A stretch of 64,000 bases of DNA from Mycobacterium sp. (GCA_021732005.1 JAKFVT010000025.1:1-64000), one strand, 5' to 3'; shown: positions 1 to 64,000, numbered from the stretch's first letter. Notes: generated by a model from the letters alone, not told the origin. Made by a program: numbers and translations.

Positions 1-8
1 GGGTCATG

Positions 9-76
9 GACGGGTTCCTTCGGTTCTCAGGACGAGGGGTTTGGCGATTTCTCATCCTGCCGCCGAAGAACCCGTC
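9..76. other. nested inverted repeat (possible structured RNA or terminator)
   Basis: GACGGGTTCcTTCGG (9-23) pairs with CCGAAGAACCCGTC (63-76) with one bulge; inner CAGGACGA/TCATCCTG pairing. Confidence 0.4.
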
Positions 77-140
77 CCCTAGACACCTCAACCCGTGTCG
101 GCGTCTACAACGTCATGACCCGCAACAGCTAGCCGGCGAG

Positions 141-188
141 AACGCAATCAGGGCGAGAAATCACGAAGATTCTCGCCCTGACTGCGTT
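141..188 (-). terminator. stem-loop downstream of nitronate monooxygenase gene
   Basis: AACGCAATCAGGGCGAGAA / TTCTCGCCCTGACTGCGTT, 19-bp arms with one mismatch, 10-nt loop, just 3' of the minus-strand CDS. Confidence 0.6.
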
Positions 189-199
189 GTGAATGCGGG

Positions 200-1333
200 T
201 CAGACGGACGCCGCTTCGTTCAGCTCGTCGAGGCGGGTGGTGGCCTCCAGGTACTCCTGCACCCAGCGCTCGATCACCGTTGCGGTCTTCTCGACCTTGG
301 TGAACTGACCGACGACCTGTCCGATCGGGTTGAACGCGACGTTGACGCTCTCATTGGGGTACTTGTGCGTGGCGGCCACGGCCATGCCGGAAACCATGTA
401 CTGCAACGGCATTCCGAGCGGCTTGGGGTTGCCGTCCTTCTCCCACGCCTCGGTCCAGTCGTTGCGCAGCATGCGGGCAGGCTTGCCGGTGAACGAACGG
501 CTGCGCACGGTGTCGCGACTCTCGGCCTTCGCGTACGCGGCGTGCTGCACGTCGGTGTGCTCGGACTCCTCGACCATGACCCACTGCGAACCGGTCCACG
601 CGCCTTGGGCGCCCAGTGCCAGCGCCGCGGCGATCTGCTGACCGCTGCCGATACCTCCGGCGGCCAGCACCGGCACCGGTGCCACCGCCTTGACGACCTG
701 CGGCCACAGCACGATCGAGCCGATCTCACCGCAGTGCCCGCCGGCCTCGCCGCCCTGCGCGATGATGATGTCCACGCCGGCCTCGGCGTGCTTCTTGGCC
801 TGCGACGGCGAACCGCACAACGCCGCGACCTTGCGGCCCTCGGCGTGGATGTGCTTGATCATCTCGGCCGGCGGGGTGCCGAGCGCGTTGGCGATCAGCG
901 TGCACTTGGGATGCTTGAGCGCCACCTCGACCTGCGGCGTCGCGGTCGCCTCGGTCCACCCCAGCAGCCCCATGGCGTCGTCGTCGCTGTTCTCGACCGG
1001 CACACCGTGGTCGGCGAGAACCTTCTTGGCGAAGTCGATGTGCTCCTGGGGAACCAGGTCGTTCAGCGTCTTCTTCAGCACTTCGGGGGACAGGTCCGTC
1101 GAGTCCATGCCCTCGTATTTGTTGGGGATCACGATGTCGACGCCGTAGTGATGGTCGCCGATGTTCTCGTCGATCCACTTGAGCTCGATCTCGAGCTGTT
1201 CGGGCGAGAACCCGACGGCGCCGAGCACGCCGAAGCCGCCGGCCTTGCTGACGGCCACGACCACGTCGCGGCAGTGGGTGAACGCGAAGATCGGATATTC
1301 GATATCGAGGTCGTCGCAGAGGGGAGTGCGCAT
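200..1333 (-). CDS. nitronate monooxygenase / 2-nitropropane dioxygenase-like flavoprotein
   Basis: Complete ORF; FMN/TIM-barrel motifs AQGGEAGGHCG and PVLAAGGIGSGQQIAAALALGAQGAWTGSQW. Confidence 0.85.
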   Translation of the reverse strand: MRTPLCDDLDIEYPIFAFTHCRDVVVAVSKAGGFGVLGAVGFSPEQLEIELKWIDENIGDHHYGVDIVIPNKYEGMDSTDLSPEVLKKTLNDLVPQEHIDFAKKVLADHGVPVENSDDDAMGLLGWTEATATPQVEVALKHPKCTLIANALGTPPAEMIKHIHAEGRKVAALCGSPSQAKKHAEAGVDIIIAQGGEAGGHCGEIGSIVLWPQVVKAVAPVPVLAAGGIGSGQQIAAALALGAQGAWTGSQWVMVEESEHTDVQHAAYAKAESRDTVRSRSFTGKPARMLRNDWTEAWEKDGNPKPLGMPLQYMVSGMAVAATHKYPNESVNVAFNPIGQVVGQFTKVEKTATVIERWVQEYLEATTRLDELNEAASV

Positions 1334-1538
1334 GGACCGGCTCCTTCAAGCGTGGGGCGTAGGCAGACTGAAACGTGTTCTAGTTTAGTACGCGCCGCAC
1401 GCGCCAGTTGCAGGTATCCGCCATCGATGCGCGAACGAATGCCTATCGGCGCAATCACCCCAGCGAGAGCCCTTGAAGTCGCCCTGGCGGAGTACCGTTG
1501 GCTGTGTCGGCTCAGCGTCGGCGAGAGGGTGTACAGCC

Positions 1539-1835
1539 ATGGTTATCTCCACACTACGAATGCGGCGCGTCGCGTTGATCGGAATCGCCGCCGCACTGAC
1601 CGCGGCCCTCGTGCCCATCGGCGTTGCCGCCGCGGAAACCGGTCCCGATTGCACCAATGGCGTGGTGCCGCTCAACCCCTACGTGGTGAACTGCGGTCTG
1701 CCGGCACGGGGCAATCACACCATCGGAGCGGCGCCGGACGCCGGGGCGATCATCGCGTGCCGACACAGCCCGATCTGCCTGTCGTACTACGTGAATTACC
1801 CAGGCACACTGATTGTTCCGGGCTACCGGCCCTAG
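1539..1835 (+). CDS. small secreted hypothetical protein
   Basis: N-terminal signal peptide MRRVALIGIAAALTAALVPIGVAAAE; Cys-containing mature part; start chosen at internal ATG. Confidence 0.6.
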   Translation: MVISTLRMRRVALIGIAAALTAALVPIGVAAAETGPDCTNGVVPLNPYVVNCGLPARGNHTIGAAPDAGAIIACRHSPICLSYYVNYPGTLIVPGYRP

Positions 1836-1853
1836 GACTTGATGCCGCTGCGG

Positions 1854-2219
1854 CTAGCTCGTCGAGCCGACTCCTCGTCGGCTGCCGACCAGAAGCGAGC
1901 CGCCCGCAACCAGCAGGCCGATCACCGCCACCGGAATCGACCAGGACCGCCGCTGCGACACCGACGACTGGCACTGCGCCACGAAGTCGGTGTGCGGGAC
2001 GAGCTGGTTCAGGATCGGCACGTTGGCGACGACATTCTTGTCGTTGGCCGCACGCGCCGACGACATATCGGCCGCTACGGCGTTGCCGCAGCCGATGCTG
2101 CCGCCGTTGCCGTCCGGGGTCGACACCGGCACCAGCATCGCGATGACCCCGGTGATCAGCAGCACCGCACCCACCAGTAGAACCACACGACGCACGGACA
2201 TGTCCGTCTCCTTACGCAT
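1854..2219 (-). CDS. small membrane protein with two TM segments
   Basis: Hydrophobic helices VVLLVGAVLLITGVIAMLV and IPVAVIGLLVAGGSLLVG. Confidence 0.6.
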   Translation of the reverse strand: MRKETDMSVRRVVLLVGAVLLITGVIAMLVPVSTPDGNGGSIGCGNAVAADMSSARAANDKNVVANVPILNQLVPHTDFVAQCQSSVSQRRSWSIPVAVIGLLVAGGSLLVGSRRGVGSTS

Positions 2220-2284
2220 CCGTCGAATCGGTGCGGGGTCTACCCCGGTGGCGACTCGGTCAAACTCGGCGCGGCGCGCACCTG

Positions 2285-3361
2285 TCAGGGCGCGGCGAAC
2301 AGCTCCACCTCGGAGACCAACGGGAGGTTGAGTGTCGTGCGGATGCCGGGCGGGGCGGCGATCACCGCCGGAATGGCGTTGACGATGCGGCCCGCGCCGG
2401 CGGCGATGGCGGCGTAGTTGTGGTCGCCCTTCTTGCTGGTCGGGCAGATGTCGACGGTGTAGGAGGGCTCGCCGGTGATCTCCACCCGGTAGGAACCGCC
2501 GGGCTGCGCCGGCTGCGCCCAGTCCGGACGCAGATCCTCCCGCAGCCGGGTGACGTGTTCGACGACGATCGCCGCGTGATCTCCGACCATGCCCTTGATC
2601 TCGAAGCGCACCGCGGCGACACCGCCCTTGGGGATGTGGCCGGCGGCGACGTCGAAAGCCTCTGGGGCAGGCTCACGTTCATAGCTCTCGGTGATCGAGT
2701 CGAGTGAAATGTTCAGCCCTGCCGCCAGCTGGCGAATGCCGCAGCCCCAGGCGATGCCGAGCACGCCGGGCTGGAACAGCATCGGCACCTCGTCGAGCGG
2801 CTTGCCGAACCCCATCACGTCGAACATCACGATCGCGCCGTCGTAGGTGGCGTAGTCGGCGATCTCCATGCAGCGCACCTGCTCGATGCTCTGGCAGGTG
2901 CTGGCGAACGCCAGCGGGATCAGGTCGGTGACAAAGCCGGGATCGACGCCGTTGATGTAGATGCTCGAATTGCCAAGGCGGCCGGCTTCTTCCAGCGGTT
3001 CGATGTACTTGTCGGGCATCACGTGCCACGGGTACTGCAACACCACCGGCGCCGAGCCGACGACGTTGATCCCGGCGGCCAGGATCTTGCGGACGTCCTC
3101 CATGGCCTGCGGCATCCGGTTGTCGCCCATCGCGCAGTAGACGGCACATTCGGGCTCGGTGGCCAGCACCGCGTCGAGATCTTTGGTGGCCAGGATCCCG
3201 GTCTTGACGTCCAGGCCGGCCAGTTCACCCGCGTCCTTGCCCACCTTCTCGTCGGCCGACACGCACAGCCCGGTCAGCTCGAATCCGGGGTTCTCGATCA
3301 GCTCGGATAGGGCTATCCGTCCGACGTTTCCGGTGCCGATATGGGCAACGCGGATGGCCAT
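2285..3361 (-). CDS. dihydrodipicolinate reductase-like NAD(P)-dependent dehydrogenase
   Basis: N-terminal Rossmann motif MAIRVAHIGTGNVGRIALSEL; start at internal ATG. Confidence 0.75.
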   Translation of the reverse strand: MAIRVAHIGTGNVGRIALSELIENPGFELTGLCVSADEKVGKDAGELAGLDVKTGILATKDLDAVLATEPECAVYCAMGDNRMPQAMEDVRKILAAGINVVGSAPVVLQYPWHVMPDKYIEPLEEAGRLGNSSIYINGVDPGFVTDLIPLAFASTCQSIEQVRCMEIADYATYDGAIVMFDVMGFGKPLDEVPMLFQPGVLGIAWGCGIRQLAAGLNISLDSITESYEREPAPEAFDVAAGHIPKGGVAAVRFEIKGMVGDHAAIVVEHVTRLREDLRPDWAQPAQPGGSYRVEITGEPSYTVDICPTSKKGDHNYAAIAAGAGRIVNAIPAVIAAPPGIRTTLNLPLVSEVELFAAP

Positions 3362-3468
3362 AAGTTCTCCTGACGTTCGGGGCTGCTGTGGGATCAGTAT
3401 GCGCATTCGGCGCCGAAACTGGAACAGGTTCTACCTCGGTGGTGGCGCTACCGGTAGCCTGTCGGCTC

Positions 3469-4212
3469 ATGGGACGCGTAGACGACAAAGTAGCCATCAT
3501 CACTGGTGGCGCACAGGGGATGGGCGCCGCTGACGCGCGGATGCTGGTCGCCGAGGGCGCCAAGGTTGTGATCGGGGACATCCTCGACGACAAGGGCAAA
3601 GAGCTGGCCGACGAGCTCGGTGAGGCCGCCCGCTACGTGCACCTCGACGTCACCGAAGCGGATCAGTGGAAGGCCGCCGTCGAGCTCGCGATCACCGAGT
3701 TCGGCAAGGTCAATGTGCTGGTGAACAACGCCGGCATCGTTCAGGTCGCGCCGCTGAAGTCACTCGACGTGGAGCGGTGGAAGAAGGTCCTCGACGTCAA
3801 CCTGACCGGCGCGCTGCTGGGTATCCAAGCTGTCCTGCCGTCGATGAAGGAGTCCGGTGGCGGCTCGATCATCAACGTCTCGTCCATCGAGGGCATGCGC
3901 GGCGCCTCATGGGTGCACAGCTACGTGGCGTCCAAGTGGGGCCTGCGCGGCCTGACGAAATCGGCTGCGCTGGAACTGGCGTCGGACAACATCCGGGTCA
4001 ACTCGGTGCACCCGGGCTTCATCCGCACGCCGATGACCAAGCACCTGCCCGAAGACATGGTCAGCGCCCCGCTGGGCCGTCCGGGCAGGCCGGAGGAAGT
4101 GGCCACCTTCATCGTGTTCCTGGCCAGTGACGAGTCGTCCTTCTCGACGGGTTCGGAATACGTGGTCGACGGCGGTCTGATCACCGACGTCCCGCACCGC
4201 GCGATGCCCTGA
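3469..4212 (+). CDS. SDR family oxidoreductase
   Basis: KVAIITGGAQGMGAADARML, NNAG, YVASKWGLRGLTKSAALEL, IRVNSVHPGFIRTPM. Confidence 0.9.
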   Translation: MGRVDDKVAIITGGAQGMGAADARMLVAEGAKVVIGDILDDKGKELADELGEAARYVHLDVTEADQWKAAVELAITEFGKVNVLVNNAGIVQVAPLKSLDVERWKKVLDVNLTGALLGIQAVLPSMKESGGGSIINVSSIEGMRGASWVHSYVASKWGLRGLTKSAALELASDNIRVNSVHPGFIRTPMTKHLPEDMVSAPLGRPGRPEEVATFIVFLASDESSFSTGSEYVVDGGLITDVPHRAMP

Positions 4213-5040
4213 TCAGTCCTTGAGGTTGCGGCGGGTCCGCAGCGCCAGCGAGCCGAACGCCGCGCCCAGCGCGGCCCGTCCCAGCGCGGGGAAGTGTCCG
4301 ATCACATTGGCCGCCCCGCCGCGGCGGCCAGGGATCGACGTCCGGAGCACCGGCCAGTCGCTCGCCGCTGCCTTGGCGGCCAGACCCGGCCGCGGATTGA
4401 CCGGTCGGGGATGCCCGACCAGCCGCATCAGGGCGGCGTCCTCGTCGCCGTCGGCGTAGAAGTAGCTGCCGGTCAGGTCGACCTCGTTGGCTTCGCAAAA
4501 CCGTTGCACCGCAGCGGCTTTCTGGCGTCCCCAGACGATCGGCTTGGCGATGTTCCCGGTCAGGCGACCGTCGTCGTCGAGCTCGAAGGTGTTGCAGATG
4601 ACGTCGTCGATCCCCAGCGCGCGGGCCACCGGCTCCGCGTGGATGGTCAACGCCGACGAGCTGAGCGCCACGGTGTGCCCGCGATCCCGGTGCGCGGCGA
4701 CGATCTCGCGCATCAGCGGGTACACCCGCGCCGCCACCTGCTCGGTGTAGAGCCGCTCACCGATCTCATCGAGCTCGGCCAGCGACTCGCCGCGCAGATA
4801 CCCCGCGGCGCGAACCAGCAGCCGCTCGAAGTGCATGCGGCCCAGCTTGTAGCGCAGCGAGGCCTCGATCACCCCGAGCACCTCGCCGATCCGGGCCTGT
4901 CCGCGGCGAACCCGGTCGCTGGCGTGCGCGGTCGCGGTGAAACCGGCGACCAGGGTGCCGTCCAGGTCGAAGAACGCGCCGACGGTCGGACCCGGTGGGC
5001 TCCCGGCGATCTGAGCGAGCGGATCCGATGACAGTGTCAC
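4213..5040 (-). CDS. HAD-IB family hydrolase (SerB-like)
   Basis: FFDLDGTLVAGFTA, ALSSSALTIHAEPVARALGIDDVICN, FYADGDEDAALM; start uncertain (ORF opens at 5091). Confidence 0.85.
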   Translation of the reverse strand: MTLSSDPLAQIAGSPPGPTVGAFFDLDGTLVAGFTATAHASDRVRRGQARIGEVLGVIEASLRYKLGRMHFERLLVRAAGYLRGESLAELDEIGERLYTEQVAARVYPLMREIVAAHRDRGHTVALSSSALTIHAEPVARALGIDDVICNTFELDDDGRLTGNIAKPIVWGRQKAAAVQRFCEANEVDLTGSYFYADGDEDAALMRLVGHPRPVNPRPGLAAKAAASDWPVLRTSIPGRRGGAANVIGHFPALGRAALGAAFGSLALRTRRNLKD

Positions 5041-5096
5041 CACACCATCATGCCGATGCGCGGGAATGCCTCGCTCCGTACCGTGTTGCACGCCAC

Positions 5097-5522
5097 ATGA
5101 AGCTCAACGATGCGGCACGCGCTCTGATCGGCTCCGGTGCCGACGCCACGCTGGTCACCCTCAATCCGGACGGCAGCCCCCAGGTGTCGCTGGTGTGGGT
5201 GGCGGTGCAGCCCGGTGAGGACGGCGACGAGCTGGTGACAGCTCACCTGTCCGAGCACAAGAAGGTTCGCAACGTGCGCCGCGACGGACGCGTGGCACTC
5301 ACCATCGTCTCGACCGAGCCGGGCGCCGTCATGCGGCCGTATCTGTCGGTCACCGGCACCGCGCGCATTGTGGAAGGCGGCGCGCCCGAGGTTCTGCGGG
5401 ACCTCGCCGCGGTGATGATCACCGACGATTCCGTGGTGTTCCCGCCCGACGACGCACCGCCGGGATACCTGACCCGGATCCGGATCGACACCGTCGGCGG
5501 CACCGGTCCCTGGGCGAGCTAA
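5097..5522 (+). CDS. PPOX-class (F420/FMN-dependent) oxidoreductase
   Basis: ATLVTLNPDGSPQVSLVWV... KKVRNVRRDGRVALTIV. Confidence 0.8.
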   Translation: MKLNDAARALIGSGADATLVTLNPDGSPQVSLVWVAVQPGEDGDELVTAHLSEHKKVRNVRRDGRVALTIVSTEPGAVMRPYLSVTGTARIVEGGAPEVLRDLAAVMITDDSVVFPPDDAPPGYLTRIRIDTVGGTGPWAS

Positions 5523-6430
5523 CCGTCCTGGCGGGTTTGGGCCGCCGCTTCGAGCTCCTCTTCCCAGGCGCCCTCATCGCGTCCCAGCGCGATCGTGGCC
5601 GCGGCCATGGCACCGAGGGCGACGGCCAGCACGACCGCGACCGGCTTGGTGACCGCGAGGTGCTCGCCCAGCACCACCTCACCGATCAGCACGGCAATCA
5701 CCGGTTCGAGCACCAGCATCGCCGGGACCGAGGCGCGCAGAGACCCGGCGTGGAAGGCCGACTGCTGCAGCAGAGTGGCCACGACGCCGACGACGATCAC
5801 CACGTACAGCACCGGCGAGGTGAGCAGTCGCCCCATGTCTCCCTCGCGCACGGCATGCATCACGAGCTTCGTCAGCACCGCCACCACGCCGAACAGAACA
5901 CCGACACCGACCGCCAGCAGGATCGCCCGGCGCCAGTCCGACAGCCGCATCGCCACCAGCAGACAGCCGGCCACGAACAGCAGGCTGACCCCGGCCACCA
6001 CGACGGCAGGCAACGTCGCGCCGTCGTAGTCGCCCGGCTTGGTCCGGGCCAGCGATACGAACACCGCCAACGCGAGCGTGAGCAGCATCGCCCAGCCCCA
6101 CTCGCCGCGAGACACCCGGCGGTGCGCCAGCCGCGCGCTCAGCGGCAGCGCGAACAGCAACGCGGACACCATGAGCGGGGCGACCAGCAGCAGCGAGCCA
6201 TAGGCCAGCGCGACCGCCTGGAACGCATACCCCGTCACCGCGGACGCGGTGCCGGCCCACCAGAGCCGGCGACGCAACAGCGTCGACACCATCACGGTGC
6301 TGACACCCTGATCGCGGGGGACGTCCATGGTGGCCCGCTGACGGACCACGATGCCGATGGCCGCGAACACCGCACCGGCAAGGGCGGCTGCCACGACGAG
6401 CGCGTGCTGCAGCAATATCCATCCCTTCAC
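5519..6430 (-). CDS. DMT/EamA-like multidrug or metabolite transporter
   Basis: About 9-10 hydrophobic helices; C-terminal LEPVIAVLIGEVVLGEHL EamA-like motif. Confidence 0.75.
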   Translation of the reverse strand: MKGWILLQHALVVAAALAGAVFAAIGIVVRQRATMDVPRDQGVSTVMVSTLLRRRLWWAGTASAVTGYAFQAVALAYGSLLLVAPLMVSALLFALPLSARLAHRRVSRGEWGWAMLLTLALAVFVSLARTKPGDYDGATLPAVVVAGVSLLFVAGCLLVAMRLSDWRRAILLAVGVGVLFGVVAVLTKLVMHAVREGDMGRLLTSPVLYVVIVVGVVATLLQQSAFHAGSLRASVPAMLVLEPVIAVLIGEVVLGEHLAVTKPVAVVLAVALGAMAAATIALGRDEGAWEEELEAAAQTRQDG

Positions 6431-6501
6431 TGGTTGTCCGGCGGCGCATCACCGAATCTAGGGCACGTGCGGATCGGCCGACGTCAGCGACGTCGCGAGT
6501 G

Positions 6502-9276
6502 TCAACGAACCTGCACGACCACCGGTGTGCTGTTGTACCCGGTGACCCTGACCCACGCCGGGGCGGGTCCCGACCCGGGGACCCGGCCCTTGATCTGGAC
6601 GGTCTCGCCCGGGAACACCGTCACATAGTTGTCGTCGTACTGGATCGGCAGGATCTCGTCGGCGAGTGGACCGGAGAGCAGTTCGGCGCGTTCAAAGAAC
6701 GCGATCTGCGGCGTCGGGTTGTGCAGGCTGATGGTGACATCACGGCCGGCGTCGTCGCCGCCGGTGGCACTGACCTCCAGCGGCACCTTCGGCATCGCGT
6801 TCAGCGCGGTCATGTCGGCCCAGCTCACCTGGTTGGAGTTGAACGCCGCGTCGTTGGCCGGCGGACCGACATCGTCGGCCTGCCGGGACTGCCAGTACAC
6901 GTTGTTGGCGACGACAGTGCCGCCGGCGTCGAGCAGCTCGCAGCGGACGAAGAACACCGGGGAGTCGGCGGGTCCGGGGGGCAGCGTCATCGCCTGCACC
7001 GCGCCGCCCGGGTCGACGGCGATGTCGTCGGCAGCCCGCTCGTCGCGCAGTGCGCCGTTGAGGCCGTAGATGCGGACGCGCACGCGCAGGTTCTCGTGGG
7101 TGTCCGGGGTCTGGTTGACGACGGTCACCTTGGCCTGGCGATGGTTACCGGTGGCGTAGGAGTCGAACACGACCGACAGCGGCTGCAGCCCTTTCTTGGC
7201 GCCGTAGTAGGCCCCACCGGGGCGCAGGTAGTAGTCGAAGATGTTGCCGAAGAACGACGGCCAGTGGCTGTTGAGCATCCAGTAGATCGTCATCTTGTGG
7301 CCGTCCCAGCCGTTGGCCGCGAACGATTCGAACTGCGCCCGGGTGGCCTCGTAGTGGGCCAGTTGCGCCTTGTCGGCGAACATCCGGGCGTTGGTGGACG
7401 GGCCGTAGCGGCGGTCGATGACACGCTGGACGTTAGCCAGCCGCGAGTTCTGTGGATCCGACCCGGCGTGGAAGAACCAGGTGTCGTTGATCGGCCAGAG
7501 CTTGTCGGGCGGGATGAACTTCTGCAGGCTCGCGAACGGCGGGATGTGCTCGTTGTCGCCCTGTTCGGCCGACGAGCCGCGGGCCGCGCCGTACTGGCCG
7601 GCGAACCAGTACGACGGCGGACGCCAGGTGTAGGGCCCGGCCATCTGGATGCCGTCCCACAGCTGCTTACCGTCGGCGTCCCGGTTCAGCGACGACACCG
7701 TGTCGACGGTGGCGTTCTGCCAATGCAGATCGGACAGAATCTGGTGGTACTCGGTCAGCACATCGGCCGGCGGGCGGCCGTCGCTGCCGTTGGCCCACAC
7801 GAACACCGAGGCGTGCGAGCGCAGCATCTCGATCTGCGAGCGCATGCTGTCCTGCGAGACGCGACGATCCTCGTCGTCCCACTGCTGCCACTTCTCCCAC
7901 TGGTTGCAGCACATCCAGCCGTACATCAGCGGGATGCCGAGTTCGTCGGCCTGCTCGACGAAGCGCTGCGACGAGATCTTGGACTCCAGCCGCAGCATGT
8001 TCAGCCCGAGGTCCTTGACGTAACCCAGGATCGCGGCGTCGCGCTCGGGGTCGTACTTGTACAGCAGGTCGGGCGTATAGGTGGCGCCGCGAACCAGGAA
8101 GTTCTTGCCGTTGACCTGGAGGTAGAAGTTGCCGCCGGTGCCCAGCTCGGCGAACGAGTCGTCGGAGTCACGGCCCTGGGTGATGGTGCGGATGCCGAAC
8201 TTCTGGGTGGCCACCTCGGTCGCCTGACCGTTCTGGCCGAACTCCAGCTTCAGGTCGTAGAGGTCGGGCCGGCCCATCGTGTACGGCCACCACAGATCCG
8301 GGTGCTCGACGGTCAGCGCCGCGAACTTCTCGGGGCTCAGCGTGACCTCACGCTCCTCGCCGGGCATCAGCGTGACCGGCTCGTCGACGTGGACCGGTGC
8401 CTTGCCGTCGCGGGTGATCGTGGCGCGCAGCAGGCCGCGCACCTTCTCGGTCGAATAGTTCTTCAGCGGCGCGTACACCGTCAGCCGCGCACTGTCGGTG
8501 TCCGGTAGCGGCAGTTGGGTGTTGACCGTGGCGTCGCCGATCGACACCCGCCCGGATGTCTTGAGGTACACCGGTTTCCAGATGCCCGCATTCCGGTCGG
8601 GCACAAACGAGTTGCCGTTGGCCGCATTCTTGTCCGGACCCTGATAGCCCAGGTAGCGCCAGTTGATCCAGTCGTACCAGCTGTCGGCGAGCTCGACGCC
8701 GTTGACGTCCTGGATGGCTCGTTCCGGTGTGACCTTCACGGCGAGGGTGTTGGGTTGGCCCTGCCTGATCCACCGCGTGACGTCGAGTTCGTGGTCGTTG
8801 TACATGCCGACGACTTGCCTGTTGTCCGCGACGCGGCGGCCGTTGAGCCACACCTCGGCGCGGTAGTTGATGCCGGGGAAGTCCAGAACGTAGGTGGGGT
8901 AGTCGGCCGGCGCATTGAACGTCGTGCGATACCACCAGTCCTGCTCGTAGAGGTCTTGCGGAACGTCCTGGAGCAGGTTCTTGCCGTAGTAGAGGTTCGG
9001 GTAGGTGCCGTCGTCCTGCAGGGTTTGCAGGACGGTGGCCGGCATCCGGCGCACGGGGTGCCAGGCGGCGGCGTCGTAGTCGTTGGCCGAGACGGCCGCG
9101 CCGCCGGCGGGCAGCCCCTGCGCCGAGGTGAGGCGCCAGCCGTCGGACAGCTCGATGTCCTGGGCGGGCCGCGGTTGCGGACCGCTGAACACGCGCAGGT
9201 CACCCGCGCACAGCAGCAGGAGCAGGAGGACGGAGAGCGTGCCGAGGGTCTTCGCCACCGTCCCCAAACTCCTCAA
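6502..9276 (-). CDS. glycoside hydrolase family 2, exo-beta-glucosaminidase-like
   Basis: 924 aa; N-terminal TM/signal; GH2 sugar-binding and immunoglobulin-like sections; VWANGSDGRPP and YGAARGSSAEQGDNEHIPP resemble the GlcNase subgroup. Confidence 0.75.
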   Translation of the reverse strand: MRSLGTVAKTLGTLSVLLLLLLCAGDLRVFSGPQPRPAQDIELSDGWRLTSAQGLPAGGAAVSANDYDAAAWHPVRRMPATVLQTLQDDGTYPNLYYGKNLLQDVPQDLYEQDWWYRTTFNAPADYPTYVLDFPGINYRAEVWLNGRRVADNRQVVGMYNDHELDVTRWIRQGQPNTLAVKVTPERAIQDVNGVELADSWYDWINWRYLGYQGPDKNAANGNSFVPDRNAGIWKPVYLKTSGRVSIGDATVNTQLPLPDTDSARLTVYAPLKNYSTEKVRGLLRATITRDGKAPVHVDEPVTLMPGEEREVTLSPEKFAALTVEHPDLWWPYTMGRPDLYDLKLEFGQNGQATEVATQKFGIRTITQGRDSDDSFAELGTGGNFYLQVNGKNFLVRGATYTPDLLYKYDPERDAAILGYVKDLGLNMLRLESKISSQRFVEQADELGIPLMYGWMCCNQWEKWQQWDDEDRRVSQDSMRSQIEMLRSHASVFVWANGSDGRPPADVLTEYHQILSDLHWQNATVDTVSSLNRDADGKQLWDGIQMAGPYTWRPPSYWFAGQYGAARGSSAEQGDNEHIPPFASLQKFIPPDKLWPINDTWFFHAGSDPQNSRLANVQRVIDRRYGPSTNARMFADKAQLAHYEATRAQFESFAANGWDGHKMTIYWMLNSHWPSFFGNIFDYYLRPGGAYYGAKKGLQPLSVVFDSYATGNHRQAKVTVVNQTPDTHENLRVRVRIYGLNGALRDERAADDIAVDPGGAVQAMTLPPGPADSPVFFVRCELLDAGGTVVANNVYWQSRQADDVGPPANDAAFNSNQVSWADMTALNAMPKVPLEVSATGGDDAGRDVTISLHNPTPQIAFFERAELLSGPLADEILPIQYDDNYVTVFPGETVQIKGRVPGSGPAPAWVRVTGYNSTPVVVQVR

Positions 9277-9463
9277 CTCGAGATCCGCGACAGGACACCC
9301 CCGCGCAACCGTTCATCAGCCGCGCGTTCATCTTGGCAGAGCAGTGGCGCAAACGCCGTATCTGGTTCGTGTGCAACAGCGCACGGTGACTCCCGGTCCA
9401 GGTTAGTCGCCGGAGTTCGGCGCAGCGCCGCCGAACTGGGGCGGGCGGATCTACGCTGGGGCC

Positions 9464-10129
9464 ATGACCGACCAAGACCGCGCCGCGGCCCGCCGCGAGA
9501 TCGCCGATGCACTGCTCACCGCGCTCGAGCGCCGCCACGAAGTGATCGACGCCATCGTCGCCTCCGACAACCGGGACTCCGCGATCACCGCCATCACCGA
9601 ACTGCTCGGCACGTCGCGCCGGGGCACCGAGGCCGTGCTGGGACTGTCCTTCGAGCAGGTGACCAGAGATTCGCGGGACCGCATCACCGCCGAACTGCGA
9701 GACCTGAACAGCCAGCTGTCCTTCACCCTCGGCGAGCGGCCGGCCAGCACTGACGAGAGCCTGCAGCTGCGCCCGTTCGCCGACGAATCCGATCGCGACA
9801 TCTTCGCCACCCGTACCCAGGAGGTCGGCGCGGCAGGTGACGGTTCGGGCGCGCCCGCCGGGCTTGTGGACGACGAAATCCGTTCGGCGCGAAGCCGTTT
9901 GACGGCCGAGGAGGCTGCCTGGTTTGTCGCTCTCGACGGCGACGAGAAGGTCGGTCTGGTGTTCGGTGAGCTGCTCGGCGGTGAGGTCAACGTGCGGATC
10001 TGGATTCATCCCGATCACCGCAAGAAGGGCTACGGCACCGCCGCGCTGCGCAAATGTCGCTCGGAGATGGCGGCGGCATTCCCCGCCGTGCCGCTGGTGG
10101 TCCGGGCTCCCGGCGCGGCTCCGCGCTGA
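9464..10129 (+). CDS. GNAT family N-acetyltransferase with N-terminal helical domain
   Basis: VRIWIHPDHRKKGYGTAALRKC acetyl-CoA motif. Confidence 0.75.
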   Translation: MTDQDRAAARREIADALLTALERRHEVIDAIVASDNRDSAITAITELLGTSRRGTEAVLGLSFEQVTRDSRDRITAELRDLNSQLSFTLGERPASTDESLQLRPFADESDRDIFATRTQEVGAAGDGSGAPAGLVDDEIRSARSRLTAEEAAWFVALDGDEKVGLVFGELLGGEVNVRIWIHPDHRKKGYGTAALRKCRSEMAAAFPAVPLVVRAPGAAPR

Positions 10130-10143
10130 GCCCGGCGTCCGAC

Positions 10144-10608
10144 GTGAACGTCGCCGTGCAGATCGTTCTGCTGGTGGTCGGCATCCTCGCGGTGCTCGGA
10201 CTCGTCGCGGCGGTGATCGTGCTCATCTACCGCGGCAGGTATCGCGCCGCCGCGGACCAGCTCGGCACCGAGCTGGCGGTGGAGACCATCGTGCGCCCGC
10301 TGGAAAGCGGCAACTACCGGGGCGCCACCGCGCCGGGCTTTCCCACGGTGAAGAACAACGGCCGCATCGCGCTGACCCGGCGGCGGCTGGTCTTCGTCAC
10401 CCTGACCGGTACCACGATCAGCATTCCGCTGGACTCCGTCACCGGGTTGCGGCTGGCGAAAGTGTTCAAGGGCAGCGTCGCCGGCGGGTGGACCCATCTG
10501 GTGGTGCGCACCGCGGCCGGTGAGATCGCGTTCTACGTCAACGACACCCAGGCCTGGCTGCACGCGTTGGGGGAGGCCACCGGGCTGACGCCCGATCCCG
10601 TGGCCTGA
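10144..10608 (+). CDS. single-TM protein with PH-like domain
   Basis: GTG start; [57 protein letters not shown]. Confidence 0.55.
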
Positions 10609-10639
10609 TCGGCCCCGCGCCTGCGTAATCTCGCTCGGT

Positions 10640-11905
10640 ATGAGCGTGCGCGCGGGAATCGTGGTCACCGGCACCGAAGTCCTCACCGGACGCGTCGCGG
10701 ATCGCAACGGTCCCTGGGTCGCTGACCGGCTGTTGGAGTTGGGCGTCGAACTGGCCCACATCACCATCTGCGGTGACCGTCCCGCCGACATCGAGGCGCA
10801 GCTGCGGTTCCTCGCCGCCGAAGGTGTCGACCTGATCGTCACCTCCGGCGGGCTGGGCCCGACGGCCGACGACATGACGGTGGAAATGGTGGCCCGGTTC
10901 TGCGGACGTGAGTTGGCTCTCGACACCGAGCTGGAAGCCAAGATCGCGGCGATCCTCCAACATCTGATGGCCCGATTCACCGGCGTCGACTTCGACGCGG
11001 TGCTCGCGGCCAACCGCAAACAGGCGATGGTGCCGGTGGGCGCCCACGTCCTCGACCCGGTCGGCACGGCACCCGGCGTCGTGGTCCCCGGCTCGCCGAC
11101 GGTCCTGGTGTTGCCCGGCCCGCCGCGCGAACTTCAGGCGATGTGGCCGGCCGCTGTCGCCGACGACGCCTTCCAGCAGGCCATCGCCGGGCGGACCGTC
11201 TACCGCCAGGACACGGTCCGGATGTTCGGGCTGGCCGAGTCGGGACTGGCCGAGACGCTGCGAGAAGCCGAAAGCCTGCCGGGTTTCGGTGACCTGGAGA
11301 TCACCACCTGCCTGCGCCGCGGAGAGGTGGAGATGGTCACGCGCTACGAGCCGCAGAGCGCGCCGGCCTACGAACAGCTGATGGAGTTGGTGCGTAGCCG
11401 GCACGGAGACACGCTGTTCTCCGAAGACGGCTCGCTGGTCGACGATCAGGTTGCTCGGCTCCTGGCGGAGCGGCGCATCGTGACAGCGGAGTCCTGCACC
11501 GGCGGATTGCTGGCGGCCCGCCTGACCGAACGGGCCGGCTCGTCGGCCTATGTCGCCGGCGCGGTGGTGGCCTATGCGAATGAGGCCAAGGCCGATGTGC
11601 TCGGTGTCGAACCCGCGCTCATCGAGCAGTGTGGCGCGGTCTCCCAGGACGTGGCCGAAGCGATGGCGGCGGGCGCGTTGCGCCGATTCGGCGCCGACAC
11701 CGCGGTCGCGATCACCGGCATCGCCGGGCCGGGTGGTGGAACCGAGGACAAACCAGTGGGCACCGTCTGGTTCTGCGTGATGCTGGGCGACGGCACGACG
11801 GTGAGCCGGTCGGTTCGGCTGCCCGGCGAACGCGCCGACGTCCGCGAGCGGTCCACCACCGTGGCGATGCACATGCTCCGGCGGGCACTGCTCGGATTGC
11901 CCTAA
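10640..11905 (+). CDS. cinA: CinA family competence/damage-inducible protein
   Basis: MoCF-like N-term [26 protein letters not shown]-term [37 protein letters not shown]. Confidence 0.9.
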
Positions 11906-12162
11906 GCCAGAACACCTTCCGCGTCGGCGACGACGAGCTCAGCGGGATTGCACAGCGCATACATGCGGGCCGCGAGGTCGGCCAGTTCGACGATGATCTC
12001 GGCGCGACCCAAACCGGCGTCGAGGGCTTCGCTGAGCAATAGTTCGATGTCGATGCGGCGATTCTCGACGGCCATTGCGTCCGCCCCGTCGGCGTGCGAG
12101 ATCCGCGCGGCGCGAATCATCCGCCAGGCGTAATTGCGTTCTGCGAGGAGGTCATTCATCAC
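11902..12162 (-). CDS. hypothetical small protein
   Basis: 86 aa, mycobacterial codon bias, overlaps cinA stop. Confidence 0.5.
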
Positions 12163-12418
12163 TTCACCTTTCGACGGCGGCGCGCTGACTTATCCGTCAA
12201 TACACCGGTGAGCCCCATTGCTTACGTCAGCTTCGCTGGTCGTTGCGTTTACCGACAGGGACTTCTGGCCCATGCCGACAGGGGCATTGGGCATAAGCAC
12301 GGGTCAGTTCGGGCACAAACAACAATTGACGAACCCGCCGAAATTACCGCGATTGACGTAATTGCTCACGTACCGTGAGACGGTCCAATTCAGCGCGACC
12401 CTAATGGGGAGGGACTCC

Positions 12419-12646
12419 ATGCGAAAATTCATCTTGGGTGTTGCGACGGCAGGAATGATCGCCGGTTCACTGGCCGGCGCAGTCACCGCCAATGCGGCAT
12501 CGACGAACAATGCCACGCCGTCCGGTCCGGGGCATTCACCCATCATCACGGCGCTGGATTGTCAGGGCGGTACCGGAAATATGGGTTGTGGCGCAGGCTT
12601 TTTCTGGCGCGACGGCTGGCGCGGCTGGGGCTGCTACCCCTGCTGA
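12419..12646 (+). CDS. small secreted Cys/Trp-rich peptide
   Basis: ATG after GGGGAGGG RBS; signal peptide to ANAA; mature end DCQGGTGNMGCGAGFFWRDGWRGWGCYPC. Confidence 0.65.
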   Translation: MRKFILGVATAGMIAGSLAGAVTANAASTNNATPSGPGHSPIITALDCQGGTGNMGCGAGFFWRDGWRGWGCYPC

Positions 12647-12701
12647 TCGTCTGCTCGTAATAACGCGGTATTCATTCCTTTCTGAACGGAAGTCTTCGAA
12701 T

Positions 12702-13229
12702 ATGAACTCTCGTTGTATTGGCGGCCTGACCGCCGCCCTGTTATCGGCGGGTATGACGCTCGGCGCCGGCCTGGCAACCGCCGACCCCGGTGATTACACC
12801 GTCCTGCTGATCGACCCCAATGTGGTGACCGACTCGCTGGCCTACACGGCGGCCCCGCCGATCCTGAATCCCGGCGGCCAGCCCGGTGCCATGACGGTGT
12901 ACACCCACCGCGACGGACGCACGATCACCGACACGGTGTGGGTGCTGGCCGATCCGGCCGCGGCTGCCGGTGCGATCAGTTCCGCGCAGGCCGCCACCCC
13001 CGTCGCCAACCAGAAGTCGGTGGCCGCTCCGGTCGGGCAGGGCGGACAGCTGATCACCGGGACCTCACCGGACGGCACGCGATCGCTGAGTGTCCTGTAC
13101 TTCACCGAGGGCAATGCCGCGACGTCGCTGGAGTTCTCCGGCCCCGTCGCCGACCCGGCGCCCAACGATCTGGTGATCGATTTCGGTCAGAAGCAGGACG
13201 CGTTGATCAAGAGCCAACTCGGCGCGTGA
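12702..13229 (+). CDS. secreted hypothetical protein
   Basis: Signal peptide GGLTAALLSAGMTLGAGLATADP; full ORF. Confidence 0.65.
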   Translation: MNSRCIGGLTAALLSAGMTLGAGLATADPGDYTVLLIDPNVVTDSLAYTAAPPILNPGGQPGAMTVYTHRDGRTITDTVWVLADPAAAAGAISSAQAATPVANQKSVAAPVGQGGQLITGTSPDGTRSLSVLYFTEGNAATSLEFSGPVADPAPNDLVIDFGQKQDALIKSQLGA

Positions 13230-13236
13230 CCACGAC

Positions 13237-13274
13237 AGCCCGCGTCGCGCCTGATCATCAGCGCGGCGCGGGCT
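13237..13274. terminator. stem-loop between convergent genes
   Basis: AGCCCGCGTCGCGC / GCGCGGCGCGGGCT, 14-bp arms, one mismatch, 10-nt loop. Confidence 0.65.
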
Positions 13275-13295
13275 TTCGCCACCGGGGTTGAATGA

Positions 13296-14210
13296 TCACG
13301 CCTTCTCGTCGCGGTCCCACAAGTCGAGCATCGTGCGCAGGATGTCTTCGGCCCGTCCGAGGCCGGCCAGGTGGCTTTCGCCGGAGAGCGTGTAGAGCTC
13401 GGCGTCGGGGAGCTTGGAGACCACGTGCTGGCCGTGGGCGAACGGAACGATGTGGTCGCGGTCGCCGTGCCACCACCGGACCGGCACCTTGACCTCGTCG
13501 AGCCGGAAACCCCAGTCCCGGGCGAACACCACGATGTCGGCGAGCGGCGCCGCCAGCTGCTTGCGGCTGCCGTTGAGCAGGTCGTCGAGGAACATCGCCT
13601 TGAATTCCGGGCGGACGAGCATCTTGCGGTCACCTTCGGGCGAGATACCCGCATAGATGTACAGCGCCGGCTCGGCCACCGGGCGGATCAACCGAATCAA
13701 GCTGACGGCGGCCAGGCGCAGCGGAGCCCCCGCGACCTCGATGATCGGGGCCGCGAATGTGCCGATTTTCATCAATCCGCCGGCGATTGCCTCCGGTCCG
13801 ACGGTGGGGGCCACCCCGCCGAGCACACCGGCGGCCACAATGCGGTCCGGCATCGCCGTCGCGCAGCCAAGCGTGTACGGGCCGCCGCCGGACAGGCCGA
13901 CGACGGCCATCTTGTCGACGCCGAGGGTGTCGGCGATGATCGCCAGATCTTTCGAGAAGGCCAGCACGTTCTCGTACTGGTAGGGCGTGGAGGAGCCGAT
14001 CCCCGGCCGGTCGACGCCGATCAGTCGAATGTCGTTCTGTTCGGCGAACACTCGCGCTTCCACCGGAATCTGACGTCGAGCCCCCGGGGTGCCGTGCAGC
14101 CAGAACACGGCGCGGCCCTGGGCGCGGCCGAATTCGGCGAAACCGATCTGGCGGTCCTCGGAGACGGCGACGTTGCCTTCCAACTTGGGACGCGCGATAG
14201 CGACAACCAT
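13296..14210 (-). CDS. alpha/beta hydrolase
   Basis: VFWLHGTPGARRQ, VVGLSGGGPYTLG nucleophile elbow, VRWWHGDRDHIVPF. Confidence 0.85.
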   Translation of the reverse strand: MVVAIARPKLEGNVAVSEDRQIGFAEFGRAQGRAVFWLHGTPGARRQIPVEARVFAEQNDIRLIGVDRPGIGSSTPYQYENVLAFSKDLAIIADTLGVDKMAVVGLSGGGPYTLGCATAMPDRIVAAGVLGGVAPTVGPEAIAGGLMKIGTFAAPIIEVAGAPLRLAAVSLIRLIRPVAEPALYIYAGISPEGDRKMLVRPEFKAMFLDDLLNGSRKQLAAPLADIVVFARDWGFRLDEVKVPVRWWHGDRDHIVPFAHGQHVVSKLPDAELYTLSGESHLAGLGRAEDILRTMLDLWDRDEKA

Positions 14211-14284
14211 GGGCACAGTGTCGCACGCGGGACGGCGGCCGCTGCACGGATCGAAGCAAAGGTGGGCGGCGGCAGCAAAGCCGC

Positions 14285-15760
14285 TCAGACAGCGGGCGCG
14301 TCCAGCCATCCGGCCGGGCGTCGCTGCGCCCACGGGATCGCCTGCTCGAGCTGAGCCGCCAGCTGCAGGAGCACGGTTTCTTCGGGAGCCATCAGCTGAA
14401 CACCCAGGGGAAGTCCGTCCTCGGTGGTCGCCAGCGGTAGCGAGATCGCGGCCCAGCCGGTCACGTTGGCCATGGTGGTCCACCCGGTGTGCGCAAACTC
14501 GACATCGAAGAACGCCCGGGTGGTGCCGCGCGGCTGATCCAGGACGCCGTAGTGCGGCGGTGGCGCCAGCAACGTCGGAACCAGCAACACGTCATGGGCA
14601 CCCATTCCCGCGACGAACCGGCGGGTCTGGGCGTGGATGGCCTCGATGGCGTCGGCATAGTCGACGCCGGCAGTGGTGAATCCCTCGCGCATCATCACCC
14701 AGCTGCTGGGCTCGAACTCGTCCTCGCGTGGATCGCGGCCCAGATGGGACTTCGCGAAGTTGTACAGCTGCACATTGCTGACGTTGTGCAGCACGGCGAT
14801 CGCGTCGGCGACGACATCGGGGTCGAACGACGGTGCGCCCGGCTCGATGTGATGGCCGGCCGATTCCAGTGCGCGCCCGGCAGATTCGACGGCGGCCGCG
14901 ACGCGCGAGTCGGTCGGCGGGGCCGGAAACGGGGAGTGCGCGGCGATCAGGATCCGCTGGCGCGGCGGCGGATCACCGATGGCGCGCAGAAAGGCTTGGG
15001 CGGGCGGCGATGCGTTGTACGGATCGCCGGGGGCGCCACCGGTGACCGCGTCAAGGAGAGCGGCGCTGTCGCGGACCGTGCGCGTCAGCGCGTGCTCGAC
15101 GGCCAGTCCCTCCAGCAGCTGCCCGGACGGTGCGAACGAGGTGCGGGCACGTCGGGGTTTCAGCCCGACCAGGCCACAGCACGACGCGGGCACCCGGATC
15201 GAGCCGGTGCCATCGCCACCCGAGGCTGCCGGCACGACGCCGGCGGCCACCGCCGACGCCGACCCACCACTGGAACCACCCGGGGTGATGTCCGGCGACC
15301 ACGGATTGGCGGTGCGGCCGAACAACGACGGCTCGGTGGTGCAGTGATTGCCCCATTCCGGGGTGTTGGTCTTGCCGAACACCACCAGGCCGGCGTCCAG
15401 GTAGCGCTGCACGATCCACGCGGTGTCCGGCGCGATGTGATCGCGCAACGCCCGCGAACCCATCGCCTCGCGGGCACCGGCCAGTGAGGCGCCAAGATCC
15501 TTGAGCAGGAAGGGAACTCCGGCCACCGGCCCGGCGGTCCCGCTGCGCAGCGCGCCACTCTCGTCGAGGGCGACGGCCTGGTCGCGTCCGCGTTCGAACA
15601 GGTCGGTGATGACCGCATTGAGCCCGCGGGTGGCGTCGAGGCGCAGGATCGCCGCGTCGAGCAACTCGGCGGCGGACACGTCTCCGGAAGCGGCTAGTGC
15701 GGCCTGCCCCATGGCATCGAGGTCGGCGAGCTCAGCGGCGAATGTGGGATCCATTGTCAC
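14285..15760 (-). CDS. amidase (amidase signature family)
   Basis: GVPFLLKDLGAS; GGSSGGSASAVAAGVVPAASGGDGTGSIRVPASCCGLVGLKP. Confidence 0.9.
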   Translation of the reverse strand: MTMDPTFAAELADLDAMGQAALAASGDVSAAELLDAAILRLDATRGLNAVITDLFERGRDQAVALDESGALRSGTAGPVAGVPFLLKDLGASLAGAREAMGSRALRDHIAPDTAWIVQRYLDAGLVVFGKTNTPEWGNHCTTEPSLFGRTANPWSPDITPGGSSGGSASAVAAGVVPAASGGDGTGSIRVPASCCGLVGLKPRRARTSFAPSGQLLEGLAVEHALTRTVRDSAALLDAVTGGAPGDPYNASPPAQAFLRAIGDPPPRQRILIAAHSPFPAPPTDSRVAAAVESAGRALESAGHHIEPGAPSFDPDVVADAIAVLHNVSNVQLYNFAKSHLGRDPREDEFEPSSWVMMREGFTTAGVDYADAIEAIHAQTRRFVAGMGAHDVLLVPTLLAPPPHYGVLDQPRGTTRAFFDVEFAHTGWTTMANVTGWAAISLPLATTEDGLPLGVQLMAPEETVLLQLAAQLEQAIPWAQRRPAGWLDAPAV

Positions 15761-15805
15761 GGATCCTCGCCGCCAGGCCCGGCACCGGCAAGTTGGCGCG
15801 CGGAA

Positions 15806-16243
15806 CTATCCGTTGCCGCCGGGGGTGGCCAGTTCGCTCGACTGGCTCTGCTGGGCGGCGGCATCCTTGGCCGCCTGCTCCTCCTCGGCCGCCTTCTCCG
15901 CCTGGCCCTCCGGGCTGGCCAGCGAGTTGCCTGCCTTGCCCGCGGTGGCAAGCTTCGCGTTGCAGTTCAGGTAGAGCAGCACGGTGTCGGTGACGGGGGA
16001 GAAGTTGTCGCCCTTGAGCCAGTCGGCTTTCTGTGACCGCGTCACCACACAGTCGCCCTGGTTGATCGAGTCGCCGACGGATGTCGCGATGACCGCTTTC
16101 TGCCCGGCGTCGCCGATCGCCTTGGAGGCGTCGGAGTACGACTTGCCGGCGTAGTCGTCGGCCAGCGCGACACCGGATCCGAGCGTGAGGGACATCGCAC
16201 CGAGCGTGAGTGCTCCGAGTCCGAGCCGAACGAGCTTGGTCAT
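15806..16243 (-). CDS. secreted hypothetical protein
   Basis: Signal peptide LGLGALTLGAMSLTLGSGVALADD; Gln/Ala-rich C-term. Confidence 0.65.
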   Translation of the reverse strand: MTKLVRLGLGALTLGAMSLTLGSGVALADDYAGKSYSDASKAIGDAGQKAVIATSVGDSINQGDCVVTRSQKADWLKGDNFSPVTDTVLLYLNCNAKLATAGKAGNSLASPEGQAEKAAEEEQAAKDAAAQQSQSSELATPGGNG

Positions 16244-16459
16244 CTGTGTTCCTCCACGGCAGATCCCGACAAGGCAGCGTCACAGGCGCCGGGACGCGAA
16301 AACTGAGAATAAGACGACTTACTGGCAACTAACTGGGTGACAGCTGGTGGCATGCTGGCAGCCGGCAAGGGTCGCGCGGCCCCGTCTCTTTGCCTACCGG
16401 AGCCCGGTCTGTCACGTCGCCGATATCGTCCGGTCGGCCCGGACTAGTTGACTGGCCGC

Positions 16460-17086
16460 ATGTCTGAGACCACGACCGAGCCCGACACCGCCGCCGTCCC
16501 GGCCGCCGACGAGCAGCCGCACGAGCGGACCACCATAGTCATCCGCCACGTCCTCGAGCGTCAGATCGCCGCGGGCCAGGCACTGAGCAGCCAATTGCTG
16601 GATGCTGCAACAGATGTCACGACCGCAATCGCGCACGCACCCGCAGCATTCGCGGGCGCTATTCAGGACGGCGAGACCATCGCCGCGGCCTGGGAGCGCA
16701 CCGGCACCGGCGTACAGGACGTCGTCGACGACGCTCGCGGCCGGCTCCGTGCCGCGGTCGTCAGTTACGTCGGTCATCAGGCCACCTTGCCGGTGGCCGT
16801 CCTCGGCTACGCCGGTGAGGTCGCCGGTTCGGTGGCCTCCGCGCAGGGCACGCTCGCAGGTTCGGCCCTCGACGGTGCGTTCGCCGTCGCGGCCGCCGCA
16901 ACCCAGGGTGACGACGTGCGGGCGGCACTCGGCCGCAACATCGAGGAATTGCGGGCCACCGCGACCGCCGCCCGGGGCGACGTCAGCGAGTCGGTCAAGC
17001 GGGCCGGCCGCGAGGTCCGCGAGGCCGTCGGCGGCGAACTCGAGCCGCTGGTTGCCGCCATCACCGGTGCCGGCGAGGATTCTTGA
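16460..17086 (+). CDS. hypothetical Ala-rich helical protein
   Basis: 208-aa ORF starting MSETTTEPDTAAV. Confidence 0.55.
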   Translation: MSETTTEPDTAAVPAADEQPHERTTIVIRHVLERQIAAGQALSSQLLDAATDVTTAIAHAPAAFAGAIQDGETIAAAWERTGTGVQDVVDDARGRLRAAVVSYVGHQATLPVAVLGYAGEVAGSVASAQGTLAGSALDGAFAVAAAATQGDDVRAALGRNIEELRATATAARGDVSESVKRAGREVREAVGGELEPLVAAITGAGEDS

Positions 17087-17289
17087 CAGACAACGAACTT
17101 CAGGTGACAAGCGGCACACTCAGGCGTGTGGCGCGGCGGCCGCGGTCGGTCGGCTGGCACAGTGGTGGTGTGGCACAAACACAGCGGACACGATCGGGCT
17201 CCTGGCGGCATCCGTTGTCGCTGGGGTTCGAAGCGCACCGCGGCCTGCTGTTGCTGCGTCTGCGCTGGCACGAGCGGCGCGCGCCCACC

Positions 17290-18231
17290 TCACATACCCG
17301 TGCTGGTGACGCGTCGTCGATATGACGACGGGGTCTCCCCGCAGAACTGACTGAAGGCCCGGGTGAACGACCCGACGCTCTCGAAGCCCACCGCGGTGGC
17401 GGTCTGCTGCACGCTCTGGGTGGGGGCAGCCAGCAGGGCCATCGCGCGCAGCATCCGGGCGTGTAAAAGGTAAGTGCGCCAAGATATCTCGGCTTCACTC
17501 TGGAACTGCCTCCGCAGGGTCCGCTCCGACACTGCCACCGCGCGGCACACCTCGGCGAGCGTCACCGACTGCAGGTGCGCCTTGGTGTAGGCCATCGCCG
17601 CGGCGACCACCGGATCGTCGGAGCTCGGAAGGCTCAGCGGCGCTTCGTGATCCAGCGCCTCGGCCACCAGATTGGCCAGCGTGCGAAAGAAACCGTCGGA
17701 CGCGTCATCGCCGGCTTCCCGGTAGATCGGCCAGCGCAGGGCGTAAAGCATCATCTCCCGGATCAGCGGGGAGACCGCCAGGATCCTGGCGCGGTCGCCG
17801 GCGGTCGGGATGAGTTCCGGGTCGAACATCACCGCCAGAGTCTTGACGGCGGGGTTCATGGTCGCCTGGTGTTCCAGTCCGGCCGGGATCCAGGCGGCCT
17901 GCTGGGGCGGCAGCAGATAGTGCGCCGATGCAGTCTCGACCTCGACGACGCCGCCGATCGCATATTCGATCTGATGCACGTCGTGGAAATGCCAGCCGGT
18001 GACCAGCAGCTCGCCCTCGTACAGATAGCTGCCGGCCAGGACCCGTCCACCACGGCGCAGTTCGACCTGGCCGATGTTGGCCGGTTGAGGCTCCGGCCTG
18101 ATTTTGGCCGTTCCGGCGCCCAGGCCATTGTTGGCCGTTCCGGCGCCCAGGCCATTGTTGGCCGTTCCGGCGCCCAGGCCATTGTTGGCCGTTCCGGCCA
18201 AGTGTCTGGCCGAATGTGCGGAGACGGTCAC
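17290..18231 (-). CDS. AraC family transcriptional regulator (cupin N-term)
   Basis: WHFHDVHQIEYAIGGVVEV...PPQQAAWIPAGLEHQ; HTH LAEVCRAVAVSERTLRRQFQSEAEISWRTYLLHARM; start uncertain (GTG 18231 or ATG 18258 would place the tandem repeats inside the CDS). Confidence 0.8.
   Translation of the reverse strand: MTVSAHSARHLAGTANNGLGAGTANNGLGAGTANNGLGAGTAKIRPEPQPANIGQVELRRGGRVLAGSYLYEGELLVTGWHFHDVHQIEYAIGGVVEVETASAHYLLPPQQAAWIPAGLEHQATMNPAVKTLAVMFDPELIPTAGDRARILAVSPLIREMMLYALRWPIYREAGDDASDGFFRTLANLVAEALDHEAPLSLPSSDDPVVAAAMAYTKAHLQSVTLAEVCRAVAVSERTLRRQFQSEAEISWRTYLLHARMLRAMALLAAPTQSVQQTATAVGFESVGSFTRAFSQFCGETPSSYRRRVTSTGM
18104..18198. repeat. 27-bp tandem repeat, 3 full copies plus a partial copy
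   Basis: TTGGCCGTTCCGGCGCCCAGGCCATTG at 18104, 18131, 18158; partial from 18185 that forms TTGGCCG-TTC-CGGCCAA. Confidence 0.95.
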
Positions 18232-18256
18232 GATTATCGAGGGTACAACTGAGGCC

Positions 18257-19519
18257 ATGAATGTCGACGACCTGATCCTGGTGAGCATTGACGACCACGT
18301 CGTGGAGCCCCCCGACATGTTCCTCAACCACGTCCCCGCCAAGTACAAGTCCGAGGCCCCGATCGTCGTCACTGACGCACACGGCGTCGATCAGTGGATG
18401 TATCAGGGCCGCCCCCAGGGTGTCAGCGGGCTGAACGCCGTCGTGTCGTGGCCGGCTGAGGAGTGGGGCCGCGATCCGGCCGGCTTCGCCGAGATGCGTC
18501 CGGGTGTCTACGACGTCCACGAGCGGGTGCGCGACATGAACCGCAACGGCATCCTCGCCTCGATGTGCTTCCCGACCTTCACCGGATTCTCCGCCCGGCA
18601 CCTGAACATGACCCGCGAAGACGTGACGCTGGTGATGGTGTCGGCCTACAACGACTGGCACATCGACGAGTGGGCCGGCTCGTACCCGGACCGCTTCATC
18701 CCGATCGCGATCCTTCCGACGTGGACGCCGGAAGGGATGTGCAACGAGATCCGCCGCGTCGCGGCGAAGGGCTGCCGGGCGGTCACCATGCCCGAGTTGC
18801 CGCACCTGGAGGGCCTGCCCAGTTACCACGACGAGGATTACTGGGGCCCGGTGTTCCGGACGCTCTCGGAAGAGAACGTGGTGATGTGCCTGCACATCGG
18901 CACCGGCTTCGGGGCGATCAGCATGGCGCCCAACGCGCCGATCGACAACCTGATCATCCTGGCCACCCAGATCTCGGCGATGTGCGCCCAGGATTTGTTG
19001 TGGGGTCCGGCGATGCGTAACTACCCGGACCTGAAGTTCGCGTTTTCCGAGGGCGGGATCGGCTGGATCCCGTTCTATCTGGATCGCAGCGACCGGCACT
19101 ACACCAACCAGAAGTGGCTTCGCCGCGACTTCGGCGACAAGATGCCCAGCGAGGTGTTCCGGGACCACTCGCTGGCCTGCTATGTCACCGACAAGACGTC
19201 GCTGAAGCTACGGCACGAGATCGGCATCGACATCATCGCCTGGGAGTGCGACTACCCGCATTCGGACTGCTTCTGGCCGGACGCACCCGAACAGGTCCTC
19301 GCAGAGCTGAACGCTGCCGGCGCGTCGGACTCCGACATCAACAAGATCACCTGGGAGAACTCCTGCCGGTTCTTCAGCTGGGATCCCTTCGCCCGCACCG
19401 CCAAAGACCAGGCGACGGTGAAGAGCCTGCGCGCCAAGGGCGCTGACGTCGACGTGTCCATCCGGTCACGCAAGGAGTGGGCCGCCCGCTACGCCGAAAA
19501 GCAACTCACCAAAGCCTGA
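18257..19519 (+). CDS. amidohydrolase family protein (amidohydrolase 2)
   Basis: SIDDHVVEPPDMF metal motif; FSEGGIGWIPFYLDR; IIAWECDYPHSDCFWPDAPE. Confidence 0.9.
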   Translation: MNVDDLILVSIDDHVVEPPDMFLNHVPAKYKSEAPIVVTDAHGVDQWMYQGRPQGVSGLNAVVSWPAEEWGRDPAGFAEMRPGVYDVHERVRDMNRNGILASMCFPTFTGFSARHLNMTREDVTLVMVSAYNDWHIDEWAGSYPDRFIPIAILPTWTPEGMCNEIRRVAAKGCRAVTMPELPHLEGLPSYHDEDYWGPVFRTLSEENVVMCLHIGTGFGAISMAPNAPIDNLIILATQISAMCAQDLLWGPAMRNYPDLKFAFSEGGIGWIPFYLDRSDRHYTNQKWLRRDFGDKMPSEVFRDHSLACYVTDKTSLKLRHEIGIDIIAWECDYPHSDCFWPDAPEQVLAELNAAGASDSDINKITWENSCRFFSWDPFARTAKDQATVKSLRAKGADVDVSIRSRKEWAARYAEKQLTKA

Positions 19520-19607
19520 CCCCCTTCTCGCAAAGTGCGGAGCTGGATCGCGTCTCGCACTCGCCGCTCTGTGTTCTCGGGGCGGTCCTCGGCGGCCCTG
19601 CGGGGAC

Positions 19608-21008
19608 CTATTTCAGCAAGCCCAGAAGTTGGTTGAAGCACTCCGCCATGGAGGGATGGGTGTAGATCTCGTCGCGTAACGCGGTGGCCGTGATGCCGTG
19701 TCTCATGGCGAGAGCGACGATGTTGATGACTTCTTGCGCATCGTGGCAGAGCAGCGCAGCGCCCAGGATCTCGTCGGTGTGGGCGTCCACCAACACCTTC
19801 ATCATCCCTTCGGTCTCACCGACGATGCGCGCGCGGGCGACGGTCGCCAGCTTGACCACCGAGCTGACCGCGGTGCGCACATCTCGGCCAACAGCTCGGG
19901 CTTGTCGTTCGGTAAGGCCGACCCGGGCAAGCGGGGGCGTCAGGAACAGGCAGCTGGGGACGGCCACGCGGTCAGACGCACGCCGTGGTGCGGTGGCGCC
20001 GTCGAGTTGGTCCAGGACGATGCGGTAGTCGTCGAGGGAGACGTAGGTGAACTGAGGGCCTCCGTTGACGTCACCGACGGCAAAGATGTGCGGGCGGGTG
20101 GTGCGTCGGTAGTCGTCGACGACGATGGCACCGTCTGTGTCGACGTCCACGCCGGCGCGCTCGAGTGCGAGGTTGGCCGTGTTCGGTGCGCGGCCCGCCG
20201 CCACGAGCACGGTGTCGGAGTCGATGACATGCGTCGTTCCGTCGGTGGTGTACTCGACGCGGGCCAGCGGTGTAAGGCCAGGCCGTTGAATGGTCTGCAC
20301 CCTTGAGACATTCGCGCCCACGACCACGGTGACACCGCGATCTCGCAGCAGATCCTGTGCGGCGTCGGCGATGTCGTCGTCCTCACCGCCGAAGACGGCA
20401 GGTCGGTGTTCCAGAACTGTGACCGAGGTGCCGTAAGCGGCGTACATGGACGCGAACTCCAGCCCGATATACCCGCCCCCCAGAACCAGCAGCCGGTCGG
20501 GACGTGATGCCAACCGAAGCAGTTGCGTGCTCGTCACGGCGGCCGGGCAGTGTCGTAGCCCTGGAACGTCGGGTATCACCGGTACCGATCCGGTGCCGAT
20601 GACCACGGTGTGGGCGGTCACCTCTACGACGCCATCCTCGGTGTTCACCGTCACCCGGTGCTCGTCGAGGAAGCGGGCGGCGCCGGTCAGCACCGTGGCA
20701 GTCTCGATCGGATCGAAGGCGGCGCGATTCGTCGCCCGCAGACCGGCGGTGAGGCGTTCGGTACTGGCCACCGCCTGCGCATAGGCCGACGCACCGGTGG
20801 CGCCGTCAGCGCTCCGCTCACCTTGGTACACCATGGATTTGGTGGGGATGCATCCGGTGTTGATGCAGGTGCCGCCATACATCGACGCGGACTCCTCGAC
20901 CAAGACGACCCGCTGGCCGCGGGCACCCAGCGTGGCGGCGAGCGTCTTGCCGCCCTTACCGAATCCGATCACAAGCAGATCGGTCTGCAGAAAAACTTTG
21001 TCGGTCAT
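19608..21008 (-). CDS. FAD-dependent pyridine nucleotide-disulfide oxidoreductase, RclA/MerA-like
   Basis: LLVIGFGKGGKTLAATLGARG; redox motif GGTCINTGCIPTKSM; VLGGGYIGLEFASMYAAYG; C-term THPSMAECFNQLLGL. Confidence 0.85.
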   Translation of the reverse strand: MTDKVFLQTDLLVIGFGKGGKTLAATLGARGQRVVLVEESASMYGGTCINTGCIPTKSMVYQGERSADGATGASAYAQAVASTERLTAGLRATNRAAFDPIETATVLTGAARFLDEHRVTVNTEDGVVEVTAHTVVIGTGSVPVIPDVPGLRHCPAAVTSTQLLRLASRPDRLLVLGGGYIGLEFASMYAAYGTSVTVLEHRPAVFGGEDDDIADAAQDLLRDRGVTVVVGANVSRVQTIQRPGLTPLARVEYTTDGTTHVIDSDTVLVAAGRAPNTANLALERAGVDVDTDGAIVVDDYRRTTRPHIFAVGDVNGGPQFTYVSLDDYRIVLDQLDGATAPRRASDRVAVPSCLFLTPPLARVGLTERQARAVGRDVRTAVSSVVKLATVARARIVGETEGMMKVLVDAHTDEILGAALLCHDAQEVINIVALAMRHGITATALRDEIYTHPSMAECFNQLLGLLK

Positions 21009-21179
21009 CGGTGGCCCCTGTCGTCATCGAAGTTGGGTGGGTGGGTTTCATTCACGTTCCGGCGCAGCCGAAGTTCTTGACCTGTGTGCCCATATGTGCT
21101 GCTGCCCAGGTCAATTCATCGGCACCGGTGACGGCCACCTGAAGGCGTCACCCGCCCTGCGCCAGCCGTGCGGTCTGGG

Positions 21180-21247
21180 AGGAGAAACTTGTTGAAGCGA
21201 TCCAACCCGCCGTGTGCCTTCATCGCGGTGTCGATGAGATCCGTCAT
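21180..21247 (-). pseudogene. 5' remnant related to the protein encoded at 26389-27108
   Basis: Minus-strand translation MTDLIDTAMKAHGGLDRFNKF vs MTDLLQKTLQAYGGTDRWNQL (10/21 identical), no continuing homology. Confidence 0.5.
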
Positions 21248-21302
21248 GGCTCTCGTGGGTTGCAGCTTCAGCCCACCGGATCACACGGGCTGCGGGTATC
21301 CG

Positions 21303-24029
21303 TCAGATGACTATGCCTAGCGCGCCATGCAATTGGCTGCGGCTGGTGATTCCCAGCTTGGGAAACACCTTGTACAGATGGGCGGCGACGGTGCGGTGCG
21401 AGACGTAGATGCGGTCGGCGATCTCGCGGTTGGACAGGCCGGCGGCGGCCAGTTGCGCGATCTGGAGCTCTTGAGAGGTCAGGATGGCGGCGGGCCCGGT
21501 TTGGGGAGCGCTCGCCGCGGTGCTCACGCCGGCGGCCCGCAATTCAGCGGCGGCTCTATCAGTGAAGGGTGCGGCCCCTGCGGAGTCGAACGCAGCGAGG
21601 GCCGCGGCCAGGTGGGTTCGCGCGTCGGTGATGCGGCGGCGCCGACGAAGCCACTCGCCATAAAGCAGATGTGTTCGCGCCGTCTCCAGTTCGGCGTCTG
21701 CGTCCTCACCGACCGTCAGCGCGGCAAGGAAGCGCTCCTCGGCTTCGCTATCGGTTTCGGCGAGCACCGCGTGCGCCCGATGCACCAGCATGACCTCCAA
21801 TCCGGAGCCGAGCCGATGCGCCTGCTGCTCGAAATCGGCGAGAAGTGGCCGGGCGAGCTCGGGTCGATTGCACCCGGCGGCCGCCTCGGCGAGGTCGGCG
21901 ATGGCCCATCGCCGGCTGGTCCGATGCTGGGTCATTTTCAGTAGATGACTCAACGCCTCGGTGTGGTTGGCAGAACAGAGCGCCGCCAGGCCTGCCGCCC
22001 AGTGCGCGTCGTCATTCCACAGGATCGCCGGATCCTGGGCCAGCAGCTGTCGGGCCCGGTCGCTGGTCTGGTGGGCCGGCTCGAACTTGCCCTGCCAGAT
22101 CAGTGCACGAGAGAGGGTGGCCGCCGCCGACGCCGCCGTCATCGGCAAGTTCATGTCCTCGGCCATGCGCAACGCGTTCTCGGCCGCAAGTACCGCCGCT
22201 TGGATTCGCCCCTGCAGGATGAGCAATCCTGCTGCCCCGCGCAAACCTTCGCACTCATCGGCGGCCGATCCTGTATGGCGGGATCTGTTCTGGACGTGGT
22301 TCCAGCACGCCAAGGCATGGTGGCGGTCGGATACCGCCTCGGCGGTGAAGGCCAGCGCCATCGACAGCAACGGGGCGTCGGTGACCTCCTCGAGGAGAGC
22401 GGGTAGTCGGGCTCGCAGACTCAGGCCTTCACCGGTGTCGTCGACCAGTGCCAAGGCGATCGCGGTCAGCGGGTCATCGGCGCTGTCATCGAGCCGGCGG
22501 ATGGCGGCCACGATGTCGCGTCGCGGTTCCTCTGCCAGGCCGTGCATGCGGCACTCGATGGCCGCGGCCCACAACAACTCTCGCATTCGGACATCGTCAT
22601 CGTTGAACTTGTCCGCCAGTGCCAAGAGCTCAGCGGCGGGTTGGCCCGGAACCGCCGCAGTGACGTTGAGGACGAACCGGGTGATCGCCAAGGGTTGCGC
22701 CCCGTAATGCAAGTTGGCCAGCGGCTCGGCCTCTTTCAGGATGCTGATGGCTTCGGCCGTCAACCCTGAACTGCGCGCGACTTCCGCCGCCGCGGCCAGC
22801 CGCTGGACCCGGCAGTGCAGGTCGGGGGAGAGCACCGCGGCGCGCCGCAGCGCGGCGGCGGCTTCGGCCCCGGCGCCACGGGCCTGGGCGTGCTCGGCCG
22901 CGTGTTCCAGATCGACGGCCACCTGTTCATCGGGGCCGAAGGCCGCCTCAGCCCGGTGCCACGCCGCCCGGGTCGGATCGGTCACGGCGTCGGCCAGTGC
23001 CCGGTGCACGAGGACGCGCGTTGACAGCGGAGCGGCGCCATAGGCCGTGGAGCGGATCAGGGGGTGGCGAACCCGGATCCGGCCCCCGCCGACGGCGATC
23101 AGACTGGCCTGCTCCAGTGGCGCCAACTGATGAGTGAGATTCAGCCCCATCGCGCTTGCTGCGCTGCTGATTTCGGTTATCGAGCCGTCACTGGCGGAGA
23201 TCAGCAACAGCAGTAGTCGGCTGCCGTCAGACAGCGCCTCGAGCTGGGCCAGAAACGCCCGTTCGACGCGCCGACTGGTGGGCAGCGGTTCGCCGGCGAA
23301 CACCGCAGCGTCACCGCCACGTTCACCGACTGCCGTACACAATTCGATGACCGCAAGAGGATTGCCGTTGGCCTGCCCGAGCACGCGTTGCTGCAGGAAC
23401 GCGTCGACGTGATGCGCCGACTTGCGGACTGTCTCGGTGAACAATTGCTCGGCGTCCCGCGGAGCCAACGGGCCCAGCGAAAGCCGGGGCAGGCCATCCA
23501 GATATGGCGCAGCTCCATCGAGCCCGGTGCGTTCGGCGCACAGCATCATCAGCGGTGCGTTGGTGAGCCGGCGGGCCACGAAGGCCAAAACGTCGAGTGA
23601 GGACTGGTCGAGCCACTGCACATCGTCGACGACGAGGACGAGGCGTCGACGGGCGGCTGCCTCCTCCAGAAGTCCGAGCACCGCGAGGCTGACGAGTAGC
23701 CGGTCCGGGGCCGGGCCCGCGTCCAGCCCGAACGCCGTCATGAGCGCGGTGCGCTGGCGTTGTGGCAACTGATCGGCGTGAGTCAGCACCGGATGGATGA
23801 GTTCGTGTATTCCTGCGAAGCCGACTTCACTCTGGCTTTGTAGGCCCGAGCAGCCGAGTCGGTGATACCCGTTGGCGACCGCCCAGTCGGCAGCCGACGC
23901 CAGCAGCGTTGACTTGCCGATGCCCGCCTCACCGTCGACAACGAGCGCCGCACCGCTGGTGGATATCGCTGCGAGCGTGTCAGTGACGAAGGCCAATTCC
24001 GCTGACCGTCCGAAGAACACGTTTGCCAA
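21303..24029 (-). CDS. large LuxR-family (LAL-type) transcriptional regulator with AAA ATPase domain
   Basis: FFGRSAELAFV, VVDGEAGIGKSTLL Walker A, LVLVVDDVQWLD Walker B; C-term LTSQELQIAQLAAAGLSNREIADRIYVSHRTVAAHLYKVFPKLGITSRSQL; start uncertain. Confidence 0.9.
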   Translation of the reverse strand: MANVFFGRSAELAFVTDTLAAISTSGAALVVDGEAGIGKSTLLASAADWAVANGYHRLGCSGLQSQSEVGFAGIHELIHPVLTHADQLPQRQRTALMTAFGLDAGPAPDRLLVSLAVLGLLEEAAARRRLVLVVDDVQWLDQSSLDVLAFVARRLTNAPLMMLCAERTGLDGAAPYLDGLPRLSLGPLAPRDAEQLFTETVRKSAHHVDAFLQQRVLGQANGNPLAVIELCTAVGERGGDAAVFAGEPLPTSRRVERAFLAQLEALSDGSRLLLLLISASDGSITEISSAASAMGLNLTHQLAPLEQASLIAVGGGRIRVRHPLIRSTAYGAAPLSTRVLVHRALADAVTDPTRAAWHRAEAAFGPDEQVAVDLEHAAEHAQARGAGAEAAAALRRAAVLSPDLHCRVQRLAAAAEVARSSGLTAEAISILKEAEPLANLHYGAQPLAITRFVLNVTAAVPGQPAAELLALADKFNDDDVRMRELLWAAAIECRMHGLAEEPRRDIVAAIRRLDDSADDPLTAIALALVDDTGEGLSLRARLPALLEEVTDAPLLSMALAFTAEAVSDRHHALACWNHVQNRSRHTGSAADECEGLRGAAGLLILQGRIQAAVLAAENALRMAEDMNLPMTAASAAATLSRALIWQGKFEPAHQTSDRARQLLAQDPAILWNDDAHWAAGLAALCSANHTEALSHLLKMTQHRTSRRWAIADLAEAAAGCNRPELARPLLADFEQQAHRLGSGLEVMLVHRAHAVLAETDSEAEERFLAALTVGEDADAELETARTHLLYGEWLRRRRRITDARTHLAAALAAFDSAGAAPFTDRAAAELRAAGVSTAASAPQTGPAAILTSQELQIAQLAAAGLSNREIADRIYVSHRTVAAHLYKVFPKLGITSRSQLHGALGIVI

Positions 24030-24075
24030 TCTAGCAGTCTGAGTTTGGCTTGCCAACGCAGCTATACTTGTCAGG

Positions 24076-24528
24076 ATGCGCACTGATCCGTGGTCCGACG
24101 ACGCGTGTCCGATCGCCCGCACGATGTCGGTGCTGGGTCAGCGGTGGGCGATCCTGATCGTCCGCGAGGCCATGCTGGGCCGGTCCCGGTTCTCTGAGTT
24201 CCGCGCACAATTGGGCGTGGCCTCCGACGTGCTCAGCGCACGCCTGTCCGAGCTGGTGGCGGCCGGCATCCTCGAAGTCGTCGACTACCGCGATCCGGGC
24301 GACCGGACCCGCAGTCGCTACGTGCTGACCGATGCCGGACGCGACCTGGCGCCCGTACTGGCAGCAATGGGGCAGTGGGGCCACAAATATGTAGCCCGGC
24401 CCTACGGCAGCGGTTACCGGTTCGTCGAGGAGGAAACCGGCGAACCGGCCCGAATAGGATTCCGTCGTGCCGACGGCACCTGGGTGCCGACGCGGCGCAT
24501 CGCGCTCACCGACACCTACGCCGGTTAG
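24076..24528 (+). CDS. HxlR-type winged-helix transcriptional regulator
   Basis: CPIARTMSVLGQRWAILIVREAMLGRSRFSEFRAQLGVASDVLSARLSELV. Confidence 0.85.
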   Translation: MRTDPWSDDACPIARTMSVLGQRWAILIVREAMLGRSRFSEFRAQLGVASDVLSARLSELVAAGILEVVDYRDPGDRTRSRYVLTDAGRDLAPVLAAMGQWGHKYVARPYGSGYRFVEEETGEPARIGFRRADGTWVPTRRIALTDTYAG

Positions 24529-25346
24529 CTGCGGATGAATTCGAGCAGATCGCGGCCGAGCTGCTGTTGGTAGTCACCGTGAATACCATGAGGCGCACCG
24601 GGATACACACGCAGGGTTCCGTATCGCACGCGCTCGATCGCCTGTGAAGCGGCGGCGTGGATGGGCACGATCTGATCATCGTCGCCATGCGCGATCAGGA
24701 TCGGCACGTCGAGAGCCTTCAAGTCTGCGGTGAGATCGGATTCCGAGAATGCCTTGACGCAGTCATACGCCGAGGCGAGACCGGTCTGCATCCCCTGCAG
24801 CCAGAAGTGATCGACCAGCCCTTGTGAGACGCGCGCACCCTCGCGGTTGAACCCGTAGAAGGTCACCGCCAAATCCTTCCAGTACTGCGATCGGTCGGCC
24901 AGCACGCGGACCCGGATGTCATCGAACGTCGACAGCGGGGTTCCGTGTGGATTTGTTGGCGAGGCCACCATCACCGGCGGCACCGCCCCGACGGTGACAA
25001 CTTTGCGCACCCGGCCCGCCCCGTGGCGAACCGCATACCGCAGGACCTCGCCACCGCCGGTGGAATGCCCGACGACCACGGTATCCGACAGTCCCAAACC
25101 ATCGACCAGCGCAGCCAGGTCGGCTGCGTAGGTGTCCATGTCGTTGCCGGTCCAGGTGTGCTCTGAACGGCCGTGTCCGCGGCGATCATGCGCGATGACC
25201 CGGAAACCGTTGTCGGCGAATAGTTTCAGCTCGACGTCCCAGGCATCCGCGGATAGCGGCCAGCCGTGACTGAAGACCACCGTCGGTCCTGTTCCCCAGT
25301 CCTTGTAGTACAGCTGCGCTCCGTCGGAGCCATCGAAATACGGCAT
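24525..25346 (-). CDS. alpha/beta hydrolase, non-heme chloroperoxidase-like
   Basis: LYYKDWGTGPTVVFSHGWPLSADAWD; VVGHSTGGGEVLRYAVRHGAGRVRKVVTV. Confidence 0.9.
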   Translation of the reverse strand: MPYFDGSDGAQLYYKDWGTGPTVVFSHGWPLSADAWDVELKLFADNGFRVIAHDRRGHGRSEHTWTGNDMDTYAADLAALVDGLGLSDTVVVGHSTGGGEVLRYAVRHGAGRVRKVVTVGAVPPVMVASPTNPHGTPLSTFDDIRVRVLADRSQYWKDLAVTFYGFNREGARVSQGLVDHFWLQGMQTGLASAYDCVKAFSESDLTADLKALDVPILIAHGDDDQIVPIHAAASQAIERVRYGTLRVYPGAPHGIHGDYQQQLGRDLLEFIRS

Positions 25347-25513
25347 ACAGGTCAGTGTGGCGGGCTCTGCCGACCGATGCCATAGGTCAGATGACTGGCG
25401 CGACGCCAAAGAAGCGTGCCACAGCCCTGATCGACAACGTAGTCATTTGACGGATGGAGCACTTGAGGAGTGGACGGCATTCTAGAACGACCGAAGCCTC
25501 AGGGAGACAACAC

Positions 25514-26377
25514 ATGACGACCGTCGTCAACGACAATGGCGCCGCGTACGCGGCAAACCTGCAGATCGAAGTGGCCGGCGAGCGCTTCGCCTACCGGCGA
25601 TTCGGTTCGCCGTCGGCCAGCTTGCCGCCGCTGGTCCTGCTTCAACACTTCCGCGGGAACCTGGACTACTGGGATCCCGCACTGCTCGACGTGCTTGCCG
25701 TCGATCGCGAGGTGGTCACCGTCGATCTGCGCGGTGTCGGCGGATCCACTGGGGCCAGCCCGGACAATGTCGATGGCATGGCGCGTGATGCGTTGCGGTT
25801 CATCGACGCACTGGGCCTTGCGACGATCGACCTCCTGGGCTTCTCGCTCGGTGGACATATCGCCCAGGAGATCGCGCTGGTACGCCCGCGTCTGCCGCGC
25901 CGGTTGGTACTGGCCGGCACGGCGCCACAGGGTGCGCCGGATCTGCATCGATGGGCGGATGACGTCTACGGCTACGCCTGCGCCGACGACATCACGCCCG
26001 AGGGCTTCATCGCGCTTTTCTTTTCGGGATCGCAGCAGAGCACCCAGCGTGGCTGGGATTACCTGGCCCGCACACACACTCGTACCGCCGACCGCGATCC
26101 CGAGACGACTCTCGCCTGCCGCGACGCCCAGTATCAGGCCTTGATGACCTGGGGAATCCCGGAATCAGCCAAGCTCGAACGACTTTCGGCGATCACCCAG
26201 CCGACCCTGGTAGCCAACGGCGACAACGACACCATGATGTCGACGAAGAACAGTTACCTGCTGGCCGAGAAGATCCGCGGCGCCCAGATCCGTATCTACC
26301 CCGACGCCGGCCACGGCTTCCTCGACCAGTACCCAGAGGACTTCGGCCACCATATCCGCCAATTCCTCGGACACTGA
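25514..26377 (+). CDS. alpha/beta hydrolase
   Basis: LLQHFRGNLDYWDPALLD; LLGFSLGGHIAQ; IYPDAGHGFLDQYPEDF. Confidence 0.85.
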   Translation: MTTVVNDNGAAYAANLQIEVAGERFAYRRFGSPSASLPPLVLLQHFRGNLDYWDPALLDVLAVDREVVTVDLRGVGGSTGASPDNVDGMARDALRFIDALGLATIDLLGFSLGGHIAQEIALVRPRLPRRLVLAGTAPQGAPDLHRWADDVYGYACADDITPEGFIALFFSGSQQSTQRGWDYLARTHTRTADRDPETTLACRDAQYQALMTWGIPESAKLERLSAITQPTLVANGDNDTMMSTKNSYLLAEKIRGAQIRIYPDAGHGFLDQYPEDFGHHIRQFLGH

Positions 26378-26388
26378 AGGAGACCCCC

Positions 26389-27108
26389 ATGACCGATCTA
26401 CTCCAGAAGACCCTGCAGGCCTACGGCGGAACCGACCGCTGGAACCAGCTGACGTCAGTCAGCGCACACAAACGCTTCGGCGGTGCGATCTGGGACATCA
26501 AACAAGTCCCCGGCATCGTCGACGACGGAGACATCACCGTCTGGATCAAGGATCAGCGCACCTCGCTGTGGCCGTTCACCGCACCCAACCTGAGGACCTC
26601 CTACACACCAGAGCGCGTAGGAATCGAGACACTCGACGGTGACGTCGTCGAGATACTCGACAACCCGCGCGCCTCGTTTGCCGGCCACACCCTCGAAACA
26701 CCCTGGACAACACTGCAGTTGGCCTACTTCACCGGCTACGCCATGTGGACCTACACCGCCGAACCGTTCACCCTGACGTTGCCCGGCGTGCGCACCGAAG
26801 AAGGCGAGCCGTGGACCGAGAACGGGCAGACCTGGCAGCGGCTGCACGTGAGTTACCCCGACACCATCGCCACCCACAGCCCGCACCAGGTGCTGTACAT
26901 CGACGACGACGGCCTGATCCAACGCCGGGACTACCAGGTCGACATCGCCGGCGGCTCCCCGGCGGCCCACTACGTCTCGGACTTCGACGAGATCGGCGGC
27001 ATCGTGGTGCCGCGCACCCGGATGATCTACGTCCGCGATGCCGACAACCACCCCGTGCCGGAACAGCTCGTGGTGTCCATCGCGCTCACCGACATCACCC
27101 TCGACTAG
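26389..27108 (+). CDS. conserved hypothetical protein
   Basis: Full ORF within a tightly spaced operon; MTDLLQKTLQAYGGTDRWNQLTSV N-terminus. Confidence 0.65.
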   Translation: MTDLLQKTLQAYGGTDRWNQLTSVSAHKRFGGAIWDIKQVPGIVDDGDITVWIKDQRTSLWPFTAPNLRTSYTPERVGIETLDGDVVEILDNPRASFAGHTLETPWTTLQLAYFTGYAMWTYTAEPFTLTLPGVRTEEGEPWTENGQTWQRLHVSYPDTIATHSPHQVLYIDDDGLIQRRDYQVDIAGGSPAAHYVSDFDEIGGIVVPRTRMIYVRDADNHPVPEQLVVSIALTDITLD

Positions 27109-27135
27109 ACAACTCGCCCAAAGGAAGTGGCCACC

Positions 27136-27969
27136 GTGTCAGATTACGTCTCCGACCGCGCCGAGGACCTCTTCACCGAAGAGTCCGACGGAGAGCGCTT
27201 TCACTATCGTCGATTCGGCCGCGCAGGAGCCATTCCGCTGGTGCTGTGCATGCGCCTGCGAGGCACCATCGACCACTGGGACCCCGCACTGCTCGACGCC
27301 CTGGCTGCCGAGCGGGAGGTCATCGTGTTCGACAACCGGGGCACCAGCCTGTCCAGCGGTGTCGCGCCGTCCACGATCGACGGCCTCGCCGACGGTGCCA
27401 TCGCCTTCATCCGCGCTCTCGGCCTCGATCAGGTCGACGTCATGGGCTGGTCGCTCGGAGGAATCGTGGCTCAGGGCGTCGCGCTGCGTGCCCCGGGCCT
27501 GGTGCGTCGATTGATCGTGGCAGGCAGCACCCCGGCGGGCGTTCCCGGCCAACCGACGCCTGGCCCCAAGGTCGGCGAAGTTCTCGCCCATCCCATCAAC
27601 GACGACGAGGACTACCTCTACCTGTTCTTCCCTGAGGCCGAGGCAGCGCGATCCGCCGGCCTGGAGTCCCTGCGCCGCTTGGGCATTCGGCTCGGCCACT
27701 CGCACGCCGTCGTCCAAGACGATACCTACCGCGCACAGATCACAGCCATCGCAGGATTCAAGGGATACTACGAGCGCCTCCCCGAACTGACCCTGCCGGT
27801 CCTCGTCGCCAACGGCGCCCACGACGTCATGATCAATTCTTACGCCACCTACGCCATGTCGCAGAAGCTGCCCGACGCGAAGGTGGTGCTGTACAGCGAC
27901 GCCGGCCACGGATTCCTCTACCAACACATCGAAGACTTCGCCCACGAAGTCAACTGTTTCCTCAACTGA
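27136..27969 (+). CDS. alpha/beta hydrolase
   Basis: LRGTIDHWDPALLDAL; VMGWSLGGIVAQ; LYSDAGHGFLYQHIEDF; similar to the 25514-26377 protein. Confidence 0.85.
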   Translation: MSDYVSDRAEDLFTEESDGERFHYRRFGRAGAIPLVLCMRLRGTIDHWDPALLDALAAEREVIVFDNRGTSLSSGVAPSTIDGLADGAIAFIRALGLDQVDVMGWSLGGIVAQGVALRAPGLVRRLIVAGSTPAGVPGQPTPGPKVGEVLAHPINDDEDYLYLFFPEAEAARSAGLESLRRLGIRLGHSHAVVQDDTYRAQITAIAGFKGYYERLPELTLPVLVANGAHDVMINSYATYAMSQKLPDAKVVLYSDAGHGFLYQHIEDFAHEVNCFLN

Positions 27970-28000
27970 CACAGCGTCACTCAGCTATCAGAAGGCGACC

Positions 28001-28882
28001 ATGTCGACGAACTTGACCATCGATGTCTTCACCGGTGGGTACAAACGAATCCCCCACGGTGGGGTGCCAGGCTGGGACCCCAGTCGGCAGGCCACCTGGC
28101 CGGCCTCCACCGCCACGCTGATCTCGGGGAGCGATCATGCCGTTCTGATCGATGCCCTATTGACCACGTCGGAAGGTGAACAGCTGGCACGTTGGGTCAG
28201 CCAAACCACCGACAACGATCTGTCACTGATCTACATCACCCACGGACACGCCGATCACTTCTTCGGCGCCGGTCCGCTACTGCGCCAGTTTCCGCGGGCT
28301 CAGTTGGTGACACACGCCGAAGTACTCGACGAAGCGCGTCAGCAGACGGAGCCCGCGACGATCGCCGCCTGGACGTCCTGGTTCGACGGACAGTTCGATC
28401 TACATCCCACCATCCCAGAAGAACTATCGTCAGACCATGTCGATCTGGACGGCCACACGCTGCGCATCCTCGCCGTTGGCGGCGCCGACGGCGTGACCGC
28501 CACCATCGTGCACATAGCCGAACTCGACACCGTCATCTCAGGCGACATCGCCTACAACGACATCCACATGTGGTTGGCGGGCTCGACGGCGGCAAGCCGC
28601 GCAGACTGGATCGCATCCATCGACACGATCGAGGCGCTACGGCCAAAGACCATCATCACAGGGCACCGCGACCCCGACGCTCCAGACGACGATGCTCAGC
28701 GGATACTCGACCAATCACGGCAATACATAACTGATTTCGACCATGCCGTCACTGTCGCAGATGCAGCCGGTGACGTGGTGGAATCGATGCTGGCGAAGTA
28801 CGAACATTTCGGCAATCCCTACACCTTGTATGCCGCAGCCGCCACCCAGTTCCCAGTACCACCCAACCAGAGTCCCCGGTAA
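28001..28882 (+). CDS. MBL-fold metallo-hydrolase
   Basis: IYITHGHADHFFGAGPLL (HxHxDH); DTVISGDIAYND; TIITGHRDPDAPDD. Confidence 0.9.
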   Translation: MSTNLTIDVFTGGYKRIPHGGVPGWDPSRQATWPASTATLISGSDHAVLIDALLTTSEGEQLARWVSQTTDNDLSLIYITHGHADHFFGAGPLLRQFPRAQLVTHAEVLDEARQQTEPATIAAWTSWFDGQFDLHPTIPEELSSDHVDLDGHTLRILAVGGADGVTATIVHIAELDTVISGDIAYNDIHMWLAGSTAASRADWIASIDTIEALRPKTIITGHRDPDAPDDDAQRILDQSRQYITDFDHAVTVADAAGDVVESMLAKYEHFGNPYTLYAAAATQFPVPPNQSPR

Positions 28883-29043
28883 GTCTGAACCGCCCCGGTA
28901 TGTCCACCACCGCGAGGGCATCACGTGGGCCCGGTGCACCGACGATCTCAGCGCAAGAAGTTTGGGATCGGTAGCCGCGAGCCGCATCTGTACTTCTCTC
29001 GTGACGGTGCCACCGAGGCGCCGCGCGAACGAAGGGAACACAG

Positions 29044-29541
29044 GTGAAGCGAATTCTCGCGGTCGGTGTCGGCGTGCTCGGCTGCAGCATGCTGCTCATG
29101 GCTTGCTCCGACAACAACAGCAGCAGCAAGGGCTCCAGCTCGGCGACGGGTGCCGCGCCCACCAGTGTCTCGGTGGCCTCCAGCGGGAAGACGTCGGTGA
29201 AGGTCGAGGGAAATGACCTGCAGGGCCTGGACCTGAACTCCGTGACCTGCGTGAAGCAGGGCGGCACGATCAACATCGCCAGCGGCGCTGTGGGCGGCCA
29301 GCAGGGGCTCGGTGTGGTCATGAAAGACGGTCAGCCGCCGACCGTGCAGTCCCTCGGGATGGTCGTCGACGGCAACGCGCTCGCGGTGAGCGACAACATG
29401 GGCATGAAGACCGGTTCTGCCGACGTGAAGGTGGACGGCAACACCTACACCATCACCGGCGAGGCGGCCGGCGCCGACATGAAGAACCCCATGGCCGGCA
29501 TGATCAGCAAGAAGTTCGAAATCTCCGTCACCTGCAAGTGA
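29044..29541 (+). CDS. LpqH-family (19 kDa antigen-like) lipoprotein
   Basis: Lipobox LLMACSDNNSSS; VKVEGNDLQGLDLNSVTCVKQGGTINIAS; KKFEISVTC. Confidence 0.8.
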   Translation: MKRILAVGVGVLGCSMLLMACSDNNSSSKGSSSATGAAPTSVSVASSGKTSVKVEGNDLQGLDLNSVTCVKQGGTINIASGAVGGQQGLGVVMKDGQPPTVQSLGMVVDGNALAVSDNMGMKTGSADVKVDGNTYTITGEAAGADMKNPMAGMISKKFEISVTCK

Positions 29542-29567
29542 CGTGACCAACCGTTCGGGCGGCGGGA

Positions 29568-29592
29568 GGCGGACGTGCCGAGCACGTCCGCC
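29568..29592. terminator. stem-loop downstream of LpqH-like gene
   Basis: GGCGGACGTGC-CGA-GCACGTCCGCC perfect 11-bp arms. Confidence 0.7.
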
Positions 29593-29641
29593 GTCTCGCC
29601 GTTACCTGTATCGGCGGCCGTGGCCGACTTATGATCCAGCC

Positions 29642-31324
29642 GTGTCCATCACCGGCGATCTGCAGCGGGCCCGCCAGCTCGCCCTTGCCGCCCAGGAAGA
29701 GAAGGCCAAAGACCTCCTGCTGTCGCTGATGCCGCAGATCGAGAACGAGGACCGCGACGACCTCGCACTCGAAGCCTTCGCCCAACTGGGCGAAATCTAT
29801 CTCACCCGAACGGCTTACGACGGCACCCGCGAATGCCTGAAGCGCATGACCGACTGCCTCGCCGCATACCCCGACCGCGGAGCCGAGACCGACCTCATGG
29901 TCGCCCGCTACATCCTGCGAGCACGCTTCCTGCGCACCGGTCTGGCCGCGGCCGCCGGTGAACACGAAGAAGCCGCTCGGGAACTGACCGGACTGCGCGA
30001 CGACGACGCCGCGCAGCGGTTCGCCGACCTGGAGCCCGAACAGCGCCACCTCGCGACGTTGGCCGGGGTGCTGTGCGCGACGGCGCTGTGCGACGACGAC
30101 CTGCACGTGCCGGCAGCGCAGTTGTGGCAGGACGTCATTCCGGTCATCGACGAGCTGGCCGGGGGCACCGACGACGCCGACCAGCTGTTGGTCGCCGCCG
30201 GGCTGGCCTACGGCCGGTTCTGCGTGGAGACCGGCCGACTCGACGAAGGGGAGCAGTGGCTGCGTCGGGCCGGTGCCCGCGCGCAGCGCCGCGAGTGGAA
30301 ACTGTATTGGGCCAGAGCCGAACTCGAGACCGCTGCCGCCATGTGGATGCGCGGCGATCATGAGTCCACCGAACGTTTGGTCGGGTCCGCCTATCCGGTG
30401 ATCGCCGAGCATTCCCGCGCACATGACGTCGCCCGTTGCTGGCTGTATTTCGGGCTGACCCGGCTGGGTGTCGGCTGGCTCAAAGAGGCCGACGAATCCT
30501 GGGGCCACGCCGAGACGCAGTGGCGGGAGTTGGGCCGTCCGCTGTTCGTCCATCGCATTCTGTTGCAGCGCAGCTGGATTTCGGTGTTCCGCGGCCGCTT
30601 CGACGAGGCCGTCGAGCAGGTGGCGGAGGCGCGGCGGTTCCTCGACGGCTGGCCGCGATCGAGTTGGCTGCAGTATGCGCGGCTCGACGACCACCTCGGT
30701 TCGATCTGGCGGGCCGACGCGTTGGCGGACCTGAACTTCGACGGAATCGGCGATCCCTCGGACAGCTGGCAGGCCAACAAGGAGCGGCAGGTCGCCTCGC
30801 TTGGCGTCACTCGGTTCGAGTCGGGAAGCGACCGTCACCGCAGTGCGCTGGCCAAGCTGGAGAAGGCCGCGGAACTCAAGATTCCGGCCGCGCTCGCGGT
30901 CGACTCGGTGCGCTACGCCATGACGGATGCCGACGCGCGCTGGCGGTGGGCGTCCCAGGTCTCGGCGCGCATGCTGGCCGGCGCTTTCTCGGTGGCCTGG
31001 GAGTGGGAGAACGACGAACTGCTCAGCGAACTCATTGAATACCACTGCGCACGAGGCACTTTCGCCAGCGAGCCGCGCGGCGAGGCTGGCGGCTGGGAGG
31101 CGCCTGCCACGGTGACGGTTCCCGTCGAGACCTTCGACGAGGAGGCACTGGCCGCAGGCGGCTACTCGGTCGACGCCCTGACTCAGACGACACTCGGAGC
31201 CTTGCCGCCGCTACAGATGGATCCCGACGGCTCACCGATTCTGGCGCGCTACCGGCTGCTTGCGCAGAACCGCTACGGCCAGGCCGTCACCTCCGGCGGC
31301 CCCGTCTGGTCGACGTGGCCATGA
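29642..31324 (+). CDS. TPR-like helical-repeat protein, CHAT partner
   Basis: GTG start; repeated helix pairs (QLGEIYLTRTAYDGTRECL, AYGRFCVETGRLDEGEQWLRRA, SWISVFRGRFDEAVEQVAEARRFL); stop overlaps next ATG (ATGA). Confidence 0.75.
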   Translation: MSITGDLQRARQLALAAQEEKAKDLLLSLMPQIENEDRDDLALEAFAQLGEIYLTRTAYDGTRECLKRMTDCLAAYPDRGAETDLMVARYILRARFLRTGLAAAAGEHEEAARELTGLRDDDAAQRFADLEPEQRHLATLAGVLCATALCDDDLHVPAAQLWQDVIPVIDELAGGTDDADQLLVAAGLAYGRFCVETGRLDEGEQWLRRAGARAQRREWKLYWARAELETAAAMWMRGDHESTERLVGSAYPVIAEHSRAHDVARCWLYFGLTRLGVGWLKEADESWGHAETQWRELGRPLFVHRILLQRSWISVFRGRFDEAVEQVAEARRFLDGWPRSSWLQYARLDDHLGSIWRADALADLNFDGIGDPSDSWQANKERQVASLGVTRFESGSDRHRSALAKLEKAAELKIPAALAVDSVRYAMTDADARWRWASQVSARMLAGAFSVAWEWENDELLSELIEYHCARGTFASEPRGEAGGWEAPATVTVPVETFDEEALAAGGYSVDALTQTTLGALPPLQMDPDGSPILARYRLLAQNRYGQAVTSGGPVWSTWP

Positions 31325-32661
31325 CCACGACCCTGGTGCTGCGGTACGCCGACGTCGGAGTGGCGACCTATGCCAGCCTGCGCATCGTCGGCAGGCCGGA
31401 ACGCACCGTGACCTGGGTGGTGCACGAGCCGATCGTGCTCGCCGCGCTGGAGGAATTACGCGGGGCGCTGCCCGATCCCGACGGCGACGAGAGCCTGGCC
31501 GACGCGCTCGACCGGGCGTTGACCCGTGGCCCGTTCGCCACGGCGAAGGGGGAGTTGACCCTCGCCTACATCCTGGGTGTGCTGCTGATATCCGAGCCGG
31601 CGTGGCAGCTGATCGGGGAATGCGTCGCCGATCCGCGCCCGGTCGTGTTCGTCTCACCGAGCGCGCGCCTGGCCCGGATTCCGTGGGCGGCATTGGCGGT
31701 TCCGCTGACGGGGCCGAGTCCCGAGGAGTTGGTCGCCGCCCGCAAGGAGGCGGTCACCTTCAAAGGGACCACCGCGGCCCGCATTCCGTGGCAGCTCGCC
31801 GACATCGACACCGTCACCGAGGGTGTGCGGCTGATGGAGATGGTCGACGTGGTGATGGCGGTACCGCCCAACATCGTGCACGCCCCTCGCACACCGGCAC
31901 GCTGGCAGGAAAGACGCGGTGCGCCAGCACTTCTCGTGGTCGATCCGCGCGTACCGGGCCAGCGGCCCGATTCCGCCCTGGGTTCGGTGCTGGGCCGGCC
32001 GTCGAGCGAGGGCGCGCTGACCCGCCATTTCGGCGAGCTGCTCGCGCACCGCGCGGTGCTGCCCGAAGTCACCGCCCCGGTGGAGTTGTTCCGCCGAACC
32101 GACGCCGACCGGGGCTGGCTGGCCGCACACCTGAAGCTGGCTCCGAGCCGGATGCTGTTCGTCGGTCATGCCAGCGCCGCCGACCGTGCGCACGGCTACG
32201 CCGACCGCGCGGCCCTTCACCTGGCCTGCACGGCTGCGGCGGACGGCGCGGCCGAACCGGTCGGGGATCACCGCCCGCTGCTGGCCTCGGACCTGATGGC
32301 CGCCCAGCTGCCGGTGCCGCCGCGGGTGGCTCTGCTCGCATGCGGTTCCGGCGGTGACTATCAGTTCGACGAAGCGACCGGATTGGTCGCCGCGATGGTC
32401 CTCTGCGGCAGCGAGCTGGTGACCGCCACGCTGTGGTCGCTGCCGACGACGGCGGGCTATCGCCGGTTCACCGGGCGTGCCGAGGATCCGATGGCCGACG
32501 TGGTGATGGCCGTCGACGACGCGCACGAGGCCGACGACGCGGTGTTGAGCGTGAATCGCTGGCAGCGGGCCCAGATGCGCCGGTGGCGCGACGGCGATGC
32601 CACCGCGAGCCCGCTGTACTGGGCCGCGGTGGTCACCTTCGCGGTCGGGGGTGCCCGGTGA
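31321..32661 (+). CDS. CHAT domain-containing (caspase-like) protein
   Basis: LARIPWAAL, MLFVGHASA (His 283), VALLACGSG (Cys 341), GLVAAMVLCGSELVTATLWSL: the ordered CHAT motif set. Confidence 0.85.
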   Translation: MTTTLVLRYADVGVATYASLRIVGRPERTVTWVVHEPIVLAALEELRGALPDPDGDESLADALDRALTRGPFATAKGELTLAYILGVLLISEPAWQLIGECVADPRPVVFVSPSARLARIPWAALAVPLTGPSPEELVAARKEAVTFKGTTAARIPWQLADIDTVTEGVRLMEMVDVVMAVPPNIVHAPRTPARWQERRGAPALLVVDPRVPGQRPDSALGSVLGRPSSEGALTRHFGELLAHRAVLPEVTAPVELFRRTDADRGWLAAHLKLAPSRMLFVGHASAADRAHGYADRAALHLACTAAADGAAEPVGDHRPLLASDLMAAQLPVPPRVALLACGSGGDYQFDEATGLVAAMVLCGSELVTATLWSLPTTAGYRRFTGRAEDPMADVVMAVDDAHEADDAVLSVNRWQRAQMRRWRDGDATASPLYWAAVVTFAVGGAR

Positions 32662-32723
32662 GCGGCGGCGGCCGCGACAGAGGGGCTGTGATCAGCTGCG
32701 GTGTCGATGAACGCGCCGAGCGT

Positions 32724-33383
32724 TTAGGCAGGGGGCACGCACACCGCGATCGCGGACTCGTCCTCCGGGAGGTAGTAGGCGTCGATGATGCTGCCGGGGG
32801 AGACCTTGGCCAGCGCGGCCTCGGGCACCAGGGTGACCTCCTGGGCCGGGAACTGGCCGCCGCCGGGTCGGGTGACGATCAGATCCAGTTCGACCTCGCG
32901 GAGCTCCTCACGCTCGCGGCCGGTGGCCCGCATCCCGGTCACCACGCCGCACGAGCGGGTGCCGAAGCGGATCAGATCGAGCTGGTCGTGGGTCAGCACG
33001 CCGTGGCGCAGCAGTGTGTGGTCGGCGGTGGCCCGCACCGCGATCGCATCGTCGGCCAGCGAGAGCTGCTTGCGGCTGGCCGGGTCGAAGGACACCAGCA
33101 CGATCACGCCGGGGCGCAGGGCGGACAGCACCTCGTCATCCGCGCCGTGGCACAGTCGGCCGGTGAAGCGCTGGCCTGCAACGCTTTCCACTTCGATGAC
33201 GATCACGGGATCGTCGGATCCCGCCACCATCTGCACCGTGCCTACGCCGATCGAGCGCGGGCAGCGGGTACTGCGTGGACGTCGCCTGCGCGGCGGCTGT
33301 CCGGCCAGGCCGGCGGCGACGATGATCGAGGCGAGTGCGATGGCGGAGACGACGGCGATGGCGCCCAGGAGTGCATCAGACAT
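32724..33383 (-). CDS. single-TM hypothetical protein
   Basis: N-term ALLGAIAVVSAIALASIIVAAGLAG TM followed by a beta-rich soluble part. Confidence 0.65.
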   Translation of the reverse strand: MSDALLGAIAVVSAIALASIIVAAGLAGQPPRRRRPRSTRCPRSIGVGTVQMVAGSDDPVIVIEVESVAGQRFTGRLCHGADDEVLSALRPGVIVLVSFDPASRKQLSLADDAIAVRATADHTLLRHGVLTHDQLDLIRFGTRSCGVVTGMRATGREREELREVELDLIVTRPGGGQFPAQEVTLVPEAALAKVSPGSIIDAYYLPEDESAIAVCVPPA

Positions 33384-33449
33384 GGTGTGCAGCGTGCCGA
33401 CAGTCGGCGGCTACCGAACCCAACTTTGCGCTGGCCTTATTCTGTCCGG

Positions 33450-34769
33450 ATGAGCGCCGGCCCGGACACCGTCACAGGTGTCGGCACGTCGCAACCGCGG
33501 CGGGCCGTGATCGACCGTGCGTGGCGGATGATCGGCCCCGGCGTCGAGGTCCTGAGCGGCGACGACGGCGGGCCGCTGCGCAGGACGGTGAAGCGGATCA
33601 TCGATCCGCTGGTGCTGAGGCTGCGCAGCAATCCCGCCTACTCCGCACCGTTCGTCGACGCCGACGTGGCGGCTGAGATGGCCGACGTGATCGGCGACCA
33701 CGCGGACCGGCTGCGTTGGGCCGCAGCATGGTTCGATTTGATGAAGCAGGAACGCCGGCGTCTACGCATCACCACCGGCAATGCCCAGGATCTTTATTTC
33801 CCAGTGTGTTTCGAGCTCGCCGTCACCGACGGGGCGCCCGGCGGGAACGGGCTCGACGTGGCGTCGGCGGCGCTGCGTGCCGTTCACGACGACCGCGACC
33901 GCACCGCCGTGGAGGTGCTCAACGCGCATGTCGCCTCACCGCAGGTGATGGCTCGCCTGTCGGCCCAACTGCATCGCAGCTGGGCTGACGTTCGCGCCGA
34001 CGACAGCATCAGCGGACCGTTCCTGGCCGGCCTGACCACGGTGCTGGGTCCGGCCGAGGGGCATCGCGCCGCCATTGCCCGCCAACGGGTGTGGTCGGCG
34101 CTGATCGCCGATGCGACGCCGCACAACCTCGGCGCCCGCGCCCGCAGTCAACCGTCGGCGTTGCCGTGGTCGCTGGTCGACCTGGGTCTGACCGCGGCGT
34201 TGCCGCTGGGGCCGCCGCCGTTGGCCGGGGGACCGGAGCGCGACCGGCCGCTGGACCGCAGCGTGGTCGACCGGGTGCGGGCCACTCTGCGCCGCGCGCT
34301 GGATCGTGACGAGTTGCCGGACGTGCCGCTGCTGTGCGCCGAGGAGGTCGACCGGGCTTGCGCGCCTTGGGGGTTCCTCGGTGAGGACAATCAGGCCGCG
34401 CTGGTGGCGGGTATCGAGGTGGCCGGCCAGCTGGCACCGCTCGACGAACGGGCCGTGACCACCTATCAGGTGGCGACGATCATCCAGGCCCGGTTGCGCA
34501 AGGAGGCGTACGTGCTGCACGCACGCCGGGTACTGGCCGGTGCCGACCCGTTGCATCCGCGTCAGCGGCGGGTCGTCGAGGACCTTGCGTGCTTCGCCCA
34601 GCCGTACCTGAGTCGGCTGTGGGCGCGGTTGCACGGCCGCGACGTATGGCAGGAACCCTGCGACGATGTCGACGATCTGCGTGCCCTGCTGGAAGGGGTG
34701 GCTCGTTCGGTCAGCCTCGACCACCGGCAGCGGATCAAGGCGATGCTGGAAGTGCAGGTGACCGAATGA
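33450..34769 (+). CDS. uncharacterised 439-aa helical protein
   Basis: Full ORF MSAGPDTVTG...; stop overlaps next ATG (ATGA at 34766). Confidence 0.65.
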   Translation: MSAGPDTVTGVGTSQPRRAVIDRAWRMIGPGVEVLSGDDGGPLRRTVKRIIDPLVLRLRSNPAYSAPFVDADVAAEMADVIGDHADRLRWAAAWFDLMKQERRRLRITTGNAQDLYFPVCFELAVTDGAPGGNGLDVASAALRAVHDDRDRTAVEVLNAHVASPQVMARLSAQLHRSWADVRADDSISGPFLAGLTTVLGPAEGHRAAIARQRVWSALIADATPHNLGARARSQPSALPWSLVDLGLTAALPLGPPPLAGGPERDRPLDRSVVDRVRATLRRALDRDELPDVPLLCAEEVDRACAPWGFLGEDNQAALVAGIEVAGQLAPLDERAVTTYQVATIIQARLRKEAYVLHARRVLAGADPLHPRQRRVVEDLACFAQPYLSRLWARLHGRDVWQEPCDDVDDLRALLEGVARSVSLDHRQRIKAMLEVQVTE

Positions 34770-35896
34770 GGTTGGTGGCCGACTCCGGGTTGTGGCGGAT
34801 CGGGCCCGCGGTGGCCGCGGTACCGTCGGTCGCGGTGCTCGAGGTCGACGGCGCGGTGCTGGCCTGGACCGTCGACGATTCGGCGGACGCGTCCGGCGCA
34901 CAGATCACCCTGACCGACGCCGCCCGCGCGGACTGGCTGTGGCGGGTACTCGGCGAAGACGGCCACCATGCGCTGGCCGCTGCGACAGCCGAACCGCCGG
35001 ATCGCGATGCCGGAGTTGATCTTTCGGGCGTCGAGATACAGCCCGGCGCCGTGGACGGGTTGCGCCGGCTGGCCGTCGGGCATTGGCTGCGCCGGTGGTG
35101 GCCGGCCAGTGTGCGCGACGGCATCGTCGGCCTCGATCCGGCATTGCTGGATGCCGAGATAGCGCTGCTGACCGCCGATGCCGAGGACTTCGTCGCCGAC
35201 GACGGCCTGGACGCCGACATCGGCGCGCTGCTGGCCCCGCACGCCGGCGCGCTCGCAATGCATCTGCTCGCCGGTGACCCGCGGGTGGTCGAGCTGGTCC
35301 GCAACTCCGTGCGGCTGGCCGAGGAGGTGGGCGTCGACGCGCCGGGCTGGGCCGACCTGAGCGACGCCCTCGAGAACGTTCAGCTGCAGCCGACGGCGGT
35401 GCGCCAGGACGACTATGCGCTGGCCGCCGGCGGCGACACCGGACCGACCCCGACGGGACTGATCGCCCGTGGCGCGGCGTCGATCGCGTGGTCCGGGGTG
35501 CCCAGTGGCGTCTTCGACGCCGCGGAGGACACCGTGAGATGGGCGGTGGCCGCCGACGGCGACCGGGTGACCGCGACGCTGCACACCGCGGTGATCGGAC
35601 CCGGCTCACCAGCCGGTATCCCGGTGGCACTGCGCTGTGGGGACGTCGCCGGCGTGGGCGAACTCGACGGATCGGGCCGTGCGGTGATCCCGCTGCTCGA
35701 TCGGTCGAACGCACCGTTGACCGCCGCGGGCGGATGGGACCAGGACTGGTCGGCCACCGCCGTCACCGTCGGGGCCGAGGTGGCGGAGGCTCCCGACGCG
35801 CGCGAACGGGTCCGGCGGTTCGCCCGGCAGCGACTCGCGCAACCGGGACCTGATGCGTTCCTCGCCGAGACCCTGGCCGCGGAGTCCGACTACTAG
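34766..35896 (+). CDS. uncharacterised 376-aa protein
   Basis: Full ORF MRLVADSGLWRIG...; translationally coupled to the preceding gene. Confidence 0.65.
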   Translation: MRLVADSGLWRIGPAVAAVPSVAVLEVDGAVLAWTVDDSADASGAQITLTDAARADWLWRVLGEDGHHALAAATAEPPDRDAGVDLSGVEIQPGAVDGLRRLAVGHWLRRWWPASVRDGIVGLDPALLDAEIALLTADAEDFVADDGLDADIGALLAPHAGALAMHLLAGDPRVVELVRNSVRLAEEVGVDAPGWADLSDALENVQLQPTAVRQDDYALAAGGDTGPTPTGLIARGAASIAWSGVPSGVFDAAEDTVRWAVAADGDRVTATLHTAVIGPGSPAGIPVALRCGDVAGVGELDGSGRAVIPLLDRSNAPLTAAGGWDQDWSATAVTVGAEVAEAPDARERVRRFARQRLAQPGPDAFLAETLAAESDY

Positions 35897-36936
35897 GCCA
35901 TTGGCGACGGCGGTCCGGGCTTGACGTTGGCCGCGTCGCGGCGGCGGGCCGCCATCCCGGCCAGCGCCTCGAACACCACCCGGTGGGCGGCATTGACCGT
36001 CAGTTCGGCGTGGTCGTACGCCGGGGCGACCTCCACCACGTCGACGCCGACCACGTCGTGCTCGTAGCAGAGTTGCCGAACCATGCGCAGCAGATCGGCA
36101 CTGGTGATTCCGCCCGGCTCAGGTGTTCCCGTGCCGGGCGCATGCGCGGGGTCCAGAACGTCGATATCGACTGATACATAGAGCTTTTCGGCCTTGTCGA
36201 GTGCTTCGGAGACGGCGCGTCGCATCACTTCCTTGAAGCCGTGGTCCCAGATCTCCTGCATGGTGTGCCAGGTCATGCCCTGTTCCTGCATCCACTCGAA
36301 CGTGTCCTGGGGCGGCCAGTACCCGCGCAACCCGACCTGAACGAAATGCGTTCCGGGAACGGCCCCGGACTCGATCAGCCGTCGCATCGGGGTGCCATGG
36401 CTGGCCAGGTTGCCGTCGATGATGTCCGCGGTGTCGGCGTGCGCATCGAAATGCACGATCCCGACATTTCCGTAGCCGTGCACGTCGGCGACCGCCGTGG
36501 CCGACGGCCAGGTGATCGAGTGGTCGCCGCCCAGGACCACCGGCACGATGCCCCGCGATGCGACGGTGTGCACCCGCTCGCGGATGTTGGCGTGCGAGAC
36601 CTCGGTCATCCCGTGCGGGCAATGCGCGTCACCGAAGTCGACGACCTCGAGCCAGTCGAAGATCTCCAGCCCGAGATCCATGTGATACGTGCCGGGTTCG
36701 TAGGCGGTGGCCCGGATGGCCCGCGGACCGAACCGGGCACCCGGCCGGTTGGTGGTGGCGATATCGAACGGGGCGCCGACGATCGCCACGTCCGGGCGCC
36801 AGCTGTCCAACTGCTCCGGCTCCGTCAGGAACGGGCGATGCCCGAACGAGGCCAGGCCCGCGTACGGCAGATCCAGTTGCCCGGCCATGCCGGGAGGCAG
36901 ATCACGCGCGGGCTTGTGGTCATGACCGGAACTCAT
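35893..36936 (-). CDS. agmatinase / ureohydrolase family
   Basis: VVLGGDHSITWP, IVHFDAHADT, VSVDIDVLDPAHAPGTGTPEPGG. Confidence 0.92.
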   Translation of the reverse strand: MSSGHDHKPARDLPPGMAGQLDLPYAGLASFGHRPFLTEPEQLDSWRPDVAIVGAPFDIATTNRPGARFGPRAIRATAYEPGTYHMDLGLEIFDWLEVVDFGDAHCPHGMTEVSHANIRERVHTVASRGIVPVVLGGDHSITWPSATAVADVHGYGNVGIVHFDAHADTADIIDGNLASHGTPMRRLIESGAVPGTHFVQVGLRGYWPPQDTFEWMQEQGMTWHTMQEIWDHGFKEVMRRAVSEALDKAEKLYVSVDIDVLDPAHAPGTGTPEPGGITSADLLRMVRQLCYEHDVVGVDVVEVAPAYDHAELTVNAAHRVVFEALAGMAARRRDAANVKPGPPSPMA

Positions 36937-37018
36937 TGGCCAGACATTACCGCCGCCGAGCCGGCCGGGTTAGCCTCGACGGGAGAGCGTTCCGTAGGAG
37001 TCTGTGGGAGTTGACACG

Positions 37019-37207
37019 GTGAGCGAACCGACCAGAGCTGAGATCGCCCGCGCGTTCGCCCAGCATCGATTCGACGACGTTCTTCCGCACCTGGCCCGCG
37101 ACGTCGTGTGGACGATCGTCGGCTACTCGGTGCTGGAGGGCGCCGACGCCGTCGCCACCACATGCCGTGACACCGCGGGCGGTCTCGCCGCCACCGTCGC
37201 AACCTGA
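37019..37207 (+). pseudogene. truncated SnoaL/NTF2-like fragment
   Basis: Only 62 aa: MSEPTRAEIARAFAQHRFDDVLPHLARDVVWTIVGYSVLEGADAVATTCRD..., ends where SnoaL-like folds normally continue. Confidence 0.5.
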
Positions 37208-37210
37208 GGG

Positions 37211-38335
37211 TCACAGCAGCGGGGTGTCGTACCCGTCGTTGTCGCCGTCGCAGATGCTGAGGTTCGGACTCACCACGTAGCGCGCCTGATTGCCGCCGGC
37301 CCGCCGGGCCTCGTACATCGCGGTGGTGGCCAATGCCACGATCTCGTCGAGGATCTCGTTGGGTGGGTGCTCGACCAGCGGCTGCAGCGGGGTGCTCACC
37401 ACACCGATGCTGGCCGTCATCCCGGCCGGCGACGAGGCGATCGCACCCCGGATCCGCTCGATCAACGGTGACGAATCGGGTGTCGTGAAGCAGTCGGCGA
37501 CAAGGAATTCCGCCTCGCTGACATGTCCGACGATCGCGTCGCGGCGCACCGTCTCACGCAGCGCCTGGCCCGCGGCCACCCGTGCCCGGTTGCCACCGCG
37601 GTTGCCTGCGACGGCGACCATCGCCGCGAAGCTGTCGATGTTTACGACGGCGATCACCAGGTAGCGGTCGTCGCCGCGGTTGCGCGAGGCCAGGAGCGTG
37701 GCCGTCTGCAGATAGAACGCGTCGCGGTTGAGCAGTCCGGTGAGCGGCTCGACCGCATCGGCGCCATCCTCGGCGCCGGTCAGCCACACCACCAGCCGGC
37801 AGGAGAAAGCCGCGAAGACATACAGCAGCAGGATCAATGCGACGCCGGCCAGCGTCAGCGCAAGGTCGGCGCCGGCCATCTGCACAGCCAGGTAGAGCAG
37901 GGTTCCGAGGGCGATGGTCAGGACCGTCGCCAGCAACCGCGGACCGTGAAAGAGCGCGGCGTACCCGATGATCAGTGCGAACGATGAGGCGCCCAGCAGT
38001 CCGTAGAGCGGCACCACCGGAAGGATGGACCCGATGGTGATGGACACCGCCGCGACGACGACCAGCAATGCCGACTCGTTGCGGGTCGGCCAGCGGTGCC
38101 GCAACCAGATGAACGTCGACGCGAAGCACAGTGCGGACACCACGATCAGCAGGGATCGGCTGAACGGCCACTGCAGTGTCGCCGAGCTGCCGATGGTCGA
38201 CAGGGTGATCAGGCCCAGCGTGAAGACGCTGCCGGCGATCACCCGCGAGGTGTAGGTCTGCGCGCCACGGGCCGCGAGCAGGGCAGTCAAGGAGTAGTAC
38301 TGATTCGCGGATCGGGTGGACAACGCCAGACGCAT
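37211..38335 (-). CDS. membrane protein with degenerate GGDEF domain
   Basis: About 6 TM helices, then EPLTGLLNRDAFY; GGDEF position reads HVSEAEFLVA. Confidence 0.8.
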   Translation of the reverse strand: MRLALSTRSANQYYSLTALLAARGAQTYTSRVIAGSVFTLGLITLSTIGSSATLQWPFSRSLLIVVSALCFASTFIWLRHRWPTRNESALLVVVAAVSITIGSILPVVPLYGLLGASSFALIIGYAALFHGPRLLATVLTIALGTLLYLAVQMAGADLALTLAGVALILLLYVFAAFSCRLVVWLTGAEDGADAVEPLTGLLNRDAFYLQTATLLASRNRGDDRYLVIAVVNIDSFAAMVAVAGNRGGNRARVAAGQALRETVRRDAIVGHVSEAEFLVADCFTTPDSSPLIERIRGAIASSPAGMTASIGVVSTPLQPLVEHPPNEILDEIVALATTAMYEARRAGGNQARYVVSPNLSICDGDNDGYDTPLL

Positions 38336-38511
38336 TACCCCACCCTTCGTGATCGCACCGCTGCTGTACGACTTGTCAGCAACGAAATCGCGCTTGCGCT
38401 ACCGATGCCGGGTTCCGAGCCTAGCGAACGCTTTCTGCACTGGCCACCCCCGGTTTTCTCAGTTTTTCCGCAAACGACAATTCGACCCCTGTGGCGAATC
38501 GCCGGATTCGG

Positions 38512-39258
38512 TCACGTCACGACGACGACGGTCAGCTCGTTGCCTGTCCGCTCGACGTGCATCCCGGCGCGGCGTGCCACAGCGGCGACTGCCGCCGCGT
38601 CGCCGGGTTCGGATCGTGACGTCGCGAGCACCCTGGCGAAACGGCCCTTGTGCGCCTTGTTGAAATGCGTCACGACGGTCCGGCGGCCATCCGGGTGTTC
38701 GGCGAGAACGTCGACGCGTACCGCGTCGGGCAGCCGGCCCAGCGCCGCATACGACCCGGAGCGCAGATCGACGATCAGCTCTGTGGCGGCCATCTCCGCC
38801 AGGACCGGCTCCAGAACCGGACGCCACCGAGCCGCGAGCGTGGCGCTGCCGGGCAGTTTGGAGGTGGCCGACAGCCGGTAGGCCGGAATCGGGTCATCGG
38901 CGCGCAGCACGCCGAACAAGGCGGAGCCCACGGCCAGCCGAGCGTGGGCTCGCGCCTTCGCGGCACCGCGCAGCGACTCCACGTCCAGGGCGTCGTAGAG
39001 CACGCCGGTGTAGCGGACGATGGCCGGCAGCGTCGGAGAGGTCAGCAGCGCGGCATTGCGGTCGATCTCGGCGTCCTGGGCGGGGGAGATCCCCAGCGCC
39101 GCCCGGCAGGTCTCGGGATCCGCGGCCAGCGTGACGAGCTCGTCGATCAGGTCCCGGCGCAGCGGACCCAATGCCGGATTGCTCAGACCGTCGAGTCGCA
39201 GCGGGGGGCCGTCCCCGCCACTGCGTTTGGTCTCCGACGGCGGAAGCAGAACGATCAC
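38512..39258 (-). CDS. yaaA: peroxide stress protein YaaA family
   Basis: VIVLLPPSETKRSGGDG; RYTGVLYDALD; LFGVLRADDPIPAYRLS; HFNKAHKGRFAR. Confidence 0.9.
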   Translation of the reverse strand: MIVLLPPSETKRSGGDGPPLRLDGLSNPALGPLRRDLIDELVTLAADPETCRAALGISPAQDAEIDRNAALLTSPTLPAIVRYTGVLYDALDVESLRGAAKARAHARLAVGSALFGVLRADDPIPAYRLSATSKLPGSATLAARWRPVLEPVLAEMAATELIVDLRSGSYAALGRLPDAVRVDVLAEHPDGRRTVVTHFNKAHKGRFARVLATSRSEPGDAAAVAAVARRAGMHVERTGNELTVVVVT

Positions 39259-39384
39259 GGTCCAGACGGTAGCGGGCAGTGCGCGAAGCCCGTACCGGTA
39301 CCCGGCCGCGACGCTGATAAGTTTGTTGGTCAGTGTTTTGACACACCAGGACACGACTCACCAGCAGCGCATCGAGGGGTATAG

Positions 39385-40665
39385 GTGGCGTCGGCCGAAC
39401 AGCCGAACCCTGACGACGAACTCCGGCAACTGTGGCAACTCATCAACCATCTGCCGGGCATCGTCGGATACTGGGATCGCAATCTCCGCAACGTGATTGC
39501 CAATGATGCCTACCTGCAGTACTTCGCGATGGCACCGCACCAGGTGCACGGCCGGCATATCCGCCAGGTGTTGGGCGAGACCGTCTACGCCCTGAACCTG
39601 CCCTACATCATGGGCGCCCTTGCCGGCCGCGAGCAGCTGTTCGAGCGTGAGTTGGTCGGCCTCGGCGGCGTCACGCGGCGCACCCTGCTCGCCTACATCC
39701 CCAACATCGTCGACGGTGAAGTGCACGGCTTCTACGTCCAGGGCACCGACCTCACCACTGAGGCGCAAGCCGAGCGCACCCTCGACGACGCGCGCCGGCT
39801 GTTCGAGATCAGCATGGCCAACGCCCCGTACGGAAAAGCGGTCGCGATGACCACCGGCCAGATGCTGCTCGCCAACCCGGCGCTGTGCGCGTTGACCGGG
39901 TACGACGCAGACGAACTCGTCGGCCGCGACTACCGCGAGTTCGTTCACCCCGACGACGTTGCCGCCGGTGAGGAGGAGATGGCAGCGCTGCTGGCCGGGA
40001 CGGTCACCCAGGTTTCCTCCGAGCGCCGCTACATCCGCCGCGACGGGAGTGTGATCTGGATGCAGCGCAGCGCGGTCCTGGTGCCGGCCCGGTTGCCGGG
40101 GGCCGAGGACCTCATCATCGCGCAGTTCCAGGACGTCACGGCGCGGCGGATCGCCGAAGCCGAGCTGGCCCGGCTGGCCGTCACCGACCAGCTCACCGGG
40201 CTGTACAACCGCCGAGCTCTGGTCAGTAGCGTCGCGCAACACCAGACCGCCAGGCCGGGGACTCCGGTCGGCATGATCTTCATCGACCTGGACGGCTTCA
40301 AACAGGTCAACGACTCGCACGGGCACGCCACCGGTGACGTCGTCCTCGCCGAAGTGGGCCGCCGGCTGAGAAATGCTGTCGAGAAACCGAATTCGGCGTA
40401 TCGCCTCGGCGGTGACGAGTTCGTCGTCTTGCTTCCGGAGACCGCGCGGGACGCGGAGGTGCGCGCCCTGTCGGTGGCCGTGCGCTCCGCGCTGACCGGC
40501 CGCTACGCCGCCGACTCGAGCGAGTTCGACCTCACCGCGTCGGTGGGGTGGACGTGGGGACACGCCGATACCGCCGAGGACCTGATTCGCAAGGCCGACA
40601 TCGACATGTACCGGCACAAGGCACGGCTTCACCAGTCCGCCGTCCGGAGCGACCGCGACGTCTGA
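39385..40665 (+). CDS. PAS-domain diguanylate cyclase
   Basis: Two PAS-like segments (GIVGYWDRNLRNVIANDAYLQYF; ALTGYDADELVGRDYREFVHPDD) and canonical YRLGGDEFVVLLPE. Confidence 0.9.
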   Translation: MASAEQPNPDDELRQLWQLINHLPGIVGYWDRNLRNVIANDAYLQYFAMAPHQVHGRHIRQVLGETVYALNLPYIMGALAGREQLFERELVGLGGVTRRTLLAYIPNIVDGEVHGFYVQGTDLTTEAQAERTLDDARRLFEISMANAPYGKAVAMTTGQMLLANPALCALTGYDADELVGRDYREFVHPDDVAAGEEEMAALLAGTVTQVSSERRYIRRDGSVIWMQRSAVLVPARLPGAEDLIIAQFQDVTARRIAEAELARLAVTDQLTGLYNRRALVSSVAQHQTARPGTPVGMIFIDLDGFKQVNDSHGHATGDVVLAEVGRRLRNAVEKPNSAYRLGGDEFVVLLPETARDAEVRALSVAVRSALTGRYAADSSEFDLTASVGWTWGHADTAEDLIRKADIDMYRHKARLHQSAVRSDRDV

Positions 40666-40679
40666 TAGACCGTCTGACC

Positions 40680-41351
40680 GTGAAGGCAATCAGCAGCGAT
40701 ATCTGGAATGTGATGTCGACGGCCAGAACCATCAGGCGGTTCACCTCCGAGCCGGTCGACGATGCGACGCTGAGCCGCTGCCTGCAGGCCGCGACGTGGG
40801 CACCCTCGGGCGCGAATGCTCAGGGCTGGCGATTCGTGGTGCTGCGTTCGCCCGAACAGCGGGCGGTGGTCGCCGCAGCGGCTGCCCGCGCCCTGGAGGT
40901 CATCGAGCCGGTGTACGGGATGAGCCGCCCCGCGCCGGAGGACACCGGCAGGCAGGCTCGCAACAACCGCGCGACCTACGAATTGCACGACCGCGCAGGT
41001 GAATTCACGTCCGTGCTATTCGCCCAGCAGCACTATCCGACCGCCTCGGAGTTGCTGCTCGGCGGATCGATCTTCCCGGCGATGCAGAACTTCCTGCTTG
41101 CCGCCCGCGCTCAAGGACTCGGCGCATGTCCCACCGGTTGGGCGTCCTACGGCGGTGCGGAGCTGTTGCGCGAGGCGGTCGGCGTGCCCGACGACTGGCT
41201 GATCGCCGGCCACGTCGTCGTCGGCTGGCCGCGGGGCAGGCACGGGCCGCTGCGGCGCCGGCCGCTGGCGGCTGCGGTCGACCTGGACCGGTGGGACGCA
41301 CCGGCGGAACGCCTGCTGGCCGCTCTCGCGCAGGACGAGCCTCAGCCGTAG
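40680..41351 (+). CDS. nitroreductase family protein
   Basis: TARTIRRFTSEPVDDATLSRCLQAATWAPSGANAQGWRFVVL. Confidence 0.88.
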   Translation: MKAISSDIWNVMSTARTIRRFTSEPVDDATLSRCLQAATWAPSGANAQGWRFVVLRSPEQRAVVAAAAARALEVIEPVYGMSRPAPEDTGRQARNNRATYELHDRAGEFTSVLFAQQHYPTASELLLGGSIFPAMQNFLLAARAQGLGACPTGWASYGGAELLREAVGVPDDWLIAGHVVVGWPRGRHGPLRRRPLAAAVDLDRWDAPAERLLAALAQDEPQP

Positions 41352-42478
41352 GCGAGCAGCAGCGGGACCTGCTGTTCGGCGCTGGTCAGCGAGCCGTGCT
41401 GGCCGATCAGCGCCGACTCCATCGGTTCGGCCGTCCGTCGCACCAGTGCGGCGCGGTCGCGGGTGGCGGCCACCACGTCACCGATGCGCGCACGCACCCG
41501 GTCGTCGACACCGTCGCCGAACCAGCCCGCGGTGATGGCCTCCTCGCGGGAGACCACCCAGGCATGGTCGGCCAGCGCCTCGCGCCAGGTGGCCAGGACG
41601 TCCGCGCCCGCACCGTCGTGCACGTAGACATGACGGGCCCGCGCCTCGCCGCCGATCGCCGCGACACCGTCGAGCAGATCCGTGGCAGTGTCGAGGTCCA
41701 CGGTGGCTGCGCCGTCGACGGCCACCATGCCGTGATCGGCGACCACCGCGAGCAGCCCGCCGGCCGGTAGGGCTTCCACGACGGACTCCACCAGCCGGTC
41801 CACTTGCCGGAGCTCCATCCGCCAGGCCGGCGAGCCGGGTCCGTAGAGGTGGCCCATCAGGTCGAGATCCGCATGGTAGCCGTAGCAGAAACCACCGCCG
41901 CCGATCGTGGCGCGGACTTCGGCGGCCAGATCGCCGAGTCCGATCACCCCGACGTAGCGGCCGCCGCGCAGCACCGCCCGGGTCAATCCCGAGCCGGCGA
42001 ACTCGGCGCCGGAGACCACGCTGACCGCCATACCGGCTGCTACGGCGCGCTCGAAATTGGTTGGCACCGGCTGGATTTCCTCCGGGACCGCTCGGTCGCG
42101 TGCGTCATCGCCCCACGGGTGCGGACGCCACCGCAGGGCGTTGATGATGCCCACCTCGGGCAGCCGGAAGGACAGGCCGACCATGCCGTGACCGCCTGAC
42201 GGCAGCCCGGTGCCCACCGCCGCCAGTCCCGCCGCGGTGGTCGACGGGAACCCCACATGCAGGTTGCGGCCGCGCAGCCCGGCCAGCACCGGGGCATCCG
42301 CGGCGTAGGCGTCGAGCAACTCGGCGCCCAGACCGTCGATCAGCAGCACGCAGGCTCCGGCGACGGGTCCGGCCAATCCGATGCGGGGTTCGAAACCGGC
42401 CACGCCCATCGCCCCCAACACCGAGGGCACCACGTCGGCCAGGTGGGGGGTGTCAGCGTCGACGTGTGGCAGGTTCAC
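41342..42478 (-). CDS. alkaline phosphatase / type I phosphodiesterase-nucleotide pyrophosphatase family
   Basis: ACVLLIDGLGAELLDAYA; FPSTTAAGLAAVGTGLPSGGHGMVG; AVVADHGMVAVD. Confidence 0.85.
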   Translation of the reverse strand: MNLPHVDADTPHLADVVPSVLGAMGVAGFEPRIGLAGPVAGACVLLIDGLGAELLDAYAADAPVLAGLRGRNLHVGFPSTTAAGLAAVGTGLPSGGHGMVGLSFRLPEVGIINALRWRPHPWGDDARDRAVPEEIQPVPTNFERAVAAGMAVSVVSGAEFAGSGLTRAVLRGGRYVGVIGLGDLAAEVRATIGGGGFCYGYHADLDLMGHLYGPGSPAWRMELRQVDRLVESVVEALPAGGLLAVVADHGMVAVDGAATVDLDTATDLLDGVAAIGGEARARHVYVHDGAGADVLATWREALADHAWVVSREEAITAGWFGDGVDDRVRARIGDVVAATRDRAALVRRTAEPMESALIGQHGSLTSAEQQVPLLLAYG

Positions 42479-42499
42479 GGCTTCGAGCCTGCCATGTCC

Positions 42500-43276
42500 T
42501 CAGGGTTTGCCGAAACCGGCTTTCGTCAGGATCTCCTGGCCGGCCGGACCGGTCACCAGATCCACGAATTTGCCTGCCAGAGTGGGATTGCCGGCGTGGG
42601 CGAGGGTGGCGATCGGATAGGTGTTGACCGCGCCGGCCGCTTCGGGGAACGACACCGCCAGAACCTTGTCGGCGGCGCCCGCGGTATCGGTGACATAGAC
42701 CAGCCCGGCATCGGCCTGACCGCTGGTGATCTTGTTCAGCACGTCGGTGACCGAGGACTCCTCGCTCACCGGAGTCAGCGTCACCCCGGTCTTGCTCTCC
42801 ACGTTCTGGGTGGCCGATCCGCACGGCACCTGGGGTGCGCACACCACGACAGTCAGGCCCGGCTTGGCCAGGTCCTGAAACGTCTTGATGCCCTTCGGGT
42901 TTCCGGGAGCGACGGCGATGGTCAAGGTGTTGGAGGCAAAGTTGACCGGCGTCCCGGCGAGCAGCCCGGCGTGGCCGGCTTTGTCCATGTTCTTGGTATC
43001 CGCGGAGGCGAAGACATCGGCGGGGGCGCCCTGGGTCAGCTGGGTCACCAGATCCGAGGAGCCCGCGAACGAGAACTCCACGGAGGCACCGGGATTGTCC
43101 TTGCTGAACTGATCGCCGATCGCGGTGAAGGTCTTCTTCAACGACGCGGCGGCGAAGACGATGATCTTCTGATTCCCCGGCGAGGCCGACGTGGACGACG
43201 GTTGCTGTGACGAGGAACTGCAGCCGGCGACGAGAAGCAGACCGACGGCCAGTGCCGGCATCAGACGTCTGATCAC
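42500..43276 (-). CDS. modA: molybdate ABC transporter substrate-binding lipoprotein
   Basis: Lipobox LLVAGCSSSSQQ; IIVFAAASLKKTFTAIGDQF, FAGSSDLVTQLTQGAPADVFASADTKNM. Confidence 0.9.
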   Translation of the reverse strand: MIRRLMPALAVGLLLVAGCSSSSQQPSSTSASPGNQKIIVFAAASLKKTFTAIGDQFSKDNPGASVEFSFAGSSDLVTQLTQGAPADVFASADTKNMDKAGHAGLLAGTPVNFASNTLTIAVAPGNPKGIKTFQDLAKPGLTVVVCAPQVPCGSATQNVESKTGVTLTPVSEESSVTDVLNKITSGQADAGLVYVTDTAGAADKVLAVSFPEAAGAVNTYPIATLAHAGNPTLAGKFVDLVTGPAGQEILTKAGFGKP

Positions 43277-43677
43277 TTTGCTCCTGACGTTTCGACGATG
43301 ACCGTGGTGGCCTTGACGACCGCCACCGCGACGCTTCCCGGTTCGAGGTTCAGGTCCCGCACGGCCGCACTGCTCATCAGGGAGACGACGGTGAACGGCC
43401 CGCACTGGATTTCCACCTGAGCCATCACCGTGTCGGTGACCACTCTGGTGACCAGTCCGGCGAACCGATTGCGGGCGGAGCTTGCGACCGACAGCGGGTC
43501 TTTCGGGGCAGCGGCGGCGCTCTTGCGGGAGTGGGCGGCCAGCGCGGCTCCGTCGACGGTCTTGCGACCGGACTGGTCGCTGCCGGTCGGCAAGTCGCCG
43601 TCGTCGATCCAGCGCCGGATGGTGTCGTCGCTGACGCCGAGCAGCTCGGCGGCCTCTCGAATTCGGAGCATCGGCAC
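43273..43677 (-). CDS. HTH (MerR/excisionase-type) plus TOBE molybdate-binding protein
   Basis: MLRIREAAELLGVSDDTIRRWIDDGDLP; NRFAGLVTRVVTDTVMAQVEIQCGPFTVVSLMSSAAVRDLNLEPGSVAVAVVKATTVIVE. Confidence 0.88.
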   Translation of the reverse strand: MPMLRIREAAELLGVSDDTIRRWIDDGDLPTGSDQSGRKTVDGAALAAHSRKSAAAAPKDPLSVASSARNRFAGLVTRVVTDTVMAQVEIQCGPFTVVSLMSSAAVRDLNLEPGSVAVAVVKATTVIVETSGAK

Positions 43678-43794
43678 GGCCGAACACTAGCCGATATCAT
43701 CCGTATCCGCGGGCTTACACGCTGCTTTCTGCCGCAGGTGCGGACATTATCTGCATCGGTCGGCGCGGCTCCGTGCGCGTCGTAGGGTGTGGCC

Positions 43795-44583
43795 GTGCGA
43801 CTCATGCGCGGTAGTGCCCCGCTGGCGACGGCACTGGCGCTGGGCCTGCTCGCTCCGCAGACCGCCCACGCCGATCCGAATGCGTTGTGGCGGATCGTCC
43901 ATGACCAGTGCGTCGTCGATGTTCAGCAGCACCACGACCCGGCGCCGTGTTCCCGAGTCGACCTCAGCCGCGGCGAGAGCGGCGGCTATGCGGTGCTCAA
44001 GGACATCGTCGGAGACCGGCAATACCTGCTGATCCCGACCGCCCGCATCCCGGGTATCGAAAGCCCCGAGCTGCGGGAACCCAACGCCACCAACTACTTC
44101 GGCGCGGCGTGGCAGTCCCGGTCGTTCGTCGAGCAGCGGGCCGGCGGAACCATCCCGCGAGACTGGATGAGCCTGGCGGTCAATTCGGCGATCGCGCGGA
44201 CGCAGAACCAGCTGCACATCCACATCGACTGTCTGCGCGCCGACGTCCATGACGCGCTGCGCGCGGCGGCCGGTGCCATTGGCGCGACGTGGGCACCGGT
44301 CCCGGTTCCGCTGAGCGGCCACACCTATTGGGCGATGGCCGTCGACGGCACCGATCTCGACGCCAACCCGTTCACCCTCCTCGCCGACGGCCTCGACGGC
44401 GCCCGCGACGACATGGGGGAGTACACGCTGGTGGTCGTGGGCACCACCGACTCCGAAGGCCGGCCGGGCTTCGTCGTCCTGGCCGACCGCGCCGACGACA
44501 CCGGCAACGCCGGCGGTGAAGAGTTGCAGGATCACGACTCCTGCCCGCCGCCCCTTCCCACGACGCCTAGCACCGCCAAATAA
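43795..44583 (+). CDS. cdh: CDP-diacylglycerol diphosphatase
   Basis: LWRIVHDQCV, YLLIPTARIPGIESPEL, WMSLAVNSAIARTQNQLHIHIDCL. Confidence 0.88.
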   Translation: MRLMRGSAPLATALALGLLAPQTAHADPNALWRIVHDQCVVDVQQHHDPAPCSRVDLSRGESGGYAVLKDIVGDRQYLLIPTARIPGIESPELREPNATNYFGAAWQSRSFVEQRAGGTIPRDWMSLAVNSAIARTQNQLHIHIDCLRADVHDALRAAAGAIGATWAPVPVPLSGHTYWAMAVDGTDLDANPFTLLADGLDGARDDMGEYTLVVVGTTDSEGRPGFVVLADRADDTGNAGGEELQDHDSCPPPLPTTPSTAK

Positions 44584-44591
44584 CCGACCGC

Positions 44592-45170
44592 TCAGTACGG
44601 CGGCATCTGCCCCTGGCCGGACGCGCCGGCCATCCCGTTGAGGGTGTCCAGAGCATGGCGCAGTTGAAGCTGGGACAGCAACGGTCCCGCGGGTGCCGGC
44701 GGCTGCTGATCGGTCAGCGTCCACGGCTGGCAGCCGTCGGTCTTGAACGTGGCGTCGCCCGGATCGATCTGCACCACCGAGGGTTTCTTGGTCAGCGCGT
44801 TGTCGACGTTGGTCTGGCCGTCGGGTCCGCCGGTGCGCTTCCAGTAGCACGCGCCGCCCTCGACGGGTCCTGCCGACGCGTAGGTGCCCGGCACGATGTC
44901 GACACCGACCTTGTAGGTGCCGTCGGTGTCGATGGTGGACTTCGGTGCACCGGCCGGCGTAGCACCGGGGGCCGGCGTCGCGCCCGGGGCCGGTGTCGCA
45001 CCCGGGGTGGGCGCTGGGGCTGACGCGTCGACCGGACCGGGTGCGGGCCCGGTCGGGGACGGCGTGGGCGCCGGGGTGGTGGTCGGGTCGGCGGCTGCGA
45101 CACCCCCGCCGATGACGCCGGCGGCCACCGCCAGCGCACTGATCGCGATCACATGTGTTATTCGACCCAC
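44592..45170 (-). CDS. secreted Pro/Ala-rich hypothetical protein
   Basis: Signal peptide; APTPGATPAPGATPAPGATPAGAP repeats; YKVGVDIVPGTYASAGPVEGGACYWKR domain. Confidence 0.75.
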   Translation of the reverse strand: MGRITHVIAISALAVAAGVIGGGVAAADPTTTPAPTPSPTGPAPGPVDASAPAPTPGATPAPGATPAPGATPAGAPKSTIDTDGTYKVGVDIVPGTYASAGPVEGGACYWKRTGGPDGQTNVDNALTKKPSVVQIDPGDATFKTDGCQPWTLTDQQPPAPAGPLLSQLQLRHALDTLNGMAGASGQGQMPPY

Positions 45171-45229
45171 GTCAACCAGGGTAACCCGCTGCCGGACCCG
45201 GCCCGTCCAGACTGAGTTAACGTCAGCTG

Positions 45230-46159
45230 ATGCCCAGCTTCACCGACGCCGTCGCAAGCGGGATTCCGGTGCTCACCGACGGCGCGATCGAAACCCGCGT
45301 CATGTTCGAGACAACTATCGCGATGGATCCCGATATCCAGGTCGCCGGACTGCTCGGCGACCGGCAGGGCGAGGCGGCCATGCGGGAGATCTACCGCAGC
45401 TATCTCGATGCGGCGGCCGCGACCGGTGTGCCGCTGATCATCGGCACACCGACGTTTCGGGCGAGCGTCAACCACACCCGTAGCGCCGGTCTCGGCGGCA
45501 CCGAGGCCGTCCGGCGGCTCAACAGCGCCGCGGCCGCCTTTCACCAGGAATTGCTCGACGGCCATAACGGCCCGCCGGTGTGGATCGCCGGGGTACTCGG
45601 CCCGGCCGGCGACGCCTACCGGCCCGCCGAGGCGCCGTCGCCGTCTGCTGCCTTCGAGTACCACCGGCCGCAGATCGACACCCTGGCCGAGGCCGGGGTG
45701 GATCTCGTCTTCGCGGCCACGTTCCCCGCCGTCGGCGAGGCCATCGGCGCGGCCCGGGCGATGGCCCTAACCGGATTGCCGTTCGTCGTGTCGTGGGTGC
45801 TCGGCGCGGACACCCGGGTCCTGGACGGAACCCCGCTCGCCGAGGCGATCCGGCAAGTGGACGACGCCGCGGCGCCCACATACTTCTCGCTGTCGTGCAT
45901 CCACCCGACCGTCGCCGCCCGCGCGCTCGACGCCAGCGGCGACGAGGTCGACCGGATCAACGAGGTGAAGGCCAACGGCTCGACGCTCAGTCCCACCGAG
46001 TTGGTGGCGTTGGATCACGCCGAAAGCGATCCGCCCGCCGAATTCGCCGCCGCTATGGACGCCATCCGACGGAATTATGGGGTAGCCGTCGTCGGCGGGT
46101 GCTGCGGCACCACCGACGAACACATGCGTGCGCTGGGGGCGCTGCTTACCGCACCGTGA
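45230..46159 (+). CDS. homocysteine S-methyltransferase family protein
   Basis: LTDGAIETRVMFET; GVPLIIGTPTFRAS; C-term VVGGCCGTTDEHMRAL Zn motif. Confidence 0.88.
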   Translation: MPSFTDAVASGIPVLTDGAIETRVMFETTIAMDPDIQVAGLLGDRQGEAAMREIYRSYLDAAAATGVPLIIGTPTFRASVNHTRSAGLGGTEAVRRLNSAAAAFHQELLDGHNGPPVWIAGVLGPAGDAYRPAEAPSPSAAFEYHRPQIDTLAEAGVDLVFAATFPAVGEAIGAARAMALTGLPFVVSWVLGADTRVLDGTPLAEAIRQVDDAAAPTYFSLSCIHPTVAARALDASGDEVDRINEVKANGSTLSPTELVALDHAESDPPAEFAAAMDAIRRNYGVAVVGGCCGTTDEHMRALGALLTAP

Positions 46160-46166
46160 AGGTCGG

Positions 46167-46598
46167 TCAGGCGGTCTTGCTCAACAGGGGAAGCAACAGG
46201 CGACGACGGCTCAGAACCGCGTCGTCGAACTCATGCTCTGCCTCGGCGACCGAGCCCACGATCGGGAACACGACATCGCTGTCCCTGCGCAAACGGCGGT
46301 TCACCGCGTCGCTGCCGACCACGGCCCATTCCACACCGGCGGCGGCGCAGACATCGTCGATATCGCACAGCAACCGGATCGCCTGCGGGGCAAACGAGCT
46401 CACACCCGACAGGTCCAGAACGAACGGCTTCTCGGCGAGGACGAGCCGCTTGGCGCATTCGGTGACCCGGTCGACGTTCACCGAATCGATCCGACCGCTG
46501 ACCGCGACAACCGTTGCCATATGGCGAGAGTGTGCTCGAACGTGGGCGCCCTCGTAGTCGACAGCGGGGTTGCCGTATCGCGACGTGAAGCTCGTCAT
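46167..46598 (-). CDS. STAS domain protein (anti-sigma antagonist-like)
   Basis: VVAVSGRIDSVNVDRVTECAKRLVLAEKPFVLDLSGVSSFAPQAIRLL. Confidence 0.75.
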   Translation of the reverse strand: MTSFTSRYGNPAVDYEGAHVRAHSRHMATVVAVSGRIDSVNVDRVTECAKRLVLAEKPFVLDLSGVSSFAPQAIRLLCDIDDVCAAAGVEWAVVGSDAVNRRLRRDSDVVFPIVGSVAEAEHEFDDAVLSRRRLLLPLLSKTA

Positions 46599-46768
46599 GG
46601 GTGCCTCATTTCGGTCCTGTTGCGTGTGTGACGGGTTGTAGACCGTCTCAACTTGACCCAAACGTTATGCCGCAAATTTAAGGTCACCGGGAGCAGTGGC
46701 TAAATCCTTGTTAAGAACCCAACTTTCGGGGCCACCCCGGAATTCGGGCAACGTCGGCCACCCAACGA

Positions 46769-47731
46769 CTATCGGAGAGCCGGCAGAACCTCGTCTGTAA
46801 GCAGAGTTACGGACTTCCACGCTTCCTCCACCGGCATGCCGCCAACCAGCGGATGCATCACGATCGGGCCGTAGTTTGCGGATCCCCGCACCTCGTCGAT
46901 CAGCTGGTCGGGGGTGAGGAACCGGTACCTGCCGGAGGCCCTGACCTCGTCCAGGGTTTGCACACCCGGAAGGTGCATGGACGACCGCGACGGCTCGTCG
47001 GACCACGCCCCGTAGGTGACCGCCTCCCACAGAATGTGGCTACCGAGTTCGGCCCACGCCCGCTCGGGGTCTTCATGCAGATAGATCATTCCGCGGTTGA
47101 CCGCGGGCGGCATCAGGACGAACGGCTGCAGACCGGCCTCTCGGCACAGCTCGATGTAGTACTCGGCGAGGTCGGGCCGATGGTCGGGCAGGCTCAGCGG
47201 CAGGCCGAACCGCACCGCCCGGCGCACGGTCGCCCGGACGCCACCGCCGACATAGAGCGGAGGGTGCGGCTCGGTCCAGGTGCCCGACACGACACCGGAG
47301 TCACCGGTCCAGGCGGAAAGCATGGTCTCCAGGAGCTGATCCATGAGTTGGCCACGGCGGCCGAAGTCCACCCCGAGGGTCCGGTACTCCTCTTCCCGAT
47401 AGCCGAGGCCGACCGTCGTGTGCAACCGGCCGCGGCTCATGGCGTCGACGAGCGCGATGTCCTCAGCCATGCGCACGGGGTTCCACAGCGGTCCCAGCGC
47501 ACAGTCGATGCTGGCGAAGATGTTGGCTGTGCGGGCCAGGAACATCCCCGCGATCATCACCGGATTGCAGCTCCAGCCGTGGCCGGTGACATGGTGTTCG
47601 TCGACGCTGATCGCCGCAATTCCGTGCCGGTCACCGAACTGAGCCAACTCCATTGCAGCCGAAAGCAATTCACCCTGGACGCCGGGATCTCCTCCTGGAG
47701 AGGCGAAATTGAAGCGGAGAATTGCAAGCAT
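46769..47731 (-). CDS. LLM class flavin-dependent oxidoreductase
   Basis: ISVDEHHVTGHGWSCNPVMIAGMFLARTANI; GRLHTTVGLGYREEEY. Confidence 0.88.
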   Translation of the reverse strand: MLAILRFNFASPGGDPGVQGELLSAAMELAQFGDRHGIAAISVDEHHVTGHGWSCNPVMIAGMFLARTANIFASIDCALGPLWNPVRMAEDIALVDAMSRGRLHTTVGLGYREEEYRTLGVDFGRRGQLMDQLLETMLSAWTGDSGVVSGTWTEPHPPLYVGGGVRATVRRAVRFGLPLSLPDHRPDLAEYYIELCREAGLQPFVLMPPAVNRGMIYLHEDPERAWAELGSHILWEAVTYGAWSDEPSRSSMHLPGVQTLDEVRASGRYRFLTPDQLIDEVRGSANYGPIVMHPLVGGMPVEEAWKSVTLLTDEVLPALR

Positions 47732-47843
47732 CTGAGCACTGTATTGGGGTGATTGCGCCAAACTCGATGCGAACCGGTCACGATTTGGCCGCTGTGCTCG
47801 GTCGCCGGGAAGGACTGTCGGCGGCCGTCGCTACGGTGGCGGC

Positions 47844-48434
47844 GTGCGCGAGGGCTCGGCCGCGGTGACGACGGCATTGCAATGGCTGGGTCTGTGGGTG
47901 GTCGCCACCGCGCTGCTGGGGTTCGTCGGCATGCTGAACAGGCTGGGGTGGGTGCTGGCCGCGCTGAGCGCGGTGGCGGTCGCGGTGAGTGCGTGGCGCG
48001 CGTTGCTGGCCTGGCTGGACCACCGCCGAAACCTCCGGCGCGACGCGCTGTACCGCGCCACCGGGCAGGCGGCCGTCGACGCCATGACCGGCGTCGAGTT
48101 CGAGCACTACGTTGCGGCGGTGTTGCGGGGCCTCGGCTATGCTGTCGAAATCACCAGGGCCACTGGTGATTTCGGCGTCGATCTGATCGCGACAAAGGAC
48201 GACACCCGCACCGCGGTGCAGTGCAAGCGGCAAAACCGGGTGGTCAACGGCTCCGCAATCCAGCAGGTCGTCGCCGGTGCGGCCGTCCATGACTGCACGG
48301 CGACGATGGTGGTCTCCAATCACCGGTACACCAGAGCGGCTCAACAACTCGCCGACGTCCACGGCTGTGTGCTGGTCGACCGGACCCGCCTGGCGCGGAT
48401 GTCGCGGGCTCAGCCGATGAACCGGTCCCGATAG
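47844..48434 (+). CDS. membrane-anchored Mrr-like restriction endonuclease domain protein
   Basis: Two N-term TM helices; MTGVEFEHYVAAVLRGLGYAVEITRATGDFGVDLIATKDDTRTAVQCKRQ (PD-(D/E)xK, Mrr type). Confidence 0.85.
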   Translation: MREGSAAVTTALQWLGLWVVATALLGFVGMLNRLGWVLAALSAVAVAVSAWRALLAWLDHRRNLRRDALYRATGQAAVDAMTGVEFEHYVAAVLRGLGYAVEITRATGDFGVDLIATKDDTRTAVQCKRQNRVVNGSAIQQVVAGAAVHDCTATMVVSNHRYTRAAQQLADVHGCVLVDRTRLARMSRAQPMNRSR

Positions 48435-49654
48435 GCGCCAAGCCGCTCGGCGACCTCACCGGCGCCTAGTCCCACATCGGCGAGGTCGTAGATCACCTCG
48501 CCGTAGCGGCCGCGGGGATGCTCGGCGATGAAGTCGGCCATAGCGGCTCGCACCTCGCCGTCGAACGGCTGATCAGCCACCGCGTAGATCGCTGCCAGGG
48601 TGCCCTGCTCGTCGGCCATGAAGTCGGTGAACCGCACATCGATCGACTGGTCGGCCGGGAGCGCGTCGCGGTCGCGCAGGCAGCCGCTGAACAGATCATC
48701 GGCCCGGTCGAGCCAGTACTGCGCGATCTTCACCGGATCCGGCTGGGCGCTGGCCATCCGGGAGGCATAGGCGATCATGGTAACCATCGACCGCGTCACC
48801 TCGACCGGATCACGATGCGTCACAACGAAAGTCGCATCGGGGAAGGTGGCGTACAGGGTGGGGAACTGCTCGAGGTGTTGCGGTGACTTCAACACCCAGC
48901 GGCTCCCGCCGCGCAGCCATTGCATGGCCTGGAGCTGGCGTTTGAGATAGGCGTACGACGGCCCCTGGTCGTGGGACTTGTAGTGCGCGGCGAACGACGG
49001 CAGATAGTAGGTGGTCTCGAAGAGCATGCCGGAGATGTCGTTGGCCAGCAGCTGGATCTCCTCGTGCGCATGGTCGACGGTCATGTCGTGCATCCGCTTG
49101 AACTCCGGCATCATCGTCTCGATCAGGTCGAGTCCCGCCGTGCAGCGGTCGCGTCGTGCTTGATCGTCGTCACCGGGAGCGGGGAAGGGTTCCAGGCTCT
49201 CCCAGTACGGGAGGTACCGCATGTTGGGGTCGGCAGCGATCAGGTTGTGCAGGTGGGTGGTGCCGGTGCGGGGCAGGCCGCAGATGATGATCGGCCGGGC
49301 GATCTCGATGTCCTCGATCTCGGGGTGCTCGGCGATCAGCGCCTCCAGCCGCAGCCGGTTGACCACGTTGCCGACCAGTTGCTCGAAGACCACAGCCACC
49401 CCGACGTCGGAGAGCCCGGCCTCCTCGCGCAGGGACGCGGTCAAGACGTCCAGTCGTTCACGGAAGTCGTCGTCGCCCCACCCGGTCAGCCCGGTGCGTT
49501 CGGTTGCCGCGGCCAGCAACGCCTCTGAGGTCAGCTCGAGGATCGATCCGTAGCCGGCGAGCGCATCCCGCATCGGCTGGGCGGTCTCAGGGAACACCGG
49601 CTGCGCCAGGTCGGTCAACCTGATCGGTTGGGGGCGCTGCACATCGTGGGTCAC
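48410..49654 (-). CDS. sulfotransferase family protein
   Basis: PIIICGLPRTGTTHLHNLIAADP PAPS loop; WVLKSPQHLEQFPTLYATFPDATFVVTHRDPVEV. Confidence 0.9.
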   Translation of the reverse strand: MTHDVQRPQPIRLTDLAQPVFPETAQPMRDALAGYGSILELTSEALLAAATERTGLTGWGDDDFRERLDVLTASLREEAGLSDVGVAVVFEQLVGNVVNRLRLEALIAEHPEIEDIEIARPIIICGLPRTGTTHLHNLIAADPNMRYLPYWESLEPFPAPGDDDQARRDRCTAGLDLIETMMPEFKRMHDMTVDHAHEEIQLLANDISGMLFETTYYLPSFAAHYKSHDQGPSYAYLKRQLQAMQWLRGGSRWVLKSPQHLEQFPTLYATFPDATFVVTHRDPVEVTRSMVTMIAYASRMASAQPDPVKIAQYWLDRADDLFSGCLRDRDALPADQSIDVRFTDFMADEQGTLAAIYAVADQPFDGEVRAAMADFIAEHPRGRYGEVIYDLADVGLGAGEVAERLGAYRDRFIG

Positions 49655-50736
49655 ACGGCACCGCCAGCTACTCGAGTGACGTCGACAACCCGACACGTCG
49701 GCCGTTTCGGGGTCTCCTCGGGCAGGAACCAGCGCAGCCAGATCAGGCCCTTGGTGCGCCCGGCCGTCGACACCCAGTTCGGATGGCCGGGATCGGTGTC
49801 GCTCACCACGATTCGCCATGACCCGTCGGCTTCGTAGGTGACATGCGCGCCGTTGATGGTGACCCGCTCGTAGGTGTAGTCGTAGGTGTGCAGGAACGGA
49901 TTCCACAGGCACAGATTCCAGAACACGCACTGCGGTGAGGTGCCCTCGATGATCAGCGCCTGGCCGGGCTGCAGTTCGTAGGCGCCCATCGCGTAGGCGG
50001 CGTCACCGGCGGCCCACCCGTAGGTCTGCTGCGGAACGGGGTAGGGCTCGGCGATCTCGTTGGCCGGCTCCACTTTGGTCGGGATGAACGCGCACTGATC
50101 GCCCAGCCACGTGCGTGCGGCGCGCAGCCGACGGATGAGGTCGGCGCGGTCGTCGCGCTTGCGGGCGGGGGGATCGATCGCCTCGATCTTCCAGTGCACC
50201 CGGCGATCGGTTTCCGGGTTGTTCAGGTAGTCACGGGTCAGTGCGACGACGGCATCGTCCTCCAGCTTGAGCCACGCACCTGCTTGCGGGTCGGGGCTGA
50301 TGGTGAAGTCGAAGTTGCCGTCGGCGTCGAATTGCAGGGAGCGGTCGTTCATCGTGCCGACGATGCGGTTGCTGTAATGGCCGTCGTCGGGTCCGCCGTA
50401 GACGGTGATCGACAGGTAGACCGAATCGCCCCGGTTCCCGGTGACCCGGTAGGTGCGGTTGGGATCGATCGGTGCCAGTTGATAGAAGGCGTCCGAGTTG
50501 TCGCCGCCCCACCGCTGATAGGGGCCGATGACGTCGACGAACCGCGGATTGTCCTTATCTCCCCAGACGAAGGCGTCGACCGCCACGCGCAGCAGGCTGA
50601 ACGTCAGCCGGTACCCGTCGAGGATGTCGGCCTCGAGCAGCGGGGGATCACTGGCCAGGAACTTGCGTTCGATCGCGCCGAGTTCGTCGAGCAACTCGTG
50701 GAAAGCGGTCGACAATTCATCGTCTGCCATGTTCAT
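49651..50736 (-). CDS. DUF1214 domain-containing protein
   Basis: YRVTGNRGDSVYLSITVYGGPDDG...QPGQALIIEGTSPQCVFWNLCLWNPFLHTYDYT. Confidence 0.75.
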   Translation of the reverse strand: MNMADDELSTAFHELLDELGAIERKFLASDPPLLEADILDGYRLTFSLLRVAVDAFVWGDKDNPRFVDVIGPYQRWGGDNSDAFYQLAPIDPNRTYRVTGNRGDSVYLSITVYGGPDDGHYSNRIVGTMNDRSLQFDADGNFDFTISPDPQAGAWLKLEDDAVVALTRDYLNNPETDRRVHWKIEAIDPPARKRDDRADLIRRLRAARTWLGDQCAFIPTKVEPANEIAEPYPVPQQTYGWAAGDAAYAMGAYELQPGQALIIEGTSPQCVFWNLCLWNPFLHTYDYTYERVTINGAHVTYEADGSWRIVVSDTDPGHPNWVSTAGRTKGLIWLRWFLPEETPKRPTCRVVDVTRVAGGAV

Positions 50737-51356
50737 TCCTTTTCTCGTGCCTGTGCGCCGTGCATGATCAGAGAGCAGAGAGTGTCGACCAGGTGGTCGG
50801 TGTCGGCCCGCCCGTCGACGAGGGCGCCGTAGAACGTGGTGCCTACCAGCACGTTGAACAATGTGTCGGTGTCGACGTCGGCCCGCACCACCCCTTGGGC
50901 GGCGGCGGTCCGAACCAACTCGGCGAGCTCGGCGCGAATCTTGTCGTCGAGCAATTGCTGTGTGCGGATGTGCAATTCGGAGTCTCGGCGGCGTTCGGCG
51001 AGGATGCCCAGAGTCGCGGCCTCGACCACCGGCTCGCGCCAGAACGCCACCGCGCCTCGAACGAATTCCCGCAGATCGGTTTCGAAGTCACCCGACCGCG
51101 GCAATGCAGCTGTGCCACTGTCGATTCCGAAAGCCGCCTCGAAGACAACATGGGCCTTGGACGGCCAGCGGCGGTAGATGGTGGGGCGGCTGACGCCGGC
51201 GGCCCGGGCGATCGACTCCATGGACACCTGGTCGTAGCCGACGTCGGTGAGCAACCGGCGGGTGGCCGCCATGATCGCGGAGTCGGTGCGCGGGTCCCGC
51301 GGCCGGCCTCGCACCGGCTCGGGCACTGCCGCCGCATTGCGATCGGGAGCCGTCAT
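50733..51356 (-). CDS. TetR family transcriptional regulator
   Basis: AATRRLLTDVGYDQVSMESIARAAGVSRPTIYRRWPSKAHVVFEAAF. Confidence 0.92.
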   Translation of the reverse strand: MTAPDRNAAAVPEPVRGRPRDPRTDSAIMAATRRLLTDVGYDQVSMESIARAAGVSRPTIYRRWPSKAHVVFEAAFGIDSGTAALPRSGDFETDLREFVRGAVAFWREPVVEAATLGILAERRRDSELHIRTQQLLDDKIRAELAELVRTAAAQGVVRADVDTDTLFNVLVGTTFYGALVDGRADTDHLVDTLCSLIMHGAQAREKE

Positions 51357-51409
51357 TCGAATTATGTTCCGTTGCGTAACGTAAACTGTCAAGAGTGTGA
51401 CGTCCGGAT

Positions 51410-51421
51410 TGAACCGGTTCA
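51410..51421. promoter_or_regulatory. 12-bp perfect palindrome in TetR/thioredoxin divergent region
   Basis: TGAACCGGTTCA. Confidence 0.35.
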
Positions 51422-51477
51422 CCTCCGGGAATCGTGATTACACAATTAGTGCGTCCCGACGGCCAGGAGGTCACGCC

Positions 51478-51966
51478 ATGAAAGTCATGCTTCGAGCGCT
51501 GGCCGTGGTGCTGTCCGCGCTGAGCATCGCCGTTGCCGCGCCGCCGACGGCCGGTGCCGACGAGCAGCTGGCGTTCACCGGCACCACGCTGACCGGAGCG
51601 CCGTTCAACGGTGCGAGCCTGCAGGGCAAGCCGGCGGTCCTGTGGTTCTGGACCCCGTGGTGCCCGTTCTGCAACGCCGAAGCCCCCAACGTCAGCCAGG
51701 TGGCCGCGGCCAATCCCAAGGTCACCTTCGTCGGCGTCGCCGCACGCTCCGATGCCGGGCAGATGCAGGCTTTCGTGTCGAAGTACAACCTGAACTTCAC
51801 CAACCTCAACGACGTCGACGGGTCCATCTGGGCCCGGTTCAACGTGCCGTGGCAGCCCGCGTATGTGTTCCTGCGTCCCGACGGCTCGTCGACGTTCGTC
51901 AACAACCCCACTTCGGCGATGTCGGAACAGGAGCTCAGCGACCGGGTGAACGCGTTGGTGTCCTGA
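51478..51966 (+). CDS. secreted thioredoxin-like (DsbE/MPT53-like) protein
   Basis: Signal peptide; VLWFWTPWCPFCNAEAPNV (CPFC). Confidence 0.9.
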   Translation: MKVMLRALAVVLSALSIAVAAPPTAGADEQLAFTGTTLTGAPFNGASLQGKPAVLWFWTPWCPFCNAEAPNVSQVAAANPKVTFVGVAARSDAGQMQAFVSKYNLNFTNLNDVDGSIWARFNVPWQPAYVFLRPDGSSTFVNNPTSAMSEQELSDRVNALVS

Positions 51967-51975
51967 GCCCCGACA

Positions 51976-52833
51976 GTGGACGCAAATCTGACCGGCCTGG
52001 CACTGGCCGCTGGGATGGTGGCTGCGCTCAATCCGTGCGGGTTCGCGATGCTGCCGGCCTACCTGACGCTGGTGGTGCGCGGTGAGGACGCCGATCCCGG
52101 CCGCACGGCCGCGGTGGGGCGTGCGCTGGCGGCCACCGCGGCAATGGCGCTCGGCTTCCTCGCGGTGTTCGGTCTGTTCGGGTTGCTGACGGTCCCGGTT
52201 GCGACAGCAGTCCAGCGCTACCTACCCTACGCGACGATCGGTATCGGGATAGTCCTTGTCGCCCTTGGCATCTGGCTGGTCGCGGGCCGGGAATTGGCTT
52301 GGGGGCCGGCCGGACCGAGCTGGCGAGGGGCGCCGACGGCGCGGCTGGCATCGATGTTCGGCTACGGCGCGGGTTATGCGGTGGCGTCGCTGTCGTGCAC
52401 CATCGGGCCGTTCCTCGCCGTCACCGGCGCCACGCTGCGGGCCGGGTCTCCCCTCGACGGCGTGCTCGTCTATGCCGCCTACGCCGCCGGCCTGGCCCTG
52501 GTCGTCGGTGTGCTAGCCGTCGGAATCGCCCTGACCAGTACGGCTTTGGTGGACCGTCTGCGTCGGGTCTTGCCCTACATCAACCGGATCAGCGGCATCG
52601 TGCTGATCGCGGTAGGCGCCTACGTGAGCTATTACGGCCTTTACGAGATCCGGTTGTTCAGCGCGCAGGGGGATCCGGCCGATCCGGTGATCGCGGCCGC
52701 AGGCCGTCTGCAGGGTGCGGTGGCCGGCTGGGTTTATCGCACCAGCGCCTGGACGTGGGTCGTGGTGCTGGCGGTGCTGGTCGCCGCGGCCGCTGTGGTC
52801 CGGGTTCGACGCACCCGTCACCAGCGGCGCTGA
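51976..52833 (+). CDS. ccdA: CcdA-type cytochrome c biogenesis / disulfide transporter
   Basis: AALNPCGFAMLPAYL, VASLSCTIGPFLAV; 6 TM; immediately downstream of the thioredoxin-like gene. Confidence 0.88.
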   Translation: MDANLTGLALAAGMVAALNPCGFAMLPAYLTLVVRGEDADPGRTAAVGRALAATAAMALGFLAVFGLFGLLTVPVATAVQRYLPYATIGIGIVLVALGIWLVAGRELAWGPAGPSWRGAPTARLASMFGYGAGYAVASLSCTIGPFLAVTGATLRAGSPLDGVLVYAAYAAGLALVVGVLAVGIALTSTALVDRLRRVLPYINRISGIVLIAVGAYVSYYGLYEIRLFSAQGDPADPVIAAAGRLQGAVAGWVYRTSAWTWVVVLAVLVAAAAVVRVRRTRHQRR

Positions 52834-52900
52834 TCGCCCGAATCGCGCGTCGCGCGTGGATATACTCCGCTGCACGTTCGATGCAGGGGAGAGGGACGCG

Positions 52901-53215
52901 ATGAAGCGACAGTCGATGCGAACCTGGGGGGCTGCCGGGGCGGCAGTCCTGGCGCTCACCGGGGTGCCGGCCGCGATCGTGACGATCCAGCCCAGCGGTC
53001 AGGCCCACGCCGACGTCTGCGCCAGCGCAGGCCGCCGGGTCACGGTCAGCGGGTGTGCCAACCTGTCCGACGTGATGGCGCCCTATGTGCCGCCGCCGTC
53101 GTACTACGCGCCGCTGCCGGAGGACTACCCGCCGCCACCGCCACCGCCGCCCCCGCCGGTGACCGGCTGCGTGGGGTACAACGGCCGCTGGGTCAGCGCC
53201 GGCGGCTGCCGCTAG
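52901..53215 (+). CDS. secreted proline-rich hypothetical protein
   Basis: Signal peptide; PPPSYYAPLPEDYPPPPPPPPPPVTGCVGYNGRWVSAGGC. Confidence 0.7.
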   Translation: MKRQSMRTWGAAGAAVLALTGVPAAIVTIQPSGQAHADVCASAGRRVTVSGCANLSDVMAPYVPPPSYYAPLPEDYPPPPPPPPPPVTGCVGYNGRWVSAGGCR

Positions 53216-53237
53216 CCACAACCACACACCACAACGA

Positions 53238-53269
53238 CGAGACCCCGCGGGCATGCCCGCGGGGTCTCG
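53238..53269. terminator. bidirectional terminator, 32-bp perfect palindrome
   Basis: CGAGACCCCGCGGGCATGCCCGCGGGGTCTCG between convergent genes. Confidence 0.85.
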
Positions 53270-53284
53270 TTTACTGCTGAGGAA

Positions 53285-55468
53285 TCAGGACAGATCGAAC
53301 CGGTCGGCGTTGGTCACCTTGACCCACGCCGCGACGAAGTCCTCGACGAACTTGCCGGCGTTGTCGTCCTGGGCGTAGACCTCGACCAGGGCGCGCAGGA
53401 TCGAGTTCGAGCCGAACACCAGGTCGTTGGCGGTCGCCGTCCACTTGAGCGCACCGGTGGTCCGGTCGGTTCCCTCGTAGACGTTCTCCGAGTTCTCCGA
53501 CGCCTTCCACTGCGTGCCCATGTCGAGCAGGTTGGTGAAGAAGTCGGTGGAGAGCACGCCGACCCGATCGGTGAACACACCGTGCTTGGAGCCGCCGTGG
53601 TTGGCGCCGAGGACACGCAGGCCACCCAGCAGAACGGTCATCTCGGGCACGGTGACGCCCAGCAGATAGGCCTTCTCCACCAGAAGCTGCTCCAGCGGCG
53701 CCTTCTCGCCGATCTGCGCGTAGTTGCGGAACCCGTCGGCCCGCGGCTCGAGAACCGCGAACGACTCCACATCGGTGTCTTCCTGGCTGGCATCGGTGCG
53801 GCCGGGTGCGAAGTGCACGTCGATCGCGTAGCCGGCCTCCTTGGCCGCCTTCTCGATCGCGGCGTTACCACCGAGAACGATCAGGTCGGCCAGCGAGACG
53901 GTCTTGCCACCGGCGTTGAACTCCTGCTGGATGCGCTCCAGTACCGGGAGCACCTTGGCGAGCTCGGCAGGCTCGTTGGCCTCCCAATTGCGCTGCGGCT
54001 CCAGGCGCAGCCGGGCACCGTTGCCGCCACCGCGCTTGTCGGTGTTGCGGTAGGTGGACACCGAGGCCCACGCCGTCTTGACCAGCTGCGGAACCGTCAG
54101 GCCGGACTCGAGGATCTTGGCCTTCAGCGTCGCGGCGTCGGAGGAGTCGATCAGCTCGCCCTGCACCGGCGGAACCGGGTCCTGCCACAGCTGCGGCTCG
54201 GCGACCCACGGTCCCAGGTACCGGGTGATCGGACCCAGGTCGCGGTGCAGCAGCTTGTACCAGGCCTTGGCGAAGGCCTCGTTGAGCTCCTCGGGGTGAT
54301 CGAGCCAGCGCCGGGTGATCGCACCGAACTCCGGGTCGACCCGCATCGAGACGTCGGTGACCAGCATCGTGGGCTTGCGGTTCGGGCCGCCGAACGGATC
54401 GGGGATGATCGCCTCGGCGTCCTTGGCCTGGAACTGCCATGCGCCCGCCGGGCTCTTGGTCAGCTCCCACTCGTAGCCGTAGAGGATCTCCAGGAAGGAG
54501 TTGCTCCACTTGGTCGGCGTGGTGGTCCACACCACCTCCAGGCCGCTGGTGATGGTGTCACCGGCGTTGCCAGAGCCGAACGGGCACTTCCAGCCCAGGC
54601 CCTGCTGCTCGATCGGGGCGCCCTCGGGCTCCGGGCCGACCAGGTCGCCGTCGCCGGCGCCGTGGGTCTTGCCCAGAGTGTGACCGCCGACGATCAGCGC
54701 CGCGGTCTCCTCGACATTCATGGCCATCCGGCCGAAGGTTTCCTTGATGTCGATGGCGGCCTTCAGTGGATCCGGATTGCCTTCCGGCCCTTCGGGATTG
54801 ACGTAGATCAGGCCCATGGTGGTGGCGCCGTACGGCTCCGCCAGCTGGCGCTCACCGGAGTAGCGCTTGTTGGTGCCCAACCATTCGTCTTCCTCGCCGA
54901 ACAGGATCTCTTCGGGCTCCCACACGTCGGGGCGGCCGAAGCCGAAGCCGAAGGTCTGGAAGCCGGCCGACTCCAGCGCGACGTTGCCGGCGAACACCAG
55001 CAGGTCGGCCCAGGAGATCTGGTTGCCGTACTTCTTCTTCACCGGCCACAGCAACCGGCGCGCCTTGTCCAGGTTGGCGTTGTCGGGCCAGCTGTTGAGC
55101 GGGGCGAAACGCTGCATGCCCTGACCGCCGCCACCGCGGCCGTCGTAGATGCGGTAGGTGCCCGCGGCGTGCCAGCTCATCCGGATGAACAGGCCGGCGT
55201 AGCTGCCGTAGTCGGCCGGCCACCAGTCCTGCGAGGTGGTGATGACCGACAGGAGATCGGCCTTCAGCGCCTCGGGATCGAGCTTGGCGAATTCGGTCGC
55301 GTAGTCGAAGTCATCGCCGAGCGGGTTGGAGTACGGCGAGTGCGGGTGCAGCTTGGTGACGTCGACCTGATCCGGCCACCAGTCCTGATTGGTACGGGGC
55401 CCATGTGCTTTCGGCTCCGGCGCGTCGATGACCGGATTCTCGCTCTCGGACACTTTTTGCCTTTCCAT
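53285..55468 (-). CDS. katG: catalase-peroxidase
   Basis: [68 protein letters not shown]. Confidence 0.98.
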
Positions 55469-55511
55469 TCCATATTTCATTGGGGTGATTGGGCTGTGAT
55501 CACGTGTGTGA

Positions 55512-55943
55512 TCAGGAAGGTTCAATCGGTGAGCAGTCGGGACACAGTCCCCAGTAGATGACCTCGGCTTCGTCGAGCACGAAACCGTTGTGCTCAGACG
55601 GCGTCAAACAGGGCGCCTCGCCGACCGCGCAGTCGACGTCGCCGATGACACCGCAGGATCGGCACACCACGTGATGGTGGTTGTCGCCCACCCGTGCCTC
55701 GTATCGGGCCACCGAGCCCGACGGCTGGATGCGCCGCACCAGGCCGGCCGCGGTCAGCGCGTGCAGCACGTCGTACACCGCCTGCCGGGACACGTCGGGC
55801 AGGCCCGTTCGGACCGCTCCGAAAATGGTGTCGGTGTCGGCGTGCGGGTGCGTGTGCACCGCGTCGAGTACCGCGAGACGAGGGCGGGTGACCCGCAGCT
55901 GCGCTGTCCGCAGCTGGTCGGAGAGATCCGAGACTGAGGTCAC
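55512..55943 (-). CDS. furA: Fur family transcriptional regulator FurA
   Basis: [44 protein letters not shown]; directly upstream of katG. Confidence 0.95.
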
Positions 55944-56010
55944 GTTTTGATAGTCGTCTCTTTTCTGGAACGAGTCAAGAGTTGTCCCGAAACGAATTCT
56001 GCGGACCTGG

Positions 56011-56241
56011 TCAGGGGCTTTGTGCAGGGTCGTTCTTCGGACTGGCGGTGGGGTTCAGCGGCGCGATCGGGGCCGGGCTGAAGCTGTTCGGCCCGGGCAG
56101 GGTCGCCTTGCTGGTGGGCTGCACCGAAGAACTCGACGAAGTGGGTGCCGGAGCGCTGTCCGTGGATCCGCACGCCGGGAACACCACGGCGCCGGCGCCG
56201 GCCAGCGTGACCAGCCAGATCGCTCTCCTGGGACCCTGCAT
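56011..56241 (-). CDS. small putative lipoprotein
   Basis: MQGPRRAIWLVTLAGAGAVVFPACGSTDS lipobox-like; Ser/Pro-rich tail. Confidence 0.55.
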   Translation of the reverse strand: MQGPRRAIWLVTLAGAGAVVFPACGSTDSAPAPTSSSSSVQPTSKATLPGPNSFSPAPIAPLNPTASPKNDPAQSP

Positions 56242-56371
56242 CGCTGAAAGCTACCGCGTTTGGCGGCGAAGTAAGGCCGCGACCGCGCTTTCTGTATGGT
56301 GATCGGCGGATCGCGTCCGGCGGCCACCTCGGACCGCACCCGAAATCAGTCGTCTCGTCAGGAGCAGTTTC

Positions 56372-57271
56372 GTGCCCCTCAACACCGTTGCGCTCGAACT
56401 CGTGCCGCCCAACGTCGACCGCACGCCGGACGAAATGCTGGAGGAAGCGCGCAAGGTCGTGCAGTTGTCCGCCGAGACCGGACTGGACGGCCGGATCCGG
56501 CACGTGATGATCCCCGGGATGATCGAAGAGGACAGCGGCCGGCCCGTCGAGATGAAGCCCAAGCTCGACGTTCTCGACTACTGGTCGCGTATCTCACCGG
56601 AGCTGCCCGGCGTGCGCGGGTTGTGCACTCAGGTGACCGCTTTCATGGATGAGCCGACGCTGCTCAGCCGGCTGACCGCTCTGCTCGACGCGGGCATGGA
56701 GGGCGTGGCCTTCGTCGGTGTTCCGCGGACCATGAACGACGGCGAGGGCGCCGGCGTGGCACCCACCGACGCGTTGACGATCTTCTCCGAGCTGGTCCCG
56801 AATCGGGGCGCGATCCTGATTCCGACCCGGGCCGAGGAAGCCGGCCGGTTCGGGTTCAAATGCGGCCGGGGCGCCACCTACGGGATGACGCAGCTGCTCT
56901 ACTCCGACGCGATCGTCGGCTTCCTGACCGAGTTCGCCGCCACCACCGACTACCGCCCGGAGATCCTGTTGTCGTTCGGCTTCGTGCCGAAGGTCGAGTC
57001 CCGGGTCGGCTTGATCAACTGGCTGATCCAGGACCCGGGCAATGCCGCCGTCGCCGCCGAGCAGGACTTCGTTCGCACACTCGCCGACAGCGAGCCGCCG
57101 GTCAAACGGCAGCTGCTGGTGGACCTCTACAAACGGGTCATCGACGGCGTCGCCGACCTCGGGTTCCCGCTGAGCATCCACTTCGAGGCCACCTACGGGA
57201 TGTCCCGCCCGGCCTTCGACACCTTCGCCGAGATGCTGGCGTACTGGTCGCCGGCACCCTCCGCATCCTGA
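56372..57271 (+). CDS. mycobacterial-type methylenetetrahydrofolate reductase-like protein
   Basis: LNTVALELVPPNVDRTPDEMLEEARKVV; FEATYGMSRPAFDTFAEMLAYW. Confidence 0.8.
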   Translation: MPLNTVALELVPPNVDRTPDEMLEEARKVVQLSAETGLDGRIRHVMIPGMIEEDSGRPVEMKPKLDVLDYWSRISPELPGVRGLCTQVTAFMDEPTLLSRLTALLDAGMEGVAFVGVPRTMNDGEGAGVAPTDALTIFSELVPNRGAILIPTRAEEAGRFGFKCGRGATYGMTQLLYSDAIVGFLTEFAATTDYRPEILLSFGFVPKVESRVGLINWLIQDPGNAAVAAEQDFVRTLADSEPPVKRQLLVDLYKRVIDGVADLGFPLSIHFEATYGMSRPAFDTFAEMLAYWSPAPSAS

Positions 57272-57284
57272 CGGTTCGCGGCCC

Positions 57285-58241
57285 ATGAAGGAAATGATCG
57301 ACTTCGACGGCGCACCGATTTTCGCGATCCCGGCGCGCGAGGGCTATCGCGGCTTCGGTGGCTGCGAGGGAATGCTCCTCGAAGGTCCGCAAGGGTGGGG
57401 TGAGTTCTGCCCGCCCCGCACGGGCAGTGATCTGGTGGCGGCCCGCTGGTTGACCTCGGCCATCGAAGGCGGAACCGTCGGCTGGCCGGACCCGATCCGC
57501 GGCCGGGTGCCGGTCGCGGTCGCGGTGCCCGCGGTCGGAGCCGAGGAGGCGGCCGCGATCGCCGTCGCCGGCGGGTGCCAGACGGCCGACGTGATGGTCA
57601 CCGGTCTGCCCGGCGATGCCGACCGGCTCGCGGCGGTGCGCTCAGCACTCGGACCGGACGCGTCGATTCGCTGCCTGGTCGACGGGTGGTGGGACGTCGA
57701 CACCGCCGCCGAGACGATCCCCAGGCTGGACACGGCGGCCGACGGTCTGCAATTCGTGCAGCAGCCGTGCGCGACCGCACGGGAACTGGCCGCGCTGCGG
57801 CGCCGGATCGACGTGCGGGTGGCGGTCGACGTCTCCGACCTCAGCAGTGACGGGCTGACCATGTCCGACGTCGCCGACATCGTGGTGCTGGACGCCGCCC
57901 CGCTCGGCGGCGTGCGCCGGGCCTTGCGGTTCGCCGAGAAGTGCGACCTACCGGTTGTGGTGTCCGGCGCCGGTCAAACCAGCATGGGGCTGGCCAGCGG
58001 CTTGGCGTTGGCCGGTGTGCTGCCCGAGCTTTCCTTCGCCTGCGGGCTCGGCACCGCCGCGGCCCTGGCCGGCGACATCGTGCCCGCAGGACGCGCATTG
58101 ATCACCGCCGACGGGTATCTGCCGGTGGCACCCTCGGCCCCGGCTCCCGACCCGGCGCGCCTCGCGGAATTCACTCTCGATGACGCCGAGCGCATCGCGT
58201 GGTGGCACGAGCGGCTGCGGACCGCGCGAGAACTTCTCTGA
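57285..58241 (+). CDS. o-succinylbenzoate synthase (MenC)-like protein, degenerate active site
   Basis: GPQGWGEFCPP; QQPCATARELAALRRRIDVRVAVDVSD; VLDAAPLGGVRRAL; PELSFACGLGTAAA. Confidence 0.8.
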   Translation: MKEMIDFDGAPIFAIPAREGYRGFGGCEGMLLEGPQGWGEFCPPRTGSDLVAARWLTSAIEGGTVGWPDPIRGRVPVAVAVPAVGAEEAAAIAVAGGCQTADVMVTGLPGDADRLAAVRSALGPDASIRCLVDGWWDVDTAAETIPRLDTAADGLQFVQQPCATARELAALRRRIDVRVAVDVSDLSSDGLTMSDVADIVVLDAAPLGGVRRALRFAEKCDLPVVVSGAGQTSMGLASGLALAGVLPELSFACGLGTAAALAGDIVPAGRALITADGYLPVAPSAPAPDPARLAEFTLDDAERIAWWHERLRTARELL

Positions 58242-58257
58242 GTCTCCGAGTCGCGCG

Positions 58258-58443
58258 TCAGCGCCGCGGGCGCCAGGCCGCGACGGCCAGCACGACGCCG
58301 ACCAGCACGACGATCGGGCCCAGCACCGACCACGTCGTGGTGTTGCTCATCGGGCTGCCCTGAACCGCTCCGAAACCCTGCAGTGTGAACAACAGTCCGA
58401 ACAGCGCGACCAGCACGCCGAGACCTCCGACAACGTGACGCAT
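58258..58443 (-). CDS. small two-TM membrane protein
   Basis: MRHVVGGLGVLVALFGLLFTLQGFGAV...LGPIVVLVGVVLAVAAWRPRR. Confidence 0.65.
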   Translation of the reverse strand: MRHVVGGLGVLVALFGLLFTLQGFGAVQGSPMSNTTTWSVLGPIVVLVGVVLAVAAWRPRR

Positions 58444-58445
58444 GG

Positions 58446-59426
58446 TCAACCCTTCTTTCCGCTGGGCATGGCCGCCGACACCGCACGCATGACGGCCCGC
58501 TTCACTGTTGCCGCACCTCCGCCGGCGGTGGCGCTCAGCGCGGTCCGGTTCGGCGGATTCAATTGCAGCACATCACCTTCGGCGATTCGGCCGGCGCGCG
58601 TGACATTGCCGTAGACGCCGAAGCAGCGGCGGGTGTGCGCGGCGATGGTGCGGGTGATCTCCTTGTCCCGCTTGAGTTCGGGTTGTTCGTGGGAGGGCAT
58701 CACGCAGCGGATGGTCGGGATCATCGGTGCAAGTTCGGCGTGTGGGGCGTGCAGTCGTCCGCCGCACCACTCCCATTCCGGATGGGCCGCCGTACTGGGG
58801 GAGTCCACGACGAGCGTCGGGCGGAACCGTCGCACGTCGAAATCGGAGTCCGGCGCCAGTGACCCGAGGGAGGCCAGGCTCTGCTCGGTGATGATGTGTA
58901 CGGGATAGGCGTCCACATAGCTGCCGACCGGCGTCGCGTAGCGGCTGATCTCCGCGAGCTTGCGCACCGGGAACATCGACAGATCGGGCAGCGGCTCGTC
59001 GTCCTCGAGTCCGAAGATCGTGCGCAGGTCGGTCTTGGTGGCCATCGGTCCGCGGTATTCGTTGCGACGGTCGATCGGGGGCAGTGGCCGAAGTTCCACC
59101 TCATGGTCGAGGTAACGCGAGAGTGCCTGGTGCACAGCCCGATCCGAACTCGACACTTCGGTACCGTCCGGGAATCCGATCAGCACCTCCGGCGCGTGTC
59201 CGGGCCCGGCGTCGGGGCCCGGTGGTTGCGCGTAGCGCGCCGTCAACCACAACAGGCCGGGCAGTCGCTTGGCACTGGTGGTGGCGTCGGACTCGACGTC
59301 ACGCACCGCCCAGGTCCGGTCGGCGTGCACGCCCAGGTCACCGACTTCGGCCTCGGCCACCCGCTCGCCCTGCATGGACTTCACCGGATAGCGCCAGATC
59401 GAGGTGATACGGCCGGCGGGAATCAT
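58446..59426 (-). CDS. MOSC domain-containing protein
   Basis: ITSIWRYPVKSMQGERVAEAEVGDLGVHADRTWAVRD; RRCFGVYGNVTRAGRIAEGDVLQL. Confidence 0.88.
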   Translation of the reverse strand: MIPAGRITSIWRYPVKSMQGERVAEAEVGDLGVHADRTWAVRDVESDATTSAKRLPGLLWLTARYAQPPGPDAGPGHAPEVLIGFPDGTEVSSSDRAVHQALSRYLDHEVELRPLPPIDRRNEYRGPMATKTDLRTIFGLEDDEPLPDLSMFPVRKLAEISRYATPVGSYVDAYPVHIITEQSLASLGSLAPDSDFDVRRFRPTLVVDSPSTAAHPEWEWCGGRLHAPHAELAPMIPTIRCVMPSHEQPELKRDKEITRTIAAHTRRCFGVYGNVTRAGRIAEGDVLQLNPPNRTALSATAGGGAATVKRAVMRAVSAAMPSGKKG

Positions 59427-59443
59427 CCACTCAGCCTAGAACC

Positions 59444-60451
59444 TCACTCCGCCGGTGAACGGCGAAGTGTCCGGGACGCCACGATCAGCGCGGACAAGCT
59501 GACCACCAACCACAGCCCGAGCACGATGAACGGCAGCGGCCGCTGGTTGTGCGGGAAGTAGGTCGCGGCGTGTATCGCCGACACCGTCGCGCCGCTGGGC
59601 AACGCGTGATTGAAGAACGCGAAAGGCTGCGGCAGCAGCGACGCCGACACCGCCCCGCCCGACGAGGTATTGCCCAGCAGGATGAACACCAGCCAGGTCG
59701 GGATGATCGCCCACCGGTGGATCAACACCAGCATGGTCGAGTTGAACGACGCGGCGATCGCGATTTGGACCGCGATCAGCAACCACAGCTGGGGGAACGG
59801 TGTGCTCAGCGCGCCCAGCACCGGGCCGGTCACCACTGCCAACGCCGCACCGCCGACGACAGCGAGCACCGCCATGCTGAGCAGCCAGCGTCGCAAGGTG
59901 AGCGTTTTGACGTTGGCCCGCAGCTGGAACATCGTGATGAAGCCCAGGATCGTGGCGGCGATGACGAGATAGAAAGTGGCCAGCCCCGCCGGGTCGGACG
60001 GCGGCAGCGGATGCAGGTCGACGATCGGCAGGATGAACTGTCCCGGCTGCGTCTGGTCCAGCTGGATCAGCGCGCGCGTCCCCGACGGATCGCTGGCGCT
60101 GGACAACAACAGCTGCGGCGGCTTCGACGTGGCGTCGATGGCCGCAGTGATGCGTTGCTGATTGATCGCGGTGACCGCCGCGTCCCGCGTCGCGTACTCG
60201 TGGACGTCGAACTCATTGGGGTTGGTGCGCAACGCTTTCTCGAACGGTGCGGTCTCAGCCGTCAATCCGATGACGCCGACGGGAAGGTTGCGCGGGGAGG
60301 GCCGGCCCAACGCCACGGTGTAGGCCGCGGCGAAGCTCGACGCCAGCACGATGGCGATCGCGAGCACCGTGGCGACCTTGCGGATCTCCAGGGGGATGCG
60401 CCGAAATCCGCGCAGCGGAGCGTCCGGCGATTCCTCGGTCACTGCGGCCAC
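59444..60451 (-). CDS. YhgE/Pip-like or DUF3533-type membrane protein
   Basis: N-term TM, extracytoplasmic domain, then about 5 TM helices; NLPVGVIGLTAETAPFEKAL. Confidence 0.6.
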   Translation of the reverse strand: MAAVTEESPDAPLRGFRRIPLEIRKVATVLAIAIVLASSFAAAYTVALGRPSPRNLPVGVIGLTAETAPFEKALRTNPNEFDVHEYATRDAAVTAINQQRITAAIDATSKPPQLLLSSASDPSGTRALIQLDQTQPGQFILPIVDLHPLPPSDPAGLATFYLVIAATILGFITMFQLRANVKTLTLRRWLLSMAVLAVVGGAALAVVTGPVLGALSTPFPQLWLLIAVQIAIAASFNSTMLVLIHRWAIIPTWLVFILLGNTSSGGAVSASLLPQPFAFFNHALPSGATVSAIHAATYFPHNQRPLPFIVLGLWLVVSLSALIVASRTLRRSPAE

Positions 60452-60631
60452 AGCACTCCTCGTCCTGAAGATGGCAGATCAACCTACCTCGGTGGCCCGG
60501 TCGCTGACCGGAAGCGCCGGGAAGTCTGACGTAAGAATGACCAACCGTCCCGACGGCCATCCGCGACGCACGCGGCTCCGAACCACTCACGCCTGCTCAG
60601 TTCAGCCAGGGCGCAGCTTCGGAGGATCGCT

Positions 60632-62257
60632 ATGAAATCAGCCGCCACGCTCGCCGCATCCCAAGGCGATGCGATCGACTCTCGCTACCACCCGTCGGCT
60701 GCGGTTCGGCGGCAGTTGAACAAGGTCTTTCCCACCCACTGGTCGTTCCTGCTGGGCGAGATCGCGCTGTACAGCTTCATCGTGCTGCTGCTCACGGGCG
60801 TCTATCTGACGTTGTTCTTCGACCCGTCGATGACGGAGGTCACCTACAACGGCGTGTACCAACCACTGCGCGGCATCGAGATGTCGAAGGCGTACGCCTC
60901 CACCCTCGACATCACCTTCGAGGTGCGCGGCGGCCTGTTCGTCCGCCAGGTACACCACTGGGCGGCGCTACTTTTCGCCGCGGCGATCATGGTTCACCTC
61001 GCGCGGATCTTCTTCACCGGCGCCTTCCGCCGGCCGCGCGAGGCCAACTGGGTGATCGGGTCACTGCTGTTGATCCTGGCCATGTTCGAAGGGTTCTTCG
61101 GTTACTCGCTGCCCGACGATCTGCTGTCGGGCACCGGAATCCGGGCCGCGCTGTCCTCGATCACGCTGGGGATTCCGGTGATCGGCACCTGGATGCACTG
61201 GGCGCTGTTCGGCGGCGACTTCCCGGGCGACGTCCTGATCCCTCGGCTCTACGCCATCCACATCCTGATCTTCCCCGGAATCATGTTGGCGCTCATCGGT
61301 CTTCACCTCGCGCTGGTGTGGTTCCAGAAGCACACCCAGTTCCCCGGCCCCGGCCGCACCGAGAAGAACGTCGTCGGCGTGCGGGTCATGCCGGTGTTCG
61401 CGGTGAAGTCCGGTGCGTTCTTCGCGATGACGGTCGGCATCCTCGGCTTGATGGGCGGCCTGCTCCAGATCAACCCGATCTGGCAGCTCGGCCCGTACAA
61501 GCCGGCGCAGGTGTCGGCGGGCAGCCAACCCGACTTCTACCTGATGTGGACCGACGGGCTGATCCGGTTGTGGCCGGCGTGGGAGATCTACATCGGCAAC
61601 CACACCATCCCGGCGGCGGTGGCGGTCGCCGTCCTGATGGGCGTCATCTTCCTGGTCCTCATCGCCTACCCGTGGATCGAGAAGCGGTTCACCGGCGATG
61701 ACGCGCACCACAACCTGCTGCAGCGGCCACGGGACGCTCCGGTGCGAACGGGCATCGGCGCCATGGCGATCGCCTTCTACATCGTGCTGACCTACAGCGC
61801 GATGAACGACATCATCGCCTATCAGTTCCACATCTCGCTGAACGCGACGACGTGGATCGGCCGGATCGGGATGGTGGTGCTGCCGCCGCTGGTCTTCTTC
61901 ATCACCTACCGCTGGGCCATCGCATTGCAGCGCAGCGACCGTGAGGTGCTCGAGCACGGCGTCGAGACCGGCATCCTCAAGCGGCTGCCGCACGGCGCGT
62001 ACGTCGAGCTGCATCAGCCGCTCGGGCCGCTCGACGCCGATGGCCACCCGATCGCGCTGGAATACCAGGGCGCCCCGGTGCCCAAGCGGATGAACAAGCT
62101 CGGCTCCGGCGGCGCACCCGGTCGCGGCAGCTTCCTCACCGCCGACCCCGCCGACGAGGACGCCGCGCTCAGCGAGGCGGCCCACGCCGCCGAGCAGCGG
62201 GCACGCACCGCGCTGATGGAACGTCAGGCCATCGACGGGTCCTCGAACGGGCGGTGA
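60632..62257 (+). CDS. qcrB: cytochrome bc1 complex cytochrome b subunit (QcrB paralog)
   Basis: [84 protein letters not shown]. Confidence 0.93.
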
Positions 62258-62281
62258 CGACGCCTCCTGGACAATCGAGCG

Positions 62282-63214
62282 ATGATGCGCGCCGTTCGCT
62301 CGATCCAGGGGTCCGCCACCGTCGTCGACGTCGACGAGCCCACGGGTGACTGGCCGGTCCTCGAGGTTGGATCGGCCAGCATCTGCGGCAGCGACCTCGG
62401 CATGCTGTCGTTCGGCCTGCCGGTCACGATCGGTCACGAGATCGCCGGCGCAGTGGACGGCCGGACCTACTGTGTCGAACCGACAGTGGGCTGCGGGCAG
62501 TGCGATCAGTGCCGTGGCGGGTCACCGCAGCGGTGCCGGGGAAGCGCACCGCACGGGCTGCTCGGGGTCGCGTTCGACGGCGGCCTCGCCGACCGGGTCC
62601 GGGTGCCCGCCGAGTGCCTCGTGCCACTGCCCGACGGTCTACCCGTCGCCGACGCCTGCCTGGTGGAGCCGCTGGCGGTCTCCTGGCATGCGTTGCGCAA
62701 GGTTGGCGCCGACGTGACCGATCGGATCCTGGTCGTCGGTGGCGGAAGCGTCGGGTTGCTGGCCGTCGCCGCGGCCCGCGCCATGGGCCTCGACGTCGAC
62801 CTGCACGCCCGCCACCCGCATCAGATCGACGCAGGCGAGCGACTCGGCGCCGGGACACCGAAAGGCGAGTACGACGTCGTCGTCGAGGCGGTGGGCTCCG
62901 ACGAGGCGGTGGCGGACAGTGTGCGGCGGGCCGCTCCGGGCGGCCGGATCGCGATAGTCGGTGTGTCGCACGGCAACCGAGCGGTACCCGGCATCCCGTG
63001 GATGCTGAAGGAACTTACGCTGACCGCCTCGATGTGCTACGACCGCGGGCGTGACAACCGCGAATTCGTCGACGCGGCAGCAGCATTGGCCGCAGATCCG
63101 GAGATCGCGGCGACCGTCGTCACGCACCGCTTCCCGCTTGCCGACGCGGCGGAGGCGTTCCGGGTTGCGTCCGACCGGCGAAGCGGGGCGATCAAGGTGG
63201 TGTTGGAACCCTAG
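62282..63214 (+). CDS. zinc-type alcohol dehydrogenase-like protein
   Basis: GHEIAGAVDG, GCGQCDQCRGGSPQRC, ILVVGGGSVGLLAVAAARAMG. Confidence 0.88.
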   Translation: MMRAVRSIQGSATVVDVDEPTGDWPVLEVGSASICGSDLGMLSFGLPVTIGHEIAGAVDGRTYCVEPTVGCGQCDQCRGGSPQRCRGSAPHGLLGVAFDGGLADRVRVPAECLVPLPDGLPVADACLVEPLAVSWHALRKVGADVTDRILVVGGGSVGLLAVAAARAMGLDVDLHARHPHQIDAGERLGAGTPKGEYDVVVEAVGSDEAVADSVRRAAPGGRIAIVGVSHGNRAVPGIPWMLKELTLTASMCYDRGRDNREFVDAAAALAADPEIAATVVTHRFPLADAAEAFRVASDRRSGAIKVVLEP

Positions 63215-64000
63215 AGCGTCACCGGCATCGCGCCGACATGCCAGATCTCGTCGGAGTATTCGGCGATCGCGCGATCCGAGGAGAACTTGCCGCTACGGGC
63301 CGCGTTGAGGATCGACATCCGAGACCAGCTGTCGGTGTCCTGCCACGCGGCGCTGACCCGGGCCTGGCAGTCGACGTAGGAGCGGTAGTCGGCCAGCACC
63401 AGGAACGGGTCGTGGTGCAGCAGGTTGTCGACCAGCGGACGCAGCACCTCGGTGTCACCGTGCGTGAATGTGCCGTCGACGATCAGCTCGAGGACTTCGG
63501 CCAGCTCCGGGTCGCGTTCGACGAAGGCGGTCGGCCGGTAGCTGTCGGCCTTGAGCTGCTCCACTTCGTCGACGGTGAGACCGAACAGGAAGAAGTTCTC
63601 CGGCCCGGCTTCCTCGCGGATCTCGACGTTGGCGCCGTCGAGCGTCCCAATGGTCAACGCGCCGTTGATCATGAACTTCATGTTGCCGGTGCCCGAGGCT
63701 TCTTTGCCCGCGGTGGAGATCTGCTCGGACAGGTTGGCCGCCGGGTAGATCAAATGCGCGTTCTTGACGTTGAAGTTGGGCAGGAACACCACCCGCAGGA
63801 ACCGGTTGACGTCGGGGTCGTTGTTGACGGTGGCGCCGACCGCGGTGATCAACCGGATCATCCGCTTGGCGATGAAGTACCCCGGCGCCGCCTTACCACC
63901 GAAGATGAACGCCCGCGGGGCGATTGCGAATCCGGGGTTGCGCTTGAGCCGGTTGTACAGCGTGATGATGTGCAGCACGTTGAGGTGCTGGCGCTTGTAC
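63211..64000 (-). CDS. glgP: glycogen phosphorylase, C-terminal part (continues beyond window)
   Basis: NRLKRNPGFAIAPRAFIFGGKAAPGYFIAKRMIRLI; GKEASGTGNMKFMINGALTIGTLDGANVEIREE. Confidence 0.95.
   Translation of the reverse strand, partial: YKRQHLNVLHIITLYNRLKRNPGFAIAPRAFIFGGKAAPGYFIAKRMIRLITAVGATVNNDPDVNRFLRVVFLPNFNVKNAHLIYPAANLSEQISTAGKEASGTGNMKFMINGALTIGTLDGANVEIREEAGPENFFLFGLTVDEVEQLKADSYRPTAFVERDPELAEVLELIVDGTFTHGDTEVLRPLVDNLLHHDPFLVLADYRSYVDCQARVSAAWQDTDSWSRMSILNAARSGKFSSDRAIAEYSDEIWHVGAMPVTL

Follow-up and report, generated by a model that had tools for sequence, protein, structure and literature searches.

A CHAT-protease gene module of mycobacteria and other Actinomycetes that very probably acts as one unit and may be coupled to the cell envelope

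The window analysed here is a stretch of 64,000 nucleotides from a mycobacterial genome of 5.76 Mb (Mycobacterium sp., GCA_021732005.1, JAKFVT010000025.1:1-64000), and at positions 29642-35896 it carries two gene pairs on the plus strand, A-B and D-E, separated by the minus-strand gene C (Table 1). The initial annotation, made from the sequence alone, had placed there a TPR gene, a CHAT gene, a membrane-protein gene on the opposite strand and two further genes, and all five were confirmed, as were the 4-base ATGA overlaps that it had described within each pair. These overlaps are conserved, that of D and E in 80 of 80 named loci and that of TPR and CHAT in 68 of 77. The left edge of the proposed five-gene unit did not hold, because the upstream gene for an LpqH-type lipoprotein belongs to the mycobacterial unit, and we have accordingly moved the start of the unit to 29044. 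The copies of D in Mycolicibacterium rhodesiae DSM 44223 and Mycobacterium sp. ENV421 are 95-96% identical to that of the window.

Table 1. Genes and promoter elements of the module, numbered from the first nucleotide of the window.
Feature	Coordinates	Strand	Length (aa)	Remarks
LpqH / 19-kDa-type lipoprotein	29044-29541	+	165	signal peptide, lipobox LMAC
TATGAT -10 element	29630-29635	+		leaderless promoter layout, 6 bases 5' of the TPR start codon (GTG)
A, TPR-type helical-repeat protein	29642-31324	+	560	clear TPR in homologues
B, CHAT (caspase-like cysteine protease) protein	31321-32661	+	446	Pfam CHAT; His283/Cys341 predicted catalytic
C, N-terminal TM segment, basic linker, tandem DUF3592-like domains	32724-33383	-	219	homologues across families
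TATTCT -10 element	33438-33443	+		second such layout, 6 bases 5' of the D start codon (ATG)
D, predicted all-helical protein, family-less in the libraries	33450-34769	+	439	no library match
E, protein family-less in the libraries	34766-35896	+	376	no library match

The product of gene B passes the curated cut-off of the Pfam CHAT profile (PF12770; E=9e-9, 35.6 bits against a cut-off of 24), a homologue scores 52.5 bits against the same profile, and residues His283 and Cys341, predicted to be the catalytic pair from their motif positions, are invariant in 17 mycobacterial and 13 cross-family CHAT sequences. On the strength of this profile match and invariant dyad we assign the protein to the CHAT family, and we consider it probable that it is an active protease. 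A stretch of about 40 residues (~131-168; window 31711-31824), variably present among mycobacteria, separates its N-terminal part from the catalytic part. The TPR protein of the window gave a marginal Pfam match only (TPR_19, E=0.12), and homologues from other families gave clear ones (TPR_12, down to 7e-23); in several other families TPR and CHAT are fused in frame into a protein of ~930-1060 aa.

Gene C had been described as a convergent gene for a single-TM protein. It is indeed a real minus-strand gene, as judged by a dN/dS of 0.14-0.37 in its own frame and by homologues in other families, but its product is more aptly called a membrane protein with tandem DUF3592-like repeats. It is DUF3592-like only, the cut-off for full membership being missed: the protein of the window had no match to the profile and its homologues reached 16-24 bits against a curated cut-off of 25.3. 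The basic stretch that follows the TM segment suggests a cytoplasmic C-terminus. Outside mycobacteria, homologues of C adjoin the core in most loci, none being detected at L083, L211, L213, L215, L218 and L219; in other families the gene is often divergent, and the linkage may therefore be regulatory or incidental.

For proteins D and E, searches of Pfam, NCBIfam and PADLOC gave no meaningful match with either single sequences or cross-family alignments, and comparison with PDB sequences also returned nothing. D is the most conserved member of the module, with a mean column identity of 78% in the genus and ~70% identity across it. Its AlphaFold model is all-helical and of low confidence (pLDDT 66, pTM 0.52), and a fold search in the PDB with this model, in which nothing was significant, was set aside as not interpretable. 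A longer reading frame for D (703-778 aa, extending upstream) was rejected, being antisense to C and, in several relatives, open for only ~450 codons; this, together with the conserved promoter at 33438, places the start of D at 33450. The model of E is confident (pLDDT 91, pTM 0.89) and consists of a small beta region at the N-terminus, a helical middle and a beta-rich C-terminal region. Since Foldseek matched it to no PDB fold (best E-value 0.34), E may represent a new arrangement; rows for SIR2-HerA in the same result were rejected as noise, and no homology is claimed at that E-value. E evolves fastest of the four core proteins (dN/dS 0.20-0.44), and every gene of the module is under purifying selection.

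The lipoprotein encoded at the left edge matched Pfam Myco_19_kDa at E=2e-32, its lipobox being read from the sequence, and the profile of its family matched LpqH in the PDB at E~5e-18. Like mycobacterial LpqH, the 19-kDa lipoprotein (PDB 4zjm, 7fds), it is thus a member of that family; unlike LpqH itself, it is a distinct paralogue that travels with the protease module. Its gene lies directly 5' of the TPR gene in the mycobacterial loci that are uncut by a contig end. In 6 of 6 module-bearing genomes tested a copy at least 55% identical adjoins the module, while the best copy in 11 module-less genomes was 47% identical at most, and by these sequence comparisons it is a dedicated LpqH-family paralogue that accompanies the module. 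Beyond mycobacteria an LpqH-type lipoprotein stands beside the core in one further genus of their family and in G445, a genome of another family of the order, and in at least three other families its place is taken by a PA2928-family protein, a predicted exported beta-propeller, sometimes by two. An exported partner is not universal, and its type differs between families. No study of the role of the module lipoprotein came to light, nor, in the literature library searched, any paper on PA2928-family proteins. In a single genome a predicted serpin bearing a lipoprotein-like signal is encoded two genes away from the module (L218:7137-8432), a suggestive position for a protease inhibitor.

That the genes form one system had been proposed from their layout, and their distribution bears this out. 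Across 25 genomes of the same genus the five genes share one pattern of presence and absence, a single fragmented assembly excepted: TPR and CHAT both occur in an identical set of 18, D and E in an identical set of 19, and C, which is often short and diverged, in 18, having been missed in the module-bearing G019. The exception, G005, is assembled in 720 contigs and 84% complete; the lipoprotein, a fragment of C, D and E were found there (L040, L039), and TPR and CHAT were absent, through either a deletion or an assembly gap. The order lipoprotein-TPR-CHAT-C(-)-D-E is seen wherever the contig is long enough, and 71 of the 80 named loci of mycobacteria keep it; of the nine others, seven begin or stop on or close to a contig end, and in two the match to C is absent or out of place. 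Flanking genes define three recurrent chromosomal contexts (35, 25 and 14 loci, with six unassigned); the locus of the window falls in the third, which has an agmatinase and a GGDEF gene. The block is the same in all three, and so has been moved, or kept, as a unit. Two GGDEF-like genes (cyclic-di-GMP type, by eye) lie near the module in the window, at 37211-38335 and 39385-40665, and are absent from the other contexts.

A -10 element just ahead of the start codon is the layout of leaderless mycobacterial transcripts. TATNNT-type elements lie 6-8 bases 5' of the start of TPR in 71 of 77 loci and of D in 79 of 80, and the looser TANNNT layout was found at 75 of 77 and 79 of 80, respectively. 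The background for this layout is ~0.5% of random start codons; as the scan took the best start within 45 bases, the estimated chance rate rises to several per cent, far under what was observed. The same leaderless layout on both pairs in mycobacteria, together with the coupling within them, suggests that the pairs are probably made together. At lipoprotein starts the layout was seen in 0 of 73 cases, and this gene is therefore probably transcribed separately. A perfect short inverted repeat at 29571-29589, between the lipoprotein and TPR genes of the window, may by its appearance mark the end of the lipoprotein transcript.

Beyond the genus, the CHAT profile picked up relatives in further genera of the same order, and a cross-family profile of D identified 35 of 395 genomes in a sample of the class. 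The D-E-TPR-CHAT core occurs in eight actinobacterial families, that of the genus and seven others, usually in this order outside mycobacteria and often with TPR and CHAT as one protein; G445 has the mycobacterial order with TPR-CHAT fused. E and CHAT adjoin every intact D locus read outside the genus, the sole exception being the end of a 5-kb contig, and TPR is present at these loci as a match of its own or within a long protein ahead of CHAT, although the mycobacterial TPR profile did not pick out the gene that occupies the TPR position at L091 and L092. A match to D in G562 was rejected as spurious, no module being present there, and one in G798 as a remnant. A decayed copy (L220:9635-10231 and ~9724), comprising a D fragment with a stop and a PA2928-type remnant, indicates that the module has been lost by decay in some lineages. 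Independent occurrence of the genes, which the initial annotation had held to speak against a single module, was not seen for D and E; TPR and CHAT range somewhat more widely, as a TPR-CHAT pair without D or E at L094 and on plasmids of Rhodococcus. Cumulatively, the joint presence and absence, the constant order, the three contexts and the reordering of D, E, TPR and CHAT together in other families make it very probable that the genes form one functional unit.

On the Rhodococcus plasmids (L222:3019-7233, L223:2721-7218, L224:2724-6981) a related CHAT gene lies behind two unknown genes, for proteins of ~440-540 and 475 aa; a nearby TPR gene lies on the opposite strand. One of the plasmids is conjugative. 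Considered as homologues of D and E, the two genes are similar in size and position, but profile comparison did not support the assignment; the loci might represent a mobile form of the module, very distantly related to it.

Among bacterial CHAT proteases, those studied best belong with CRISPR or gasdermin systems. In Craspase, of type III-E CRISPR, the TPR-CHAT protease Csx29 works with Cas7-11/gRAMP as a switched effector (PMC9729208, PMC10028731). The module shares with Craspase the combination of a TPR scaffold and a CHAT protease, fused in some relatives, and differs from it in its partners, here D, E and membrane or exported proteins. The CHAT protein of the module is moreover not detectably related to Csx29 in sequence, having had no match among PDB sequences at E<=1, whether searched as a single sequence or as a family profile. 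The absence of a CRISPR neighbour noted at the outset was upheld, as there are no array-like repeats within the window and neither the module nor its scanned neighbours had a recognisable Cas7-11/gRAMP gene. As far as tested, the module works like a TPR-CHAT protease system but is not Craspase.

CATRA systems are associated with TPR proteins. These ternary conflict systems have been named as caspase-dependent (PMC8195603). The module is like them in joining a caspase-superfamily protease to further conserved components and unlike them in that no swapped effector domains were found in the loci scanned; with regard to CATRA components, D and E had no meaningful match in Pfam or NCBIfam, libraries that may or may not include CATRA models. 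Bacterial gasdermins, for their part, occur with a linked CHAT or caspase protease. Here too a CHAT protease stands beside a possible membrane target, but C is a TM-anchored DUF3592-like protein and not of a known pore-forming type, and no gasdermin was recognised among the genes of the module and its neighbours with libraries each of which may or may not hold a gasdermin model.

We favour the reading, with a probability of roughly one half, that the module is a self-contained, envelope-coupled, multi-subunit CHAT protease switch. The membrane and exported partners point towards the cell envelope, and coupling of the module to the membrane or envelope is, taken by itself, a proposition on which we are evenly balanced. 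In such a switch the TPR protein, D and E would make up a cytoplasmic complex in which the TPR protein holds CHAT and the protease is off at rest. C would tether this complex to the membrane, and the exported partner, lipoprotein or propeller, would be its outer face, which senses or is protected. A signal relayed via C, or via E as the fastest-evolving core subunit, might then free CHAT, which would cleave one or a few cell proteins. We tentatively, and at somewhat less than even odds, see its role in envelope maintenance or a stress response and not in suicide or anti-phage defence. A more specific and speculative form, which we would not bet on, is an undescribed type of transmembrane proteolytic signalling in Actinomycetes, in which an exported sensor of the envelope, lipoprotein or beta-propeller, acts through a DUF3592-like relay across the membrane and the D-E-TPR complex, made of new protein families, releases a caspase-like protease.

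One alternative, raised in general form in the initial annotation, is a conflict or cell-death module. In such a module D and E would sense a phage or competitor and TPR would release CHAT, killing or arresting the cell, possibly through an action on C at the membrane in the manner of gasdermin-linked proteases. It would accord with the use of CHAT-TPR proteases elsewhere as switched effectors, as in Craspase, with the patchy spread in the class sample, with the fast evolution of E and with the plasmid-borne loci of Rhodococcus, with their TPR gene and two upstream genes. Nothing that we found favours it, however, and the slow evolution, the lack of a PADLOC match and the lack of copies in the phage records searched lean against an arms race; selection is strongly purifying and D well conserved across the genus, the chromosomal contexts there are few and recurrent, and no variable effector or sensor domains were seen to be swapped between loci. 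We therefore regard a conflict role as unlikely.

The same low dN/dS would suit a regulatory scaffold, in which CHAT is mainly a protein-binding domain or an enzyme processing a single substrate in ordinary physiology such as growth or cell-wall homeostasis, with no stress switch; so would the near-constant content and order in mycobacteria and the fact that no accessory defence genes were recognised among the neighbours scanned. Yet invariance of the catalytic His and Cys across families is unexpected in a mere binding domain, and the module is missing from a sizeable minority of the genus and hence is not essential housekeeping, so that we hold this explanation to be improbable. Far less credible still is the idea that TPR-CHAT and D-E are unrelated operons adjoining by chance or genome inertia. 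Their promoter layouts are separate in mycobacteria and L094 has TPR-CHAT without D or E, but the pairs adjoin in the opposite order in other families, stand together in each of the three contexts, and left no D locus without E or CHAT save the contig end and the decayed remnant. As stated, this reading is close to refuted.

The literature library searched held no paper on CHAT-domain proteins in Mycobacterium smegmatis, nor on such a system in Streptomyces, and the job of the module is, as far as we could find, apparently undescribed. Many mycobacteria keep a CHAT protein alongside two protein families that the libraries do not name, a membrane protein and a lipoprotein related to the well-known LpqH antigen. 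If confirmed, the protease switch proposed here would constitute a general actinobacterial protease pathway, accessible to genetics in harmless environmental mycobacteria, and would provide a functional context for part of the LpqH family. Among the listed genomes of the genus, module-less ones tend to be smaller than module-bearing ones (4.4-5.3 Mb vs 5.0-7.5 Mb), a pattern consistent with a role that benefits free-living species.
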